From Candidatus Zhuqueibacterota bacterium (GTDB lineage: Bacteria; Zhuqueibacterota; Zhuqueibacteria; Residuimicrobiales; Oceaniaggregativiventaceae), in the NCBI GenBank assembly GCA_016929055.1, contig JAFGJN010000236.1, forward strand, positions 1 through 33,522: DNA of 33,522 nucleotides. The letters run 5' to 3'. Positions 1-33,522 of this stretch are shown here, in pieces. Positions within the stretch are counted from its first letter, which is position 1. Every line of letters starts with the position of its first letter. The notes below the pieces were generated by a model. It was not told the DNA's origin, did not search any database, and saw only the letters and a list, made by a program, of their open reading frames with translations. Made by a program: the position numbers and the translations under genes.

Positions 1-532
1 AAAGGGTTCCGGCCATTTCGCCCGCCAGGGCGGTAAAACTCTGCCGCTGCTCCTGCTTCAGCCGCGCCATTTCATTCTGAAGTGAGATGATAAATCCTCG
101 AGCGCTTGTATCGCCGGTATAGAGGTTGTGCAGCTGTTGGGCCAGAAAAATCCTGTTTCCCCGCCGACGTTCCTGCCGAAGCAGCTTTTGGTAGGCGTTG
201 TTTTGATCGTCGGAAAAGATCAAGCTGTCTTCAAGAAAGGCATTGTGGCTCTGAAGCACGACATCCCGACGATCGAGGATGAGCTGCAGTTCTGCCGGAA
301 TGGATTCGATTCGCACGCCATAAAACCCCGGTGGTCGGCGCTCGATATGCTCCAGGCAAAAATTTCCGTTGATTAACCGAGTTGAATCGAGACGAACGAT
401 ACGGTTGCCCTGGCGCTGAACCAGGGTGATTTGTCCATCCGTGCTGCCGGCGATATTTCCGCACAGAGTGGCCGCAAAAGTTCCGGAAGCGGCAAAACCG
501 ATGCAGACAAGAGCGATCCGTAGGGTCAACAT
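1..532 (-). CDS. Secreted protein with DUF4369-like N-terminal region (thiol:disulfide interchange/TlpA-type family), 3' part truncated by the window edge
   Basis: My translation from ATG at 532 (minus) is open to the edge: MLTLRIALVCIGFAASGTFAATLCGNIAGSTDGQITLVQRQGNRIVRLDSTRLINGNFCLEHIERRPPGFYGVRIESIPAELQLILDRRDVVLQSHNAF... Signal peptide, then a DUF4369-like pattern. Not in the supplied ORF track, which lists an out-of-frame ORF at 231-584. Confidence 0.7.
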   Translation of the reverse strand, partial: MLTLRIALVCIGFAASGTFAATLCGNIAGSTDGQITLVQRQGNRIVRLDSTRLINGNFCLEHIERRPPGFYGVRIESIPAELQLILDRRDVVLQSHNAFLEDSLIFSDDQNNAYQKLLRQERRRGNRIFLAQQLHNLYTGDTSARGFIISLQNEMARLKQEQRQSFTALAGEMAGTL

Positions 533-566
533 GTTGATCCTCAACCAGGTTTGATAAGGAAAACCC

Positions 567-591
567 GGATTCGGTGCGAAGCACCGAATCC
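567..591. repeat. Perfect 11-bp inverted repeat (hairpin) with GAA loop
   Basis: GGATTCGGTGC-GAA-GCACCGAATCC. Confidence 0.8.
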
Positions 592-608
592 CCAATAAAA
601 ACAATAGG

Positions 609-651
609 GTGTTTGCACCAATCGGGTGGAAATCATGACGAGTGCAAACAC
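609..651. repeat. 10-bp inverted repeat with 23-bp spacer
   Basis: gtgtttgcac (609-618) ... gtgcaaacac (642-651). Confidence 0.7.
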
Positions 652-678
652 AATAAAAATTCAAAGATAATTTCCGTT

Positions 679-700
679 GGATTCTGTTAACACAGAATCC
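679..700. repeat. Perfect 9-bp inverted repeat (hairpin)
   Basis: GGATTCTGT-TAAC-ACAGAATCC. Confidence 0.75.
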
Positions 701-1151
701 GGGGAAAACGAAAAATAATGTCATTTGTCCATAATTCATGCAAAAATCATTCCCCAACCAGAGAGTCAATCCGGATTCGCTGCAGATCAGGAAAAACCCT
801 CATCCAATCGATGGCATCGAAACAGGTAGGGACGAATGGCGGTTATTCGCAAATATATCAATAACAAGTGATTATGTGTTTGATGGGCAGCCCATTCATA
901 AGAATCGAATCAACGGCGAAACCTCTTGCCAGACAATGTCGAGCATGACGGTTCCAGCGTCCACTGATAAGCCCAAGTGTGGTGTTGAGCGGACGCTGTG
1001 GCCTGAAGGTCTTGACTGTTTGCAAAATCACAAAATTTCACTATATTTCGTCCATGCTGTCCGGCAACCGGACGCCCGTGATCTTTTTTTCAGAAAAACT
1101 GTTTTGCCGTTTTGATAGCCCGCATGCGGTTATAAATGCACAAGGTCAGCG

Positions 1152-3107
<1,956 letters not shown>

Positions 3108-3147
3108 TCGGATATCGGTTGGCTGCTTGCAAAGGCTAACGTCCGAT

Positions 3148-4308
3148 TCAATGCGTTTTCGATCGGCGCAGCCGTATAGGCGCTGTCTGGTAGACGGAGG
3201 CCAACAGGGCGCGTGCCAGAGCATCATTGTTTTTTCGCAAGCCTTCGTAGAAGAAAAAGACCTCTCCGCTGTATCCCAGCCGTCGATTGATGCGCACGAT
3301 TTCCACCAGGGAATCGGGCTCGATGCAATAGTCGCCGATATTGATCAAAACTCCCGGATAGGCCGACGAAAAATCACCAATTTTCACGCTGTCGGCATGT
3401 TGGGAACGCAGGGTTTTCTCGTAATCGGCGATTGAATAGCGGTAAACCTGCATATGGACCCAGTCCGCATAGCCGCCACGCACCCACGCTGGCCAGTCCT
3501 GCAGATATTCTTCAAGTGACCAGGGATAGATGCTGGGAGCCCAGGAGACGATCAGGGTGGAATCGGTGGCTTTGACCTGTTGGTGAAGCCGCTGAGCGAA
3601 CCGGTTCAGCCGCTCGGCACGCCAGCGCAGCCAAGTCGGTTCTGCTGCATCGTCCGAAGGATCATTGCCTTTGTGTTCGGCGCGGTAGAGCATTCGGCTC
3701 ATCTCTGCGTATCCCCCGTGCGCCGGCATGGCCGGCAGACGGTCATCCCCCTGGACACCATCAACGTCATAGGTATCGACGACTTCCTCTACCAATCCCA
3801 GAATGAAATCCTGCACCTCGGGATGCCAACCATTCATCCATTCAAAGCCGTTTTTACTCAACAGGTTGCCCTCGGCATCGCGGCCCGACCAGTGCGGATA
3901 GCGCTCCAGAATTCTGCCACCGTTTTTTTTGTGTGAAGCGGCAAAGCCGTATTCGAACCAGGGAATGACAGCGATATCGTGTCGATGCGCTTCGATGATC
4001 ACTTCAGCAAGCGGATCGCGGCCGGCGAAGCGGGGGTCGATGGGGGTGCGAAAGAGGCTGTCCATGATCGCGCTTGGATAGAGGGTATAGGCATTGTTCC
4101 AGACGACGGGAAAGACGACATTGAAATGGTGATCGGCCAGAAATTGCATCGCTTCGGCGATGGATTCTCGGCTGTCGAGAACCCGGCTGTCGACATTGGT
4201 CAACCAGACACCCCTGACCCGGTCGGGTTGCGGCGCCCGAACCTGACAGGCGATCAAAAGCACCATCAGGCTCGGGGCAAACCGACCGGGAATACGCAAA
4301 ATCGACAA
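3148..4308 (-). CDS. Glycosyl-hydrolase-like 10 (GHL10/DUF187-type) lipoprotein
   Basis: RGVWLTNVDSRVLDSRESIAEAMQFLADHHFNVVFPVVWNNAYTLYPS is typical of the GHL10 N-terminus. TTG start at 4308 preferred over the listed ATG at 4389: AGAGGGGA RBS just upstream, lipobox-like LLIAC, and no overlap with the permease gene. Confidence 0.8.
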   Translation of the reverse strand: MSILRIPGRFAPSLMVLLIACQVRAPQPDRVRGVWLTNVDSRVLDSRESIAEAMQFLADHHFNVVFPVVWNNAYTLYPSAIMDSLFRTPIDPRFAGRDPLAEVIIEAHRHDIAVIPWFEYGFAASHKKNGGRILERYPHWSGRDAEGNLLSKNGFEWMNGWHPEVQDFILGLVEEVVDTYDVDGVQGDDRLPAMPAHGGYAEMSRMLYRAEHKGNDPSDDAAEPTWLRWRAERLNRFAQRLHQQVKATDSTLIVSWAPSIYPWSLEEYLQDWPAWVRGGYADWVHMQVYRYSIADYEKTLRSQHADSVKIGDFSSAYPGVLINIGDYCIEPDSLVEIVRINRRLGYSGEVFFFYEGLRKNNDALARALLASVYQTAPIRLRRSKTH

Positions 4309-4327
4309 GGTATTCCCCTCTGTATGA

Positions 4328-5623
4328 TTAGAAAAACAGCGCCAGGATGGCAAACAGATCGATGACCAGCAGCATGGGTGTGATTTCATTGGTTTTGCCG
4401 GTCAAGAGTTTGATGACGGTCCAGCTGAGAAATCCCCAGACGATTCCCTGAGTGATGGAATAGGTCAGGGGAATGAGCAAAAGGGCCAGAAAAGCCGGAA
4501 TCGCATCGTCGAATTGGGTCCAATTGATTTTCAGGATCGGTTTCATCATAAAAACACCGACCAGCACCAGGGCAGGGGCGGTAGCGAGCCCGGGAACACT
4601 ACCGATCAGAGGCGAGAGAAAAAGAAAGGGTAGAAACAACAATCCGGAAACGACCGCCGTCAGGCCGGTGCGTCCGCCTTCTTCGATACCCGCGGCTGAT
4701 TCGATATAGCTGGTGCCCGAACTGGAGCCCAGGAGACCCGAGATGGTGGTGGAAAAACCGTCGACAATCAATGACTCTTTGATGCGCCGAGGTTCGCCGT
4801 CTGCATCGGTCAGGTTGGCCGCTTCAGCGACTCCAATAAAGGTCGAAAGGCTGTCGAACATGTCGACGAACAGAAACGAAAGCATCACAGGCAGCATGGC
4901 CAATTTGAGGGAGCCGATCAGATCCATTTTGCCGATGAGGGAAAAGTCCGGTGCTCGAAAAATGCCTTCCCATCCCACCAGGACTTGACCGCCAAGCAGG
5001 CGGCCAAAGGGAATGGCCAGAACGGTTGTCAGGACGATGCCGATGATCAGCGCGCCGCGTATTTTTCTAATGACCAGGATCGAGGTGATCAGCAGGCCCA
5101 GCACAAAAAGCCCGGTCTGAAGCGTCATGCCCCCAAAACCGATCAGTGTCGCGTCGTTGGCAACGATAAAACCGGCGTTCTTGAAACCGATCAACGAGAT
5201 AAAGAGGCCGATGCCGGCCGCCACAGCATAGCGAAGCTGTTTGGGAATCGCCTGAACGATCAGGGTTCGTACATTCAGGATCGACAAAAGCAAAAAGACA
5301 ATGCCGGACCAAAAAATCGCGCCCAAAGCGGTTTCCCAGGGTACCTGCATGCCCAGTACCACCGAATAGGTGAAAAAGGCGTTCAATCCCATTCCGGGGG
5401 CCAAAAGGATGGGGTTATTGGCATAGATCCCCATGGCGATACTGCTGAAAGCTGAAACCAGAATGGTGGCGGTAATCAGGCCGTTCAACGACATGCCGGT
5501 GGCGCTGAGGATGGCCGGATTGACGACAATGATATACATGGCAGCCAGAAAGGTGGTGATTCCGGCGAGTATCTCTGTGCGTACGGTCGTCTGATTCTGC
5601 GAGAGTTTGAACAATTTTTCCAT
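4328..5623 (-). CDS. NCS2-family purine (adenine/guanine/hypoxanthine) permease, AzgA/PbuG type
   Basis: MEKLFKLSQNQTTVRTEILAGITTFLAAMYIIVVNPAILSATGM... and PxLLAPGMGLNAFFTYSVVLGM are family hallmarks; internal ATG at 5623 fits the conserved N-terminus better than 5692. Confidence 0.92.
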   Translation of the reverse strand: MEKLFKLSQNQTTVRTEILAGITTFLAAMYIIVVNPAILSATGMSLNGLITATILVSAFSSIAMGIYANNPILLAPGMGLNAFFTYSVVLGMQVPWETALGAIFWSGIVFLLLSILNVRTLIVQAIPKQLRYAVAAGIGLFISLIGFKNAGFIVANDATLIGFGGMTLQTGLFVLGLLITSILVIRKIRGALIIGIVLTTVLAIPFGRLLGGQVLVGWEGIFRAPDFSLIGKMDLIGSLKLAMLPVMLSFLFVDMFDSLSTFIGVAEAANLTDADGEPRRIKESLIVDGFSTTISGLLGSSSGTSYIESAAGIEEGGRTGLTAVVSGLLFLPFLFLSPLIGSVPGLATAPALVLVGVFMMKPILKINWTQFDDAIPAFLALLLIPLTYSITQGIVWGFLSWTVIKLLTGKTNEITPMLLVIDLFAILALFF

Positions 5624-5716
5624 TGTCAACCTCGGGTAAAAGTGAAAAACCGGGCGCCGCGATCGCGCGGCGCCAGCGATTTGAGAGCTCAAAAGCCTGG
5701 ATTCAACCGAAAAAGT

Positions 5717-6382
5717 CTAGAAATTCCATTTGACACCGAGTGTTGGCATGATCTGCACCCCATCCTTGCCGGGCAGAAAATTGTTGCTGATCTCCAGCTC
5801 GCCGCCCAGTGCCAGATGTTTGCCGGCGTTGTACCAGAGTTGCGGCTCGGTCAGCAAAACCACCTGCGATTCATCGGGCTTGGCGGGATCATCCTGAGTC
5901 CAGACATCGCAAAAGCCGGTGAAATGAAGCTTGTTATTGAGCAAGGAGCGAAAAAAGACAAAGGTGACCTGCAATCCGTCCGATGCTTCGCCCACGACAT
6001 TGCGGTAGAGGATATCCATGCTCAGCGAAACAGGCCCGGAAAGAACCGCGGCTGAACCGCCGAAAAGCCAGATCGGTCCCAGCGGATAGCCATAGACCGT
6101 ACCGTCATTGTATTGGACTGTGGCGGAAAGGCGGGGAGCAAAGGGCAATTTGATGTAACGGGCGATTTCCCAATAGGCAAGGGAAACAGAGCTGTTGGAT
6201 TCGTGATCATAGTCCATGTCCACAAACCAGAATGTAGCGCCGTATTCATCGGGTTTGAACATTTCCAGCGTGCTGGTGACGTATTCACGATCTTCTCCTA
6301 GATCGTAATGCAGCTGCAGATTCTGGGCAAACGCGGCGGTGGTCAGAAGACCGACCAGTGTACAGCAGTAGAGAAATTTCAT
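5717..6382 (-). CDS. DUF5020-like outer-membrane protein (nucleoside-channel/Tsx-like barrel)
   Basis: Signal peptide MKFLYCCTLVGLLTTAAFAQ; LQLHYDLGEDREYVTSTLEMFKPDEYGATFWFVDMDY; alternating beta-barrel pattern ending in aromatic F; RBS AGGAGA. Confidence 0.75.
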   Translation of the reverse strand: MKFLYCCTLVGLLTTAAFAQNLQLHYDLGEDREYVTSTLEMFKPDEYGATFWFVDMDYDHESNSSVSLAYWEIARYIKLPFAPRLSATVQYNDGTVYGYPLGPIWLFGGSAAVLSGPVSLSMDILYRNVVGEASDGLQVTFVFFRSLLNNKLHFTGFCDVWTQDDPAKPDESQVVLLTEPQLWYNAGKHLALGGELEISNNFLPGKDGVQIMPTLGVKWNF

Positions 6383-6421
6383 CGGTTGTCTCCTTTTGTG
6401 TTTCCTTGCGACAGGGTTTGT

Positions 6422-7669
6422 CTAGTTTTCAGTTTCTTTAGAGTTGGGGAGCACAGCATTGAGCAGCACACCCACCACGCCGGCCAGGCCGATGCCGGCC
6501 AGCTGGAATTCGCCCGCTCCCAGGCTCATATCGCCCAGACCAAAGACCAGAATGACGGCGGCGATAACCAGATTGCGGGAGCGGCTGAGATCGACGCGGG
6601 CGCGCACCAGCGTGTTGATGCCCACGACAGCGATCATGCCGAACAGCAGCACCATGATTCCACCCATGACCGGAATGGGGATGGTCTTGAGAACGGCGTT
6701 GAGTTTGCCAAAAAACGCCAGGATGATGGCGGCAATCGCGGCGATGCGCATGAGACCGGCATCCTTGACTTTGAGCAAGGCCACCGCTCCGGTGACTTCA
6801 GAGTAAGTGGTGTTGGGCGGTCCCCCCAGCAGCGCGGCGGTCGTGGTGGCCAGGCCGTCGCCCGCCAGGGTGCGATGCAGACCGGGTTTGATCAAATAGT
6901 CGGTTCCGGTAACCGAAGAGATGGCGATGACGTCTCCCACATGTTCGATGGCCGGAGCGAGCGCCACCGGAAGGATGTAGAGGATGGCCGCCGGATCGAA
7001 CACCGGCAAAGCATAACTGCCATCGCGCATCGCCTGGATCCAGGGCAGCGATATCCAGGCTGCGCTACGAATTGCAGCAAAATCCACGACCCCGAGAATG
7101 ATGCAGAGAGCATAGCCGACGATGATGCCGCAGAGAATCGGAATCAAACTGAAAAGTTTTTTGCCTTTCATGACCACAAAAACTGTTGTTGTCAGTGTGA
7201 TCAGCGCAACGGCCAGGGCCAATGGATCGAGGACATCGGAAGCGTCAAAGTTTTTGGTCATATTGACCGCCACCGGTGCCAATTTCAGACCGATGACCAT
7301 GATGACCGGTCCCGTGACCACGGGGGGTAAAAAACGCTCGATGACCTGAGGCCCGCGCCATTTGACCAGAGCCGCCAGGGCGAGATAGACCAGACCGGCC
7401 GAGGCCAGACCTCCCAGGGTTTCTCCGATTCCAAACTGCTTGATGCCGAACTGAATCGGTGCGATAAAAGCGAACGAACTGGCGAGAAAAACCGGTACGC
7501 TGGTGCGGGTGATCAAGTGAAATATCAGGGTGCCGATTCCGGCCGTGAACAGAGCGATCGATGGATCCAGGCCGGTCAGCAAAGGGACGAGCACCAGAGC
7601 GCCAAAGGCGACAAAAAGCATCTGGATGCCGACCAACGTTCGCCGATAGCCTGTCAGGTTTTCTTCCAT
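6422..7669 (-). CDS. NCS2 uracil/xanthine permease (UraA/PyrP type)
   Basis: GIQMLFVAFGALVLVPLLTGLDPSIALFTAGIGTLIFHLIT N-terminus and LLGGPPNTTYSEVTGAVALLKV motif. Confidence 0.92.
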   Translation of the reverse strand: MEENLTGYRRTLVGIQMLFVAFGALVLVPLLTGLDPSIALFTAGIGTLIFHLITRTSVPVFLASSFAFIAPIQFGIKQFGIGETLGGLASAGLVYLALAALVKWRGPQVIERFLPPVVTGPVIMVIGLKLAPVAVNMTKNFDASDVLDPLALAVALITLTTTVFVVMKGKKLFSLIPILCGIIVGYALCIILGVVDFAAIRSAAWISLPWIQAMRDGSYALPVFDPAAILYILPVALAPAIEHVGDVIAISSVTGTDYLIKPGLHRTLAGDGLATTTAALLGGPPNTTYSEVTGAVALLKVKDAGLMRIAAIAAIILAFFGKLNAVLKTIPIPVMGGIMVLLFGMIAVVGINTLVRARVDLSRSRNLVIAAVILVFGLGDMSLGAGEFQLAGIGLAGVVGVLLNAVLPNSKETEN

Positions 7670-7918
7670 GGGCGGTTTCTCCGTTGTAGGCGGTGTTCGA
7701 ATCGAGCGCGGTTTCCTGCGCGGCTGTTTGAAAAAATTTCGCCAATATACCGATTTACAGCAAAAGATTCAATTATTTCTTGATTCAAAAAAAAAAATAA
7801 TTAACTTAATTTTTACCCCGTTTGGCCCAGATTCGATTTTTTCCAGCATGCCTCTTGACTGATGCACGGAAGGTATTTAGATCAATGATTGTTGATTCAA
7901 ACAAAAAGTGTGGATGCA

Positions 7919-9043
7919 ATGCAAAAAGGTGCAGGTGTGTTTCTGTTGTTGGTGATCGGATGTTCGGTTCTATTGGCAAGGGAAAATTCTAAAGATAGCC
8001 TTCCGAAAACGATCGACTCTACCCAAGCCGAAGACTGGGTTGCCGCTCTAACTGGATTGCGTATCGGCGGTCAGTGGTTTCTTGCGTTTTCAAGTGGCAA
8101 AGTTGGCAATCAACCTTACAGCCAATTTGCAGTGGAACGAGGTTATATCACGATCGAAAAGGTGTTTTCCCAACGGTTTTCCGGCCGCATCACACCGGAC
8201 ATATCGGTCGATCGGGATGGGGACGGCGAAGGCGATCTGGAAATGCGGCTGAAATATTGTTATGTTCAGGCCCTGGTGCCGAATATTGGGTTTGTAAAGG
8301 AAACAGCGCTGCAGTTTGGCTTGGTGAACCGTCCCTGGTTGAATTATGAAGAAAAGATCAATACCTATCGTATGCAGGGGCCTTTATTTCTGGAACGCAG
8401 CGATTTGCTCAATTCAGGAGATTTTGGGGTGATGCTGAAAACTTTGCTCGGCGGTTCTTTGGCAAAAGACGAGTTGCCTTATCCCGAAGCTGCGCAGATC
8501 GGTCGATATGGATCCGTGGCAGTCGGCGCCTATAACGGTGGCGGCTACCATGCCATTGAGCGCAACCAAAATAAGACGCTAGAAGCCTGCTTTTCCTGGC
8601 GACCACTGCCCGACTCTTTTCCGGCCCTGCAATTCGCCTATGCCAGTATGTTCGGCAAGGGCAATACGGTCGAGGCTCCGGTTTGGCGTACCCAGATAGT
8701 GCATGCTGCCTGGGAATCTCGGTCGATGACCGCTACTCTGCAGCTCTTCCGCGGTAAGGGGGATTACAAAGGCGAGTATATCGATGACAGCGGAACGAGT
8801 CTCAGCAATAACGGCTGGTCGCTCTTTGCGGAATGGCGGGCCCTCGATCGATGGTCAGTGATCGGTCGGCGTGACCGTTTCGTTCTCGATCGACTTGCGG
8901 ATTCGGATTCGACAGCTCGCTGGATTTTTGGCCTTGTCTATCGGTTCAGCAAGCCTTGCCGGACTTTATTGAGTTTCGAGCAGCAGAAAGACTCTACGGA
9001 GAAGCAATCCGAAATTCAAATTTCATTTGAAACCAAGTTTTGA
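7919..9043 (+). CDS. Putative outer-membrane beta-barrel (porin-like) protein
   Basis: Signal peptide MQKGAGVFLLLVIGCSVLLA; amphipathic strands; C-terminal ...IQISFETKF. ATG at 7919 preferred over 7889. Confidence 0.6.
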   Translation: MQKGAGVFLLLVIGCSVLLARENSKDSLPKTIDSTQAEDWVAALTGLRIGGQWFLAFSSGKVGNQPYSQFAVERGYITIEKVFSQRFSGRITPDISVDRDGDGEGDLEMRLKYCYVQALVPNIGFVKETALQFGLVNRPWLNYEEKINTYRMQGPLFLERSDLLNSGDFGVMLKTLLGGSLAKDELPYPEAAQIGRYGSVAVGAYNGGGYHAIERNQNKTLEACFSWRPLPDSFPALQFAYASMFGKGNTVEAPVWRTQIVHAAWESRSMTATLQLFRGKGDYKGEYIDDSGTSLSNNGWSLFAEWRALDRWSVIGRRDRFVLDRLADSDSTARWIFGLVYRFSKPCRTLLSFEQQKDSTEKQSEIQISFETKF

Positions 9044-9054
9044 GATTCAGGTTT

Positions 9055-10497
9055 ATGTCACCCTTATTCAACCGACAAAACGGCCGCGGGCTGATGATGT
9101 ATCGCATCGCTTTTTTGCTCTCGGCCCTAACTCTCTTTCGCGTTGCCCATGCCGATTCACCGGTCATCCCGCCCGAGTATCGGTTCGATTCCTTGTCTGA
9201 GGCCCTGGCTGAACCTGAAATCGTCTATGAATTGCGCATGAAAAGCCGGTCAGACAAACCTTTGACCACCATACCTCGGGAAATCGACCGACTCGTTGAT
9301 TTGCAAAGACTCGACCTGAGCGCAAACGCCATTCAGAGCATTCCCGGATTTCTCACTCGTCTGCCTCGATTGCATGTCCTGATCCTTAATGGCAATCATC
9401 TGAACTCTCTGCCTCGCCTATTGAGCCGATCGCCGCAATTAAAACATATCGAGGTCGCGAACAACAGAATCGGAGAAATCGAGTCGGGTTTTTCGAATTT
9501 GCGACAACTCGAATCGCTCGTTCTTTCCGGCAATGTTCTGAAATCGCTTCCAGACGATTTTGGCAGCCTCGAAGAAATGAGGGTTTTGATCGCCAACAAC
9601 AATCTCTTTGAGGGAATTGATGAACGGATATTTGCTTTAAAGAATCTGACAACTGTGAATTTTGCTAACAACCTTATCCAGGAATTCCCTGGTACTGTGG
9701 CAAAACTCGAGCGATTGCAGGAACTCAATCTGTCTGGCAATTTGCTGGTTCGTCTGCCGGATCGAATCGGTGAATTGTCGGAGCTGCGCGATCTCTCGCT
9801 TTCTCAAAACCGCTTGGAAGGGCTGCCCCGATCGATCGGTGCTTTGAAAAAACTTGTGCGCCTCGATGTCCGAAAAAATCACTTGCGCCAACTTCCGCGA
9901 GAGATCGGTGAATTGGCTGATCTGGAGTATCTCTATCTCGGCGAAAACGAACTGGAATCACTTCCCTCTTCTCTGTGCGGCCTGGGGCGGCTGCGTCAAT
10001 TGCATCTGAAACGGAATCAACTCTCCCGGTTGCCCGTTGATTTCTGCCAGATGAAAACCTTGGCAACTCTCTATCTCGACGATAACTGCCTCGATCATTT
10101 GCCACTTGATTTTGGCGGGCTGAAAAAATTGCATCAGCTCTATTTGTCTGGAAACAGATTGCGTAAAGTGCCCGAAAGTATCGGTGATTTGCGGGAACTG
10201 GACAAACTGATTCTCAGTGAAAATCAATTGGAAGCCCTGCCGGAATCGATCGATGGCATGACGAATTTGCGAAAGCTTTATCTCGATGACAACCGCTTGA
10301 GTCAATTGCCCGATACAATCAGCCGGTTGTCCAAGTTGCGCATTCTCAGCCTCAAAGACAACCGGTTGAGCCGTCTGCCTCGGGATCTCGAGGGGTTGCA
10401 CGGGCTTCGTTACCTTTATTTGGATCGCAATCCGCTGGAGCCGGGAGAGCTGGAACGCTTGCGTCAAGCCTTGCCCAACACCGCGATTTCGTTTTAA
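9055..10497 (+). CDS. Secreted leucine-rich-repeat protein (17 x 23-aa LRRs)
   Basis: I counted 17 consecutive LxxLxLxxNxLxxLPxxI repeats; hydrophobic signal MMYRIAFLLSALTLFRVAHA. Start could be 9040 (TTG), 9055 or 9094. Confidence 0.85.
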   Translation: MSPLFNRQNGRGLMMYRIAFLLSALTLFRVAHADSPVIPPEYRFDSLSEALAEPEIVYELRMKSRSDKPLTTIPREIDRLVDLQRLDLSANAIQSIPGFLTRLPRLHVLILNGNHLNSLPRLLSRSPQLKHIEVANNRIGEIESGFSNLRQLESLVLSGNVLKSLPDDFGSLEEMRVLIANNNLFEGIDERIFALKNLTTVNFANNLIQEFPGTVAKLERLQELNLSGNLLVRLPDRIGELSELRDLSLSQNRLEGLPRSIGALKKLVRLDVRKNHLRQLPREIGELADLEYLYLGENELESLPSSLCGLGRLRQLHLKRNQLSRLPVDFCQMKTLATLYLDDNCLDHLPLDFGGLKKLHQLYLSGNRLRKVPESIGDLRELDKLILSENQLEALPESIDGMTNLRKLYLDDNRLSQLPDTISRLSKLRILSLKDNRLSRLPRDLEGLHGLRYLYLDRNPLEPGELERLRQALPNTAISF

Positions 10498-10566
10498 GGC
10501 ATCAGCGATCCTGGAGTTGTGCGCAGCTACCCGGGGAGAGCTTGGCCTTTTCGAGGAAAAGAAGAG

Positions 10567-11325
10567 ATGAAAAGCGAGCGTCATGTTTTCCTGAATCGCA
10601 ACAGAGAAGAGCTGGTTGGGATTCTGGATTTGCCCGACGAGACCGAACCGAAATTTTATGCGCTCTATGCTCACTGTTTCACGTGCTCGAAAAATCTCAA
10701 GAGTATCGTTTGGATCAGCCGCACCTTGATCCGCTATGGGATCGCTGTTTTTCGTTTCGATTTTACCGGCATAGCCGAAAGCGGGGGGGATTTCAGCTCG
10801 ACTTTGTTGATGCATAACGTTGCGGATATCGTCGCCGCAGCGGAATTTCTGCAGAAGAAATTCGAGTCGCCGCAATTGCTCATCGGCCATTCTTTGGGGG
10901 GATCTGCCATTCAGCTGGCTGCGCCGAAAATCGCAACCGCCCGTGCCCTCGTTCTTATCGCTTCGCCGTATGAACCCTCGCATCTGGGGAGCGTGCTCAC
11001 ACAGGCGCGCGAGCGCGCTCTTCAGGAAGGCGAAACGACTGTCACCATCGGTGGCAACCGCTTTCGCCTGACTGCAGAGTTTTTTAAGGATTTGCAGCGC
11101 CATTCTTCGTCGCCTATCGATTCTCGTCTGGCGCTGTTGATCTGCCATTCTCCTCAGGATCAAACCGTGCCGATGGCGCAAGCATTGAAAACTTTTCAAT
11201 CCGCCAAAGGCGATAAAAGTTTGATATCGCTTGGCAGCGCGGATCATATCCTCAGTCGTAAAGGCGATGCGGTTTATGCCGGAAACGTCATCGGACTCTG
11301 GGCTCTTTATGTTTTGGGGGTTTAA
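10567..11325 (+). CDS. Alpha/beta hydrolase resembling the N-terminal half of hydrolase-OsmC fusions
   Basis: ALYAHCFTCSKNLKSIVWISRTLIRYGIAVFRFDFTGIAESGGDF and LIGHSLGGSAI (GxSxG nucleophile elbow); ATG at 10567. Confidence 0.85.
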   Translation: MKSERHVFLNRNREELVGILDLPDETEPKFYALYAHCFTCSKNLKSIVWISRTLIRYGIAVFRFDFTGIAESGGDFSSTLLMHNVADIVAAAEFLQKKFESPQLLIGHSLGGSAIQLAAPKIATARALVLIASPYEPSHLGSVLTQARERALQEGETTVTIGGNRFRLTAEFFKDLQRHSSSPIDSRLALLICHSPQDQTVPMAQALKTFQSAKGDKSLISLGSADHILSRKGDAVYAGNVIGLWALYVLGV

Positions 11326-11329
11326 AAAG

Positions 11330-12370
11330 ATGGCTGCTGTTGACGATATGACGACTGAATCGATGGCCATTCCTCGTCCTTTGAGTATCGCTCCGATGCT
11401 GGACTGGAGCGATCGCCACTTTCGCTATTTTTTTCGTTTGATCTCACGCCGGGTACTTTTATATACCGAAATGGTGACGACATCGGCCCTTTTGCATGGT
11501 GATCGGGAAAAATTGCTCGACTATTCCTGTGAGGAAAAACCATTGGCTCTGCAGCTGGGTGGCGATGACCCGAAAAAATTGGCCGAATGCGTGCGCATCG
11601 CCAGGGATTACGACTATGACGAAGTCAATCTCAATGTGGGTTGCCCCAGCGATCGGGTGCAGAGTGGCCGGTTCGGCGCTTGTCTGATGGCCAAACCGCA
11701 ACGCGTGGCAGACGCGGTGCATGAAATGAAAAAAGTGTCCAGCATACCGGTTACGGTCAAGCATCGTATCGGAATCGACGGACTGGAGGGCTATGACGAT
11801 CTGGCGGATTTCGTGCGCATTGTCCTCGAGGGCGGATGCGACCGCTTTATCGTTCACGCCCGAATTGCTAGGCTAAGCGGCTTGAGCCCGAAAGAAAATC
11901 GCTCTATTCCGCCTTTACGATATGCGCAAGTCTACCGGCTTAAAAACGATTTTCCGCAAAGCTTAATCGATATCAACGGCGGGGTCACGACTCTGCAGCA
12001 GGTCCTTTCGCATCTGGAGCATGTCGACGGCGTCATGGTCGGTCGAGCTGCTTATGGCCATCCCTATGCCTTCAGCTTGGCCGATCAGGTTATTTTTGCT
12101 GATTGTGCGCCGCAGAAGAGCCGCGGCCGGATCATCGAAGCCATGGCGGAATATCTCGATCGGCAATTAACCGAGTCGTCTACATCCGTCCACAAGATTA
12201 TCAATCCGATGCTCAATCTTTTCAAAGGCAAACCAGCAGCTCGTTCCTGGCGGCGCTTTCTCAGCGAGAACATTCATAAAAGTTCCGATCCGGTCGGATT
12301 GTTGTTGGATTCCGTCAAAATCATTCCCGCCCAAGTCTTGCAGGAGGTATCCACCTTTTCTACCCCCTGA
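11330..12370 (+). CDS. dusA: tRNA-dihydrouridine synthase, DusA type
   Basis: PLSIAPMLDWSDRHFRYFFRLISRRVLLYTEMVTTSALLHGDR, VNLNVGCPSDRVQSGRFGACLM, DGVMVGRAAYGHPY; ATG at 11330 in frame with the listed ORF. Confidence 0.93.
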   Translation: MAAVDDMTTESMAIPRPLSIAPMLDWSDRHFRYFFRLISRRVLLYTEMVTTSALLHGDREKLLDYSCEEKPLALQLGGDDPKKLAECVRIARDYDYDEVNLNVGCPSDRVQSGRFGACLMAKPQRVADAVHEMKKVSSIPVTVKHRIGIDGLEGYDDLADFVRIVLEGGCDRFIVHARIARLSGLSPKENRSIPPLRYAQVYRLKNDFPQSLIDINGGVTTLQQVLSHLEHVDGVMVGRAAYGHPYAFSLADQVIFADCAPQKSRGRIIEAMAEYLDRQLTESSTSVHKIINPMLNLFKGKPAARSWRRFLSENIHKSSDPVGLLLDSVKIIPAQVLQEVSTFSTP

Positions 12371-12573
12371 TCGGCCCTGATCGGCGGCAAAAGTTCTCTT
12401 TTTTGCCTTGTTTTTTATACCCTGCTTTGGTATTATTCAAAGAACGATCGAGAAGGTTTTGCCTCACAGTACGTGTATTTTTGCGGCGTTCGCGGGTGGC
12501 AAGGGCGGGGGATAAAAACAAGTGAGCCGGGATGGTGACGAAAAAGTCAAACGATTAGATCACGCCCGATCTG

Positions 12574-13017
12574 TTGGATCTGCAACTCGAACAGGTCGAA
12601 GAGTTGGATCGCCAGGTGAGCGAAGGGCAAGCGTTCGCCTATTACGAGGGTGTGCAGATATCTCATGCCAATGTCTATCGCAACATCCTTTCCGGACGCG
12701 TAGGCGATCTGATTGAATGGTATGATGTACGGGTGCGGATTTTTGGTCGGCAAATCAGCGGATCCTGTTCATGCGGTGAATCGCGCCAAATTTGTCGACA
12801 TATCATCGCTCTGTTGTATGCGTGGATTCAGGATGGTAGAGATTTTGTCGATATCGGTGAAAAGATCGCTGAAATAAAAAAGCTCGATCACGAACGATTG
12901 ATCGAAATCGTTGGCAATATTCTGCGCTACAACCCCGCGCTGGCCGATCTCTTTTTCGAAAAAGATCGAATGGATTGGGATGAGTTGGATTTTCAAGTCG
13001 GCCCGGATATAAACTGA
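12574..13017 (+). CDS. SWIM zinc-finger domain protein (start uncertain)
   Basis: SGSCSCGESRQICRHIIALLYAW matches CxCx(n)CxH SWIM. Listed start is TTG; an in-frame ATG at 12532 is separated from the ORF by TAG at 12556. Confidence 0.75.
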   Translation: MDLQLEQVEELDRQVSEGQAFAYYEGVQISHANVYRNILSGRVGDLIEWYDVRVRIFGRQISGSCSCGESRQICRHIIALLYAWIQDGRDFVDIGEKIAEIKKLDHERLIEIVGNILRYNPALADLFFEKDRMDWDELDFQVGPDIN

Positions 13018-13433
13018 GCGTCGTCTTTTTCTCTCTTGGCGATCGGCAGAGTCTTTAGATTCGGATTGCCAAGTATTTGGCGCACTTTCTGCAACAAAAT
13101 TTGGTGTGCGAATACAGCGGTGAGAGCCTTCTTTGCAGGCGAATAAAAATAATAAAAACAATAATTTTTGGCGTGGCGGCGATCGATGTTTGTCTTTGTT
13201 TTGCGACATCTGTCTTTTCCCGAGACAAGTGTGGCGCTTTGAAGGTAGTCCGAGATGACACGGTTCCTCTACCGGCTAAATGATTGACAGATCAAACGCT
13301 CTTGGAACAGGATTCGACCAGCTGCTGGTGCGAGGTGCTGTCGTCGCCCCCAGCGAATCGATCAATTGTGTCAAATCGAGTTCCGCTGCAACAGAATCAG
13401 AGTAAAAAGAGAGGAACGGAAATATTGATAAAG

Positions 13434-15407
13434 ATGCGGAAGGGTATTGTGGTTGTTTGGGGGGCAGTGGGAATCCTGTTGTTTCTATTCAAATTTTTGC
13501 CGGCGGAGACGATTTTCCCGCTGCCGGAAAATTTAAAGCCGAATGTCGATTTTTGGATCCAGGTCTATTCGAAATTTGATATTCATCAGGTTGTCCTCCA
13601 CGACAGAGATAATCTGCAAGTCATCTATGAGGTTGTCTCCTTTGCTCCCGATTCCAACGGCACCCTGTCACGCGAGCAGTGGAAGCAAGTCGAAGAGGTC
13701 AAGAAAGAATACGCCGATATTTTGCGCGATCTCGGCCGAAAAGGCGAGATCGATCCCTCAACGCTCTCACCCAAGGCTTATGTTGTGTATCAGCTTTGGG
13801 AAGACATCGATCAGCCCGACAAATTTATGCGTGCAATCGGCAATCTGCGCGCACAAAAGGGGTTGCGTTCACAGTTTCGCGATGGCGTGGTGCGATCCGG
13901 CCGATATCTCGATACCATCAAGGGTATTTTGCGCCAATATCAGGTGCCCGAAGATCTCGCATATCTTCCGCATGTCGAGTCTTCCTTTAATTATCACGCT
14001 TATTCAAAACTGGGAGCGGCGGGCATGTGGCAATTTACCCGCCACACCGGCCGTCTTTTTCTTAAAATCGACTATTCGATCGATGAACGTCTGGATCCGC
14101 TCTGGTCTTCCGAGGCCGCTGCCAAATTGCTGGCCAAGAATTATGAGGAACTGTTGAGTTGGCCGTTGGCGATTACTGCTTACAATCACGGATTGAACGG
14201 CATGCGCCGGGCAAAGCGGCAATTGGAAACCGACGATATCGGTGTGATTGTCGAATCGTATCGCGGTCGCAGCTTTGGTTTTGCATCGAGAAATTTCTAT
14301 GCTGAATTTCTGGCGGCCAGGGAAATTGCCACAAACATCGATCGCTATTTTGGTGCGCTTACGCTGGAAACACCCAAGCCCATGGCAGTCTTGACCGTTC
14401 CGCATTATGTTCCTCTCTCTCTACTGGCACAAAGTTTTGGACTCGATATCGAAACCCTTGCAACCCATAATCCCGCCTTACGAGCCCCGATCCTCAAATC
14501 GCAGCGCCGTGTTCCTCAAGGATTTCGCTTGCGATTGCCTCTGGATATCGATAGGGATTATGAAGCTTTGTATGCGACGATTGCCGACATCGATAAGCAC
14601 GATGCTCAGGTCCGCGATCGATACTATCGCGTCAAACGAGGAGACAATCTCGGCAATCTCGCGCGCCAATTCGGTACCGATTTGACTACGTTGATGGCGC
14701 TCAACGACATCGACAATCCGCATCGCATCCGCGTCGGACAGATACTCGAGCTTCCGGGTATCAGCCAATCGGTAACCCCGGTTCAGACAGCCTACCAACC
14801 CGTTGCAGAGACACCAGGCGGTGGATTGGAGCCGGAAGCGGCCTCTGTTGTGGAAACAAAGTCGACCGATCTGCCCCAGACGTCTGTGGCGGCTGAACCG
14901 TTTTTACCGCTCCGTTCAGCGTTGACGGAGCCGGAGGCAGTCGTCGGATTCACCGTGGCTTTTGAAGCGCCCACGGATCAATCTGTTGTCGTTGAGCCGG
15001 AAGAGACATTGGGGCATTTTGCCGAATGGCTCGGTATTTCGGCCCAGCGCCTGCGCGATGTCAATGGTTTGCCCTATGGACAGGAGATTCAAATCGGCAA
15101 AAAATTGTCTCTGATCTTTACTCAGGTTTCCGCCGCCGAATTTCATCGCCGCCGGCTCGAATACCACAAAGGTATTCAGGAAGATTTTTTCGGCCATTTT
15201 CGTATCGATTCCACCCGTTCCTATCGCATTCGGAGTGGCGATAATATCTGGCACCTTTGCAATCGAACTTTTACTGTTCCGCTCTGGTTGCTGCGACGTC
15301 TCAATCCAGAAGTCGATATCGCTCGCCTCTATCCGGGCGAGACGCTTTTGGTGCCGGTTGTGCGGCCGCGCAGTGTCGATCATGCTCTGTTGGAGATGGA
15401 AGAATAG
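13434..15407 (+). CDS. Membrane-anchored lytic transglycosylase (MltD-like SLT) with three LysM domains
   Basis: LAYLPHVESSFNYHAYSKLGAAGMWQFTRHTGRLF (SLT catalytic Glu region), ITAYNHG, three C-terminal LysM-like units (YRVKRGDNLGNLARQFG..., EPEETLGHFAEWLG..., YRIRSGDNIWHLC...). ATG 13434 gives N-terminal membrane segment RKGIVVVWGAVGILLFLF. Confidence 0.9.
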   Translation: MRKGIVVVWGAVGILLFLFKFLPAETIFPLPENLKPNVDFWIQVYSKFDIHQVVLHDRDNLQVIYEVVSFAPDSNGTLSREQWKQVEEVKKEYADILRDLGRKGEIDPSTLSPKAYVVYQLWEDIDQPDKFMRAIGNLRAQKGLRSQFRDGVVRSGRYLDTIKGILRQYQVPEDLAYLPHVESSFNYHAYSKLGAAGMWQFTRHTGRLFLKIDYSIDERLDPLWSSEAAAKLLAKNYEELLSWPLAITAYNHGLNGMRRAKRQLETDDIGVIVESYRGRSFGFASRNFYAEFLAAREIATNIDRYFGALTLETPKPMAVLTVPHYVPLSLLAQSFGLDIETLATHNPALRAPILKSQRRVPQGFRLRLPLDIDRDYEALYATIADIDKHDAQVRDRYYRVKRGDNLGNLARQFGTDLTTLMALNDIDNPHRIRVGQILELPGISQSVTPVQTAYQPVAETPGGGLEPEAASVVETKSTDLPQTSVAAEPFLPLRSALTEPEAVVGFTVAFEAPTDQSVVVEPEETLGHFAEWLGISAQRLRDVNGLPYGQEIQIGKKLSLIFTQVSAAEFHRRRLEYHKGIQEDFFGHFRIDSTRSYRIRSGDNIWHLCNRTFTVPLWLLRRLNPEVDIARLYPGETLLVPVVRPRSVDHALLEMEE

Positions 15408-15410
15408 AGA

Positions 15411-16673
15411 ATGGCCCGCAAGAGCTGCAAATCATTCATTTTCTTTTTTTATCTTTTTTGTTTGACGTGTAATGGGTCGGCACAGGTTCGAACTGGCCTG
15501 GATCGATTGGTCGACTCAGATTTTGCCGAGCTGGCAGGTCGGCGTATCGGTTTGATCACCAATGCCACTGCACGCTCCGCCGACGGCCGGCACGCCATCG
15601 ACATATTGGCGCAAAGCGACCGACTGAGGCTTGAAGCTCTGTTTTCACCGGAACACGGTATTCGAGGCGACAGGGAGGCAGGTGCCGACGTACCGACTCT
15701 AAGCGACAGTCTTACCGGTCTTCCGATTAACAGCCTCTATGGCGATACGCGTCGTCCTACCGCAAAGATGGTTGAAGGACTTGACGCCCTGGTCTTCGAC
15801 ATCCAGGATGTCGGTACGCGCTTTTATACCTATATCAGCACCCTCTATCTGTGTCTGCAAGCCGCTTCCGAATTCGATCTCGCGTTTTTCGTGCTCGATC
15901 GCCCCAATCCTATCGGAGGCACTTTGGTCGAAGGACCGGTGCTGTCGAGCGAATTTGCTTCGTTTGTCGGTATCGCCCCCATACCCCTGCGCCATGGTTT
16001 GACTGTGGGCGAACTGGCTCTGCTTTTTAACCAGTCCGGATGGGTACATCGGGGCCGGCCGATCGATTTGACCGTCATTGCCTGCGACGGATGGCGTCGC
16101 GATCAAACCTTTTGTCGAACCGAATTGACCTGGATTCCTCCTTCCCCCAATATGGTTTCACCCCAAACAGCGCTTGTCTATCCCGCGACCGGACTTCTGG
16201 AAGGGAGCAATGTTTCCGAAGGGCGGGGAACCGCGAATCCTTTCCGCATCATCGGCGCTCCATGGATCGATGCGCCGCAGTTGGCTGCCAGACTGAGTGC
16301 CACCGTCACGGCAGACGTGCAGATCGATACTCTTTCATTCGTTCCTCAGGCGTTGACCGGCAAGTCTATGAATCCAAAATATTTGCACCAACGCTGTCAG
16401 GGCCTGTTCCTGACCGTTAACAATCCACGTGATTTTCTCTCCGTCGAGTTTGGAATCCATCTGCTCGTCGCCCTGCGCGATTTGTATCCCGATGACCTGC
16501 TGCTGCGGGAAGAGTGGTTGAACAAATTGCTGGGAACCGACCAGATCACCAAAGCATTGAAAGAAGGAAAAGATGCGGTCGCGATTATGCAGATCTGCAA
16601 CTCTGAAATCACAGATTTCGAAAAGCTGCGCCGGACGGTTCTGATCTATCCTGATATCGATTCTATGCAGTAA
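15411..16673 (+). CDS. namZ: DUF1343 / NamZ-type exo-beta-N-acetylmuramidase
   Basis: GLDRLVDSDFAELAGRRIGLITNATARSADG, LFSPEHGIRGDREAGADVPTLSDSLTGLPINSLYGDTRRP, LDALVFDIQDVGTRFYTYISTL. Confidence 0.92.
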   Translation: MARKSCKSFIFFFYLFCLTCNGSAQVRTGLDRLVDSDFAELAGRRIGLITNATARSADGRHAIDILAQSDRLRLEALFSPEHGIRGDREAGADVPTLSDSLTGLPINSLYGDTRRPTAKMVEGLDALVFDIQDVGTRFYTYISTLYLCLQAASEFDLAFFVLDRPNPIGGTLVEGPVLSSEFASFVGIAPIPLRHGLTVGELALLFNQSGWVHRGRPIDLTVIACDGWRRDQTFCRTELTWIPPSPNMVSPQTALVYPATGLLEGSNVSEGRGTANPFRIIGAPWIDAPQLAARLSATVTADVQIDTLSFVPQALTGKSMNPKYLHQRCQGLFLTVNNPRDFLSVEFGIHLLVALRDLYPDDLLLREEWLNKLLGTDQITKALKEGKDAVAIMQICNSEITDFEKLRRTVLIYPDIDSMQ

Positions 16674-16694
16674 AATTCCAACAAGCGGTGTCGT

Positions 16695-17975
16695 GTGACG
16701 ATCAAACGCAAACGAACGGTTCCTGAAAAAAAACAAGAGTCGGCACCTGTCATGCCGCAACTGCGACCGGGGTTGGAAGTCACCCCTTTGCCCGAGCAGA
16801 ATAACCAAACCATCTGGGGGTTGCGCGATACCTGGCAGATCAACTCGAACATCATCGCTTTTTCAGAGGATATGCTCTACATTCTGCAATTTTTCGACGG
16901 CCGTCATACGGCTCAGGATATCCGGCATGAATATCTGAAGGCTTTTAATTCCTTTCTTTTGCCTGAACAGTTTGCCGAGTTGGTAGAAATCCTGGATGAG
17001 AATTATTTTCTGCAAAACGATCGCTTTGTCGAGCGAATGCAAGAGATCTGTGATGCCTATCGTCGGCTGTCGAGTCGACCAGCTCAACATGCTGGAAAAT
17101 CCTATCCATCACACTCACCAGCCTTAAAGCAGGAATTCGACGCTTATGACCGCCAGGTGCAACAGAGCCATGCTTTGGTCAATCGCATACTCGCACGTCG
17201 AATAACCGGGCTGGTGGTACCTCATATCGATATTCGCCTGGCCGGCAGTAGCTACGCGCACGCTTATCGCTATTTGGCGCAAAGCCGCCCAGCCGATCTC
17301 TATGTAATTCTCGGAATCGGGCATCAGGGTTTGATGACGGCGTTTGCTCCGACTCGATTGGATTTCGATACCCCCCTGGGTGTGGTACAAACTGACCGCG
17401 CGCTATTGGCCGAAATCGATCGCCGGACCGTAAGTGATTTCTCCCATCAGGAATTTTTTCATCTTCAGGAACACAGCATTGAATTTCAGGCGGTTTATCT
17501 GCGCTATGCCCTGCAACACGATTTTAAAATATTGCCGATCCTCTGCTCGTTTCCGCACACGATTTTTTCCGCATCGGGGAACGACACCGGTCAGCACGTG
17601 CTTTATCAAGAATTCCTGTCGGCGTTGAAAAGCGTTCTCTCTTCCTATCCCGCCCGTGTCTGCCTGATCGCCTCTGTCGATCTCGCTCATGTGGGTCGTC
17701 TTTACGGCGATGATTGGTCGCCGTCGGCCCGGGACTTGGCTTGTGTCGAGCAATACGACCGCAAAATCATTGACTGTATCAAAATGCGCGACGCAGCTGC
17801 GCTGCAAAGACACATCGATGAATCGGATAATGTTTACCATATCTGCGGCTATTCCGCTTTGATGCCCTTTATCGAATTGTTGCCCCCCTCTCGGGGCGAT
17901 CTGCTCGACTATCGCCAGGCGCAGATGGATGAGCAGCGCTCCACCGTCTCCTTTTGCAGCATGATCTTTTCCTGA
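16695..17975 (+). CDS. MEMO1/AmmeMemoRadiSam-system-B-like protein with ~130-aa N-terminal extension
   Basis: C-terminal domain: GLVVPHIDIRLAGSSYAHAYRYL, DLYVILGIGHQG, HSIEFQAVYLRYAL, CLIASVDLAHVG. N-terminal part resembles a PqqD-like small helical domain (FFDGRHTAQDIRHEYLKAF). GTG start. Confidence 0.85.
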   Translation: MTIKRKRTVPEKKQESAPVMPQLRPGLEVTPLPEQNNQTIWGLRDTWQINSNIIAFSEDMLYILQFFDGRHTAQDIRHEYLKAFNSFLLPEQFAELVEILDENYFLQNDRFVERMQEICDAYRRLSSRPAQHAGKSYPSHSPALKQEFDAYDRQVQQSHALVNRILARRITGLVVPHIDIRLAGSSYAHAYRYLAQSRPADLYVILGIGHQGLMTAFAPTRLDFDTPLGVVQTDRALLAEIDRRTVSDFSHQEFFHLQEHSIEFQAVYLRYALQHDFKILPILCSFPHTIFSASGNDTGQHVLYQEFLSALKSVLSSYPARVCLIASVDLAHVGRLYGDDWSPSARDLACVEQYDRKIIDCIKMRDAAALQRHIDESDNVYHICGYSALMPFIELLPPSRGDLLDYRQAQMDEQRSTVSFCSMIFS

Positions 17976-18038
17976 TTCCCATTTTTCCCCGCCATGATTT
18001 GCTTGATCTGCAATATTTTACTTGTTTTTTCCAGCAAA

Positions 18039-18067
18039 CGTGTTACCTTTTGATAAAATGTAACACG
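18039..18067. promoter_or_regulatory. Putative NikR operator (8-bp perfect dyad, 13-bp spacer)
   Basis: CGTGTTAC-CTTTTGATAAAAT-GTAACACG; spacer is itself mostly dyad-symmetric; centre ~23 bp upstream of the nikR ATG at 18076. Confidence 0.8.
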
Positions 18068-18075
18068 GAGGACGA

Positions 18076-18489
18076 ATGCTCGTTCGTTTTGGCATATCTC
18101 TCGACGATGAATTGTTGCAGAAATTCGACCGACTTATTCATCGCAAAAAATACAAAAATCGTTCGGAAGCGATTCGCGATCTGATTCGCGCCGAGTTGAT
18201 CGCCGACGAATGGGCCGAAAACGCGGGCGACCGGGTGGCGACGTTGACGTTGATCTATGATCATCACCGCTTTGACCTGGCGCAAAAGCTGGTTCAGCTG
18301 CAGCACGACAGTCCGGCGCAGGTGGAAGCCACGCTGCACATCCATTTGGATCATCACCATTGTCTCGAGATGCTGGCGATTCGAGGGCGTGCTCGGGATA
18401 TCGAGGACTTGGCCGATAAACTCTCCAGTCTTAAAGGCGTGAAACACGGTCAATTGGTTAAAACTTCGGCCAGCGACGCGGTTCACTAA
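18076..18489 (+). CDS. nikR: Nickel-responsive transcriptional regulator NikR
   Basis: RHH N-terminus LVRFGISLDDELLQKFDRLIHRKKYKNRSEAIRDLIR plus ACT-like metal site region YDHH...LHIHLDHHHCLEMLAIRG. Confidence 0.95.
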   Translation: MLVRFGISLDDELLQKFDRLIHRKKYKNRSEAIRDLIRAELIADEWAENAGDRVATLTLIYDHHRFDLAQKLVQLQHDSPAQVEATLHIHLDHHHCLEMLAIRGRARDIEDLADKLSSLKGVKHGQLVKTSASDAVH

Positions 18490-18506
18490 ATAAAGGGAGT
18501 GTCGGG

Positions 18507-20333
18507 ATGATTTTTCGTTGCACGGCCTGGCTGCTGATTTTGTTCGGTATCGCTCTTTCGGCCGAAACTCAAAAACCGGATTCGGTGCGTTATCATTTCA
18601 ATCCGGTTGTCGTGACGGCGACCAAGATCGCCGGTGCACAAAAAGATTTGGCGGCCAGTATCAGCGTCATCTCTGCGGAAACCATTCGCCGCACGCCTCA
18701 GGTTTCTTCTCTGGAATTGGTGCGGGATCGAGTGCCGGGACTGTTTCTCACCGAAAAGAACGTCATGGGATACGGCGTCGCCAGCGGTGCGGCAGGCGGA
18801 ATCACCATACGCGGGGTCGGCAGCACTCCGGTCACTGGAGTTTTGGTCTTGCGGGATGGCCGGCCGGACATGATGGGTCTGATGGGCCATGCCATTCCCG
18901 ATGCCTATCCGCTCGACGGCATCGAGCGGATCGAAGTTGTGCGCGGTCCCGCTTCCTTTCTCTATGGCACCAACGCCATGGGTGGTGTCATCAACCTGGT
19001 TTCGCAGAAACACAGACAGAAGGGATTTATAACCCGACTGGACGGGCGCTATGGAACCTATGCCCAGCAGCGCCTTCGCCTCAGCCATGGTGGCAATACC
19101 GGACGATTTGATTATCAACTCTCTATCGCACAAAATCAGACCGATGGCCATCGGCCGAATTCCGCTTATGAATCCACTGTCGCCACTCTGCATAGCGGGT
19201 TAAAAATTTCTCCTCACTTTCATGCCGAAATCAACGCCAACTGGTCGGATATTCTCATGAACGATCCGGGGACGCGTTCAAATCCGGATGCCGATCACTG
19301 GTACGATCTCGTTCGTTCCGGTCTCGATATCACCTTGATCCACAGCGGTTCGACAGGGGAGACGACTCTGAAAGCGCACGGCAATTTCGGCCGCCACAAA
19401 ATTTATGATGGATTTCGTTCGACCGATCAAACGGTCGGCGCGATGCTCTATCACACCGCTGCACTCTGGCCGGGACAGAAAACGACGCTGGGCTTGGATG
19501 TCAAGAACTATGGCGGCGAGATTACCAGCCAAAGCCCCGGATACCGTTTCGGATCTTTCGATGTGACCGAATTTGCACCCTATCTGCATGTGCAGCAGAT
19601 GTTCTGGGAGCGCCTGATCCTCTCGGGTGCTTTGCGGGTTGAAGAACACGAACTCTCCGGTCGCGAGTGGATTCCCGGTCTGGGCCTGGTCTGGCATCTC
19701 GATGACCAGACCTCGATCCGCCTGCAAAATTCCAAGGGTTTTCGCAGTCCGACTATTCGCGAGCTCTATCTTTTCCCGCCGCGCAATCCGGATCTGGAGC
19801 CCGAACGGTTGTGGAACCGAGAAATCGGAATAAGCCGAATGGTGCGAGATTGCGCTCGTCTGGATTTGGCGCTTTTTCACGCGCGGGGAAGCGATTTGAT
19901 CCGCTTGCAGGGCCTCTATATGACCGGACAATGGATCAATTCGGCTGATTTTGTCCATACCGGTTATGAAATCACAGCGGAATGGATTCCCATTGACGTG
20001 CTGGAAATACATGCGACCTGGTCCAAACACGATCTGGGCGATGAAACGCTGAATGCGCCGGGAAAAAAGCTCGGCCTGGGGGTTGTTGCCCGAGTAGGCT
20101 TGCTCGAATTGATGGCCCAAACTCTTGTTGTTCAGGATCTTTACGGAGGCGACCGGCGTACGCAGCCGATGGCCGATTATCAGGTCACCGATTTGAGTCT
20201 GGCTTTGCCGCTTTTTTCGTGTTTTCGTCTGCAGATGAGTTTGAAAAACGCTTTTAACGCCGATTATGAGACCTTGCCGGGCTATCCCATGCCGCGGCGC
20301 ACACTGGTGATCGATGGCGGAATTCGATTTTGA
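18507..20333 (+). CDS. TonB-dependent outer-membrane receptor (predicted nickel or Ni-chelate uptake by context)
   Basis: Plug domain VVVTATKIAGAQKDLAASISVISAETIRRTP, IERIEVVRGPASFLYGTNAMGGVINLVS; C-terminal barrel NAFNADYETLPGYPMPRRTLVIDGGIRF. Confidence 0.93.
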   Translation: MIFRCTAWLLILFGIALSAETQKPDSVRYHFNPVVVTATKIAGAQKDLAASISVISAETIRRTPQVSSLELVRDRVPGLFLTEKNVMGYGVASGAAGGITIRGVGSTPVTGVLVLRDGRPDMMGLMGHAIPDAYPLDGIERIEVVRGPASFLYGTNAMGGVINLVSQKHRQKGFITRLDGRYGTYAQQRLRLSHGGNTGRFDYQLSIAQNQTDGHRPNSAYESTVATLHSGLKISPHFHAEINANWSDILMNDPGTRSNPDADHWYDLVRSGLDITLIHSGSTGETTLKAHGNFGRHKIYDGFRSTDQTVGAMLYHTAALWPGQKTTLGLDVKNYGGEITSQSPGYRFGSFDVTEFAPYLHVQQMFWERLILSGALRVEEHELSGREWIPGLGLVWHLDDQTSIRLQNSKGFRSPTIRELYLFPPRNPDLEPERLWNREIGISRMVRDCARLDLALFHARGSDLIRLQGLYMTGQWINSADFVHTGYEITAEWIPIDVLEIHATWSKHDLGDETLNAPGKKLGLGVVARVGLLELMAQTLVVQDLYGGDRRTQPMADYQVTDLSLALPLFSCFRLQMSLKNAFNADYETLPGYPMPRRTLVIDGGIRF

Positions 20334-20869
20334 GCACACATGGAGCCCAAACCATTGTTTATGTGACCCGGGGAGCCATGGTCATGGCGTTGGGAATTCT
20401 GGTTCCGATTGTTTTCCATGCCATCGGTCTGGGCGCGCTGTTTTTGCCCATGTTTTGGCCCATCGCGATCGGCGCTTTTTTTCTGCCCCCGGGATTGGCG
20501 CTTTTGGTCGGTATGCTGACGCCGCTGTTGTCCACTCTGTTGACCGGAATGCCGCCGATATCGCCGCCGATCGTTCTGGTGATGATGGCTGAATTGGGCG
20601 CTTTGGCCCTCGTCATTGCCGTTTTGCGGGGGTACTGCCGTTTGCCCGATATTTTGGTGCTGTTTATCGCGCTGCTCGGTTCGCGTATCGTTCTTTTTCT
20701 CGTCCTGATCTCTCTGATCCCTCTTTTGGGAATCCCGTCGGGCGCCCTCTCGACCGCTCTCGTCCTTCGCGGTGTGCCGGGCATCCTGGTTATTTTGATC
20801 GTTGTGCCGATTCTTTTGTACGCGCTCCGCCGTGTGTTGGTCAGCGGCGAGTGGAATCGTTCAACCTGA
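20330..20869 (+). CDS. ECF-transporter S-component-like integral membrane protein
   Basis: Hydrophobic throughout; FHAIGLGALFLPMFWPIAIGAFFLPPGLALLVGMLTPLLSTLLTGMPP resembles ECF S-component families; TTG start overlaps the stop of the TonB receptor gene. Confidence 0.7.
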   Translation: MSTHGAQTIVYVTRGAMVMALGILVPIVFHAIGLGALFLPMFWPIAIGAFFLPPGLALLVGMLTPLLSTLLTGMPPISPPIVLVMMAELGALALVIAVLRGYCRLPDILVLFIALLGSRIVLFLVLISLIPLLGIPSGALSTALVLRGVPGILVILIVVPILLYALRRVLVSGEWNRST

Positions 20870-20887
20870 TGGTTGGAAAGCGCCTTT

Positions 20888-21484
20888 ATGTCGGAAGCTC
20901 ATCGTCATTTTTTCAATGAAACGGCCTCTGCTTGGCTCAAGCGCCAAGAGTGTCCGGAACTTTATAACTATATGCTGGAATTCGGCGTCCGTGCCGGCGA
21001 TCGTGTTCTCGATGCCGGCGCCGGAACGGGAAGGTTGACGCGCTATTTGGCGCCGCTGGTTGGAGAGACGGGGCAGGTGGTGGCGCTGGATAGCGCCGTG
21101 ACCATGCTACGCGTGGGGCCTTATGGGCAATGGGGAAAAACCGTCTCGGCAGTTTGTGCCGATCTATTGGGCCTGCCGGTTCAGTCTGGTTTTTTTGACA
21201 AAGCGGTTTGTCTGGCGGTCATACCGCACTGCCGCTCCCGCTTGCCGGTCTTAAAAGAACTCTATCGTGCGCTCAAACCCGGCGGCAAAATTCTTATCCT
21301 TCATACCTGCAACAGCGATCACCTCAACACCCTGCATGGCAACCTGCCGGCGCCTATTTGCGACGATTATCTGCCGCCGGTCACCGTTCTCGCAAGCGAA
21401 TTAAAATCCAGCGGCTTTATGATCTTGCGCGCCGAGGAAAACCCCCAACTCTTTTGGCTGGAAGCCCGCCGACCCGACCGGTGA
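20888..21484 (+). CDS. Class I SAM-dependent methyltransferase
   Basis: GDRVLDAGAGTGRLTRYLAPLVGETGQVVALDSAVTML (motif I), ALKPGGKILILH; ATG 20888 preferred. Confidence 0.88.
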   Translation: MSEAHRHFFNETASAWLKRQECPELYNYMLEFGVRAGDRVLDAGAGTGRLTRYLAPLVGETGQVVALDSAVTMLRVGPYGQWGKTVSAVCADLLGLPVQSGFFDKAVCLAVIPHCRSRLPVLKELYRALKPGGKILILHTCNSDHLNTLHGNLPAPICDDYLPPVTVLASELKSSGFMILRAEENPQLFWLEARRPDR

Positions 21485-21505
21485 ACCGAACGGCTGTTCT
21501 GGTGT

Positions 21506-22594
21506 TCAGCGCAACAAAACAATTCGTTGCACCAGATGATGGCTCGATGTGGTCAAAACCGCATGATAAACGCCGCTTGCCGCCTGCTCGCCGCTATCCT
21601 CAAGACCATTCCATACAACCCGATGAACACCCGCCTGCATCGGAGCGTTCACGAGAACGCGTATGGCTTGTCCCAACGTGTTGTAAATTGAAATCTCGAT
21701 TTGATCGTCCTTTGGCAGAGAAAAGGAAAAGGTTGTTTCCGGATTGAACGGATTGGGAAAATTGGGCGACAGAACCGGTGTTGTGGGCATGACTTGAAGA
21801 CAAATCGGCTCGTGCTTGCCTTGATTGCCCTGGAAATCAACACTGATCAGTTGATATCGGTAGATCTCTCCGGGCTCGATGGCGGTATCGACAAAGCGAT
21901 AGGACTGGCGCGACTGGCTGTTGCCCGCCCCGGGAATCAACGCTTCGTTCAAGAGGCTGAAATGCGATTCGTCTCCAACTGCGCGTTGCAGCATAAATCC
22001 GAGATTTTCAGTTTCGGATTCCGTGATCCAGCAGAGATGGACACCATCTCTGCCGATTTCAGCGCTAAAACCGGAAAGCTCGATTGGTACGGTAAAGGGT
22101 GGCGGCTGCAAAAAGATAAATTTGTAATCAATGAAATTGCCAAGCCAATCGGCAATACGGGTCAGTTGTGATCGATCCCAGGCAATACCGGACAGCGCGG
22201 TGGTATCGAGGACGCGAAACAGCAACCGAATGACCCGTGTGGGTGCAAACGGTACTGGTACGCCGATTCCCTGGTCTGTGCGCACGATGTGAATGACAAT
22301 GCGCGGCGGATAGTCCTGGGCGACCATCGGCAGATAAGAGGGTGAATAATTTGAATCCCACAGCCCGTCATAGCGAGTATCCTGTCCGATAAACGCCAGC
22401 GCAGCATCGTTGTAATCGAGAACCAGGGTGGCGTCGCCGAGGTGGTCGGGCATGCCATCAACGGTGTTGAACAAGAGGTCGACGACCAGGGTGTTGTTGC
22501 TCAGCCACTGATCGATTCGGGCTTCATAGGTTTGTGCAACGAGCGGCAAAGCGAGCAGAAACAGGGAAAGGGCGGCCCCGTGATGCGTTTTCAT
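21506..22594 (-). CDS. Secreted protein: cohesin-like N-terminal beta domain, Ig-like 'TESETENLGF' module, FlgD-Ig/type A C-terminal sorting domain
   Basis: Signal peptide MKTHHGAALSLFLLALPLVAQ; GDATLVLDYNDAALAFIG (cohesin-like); LSPNFPNPFNPETTFSFSLPKDDQIEISIYNTLGQAIRVLVNAPMQAGVHRVVWNG... Confidence 0.75.
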   Translation of the reverse strand: MKTHHGAALSLFLLALPLVAQTYEARIDQWLSNNTLVVDLLFNTVDGMPDHLGDATLVLDYNDAALAFIGQDTRYDGLWDSNYSPSYLPMVAQDYPPRIVIHIVRTDQGIGVPVPFAPTRVIRLLFRVLDTTALSGIAWDRSQLTRIADWLGNFIDYKFIFLQPPPFTVPIELSGFSAEIGRDGVHLCWITESETENLGFMLQRAVGDESHFSLLNEALIPGAGNSQSRQSYRFVDTAIEPGEIYRYQLISVDFQGNQGKHEPICLQVMPTTPVLSPNFPNPFNPETTFSFSLPKDDQIEISIYNTLGQAIRVLVNAPMQAGVHRVVWNGLEDSGEQAASGVYHAVLTTSSHHLVQRIVLLR

Positions 22595-22764
22595 AGTTGC
22601 CTCCTGCAAGGTGCCTGACTGAACGGTTGCACGCGTGAGTTTTCAACGCGGTCATCTCTTAAATATACGATATTATTTTACTATTCGCTACAAAATTCAA
22701 AGAGAGAAGGGTAAAAGGGTTCGAGTAGAGGATTATGGGAGCCGTTCGGGTTTCGCGGGGGTTT

Positions 22765-25700
22765 TCAGGGCAAATGGTTGAAAAGAATCAGATAATCGGA
22801 GGTTGTAACGAAACCATCGCCGTCCAGATCCGCGATGCTAAAGGTCCATCCGCTTTGCGTCATTCGACCGTACCATTGGTCGACATCCTGCAGAGAGATC
22901 AAGCCGTTGCGATCGATATCGCCGCATTTACTGCCCCAAAGGTCGGTTGAAAGTTTAATGCTGCGCTGCGGATCGATACAGTTTGAGGAAAAATCAAAGG
23001 TTTTTGTTTCCCCGGCTTTCAGAGTCAGAGGATCGGTGCTGACGACTGTCAGGTGGTTGCGATGCACCAAAGCCAGGTAATAGGAGCCGGGCGATGCATC
23101 CACTGTCAGGTGAGTATCCGGCCTATCGGCGCTCACCAACATACCGTCGCTGCGCAGCAGGGCGTCGCAAAAAGCTGTCGCTTGCCCTTCGGGAGTCATC
23201 CGCAGCTCCAGCCGAACCCAGTCGACTATTCCCTGCAAATTTTTTTCTGTGCGGACGAAAGGATCATAGGGCGAAACAGAGGGCAGGATTTGCCGATTTG
23301 CGCGCCGATCGCGCATGCGCCCGAGTTCGGGATCGTAGGGCCCCTCGAGAAAGGCTTTGCAGATCAGGTAAAGAGGGGCAGCGTGGAGGGTAAAAGCAGT
23401 TTCCGCCGCAGCCTCTGACAATCGGTCGCCGGTGTCGACGGTGTGCAGCTGTGCATAATACCGTCCAGGCGGCAATCCGGCAAGGCTCCATCCGCGGTTG
23501 GTACCGAGGACGCGACCGAAATTTTGGTTGAGAAGGGAAAAAATATCGTTGCCTCCCACGGTGGTTCCGACAGTGAGCTGGTAGCGCAAGGCCGATCCAG
23601 GAGTTTCCGAATCAGTTGCTTCGGACCACAAAAAGGAGACGGTGTCATTGGTGGCAACGGCGGTAAAATTCAGCGGTGCTGCCGGTGCCCGATTTTTCCG
23701 GGGTGATTGATTGACCTGAAGGCGGCAGACACCGGCGTCATCGCTCAGGAAAAAGAGATCGGTGTCCCCGTCCCCATCCATATCCCATAGCGCTGCTCGA
23801 CCGGCGAACGGAAACTCGACTTGGAAATCGGGAATCCAGGCTCCGGTTTTGAGGGCGATCAGCGTCTGAACCATGGTATGCTGAGCGGAGGGAGATCCGA
23901 TGATGATCAAATCGGCAGCGCCGTCCTGATTCAGATCTCTGGCAAGAATCTGACTCAGCGGCCATTCGGATTCGAAAACAGTTTGCATCTCCCAAGTGCG
24001 GTCAGAGGCCCCGGGATTGTGCAGCACCAAAATCCGCCCTGTTCGTTCTTCCGTTTCACTGCTCAACAGTAAATCGGACAAACCGTCGGATTCAAAGTCC
24101 ACCCAAAGCATCCGCCAGTTTGATCCCATGGGCAGAGGATGGTCATGGACGGCAAAAGAGGATCGATCGCCTCGGTTTTCATAGATCCGCAAAATCCACT
24201 GCTGATTTGCTTTTTGACCGATGGCGAATCCATCGAGATCGGCATCGAGATCGGCGTCCATGCTGCCGACAGCACTCCAGTGTATCCGGCTTGAATCGTT
24301 ATAAACGGATTCAAGACGCACGGGCATAGCCGAATTGGCTGCAAGGCGGGTTTCCAGAAAAGAGAGTCGATTTGCTCCCGCAACGATAAAATCTGGCAGA
24401 CCGTCATTGCCCAGGTCGGTACTGGTGAGCGCCTCTGGCCGGTAGGGGAGGGGGATCGCCTGGTTGCGACGAAGGGTTGGCTTTAATCCGGATTTTTCAT
24501 GCCAAAGCCAGGTTTCCATCGTTCCTGTTTCGCTCCCTGCATGGATAAGAATGAGATCTTTCCAGCCATCGAGATCCAGGTCAGCGGTTGTCAAGGCCTG
24601 CTTTCCGTATAGATCCGGCATCTCTTCCGTTTGAACGGGTTGCCCATACCATTCGTTTCGCTGTACCAGCCGGCTCGAGGCCAGTTCGATCGTCGGCGAT
24701 GTACCGTCGATTTTGTCGGCAATCAGTATTTCCGTTCCTCGATTCAGGTGCCATTGATCGAGATGCCAAAATCCGACATCCTTACCTTGCAGAACTGGCG
24801 ATTCCAGTGCAATCGTTCGGAAGGATCGATACTCGCGCGGCGTCAAACTGCCATCGCCAATCAAAAGCATACCATACCACCAGGATGCATCGCTTTCAGT
24901 GGGCTGATCCAAAACCTGATTCAACCAGGTCAAGAAGGCATTGCCAAAAGTCGCCTCCTGCCCGAGCCGTTGATAAAAGACTCGATCGCTCCACATACCG
25001 CCGATTTTGCTGCTCGACCAGGCCACCAGCCCCGGACGATCGGGATTAAAGAGAACCGCTCCAGCCAGGTAATTGTTCATGGTAAAATCGGCTGCTGCGC
25101 AGATATACAGCGAATAAAAAATCGATTGGGGATCGTGGTGCAAATAATCAAAGGTATTGACCTGCCTGACTGTTGAATAATCCTGTTCGACAAACGAATG
25201 CGCCCGGCTTGATCCGTGCGAACGGATATGCAGGTACTCGATGATACTATCGGCCAGAACGGTTTTCAAGTGCGCTGCGGTGGTGGTATTGGGTTCATCA
25301 ACGGCTTGAATGGCTTGTGCTGCGTAAAAGGCCTGGGCGTTGGTGATATCGCTCGCCGTCATTTCACGCCAGTCGTCATCGTTGTAAATCAAGGCCCTGC
25401 GTACTGGCTGATAAATCCCATGGCGGAATTCATGGTTTTTCTTCAGGTAAGCTCGCACAACCTCTGTTTCGTCGCCGAGCAGATAGAGATTATGGGCGGC
25501 GATACGGCTCACCCAGATTTCAAGGGAGAGATTGCCGCGACGTTGATCGTATTTGCCGTTTTCACCCTGTAAGATGTCCCCGTCTCCCACGTCCAACCAC
25601 TCGCCATCGAGATCCATAAAAAAAAGGTCGCAAGGAAAATCCTCGTATTCCGGAAAGGAATAGTCGCGTTGTGCCAATTCGAATAAGACATAGGGGATTT

Positions 25701-26112
25701 CGCCGATCAGCACGGCGCCGCTCAGACCTTCCTGCTGTCGATAGAGGTCGTATAAAAAGTCTCGCAGGCTTGCTGCGCTGCCTCCGCGATATTCAAAAAC
25801 AATGACACCGAAACCCACACCGGTGAGATCTTGCGAATATGTTTCCAATTCGTGGGACAAACTTTTGAGCAGTCGTTCGTGAACGATCAGGGCGATTCGG
25901 CCTCTGGTGAGCAGAGGATTTGCTGGCAGGGTATTGATAATGGATCCAGACAATGCTCCACTGAATTGACCCGAAGGGGGGACTTTGTGAATGCTTTTGT
26001 TCCAACCTTCGACATCACGCCATTGTGTTACACGCGGTTGCTGGGCGAAAAGCGTGTGGGCCGAGGCGAAACCGAGAATAAAAAGAAGCAGAGTCGAGAT
26101 AAATTTGCGCAT
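22765..26112 (-). CDS. Secreted gingipain-like (clan CD/C25-like) cysteine protease with VCBS/FG-GAP repeats, Fn3-like domain and C-terminal type I-like dockerin
   Basis: Signal MRKFISTLLLFILGFASAHTLFAQ; LHIRSHGSS and YICAAADF dyad motifs; FG-GAP-like DLDLDGWKDLILI/DLGNDGLPDFIVA; dockerin GDIDRNGLISLQDVDQWYG...ADLDGDGFVTTSDYLILFN. Confidence 0.75.
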   Translation of the reverse strand: MRKFISTLLLFILGFASAHTLFAQQPRVTQWRDVEGWNKSIHKVPPSGQFSGALSGSIINTLPANPLLTRGRIALIVHERLLKSLSHELETYSQDLTGVGFGVIVFEYRGGSAASLRDFLYDLYRQQEGLSGAVLIGEIPYVLFELAQRDYSFPEYEDFPCDLFFMDLDGEWLDVGDGDILQGENGKYDQRRGNLSLEIWVSRIAAHNLYLLGDETEVVRAYLKKNHEFRHGIYQPVRRALIYNDDDWREMTASDITNAQAFYAAQAIQAVDEPNTTTAAHLKTVLADSIIEYLHIRSHGSSRAHSFVEQDYSTVRQVNTFDYLHHDPQSIFYSLYICAAADFTMNNYLAGAVLFNPDRPGLVAWSSSKIGGMWSDRVFYQRLGQEATFGNAFLTWLNQVLDQPTESDASWWYGMLLIGDGSLTPREYRSFRTIALESPVLQGKDVGFWHLDQWHLNRGTEILIADKIDGTSPTIELASSRLVQRNEWYGQPVQTEEMPDLYGKQALTTADLDLDGWKDLILIHAGSETGTMETWLWHEKSGLKPTLRRNQAIPLPYRPEALTSTDLGNDGLPDFIVAGANRLSFLETRLAANSAMPVRLESVYNDSSRIHWSAVGSMDADLDADLDGFAIGQKANQQWILRIYENRGDRSSFAVHDHPLPMGSNWRMLWVDFESDGLSDLLLSSETEERTGRILVLHNPGASDRTWEMQTVFESEWPLSQILARDLNQDGAADLIIIGSPSAQHTMVQTLIALKTGAWIPDFQVEFPFAGRAALWDMDGDGDTDLFFLSDDAGVCRLQVNQSPRKNRAPAAPLNFTAVATNDTVSFLWSEATDSETPGSALRYQLTVGTTVGGNDIFSLLNQNFGRVLGTNRGWSLAGLPPGRYYAQLHTVDTGDRLSEAAAETAFTLHAAPLYLICKAFLEGPYDPELGRMRDRRANRQILPSVSPYDPFVRTEKNLQGIVDWVRLELRMTPEGQATAFCDALLRSDGMLVSADRPDTHLTVDASPGSYYLALVHRNHLTVVSTDPLTLKAGETKTFDFSSNCIDPQRSIKLSTDLWGSKCGDIDRNGLISLQDVDQWYGRMTQSGWTFSIADLDGDGFVTTSDYLILFNHLP

Positions 26113-26301
26113 TTTTTTGCCTGCCAGGACAACGCCGGGTATTTTGCCACTGGAATGCAAATATTACACCAAACCCTCGACGAATTGGACAATCAGGTTT
26201 TTGAAAAGTTTGAAAATAATGTAAAGCTAATAAAAATAGTAAATTATGGTCGTGTCAACGACTGTGTTGACCGATGCTAAAAGTAGGAATGAAAAAGAAA
26301 A

Positions 26302-26385
26302 GAACGGGTGCAGGAGCCCCATTTTTTAGACCGGTGTTGCCTGGATGACCCAGTGCGGTCGAAAAACCGAGTCCTGCACCCGTTC
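26302..26385 (-). terminator. Oversized intrinsic terminator / structured 3' element
   Basis: Perfect 14-bp stem GAACGGGTGCAGGA/TCCTGCACCCGTTC enclosing a second nested stem (GACCG..CTGG..CCAG..CGGTC); on minus strand followed by TTTTCTTTTT; lies just downstream of the 26427 stop. Confidence 0.7.
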
Positions 26386-26426
26386 CGGGTGAGCGATTGG
26401 GTTATTTTGGTTTAGGAAAATTTTCC

Positions 26427-29033
26427 TTATTTCAGCAGAATCATCTTTTGCATTTTTTCAAAATTGTTGATACGCAACGAATAGAGATAGGTTCCGGTCG
26501 GCACCACATTGCCATCCTGGTCGCGTCCATCCCAGGTGATGGTATGGCTGCCGGCTTCGAGGCTGGCGGTGACCAGAGATCGCACGTGCTGACCATTGGT
26601 GTTGTAGATATCCAGTTCGACATAGCCGGGATCTTTAAGAGCAAATTTGATGCGCGTTTCGAGATTGAAAGGATTCGGATAGTTTTGCTCGAGCAAATAG
26701 CTTTTTGGACTGGAGGCCTGAAGTGAAATCGACTGACTGTAATTGACCTCTCCGTTAAAGCTGATATCGGCCAATTTGTAAAAATAAGTCTTGCCGGCGA
26801 CCAGTTCCTTGTTATCGAGATAGGAATAGGATTGCGAAACCTGGCTGTTGCCGGCGCCGCTGATCATGCGGTCGTTGAGGCGAATGTATTCGCCTTCTGC
26901 AGTTTCGGCGCGATAGAGATCAAAACCCATGTTTTCGGTTTCCGATTCAGTGGTCCAGTGCAGGATGACGGCGTTCTGTTCCCAGCTTGCTGAAAAAGAC
27001 GAGAGTTGAATTGGCACAAGCACATGGACCTGTGCGGCTGCAGAATTGTTGTCGAGATTGGGGTCTCGATTTTCGCTGGAAACGAAAACATGGTTATCCA
27101 TTGCACCGCTCACATCTGACGCGCGTGCGGTCAGGACGATGGTAAAGGGTTCGGCGCCGGGTTCCATAACCGGAACAATCCAGACAAGTGGATTGGGACC
27201 TTCGTTCTGTGCCGGAACGGCGGAAACGAATTCGAGATTGGCCGGGAAATCGTCATAGATTTCGACATTAAAAGCGGCATGCGGCCCGTTGTTCCAGGCG
27301 CGAATCGTGTAGGTAAAAGTCTCGCCGAATTTGATATTGTCGGCGCTGACTATTTTTTCGATCTGCAGGTCGGAAACCTGTTTCTGTTGCACACCAGCGT
27401 CCCAGATGGTTGGGTGGTCGCCCCAGTTCAGCGCAAATTGCACTGTCCGTCCGGTTTCTGAATCGGCATCGGAATCGATCGTATCATCATCGCCCTGATT
27501 CATGGCGGTGAAAAAATAGTCGGGCGGCAGGATGAATTCGAGTTGGTAGATGCCAGGTTCCAGATCGCTAAAGGAATAGAGGCCGTCGGCACCAGTTGTT
27601 TGGCTGGCAATTACTGAGCCTTCACCATCGAGTAGATTGACCTGCACGTTGGCCAGACCGACTTCACCGGGGTCCTGAAGGCCGTTTCGATTTTCATCCA
27701 GCCAGACCCGGTCGCCGATCGATCCCGGCTCCTGCGGGGTGGTATTGATGTCTTCATCCTCAAGTACCGGAAAATCGAGACCTATTTCATCCTCATAGCA
27801 AACTCGGGCGATATTTTCGATCGTTGAACCCGGTCCGGCAACGACTTGATAGGTCAATTCCAAATCCACGATCGAGCCGCTCGGCAATTCGCCGAGTGCC
27901 CAGGTTACGGTTCGCGTCGTTTCACTGTAAACTCCGCCACTGCTGGCTGAAACGAATTCGATGCCGTCGGGCACTGTGTCGGTGACGCGGGTGTTGTAAG
28001 AGATGCCGCGGCCCGTGTTTGTCACGCGAATCCGGTAGGTATAAATATCGCCGGTTTCCACCACAGTAACGCCGTCGTCCTTATCGATCGTCAGATGTGG
28101 CAAGGCATACCAATTGTCATAGTAGGGTGGACCATAGATGATGATCTGGTTTAAATCGCCCAGATAGAGATTGATTCGCCACCACCCCGGAACCGGATTG
28201 ATAAATTCATCGCCATCAGAGGTCGGCAGCTCGAGAGAGCCGGTATTCCATTCCATCTCTCCGGAAATGGTCCCGGTAACAGTCTCTCCAAGCGGGTTGG
28301 TGATGTCGTATTGCCATGTCGATTCTTCGCCATCCATGTCAAAATTCCAAACATTCACTCTTTCTCTGTTCTCTTCGACATGGAACCACAGGATGACTTC
28401 ACCAGGGCCGTTGGACTGGATCGATGTGCGATAGGCCAATAACGAGATTTCATCGCCATTATGGGGCTGGCCGTCAGGATCGTTGTCCAGGACACCAAGT
28501 TTGTAGCCGTTTTCATCATCCTCTTCGGTGGATACCCAAATGGTATAGATGCCGGGACCATAGTCTCGAATCGGAAACTCGGCGATTGTTTGCCAGGTTT
28601 CTGATGTGATCGGATCCGGCGGAAAGGAAACATCCGAGATCAGGGTTTCACCATCCGGTGCCACAACCTGGAAATAGGTATAATCCCAACGACCATTGCC
28701 GTTGATTTTGGGTTTGTCCATCTCGTCGAGATCGCCGTTTGTCTCATAACTTTCGGGGTCATAGACTTGAACGGTCACAACGAAATCAGGATCGGCGGAC
28801 TCGGGGACGATCATCTGAAAGTGGTGCGGCTGGTTGCCGTAATCTTGAGCCGCCCACCAGTCCCCGTTGTCCAGTGGTGTTTCGGGACCGCTGGTCTGGA
28901 AAAAGATATGATCGTAGAGCGGGAATACAATCGGCGCCGCTGCTAGGGGGGAGATAGAGGCGATCAGCACCACTACCCCGGCTAAAGCTGCCAGCCAACC
29001 CCTGCTGTTCACATTTTTTTGCTTTTTCAACAT
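26427..29033 (-). CDS. Large secreted protein with DUF11-like repeats, SdrD-B-like domain and C-terminal sorting domain
   Basis: TIDKDDGVTVVETGDIYTYRIRVTNTGRG and LQIEKIVSADNIKFGETFTYTIRAWNNGPH (DUF11); GSIGDRVWLDENRNGLQDPGEVGLANVQVNLLDGEG (SdrD-B); YLLEQNYPNPFNLETRIKFAL...KMILLK. Confidence 0.88.
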   Translation of the reverse strand: MLKKQKNVNSRGWLAALAGVVVLIASISPLAAAPIVFPLYDHIFFQTSGPETPLDNGDWWAAQDYGNQPHHFQMIVPESADPDFVVTVQVYDPESYETNGDLDEMDKPKINGNGRWDYTYFQVVAPDGETLISDVSFPPDPITSETWQTIAEFPIRDYGPGIYTIWVSTEEDDENGYKLGVLDNDPDGQPHNGDEISLLAYRTSIQSNGPGEVILWFHVEENRERVNVWNFDMDGEESTWQYDITNPLGETVTGTISGEMEWNTGSLELPTSDGDEFINPVPGWWRINLYLGDLNQIIIYGPPYYDNWYALPHLTIDKDDGVTVVETGDIYTYRIRVTNTGRGISYNTRVTDTVPDGIEFVSASSGGVYSETTRTVTWALGELPSGSIVDLELTYQVVAGPGSTIENIARVCYEDEIGLDFPVLEDEDINTTPQEPGSIGDRVWLDENRNGLQDPGEVGLANVQVNLLDGEGSVIASQTTGADGLYSFSDLEPGIYQLEFILPPDYFFTAMNQGDDDTIDSDADSETGRTVQFALNWGDHPTIWDAGVQQKQVSDLQIEKIVSADNIKFGETFTYTIRAWNNGPHAAFNVEIYDDFPANLEFVSAVPAQNEGPNPLVWIVPVMEPGAEPFTIVLTARASDVSGAMDNHVFVSSENRDPNLDNNSAAAQVHVLVPIQLSSFSASWEQNAVILHWTTESETENMGFDLYRAETAEGEYIRLNDRMISGAGNSQVSQSYSYLDNKELVAGKTYFYKLADISFNGEVNYSQSISLQASSPKSYLLEQNYPNPFNLETRIKFALKDPGYVELDIYNTNGQHVRSLVTASLEAGSHTITWDGRDQDGNVVPTGTYLYSLRINNFEKMQKMILLK

Positions 29034-29245
29034 GAATCACCTCCCATAAAACACGCCATGAATTTCCGGTTTTGCTCGTTATTGAAGTATAATTATTACG
29101 CCTGTCACTCTTTTATAGCTTTTCATTTGGTTTCACTATATTTGTAAGACTATAAAAAACAAAATATTAAGTCGTTTTCGAGTCAGGCTCACCATCTATA
29201 CTTCAACAAACGTGCCAGAGATGGCGGCAAAAGGGGGAGCATTAA

Positions 29246-29279
29246 AAAAAGGGTTGCGCCGATCGGCACAACCCTTTTT
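29246..29279. terminator. Rho-independent terminator (symmetric, downstream of the 29299 gene)
   Basis: AAAAAGGGTTGCGCCGATCGGCACAACCCTTTTT. Confidence 0.88.
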
Positions 29280-29298
29280 GTCAGGAATGCAAGAGGAA

Positions 29299-30456
29299 TC
29301 AGTGCAGCAATTGCATTTTTTGAATTTTGGTATAGTCCCCCGCCTGCATGCGATAAAAATAGAGGCCACTGGAGACCGGATTCTGGTTGTCGTCACGACC
29401 GTCCCAGATGCGTTCATAGGAACCGGCTTCGAGATTTTCGTCGACGAGCGTGCGCACCTCCTGTCCGCGGGTGTTAAAGATGGTTATCTGCACCCGGCCG
29501 GTTTCCTTGACTTTGTATTTGATCCGCGTTTCCGGGTTAAAGGGGTTGGGAAAGTTCTGGCCCAGTTCATAAGCCTTTGGCGCGGTGGCAACGACTTGCA
29601 CCGGTCCATGGGCCATCTGATTGCCATAGGTGTCGATATCGACCAGTTTGTAGAAATAAGTATGGCTGGCATGGACTTCCGTGTCGTTAAACGAATAGCT
29701 GTTTTCGCTGGTCGAATTGACCGCGCCATGGATCAGTTCCTTGTTCAGTCGGGAATATTCGCCTTTTTCGCTTTCGCTGCGCAGGATGTTGAAGCCGAGA
29801 TTTTCCGTTTCCGACGCCGTCTTCCAGCTCAGATCGACCACTCCGTCGGTGGATGCGGCTTCGAACGAGATCAACTCCACCGGAACGACCTGGGGATTCA
29901 AGTTGATTTCGAGCAATTCCGATCCCGGGGGCAGTTCTGCGCCCTGCACATGTACATTATCCATAGTGCTGACGAAATAGATGGGCGGCATGGGGTCAGG
30001 ATACCAATCGACAGCTCCTAACTGTTCAACTGTCTCATAAGTAACTCTGAATGTGACTACCCTAATCCATTCTTCGTTACTCGGGATAATGACAGATTCG
30101 CCGGATCTATGTTGATAGAGCAATTGGATCCACGTCGCACTTTGATCAGGAAGAGCCGGAAAAGCCTCGTTGATTTGGTAGGTGCCTCCATCATCAACAT
30201 TCGGAAAAAGTCTGTTTTCAGTGACGATGCTTTGGAGTTTTTGCGTAAGTGTACCGTTTAAACGGATGGCATTCTGGAATATTCGTATCGGATGTGCGGT
30301 ACCATCACCTTTTATTTGCACGTCAAAGATCACGGTGGCTGTGTTGTCCACTGGACTCTTGTAGTTGCTGACAAACATCAGCCGTGTATCAAGCTGGGCG
30401 AACGAGAGTGTCGTCCCAATCAAGATAAAAAGGACAATATAAAGTTGTCTTTTCAT
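29299..30456 (-). CDS. Secreted beta-sandwich (possibly cohesin-like) protein with Ig-like module and C-terminal sorting domain
   Basis: Signal MKRQLYIVLFILIGTTLSFAQ; LMFVSNYKSPVDNTATVIFDVQIK; SETENLGFNILRSE; YELGQNFPNPFNPETRIKYKVKETGRVQITIFNTRGQEVRTLVDENLEAG; RBS GAGGAGGTG. Confidence 0.78.
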   Translation of the reverse strand: MKRQLYIVLFILIGTTLSFAQLDTRLMFVSNYKSPVDNTATVIFDVQIKGDGTAHPIRIFQNAIRLNGTLTQKLQSIVTENRLFPNVDDGGTYQINEAFPALPDQSATWIQLLYQHRSGESVIIPSNEEWIRVVTFRVTYETVEQLGAVDWYPDPMPPIYFVSTMDNVHVQGAELPPGSELLEINLNPQVVPVELISFEAASTDGVVDLSWKTASETENLGFNILRSESEKGEYSRLNKELIHGAVNSTSENSYSFNDTEVHASHTYFYKLVDIDTYGNQMAHGPVQVVATAPKAYELGQNFPNPFNPETRIKYKVKETGRVQITIFNTRGQEVRTLVDENLEAGSYERIWDGRDDNQNPVSSGLYFYRMQAGDYTKIQKMQLLH

Positions 30457-30482
30457 TGATGCACCTCCTCAAAAATTAAGAT

Positions 30483-31871
30483 CTATTGCAAAATGTCTTT
30501 AGGCATAGGAAGAACAGTTCCTTCAATGGCATTCTGAAATGAAAGATCGCTATCATAGCCATCCACATAACCTGTGCAGTCGTAATCTCCCATCAATCCA
30601 TAGCCCATTTGTAGTGCATCGGTACGAGTCTGTTCCGAATCATATCCGTCGATATAGTTGTTTAAAACACTTGCCCAATTATTCGTATCATAGTATCCAT
30701 CGCTGGCCACGGCAGCCCATATCTGTCGAGTACCGCCTCCAAAAGTTTGCAAAGAGATTTGCTTTGAACCATTCTTGAGTAGATAAGTGTAGTATTGATC
30801 TGTCGACTGGGTAAAATCATAAGGCGCCGATGCGCTCAGGGCCGCCAATTGTTCTCCGGTCATTGACTGCGTCATTACCGCCACATGGTTGCGGTGCCTG
30901 AACAAAACATAGTAATTGGTAGTCGGATTCGGCTCCATGTCCAGCAGCGCACCTGGTGTTGTCCCGTCGCTCTCCAGAATATTTCCAAAGATGTCGACGA
31001 ATACGCTGCGCGAGGTGACGATCGAATTGACATCGCTGGGATCGGTTACAACGGCTATCCAGATCCAGTCGGCAACATGATCGGGCATAGTGGCCGGTCC
31101 GGCTAAATGGTCGCGAAAGGGTGAAGTTGAAGGAACCTGTCCGAATCCCATATCCTGCATGAATTGATGATGGATTTGGCCAGCTTGAGATGGGGGGCTG
31201 ATCAAGTATGGGTTGTCCGTACGATACGATAATCCTTGGAAGCAGATTTTGGCAAAGAGCCTCGCGACCAGCTGTTCATACGGCGCACCATACCAGGTCG
31301 AGCTTCCGGCGGGCAGGGTGGCGCCGGTGGTGTTGAAAACCGTCCACTCTCCGGTGGTTGCCGATTCTTCGACACTCGGCTCGACGTTTGCCCAGCTGGC
31401 GGCCAACCGCCACACGCGATAGGGAGCGGTGCCGGCTTTTTCATTGTAGGGATGGGCCGCTGTGGCAAAGCGAACATCGAAATTCCCGGAAACGGCACCG
31501 CCGCTGTTGTTGACCGTCCAGTAACGCTTCCAGGCGGTCGCCGGTCCCCCCGGAGTGAGCGGCGGATTCACGCTTGACGGCAACGTGATCCGGGTGACGG
31601 TCGAGGCCGCCGGAATAGCGGTTTTCCAGTCGAATCCGGCAAACTTGCTGAAGGTACTGCTGCGGGTTCCCGAAGTGATCTTGCCGATAAAGTAGCTGGC
31701 GCCGCTTTCGGTCAGATCGCCGCTCAACTCGACATAGACCGGATAATCGTTGGAAACCCGGCTCGTCTCGACCACAATGCCGTTTTCCAGCACCAGATCG
31801 ACGTTGCCCCAGGCTGCTGCAAAAAATGCCAGCAAAAAAATAGCTGCGATGTGATGATACTGCACTTTCAT
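30483..31871 (-). CDS. Secreted protein of unknown function with C-terminal dockerin/EF-hand-like repeats and no sorting domain
   Basis: Signal MKVQYHHIAAIFLLAFFAAAWG; C-terminus NNYIDGYDSEQTR...GDYDCTGYVDGYDSDLSFQNA (duplicated Y[IV]DGYDS Ca-loop-like); RHRNHVAVM module shared with the protease. Confidence 0.7.
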   Translation of the reverse strand: MKVQYHHIAAIFLLAFFAAAWGNVDLVLENGIVVETSRVSNDYPVYVELSGDLTESGASYFIGKITSGTRSSTFSKFAGFDWKTAIPAASTVTRITLPSSVNPPLTPGGPATAWKRYWTVNNSGGAVSGNFDVRFATAAHPYNEKAGTAPYRVWRLAASWANVEPSVEESATTGEWTVFNTTGATLPAGSSTWYGAPYEQLVARLFAKICFQGLSYRTDNPYLISPPSQAGQIHHQFMQDMGFGQVPSTSPFRDHLAGPATMPDHVADWIWIAVVTDPSDVNSIVTSRSVFVDIFGNILESDGTTPGALLDMEPNPTTNYYVLFRHRNHVAVMTQSMTGEQLAALSASAPYDFTQSTDQYYTYLLKNGSKQISLQTFGGGTRQIWAAVASDGYYDTNNWASVLNNYIDGYDSEQTRTDALQMGYGLMGDYDCTGYVDGYDSDLSFQNAIEGTVLPMPKDILQ

Positions 31872-31950
31872 GGTTCTCCTCCCACTGCTTCTGTGCGTTG
31901 TTGGCCTTTCATTTTTGAACTGAATTTTCGAAACTCGTTGTCAAAACTTA

Positions 31951-31966
31951 TGCAATAATTATGCCG
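31951..31966 (-). promoter_or_regulatory. Candidate sigma-54 (-24/-12) promoter
   Basis: Minus strand CGGCAT-AATTA-TTGCA (consensus TGGCAC-N5-TTGCA; GG-N10-GC preserved), ~80 nt upstream of the ATG at 31871. Confidence 0.4.
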
Positions 31967-32274
31967 TCGACCCAACCTTTCTTAATTATAATGTTATTAA
32001 TGGTTTTGTCGTTTTGGTGCCTTGTTTAATAAAGCGATTTAACGGTTTTTTTACGCCGATTTTCGTGATATCACCGCTTTTTGCGTCCGAGTTCCCACAC
32101 TGACAACACAGGAATCAACCCTCTGATAGGAATGCTTTCAAGACAGCGGTGTCGTTTTTTTGTGACGGCTTGTGTGGACAATCTAAAATTCATTTGCCCT
32201 AACTCATTAAAAAACAAATCAAAGCTGTTTGAAAGATTATTGCTGATAACAGTACTGCCAAAAACATGCCAAAA

Positions 32275-32309
32275 AAAAGCGGACCAGCCTGCAAGGCTGG
32301 TCCGCTTTT
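32275..32309. terminator. Rho-independent terminator downstream of the 32325 gene
   Basis: AAAAGCGGACCAGCCTGCAAGGCTGGTCCGCTTTT. Confidence 0.9.
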
Positions 32310-32324
32310 CATAACGCAATGGGA

Positions 32325-33522
32325 CTATTTGAGAAATTCCATTTTGCGCGTTTCGACTTTGCCGTTCATCTCCAGTTTGTAGAGATAGACCCCACTGGGC
32401 ATCAGGCGTCCGGCATCGTTGGTACCGTCCCAGACAACCGCATGGGAACCGGCTGACATGGCTCGGCTCACCAACGTGCGCACGCGCTGACCATTGAGGT
32501 TAAAGATCGACAACTGCACCGGGCCAGATTCGGTCAGGTTGAACCGAATCGTTGTCGACGGGTTGAACGGATTGGGGTAATTCTGTTCCAGACTGAATTC
32601 TTCCGGCATGTTGAGCGTAACTTCGATCGGACCATAAAGTGTCCGGCGGCCGCTATAATCGATGTCCGCCAGCTTGTAATAATAGGTCTGGCCGACATCA
32701 GCCGTTTCATCGCGATAGCTGTAGCGGTGCTTGCTCGAACTGTTGCCGGCACCCTGGATGATTTTGTCGGTAATCTGGTTGAAATCACCCTGTCGAGACT
32801 CGCTTCGATAGATATGGAAGCCGAGGTTCTTGGTTTCGGATTCCGTGATCCATTCCAGAAAGACGCTGTTGCCGTCGATCGATGCGCTGAAAGAAGAGAG
32901 CTCGACCGGAAAGGTGACACAGATCGAACCCAGCAAAGAACCGGTTACGTCGCAGCCATTCAAATCTTCGACCCGATAGCTGGATGGATCCCAGGTGAAA
33001 CAGCCTTCTTGGGAAGTCAGATCGTATTCCACTCGAACGGTGAGGATGGTCTGCCAGGTACCGTCGATTTCCACACGCGAGTCGAGTTCAGAACCGCTAA
33101 AGAGATAACCGAATTCGATCTGATTGACCGTGCTGAAATAGGCCGGCACCGGATCGCCGGTATAGTTTCCGTTGGCGGCAAATGCATCGAAGGGAAAGGT
33201 CACCGACGGATTCAACGTCGCCAACAGCGGATCGACATTGATGATCGGATCATAGAGATCGCAGGCGATGGTTGCACCGCCAGACGTTCTCGCCTGGATA
33301 TCAAAGACCAGGGTGCCGCGGCCTTCACTTGGCACATCCGGATCATTGCTGACCAGCACCATCTGGGTATCCACCATATCCTCCGGGCAGCCCGGCTCGA
33401 TTGTGGTGTCGGTCGGGTCGTCTTCGTCGGGTGTGTCTGGATCGTCCGAGGGTTCGGCCGGCCAGTCCTGCGGCGCTTCATCATAGGTGTCGATAAAGGC
33501 CTGGTTAGAGATCGACGTACCG
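32325..33522 (-). CDS. Secreted multidomain protein with Ig-like module and C-terminal sorting domain; 5' end truncated by the window edge
   Basis: FSLEQNYPNPFNPSTTIRFNLTESGPVQLSIFNLNGQRVRTLVSRAMSAGSHAVVWDG; the frame stays open upstream of the listed ATG at 33377 (TSISNQAFIDTYDEAPQDWPAEPSDDPDTPDEDDPTDTTIEPGCPED|MVDTQ...). Confidence 0.82.
   Translation of the reverse strand, partial: GTSISNQAFIDTYDEAPQDWPAEPSDDPDTPDEDDPTDTTIEPGCPEDMVDTQMVLVSNDPDVPSEGRGTLVFDIQARTSGGATIACDLYDPIINVDPLLATLNPSVTFPFDAFAANGNYTGDPVPAYFSTVNQIEFGYLFSGSELDSRVEIDGTWQTILTVRVEYDLTSQEGCFTWDPSSYRVEDLNGCDVTGSLLGSICVTFPVELSSFSASIDGNSVFLEWITESETKNLGFHIYRSESRQGDFNQITDKIIQGAGNSSSKHRYSYRDETADVGQTYYYKLADIDYSGRRTLYGPIEVTLNMPEEFSLEQNYPNPFNPSTTIRFNLTESGPVQLSIFNLNGQRVRTLVSRAMSAGSHAVVWDGTNDAGRLMPSGVYLYKLEMNGKVETRKMEFLK

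What the first reader, a model, noticed from the sequence alone, without database searches (positions are those of the whole stretch)
21506..31871. Repeated two-gene cassette: dockerin-bearing protein followed by a cohesin-like protein with a sorting domain
Seen: the same arrangement occurs twice on the minus strand. The protease (22765-26112) ends in a dockerin and has no PNPFNP sorting domain; the next gene (21506-22594) has a cohesin-like N-terminus (GDATLVLDYNDAALAFIG) plus a sorting domain. The 30483-31871 product ends in duplicated YIDGYDS/YVDGYDS loops and has no sorting domain; the next gene (29299-30456, 26-bp gap) has a beta-sandwich N-terminus plus a sorting domain. Known: dockerins bind cohesins, and PNPFNP-type C-terminal domains are export/anchoring signals in T9SS-type lineages. 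Inference: the sorting-domain proteins are surface receptors that capture soluble dockerin-tagged partners, giving a non-cellulosomal, proteolytic surface assembly with cognate gene pairs.
Basis: partly seen in the sequence, partly recalled or inferred. Interest (0 to 1): 0.75.

Follow-up and report, generated by a model that had tools for sequence, protein, structure and literature searches.

The report
Matched surface-docking gene pairs in KSB1
In this uncultured bacterium, and across related phyla, secreted proteins (some of them proteases) end in a dockerin plug, and the next gene often makes a matching cohesin-type socket that the cell exports to its surface, which suggests a build-it-by-address surface assembly like a cellulosome but not for cellulose.

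Summary
In detail: two minus-strand gene pairs, each a dockerin-tailed protein followed by a protein with a T9SS type-A sorting tail. Two things were missed. Both dockerins follow a shared ~110-150 aa 'HRNHL' module that matches no Pfam, NCBIfam or PDB sequence. The same module plus dockerin ends about 200 proteins in KSB1, Calditrichota, Ignavibacteria, Cloacimonadota, Marinimicrobia and Bacteroidota. Within the order, dockerins whose two F-hand recognition segments repeat each other sit next to a sorting-tail gene in 15 of 16 cases, asymmetric ones in 4 of 41. Dockerin similarity tracks similarity of the partner's N-domain, not of its sorting tail. One partner domain type modelled confidently; its best PDB matches are all cohesins. 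30483-31871/29299-30456 is a conserved pair (5 genomes), so cognate docking is likely there; binding is untested and that anchor's own fold is only inferred through linked profiles. 22765-26112/21506-22594 is probably not a direct pair: the protease carries the asymmetric dockerin class, whose apparent socket lies on separate adaptor proteins, while the 21506-22594 socket type is elsewhere paired with another dockerin type. Best reading: a client-adaptor-anchor surface network, a new variant of cohesin-dockerin systems.

The parts
30483..31871 (-). dockerin-tailed protein P0004 (462 aa): signal-like N-terminus, unknown N-domain, HRNHL module, dockerin
   Evidence: homologues in G012, G013, G020 and (distant) G001, each next to a 29299-30456-type gene
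30756..31250 (-). HRNHL module of P0004
   Evidence: no Pfam/NCBIfam/PDB sequence match
30486..30701 (-). dockerin-like tail of P0004, two F-hand segments with repeated 'DGYDS' (first Ca loop degenerate)
   Evidence: family-level match of this part to PDB dockerins
29299..30456 (-). anchor protein P0003 (385 aa): cohesin-like N-domain, Fn3-like linker, T9SS type-A sorting tail
29887..30399 (-). cohesin-like N-domain of P0003
   Evidence: profile link to anchor type A3 96.3%, A3 to Pfam-type cohesins 88.5%; no direct link to cohesin; AF2 failed
29302..29553 (-). sorting tail of P0003 (PNPFNP)
   Evidence: TIGR04183 32.5 bits over cut-off 23
22765..26112 (-). C25 (gingipain-family) peptidase P0002 with FG-GAP repeats, HRNHL module and asymmetric DYxxW-class dockerin
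22948..23364 (-). HRNHL module of P0002
22768..22932 (-). dockerin of P0002
   Evidence: PF00404 14.9 bits and EF-hand 19.1 bits, both under cut-off; class by sequence
21506..22594 (-). anchor protein P0001: cohesin-like N-domain, linker, sorting tail
22100..22534 (-). cohesin-like N-domain of P0001
   Evidence: profile link to A3 96.6% and to Pfam-type cohesins 65%; 41% identical to the own-genome anchor on contig C127
26427..29033 (-). DUF11/SdrD_B surface protein with sorting tail between the two pairs; conserved in place in G012 and G013
32325..33377 (-). further P0003-type domain with sorting tail, open at contig end (P0006)

Best explanation
The locus encodes part of a non-cellulosomal cohesin-dockerin surface network. 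SHOWN: secreted 'X' proteins end in an HRNHL module plus a C-terminal dockerin and lack a T9SS tail; anchor proteins have a T9SS type-A tail behind a ~165-aa N-domain; the two are encoded side by side far more often than chance; dockerin and N-domain types covary; one N-domain type models as a cohesin. INFERRED: the dockerin (Ca2+-dependent, two-fold symmetric) plugs into its neighbour's N-domain, so P0004 is held on the cell surface by P0003. The C25 protease P0002 is a client of the asymmetric DYxxW dockerin class; in this genome the likely bridge is an adaptor on contig C127 (cohesin-like domain of the type found next to a DYxxW dockerin, + HRNHL + symmetric dockerin), whose own dockerin type matches the socket type of P0001 and of the C127 anchor. 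So P0001 would hold P0002 through the adaptor rather than directly. The HRNHL module probably buttresses the dockerin, as X-modules do in cellulosomes. Confidence is for the core (P0004-P0003-type docking); the three-tier adaptor part alone is about 0.45.
For: Adjacency 45/194 downstream vs 13/159 upstream; symmetric dockerins adjacent 15/16 vs asymmetric 4/41 in the order, Fisher p 2.6e-9, within-protein motif identity 0.48 vs 0.17 between proteins. Covariation over 51 pairs: nearest dockerin neighbour has the nearest partner N-domain in 26 of 51; Mantel rho 0.35, partial on HRNHL module 0.26, p about 0.002, whereas the sorting tail of the same anchors does not follow the dockerin (rho -0.13). 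Fold: type-K anchor domain in an in-frame read-through model (pLDDT 81; cohesin part mostly 76-96) matches cohesins in its 25 best PDB hits, E from 1.1e-5. Dockerin. P0003/P0004 pair conserved in G012, G013, G020 and, with another dockerin protein, G052; gene order P0004-P0003-P0005-P0002-P0001 conserved in G013. Adaptor: cohesin-like N-domain in nine X proteins of nine genomes, homologous (E 1e-26 to 1e-35) to the anchor that directly follows a DYxxW protein in L134; genomes with adaptor all have DYxxW dockerins (9/9) against 3/13 without, p 5e-4. P0001-type anchors follow 'VIxx[AG][ED]D' dockerins in L061, L284/L109, L281, L282, L288. T9SS translocon SprA_N and PorV family in the genome.
Against: No interaction was measured and no multimer model could be run. 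The fused AF2 model has pTM 0.56, which does not show a confident complex. P0003's own domain gave no usable model (pLDDT 41) and no direct cohesin profile match; its link is transitive. P0004's first Ca loop is degenerate and its dockerin is unlike those of its pair relatives in G012/G020. Pairs are inherited as units, so part of the covariation is shared descent (the HRNHL module also covaries). The adaptor/DYxxW co-occurrence is clustered in two families, so independent events are few. P0002-P0001 adjacency is conserved in G013, which favours some direct relation. Several P0003-type domains occur without a dockerin neighbour (L278-L280).
Confidence: 0.62

Rival explanations
1. One reading: both window pairs are direct cognate pairs; P0002's dockerin binds P0001 as P0004's binds P0003.
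For: P0002-P0001 adjacency and orientation conserved in G013 with a 58-bp gap; P0001 domain is cohesin-related.
Against: P0002's dockerin is the asymmetric DYxxW class in both genomes, whereas P0001-type anchors elsewhere follow a different symmetric type; gap in the window is 155-170 bp; no P0001-type anchor in G012 next to the P0002 homologue.
Confidence: 0.2
2. The HRNHL-dockerin tail is itself an export or sorting signal (a third kind of T9SS-type tail), and sorting-tail neighbours are simply co-expressed surface proteins.
For: Always C-terminal, 199 of 200 lack a T9SS tail; the named best 78 loci are all from FCB-group lineages, where T9SS is common; something must carry these proteins across the outer membrane.
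Against: Does not predict type-by-type covariation with the neighbour's N-domain but not with its sorting tail, nor two-fold symmetric recognition segments concentrated in paired genes, nor a cohesin fold in the neighbour.
Confidence: 0.13
3. The tails are generic Ca-binding repeats with a structural role and the neighbours are unrelated surface proteins kept in operons.
For: P0004's first loop is degenerate; P0003-type domains occur in proteins without a dockerin neighbour.
Against: Adjacency asymmetry, covariation and symmetry statistics; cohesin fold.
Confidence: 0.05

Closest known systems
Cellulosomes with multi-tier scaffoldins (C. thermocellum, A. cellulolyticus, R. flavefaciens)
   Same: dockerin-tailed enzymes, X-module-dockerin tandem, adaptor proteins bearing a cohesin and a dockerin of different type, anchoring scaffoldin; dockerins with two similar interfaces and dual binding (PMC5429695, PMC5934362, abstracts)
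   Different: anchors have one cohesin-like domain and a T9SS tail instead of S-layer/sortase anchoring; clients largely proteases and unknown proteins; HRNHL module has no sequence match to known X-modules; sockets mostly outside Pfam Cohesin; many types encoded as adjacent pairs
Candidatus Stygibacter (Cloacimonadota) cellulosome-like system (PMC8542988)
   Same: dockerin-bearing C25 gingipain-like and S8 peptidases, cohesin protein with a conserved C-terminal domain for surface attachment
   Different: there one large scaffoldin with tandem Pfam cohesins and CBMs; here single-socket anchors next to their plugs; no HRNHL module, pairs or type covariation reported in the passages read
Noncellulosomal cohesin-dockerin modules (e.g. 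C. perfringens glycosidases; Peer et al. 2009, from my own knowledge and cited in PMC8542988)
   Same: cohesin-dockerin use outside cellulose degradation; C. perfringens cohesins are among the Foldseek hits
   Different: no T9SS anchors, no HRNHL module
T9SS type-A substrates (TIGR04183)
   Same: anchor proteins carry this tail; SprA and PorV family present
   Different: dockerin-tailed partners lack any T9SS tail

Membership tests
Dockerin type I (PF00404) | two Ca-binding loop-helix repeats, C-terminal | tested here: met
   family level: 10 of 73 HRNHL proteins hit PF00404 at E<=0.001, best 9.5e-10; profile matches PDB dockerins; model shows two helices at the right places
Dockerin type I (PF00404) | Pfam gathering score for the window's own two proteins | tested here: not met
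   P0002 14.9 of 22.9 bits; P0004 no hit
Dockerin type I (PF00404) | Ca2+-dependent binding to a cohesin | not testable with these tools
   needs ITC or pull-down
Cohesin (PF00963) | Pfam gathering score for the anchor N-domains | tested here: not met
   no hit for P0001, P0003 or most types; one relative (L165) at E 0.014
Cohesin (PF00963) | cohesin beta-sandwich fold in this kind of anchor domain | tested here: met
   for type K only (not the window's types): 25 best PDB matches all cohesins
Cohesin (PF00963) | cohesin fold for P0003 itself | tested here: inconclusive
   AF2 model pLDDT 41; transitive profile link A14-A3-A8, direct link absent
T9SS type-A substrate | TIGR04183 tail over cut-off and T9SS translocon in the genome | tested here: met
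Cellulosome | multi-cohesin scaffoldin with CBM plus dockerin cellulases | tested here: not met
   window has neither; clients mixed, proteases prominent
Cellulosomal X-module | beta-sandwich directly N-terminal to a dockerin | tested here: met
   position and predicted beta fold
Cellulosomal X-module | sequence relation to known X-modules | tested here: not met
   PDB matches of profile A1 fall in the dockerin part; only a chance-level hit to the module

The most novel reading that the evidence does not exclude
The plug-and-socket pair is a split T9SS substrate: the dockerin-tailed protein has only a Sec-type N-terminus and no T9SS tail, folds and docks onto its cohesin-like partner in the periplasm, and crosses the outer membrane as the partner's passenger, so one T9SS tail exports two polypeptides and the dockerin type is the address.
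Probability: 0.17. Interest if true: 0.85.

Novelty: new variant of a known kind. Interest (0 to 1): 0.62.

Why it matters
It would be a widespread, multi-type cohesin-dockerin network in Gram-negative T9SS lineages, where plug and socket are encoded side by side. That gives natural pairs of differing type for studying and engineering dockerin specificity, a new X-type module, and a direct way to ask how proteins without a T9SS tail reach the surface.

Tried and rejected
Pfam/NCBIfam on anchor N-domains: no cohesin. AF2 of the P0003 N-domain with a 4-row alignment: pLDDT 41, not used for fold search. A deeper alignment for it (A10) misplaced the core strand, so it was not submitted; closer relatives came from loci that the structure tool does not accept. 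In-frame read-through of the window's own pairs for a fused model is impossible (frames differ by 2); a relative pair in frame was used instead. HMM of anchor profile A3 against PDB sequences: only chance hits. Profile-profile controls with the HRNHL module were negative as they should be. Considered and rejected: that the two window cassettes are duplicates of each other; that this is a cellulosome.

Full report
WHAT IS THERE. The window is a whole contig (C320) of a 4.05-Mb draft genome, 90.5% complete. Relatives in its order include contigs whose lengths equal those of deposited 'candidate division KSB1' genomes, so a KSB1-type lineage is inferred. On the minus strand, 5' to 3', lie P0006 (32325-33377, open at the contig end), P0004 (30483-31871), P0003 (29299-30456), P0005 (26427-29033), P0002 (22765-26112) and P0001 (21506-22594). 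P0001, P0003, P0005 and P0006 carry T9SS type-A sorting tails over the curated cut-off; P0002 and P0004 do not. P0002 is a C25-family peptidase with FG-GAP repeats.

THE MISSED MODULE. P0004 and P0002 share a module just before the dockerin, with the signature VDWVxxELR ... HRNHLxVMS ... YDFT (BLAST E 0.001 between the two; both were used to retrieve the same kind of ORF, 84 in all). It has no match in Pfam or NCBIfam for these proteins and no convincing PDB sequence match. About 200 distinct proteins were collected; the module is followed by a dockerin at the C-terminus and only one also has a T9SS tail. N-terminal parts include subtilases, C10 peptidases, alpha-amylase, GH9, lyase, FG-GAP and, in 4 of 73, a Pfam cohesin.

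THE TAIL IS A DOCKERIN. 10 of 73 such proteins hit PF00404 (best E 9.5e-10), and the C-terminal part of the family profile matches solved dockerins. Many tails have two F-hand segments that repeat each other, while the repeated motif differs between proteins (VQNDDKNDYW, VDANDRNxTW, VNATDYLxVK, VDAIDxNxYWRPNNG, DGYDS). Identity of recognition positions is 0.48 within proteins and 0.17 between (permutation p 2e-4).

THE NEIGHBOUR IS A SOCKET. A sorting-tail gene follows within 130 bp in 45 of 194 cases, against 13 of 159 upstream. In the order, 15 of 16 symmetric dockerins have it and 4 of 41 asymmetric ones (p 2.6e-9). Across 51 pairs, similarity of the dockerin predicts similarity of the partner's N-domain but not of its sorting tail; co-inheritance explains part of this, since the HRNHL module also covaries. 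A read-through model of one in-frame pair (L108, stop read as Trp) gives well-predicted HRNHL, dockerin and N-domain; its 25 best PDB matches are all cohesins. It does not show a confident complex (pTM 0.56). Profile comparisons link anchor type A3 to Pfam-type cohesins (88.5%), P0001's type to A3 (96.6%) and to cohesins (65%), and P0003's type to A3 (96.3%); P0003's type does not reach cohesins directly. Type K does not either by profile although its model is a cohesin, so a missing profile hit is weak evidence.

THE WINDOW'S TWO PAIRS. P0004-P0003: the same pair of protein types is adjacent in G012 (L036), G020 (L037), G013 (L273, gap 31 bp, tail FLDSFDS/FVDSFDD against YIDGYDS/YVDGYDS) and, with a different dockerin protein, in G052 of another family (L274). 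P0002-P0001: adjacency is kept in G013 (58 bp) within a conserved gene order P0004-P0003-P0005-P0002-P0001, but not in G012. P0002's dockerin is the asymmetric DYxxW class in both. P0001-type anchors elsewhere follow another type (L061 in the own genome, L284/L109, L281, L282, L288).

THE LIKELY BRIDGE. Nine X proteins in nine genomes carry an N-terminal domain of anchor type A3/A13 plus HRNHL plus, where the contig allows it to be seen, a mostly symmetric dockerin. That domain is closest to the socket of L134, which directly follows a DYxxW protein (4-bp overlap). Genomes with such an adaptor all hold DYxxW dockerins (9 of 9; 3 of 13 without; p 5e-4), though the distribution is clustered by family. 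In the own genome, contig C127 encodes a papain-like DYxxW client, the adaptor and a P0001-type anchor in a row. Hence the model: client (P0002) - adaptor (C127) - anchor (P0001 or the C127 anchor). This three-tier reading is inference.

COMPARISON. Known multi-tier cellulosomes and the Cloacimonadota system of PMC8542988 are the nearest relatives. What differs is single-socket T9SS anchors, adjacent plug-socket genes of many types, and the HRNHL module. I found no paper on this in KSB1; only open-licence papers were searchable.

LIMITS. Gene calls are from a simple ORF caller; sampling of neighbours was by similarity to the HRNHL module; no binding, localisation or multimer evidence exists here.

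Noticed in passing
G000 and 21 relatives: PorV-family outer-membrane proteins are strongly expanded: 30 matches in the window's genome, 22-43 in each relative.
   Followed up: no
L061:1-4089 (own genome, contig C127): Three genes in a row: papain-like protein with DYxxW dockerin, adaptor with cohesin-like N-domain and symmetric dockerin, and a P0001-type anchor with sorting tail.
   Followed up: partly
L031, L191, L192, L195: A separate set of Pfam-grade cohesins in large proteins, followed closely by 'DFDEDLDIDTRDFALLATFWKP' dockerin-like segments, recurs across the order.
   Followed up: no
window 26427-29033: DUF11/SdrD_B adhesin-like protein with sorting tail is conserved between the two pairs in G012 and G013; role unknown.
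   Followed up: partly
window 18507-20869: TonB-dependent receptor gene overlapping an ECF-transporter substrate-component gene, a likely small-molecule uptake pair.
   Followed up: no
window 9040-10497: Leucine-rich-repeat protein; the database names are of effectors and internalins but the match is probably to the repeats only.
   Followed up: no
L102 (own genome C236), L289, L275, L286: P0003-type domains also sit in large proteins without an adjacent dockerin gene, so the domain may have further uses.
   Followed up: partly
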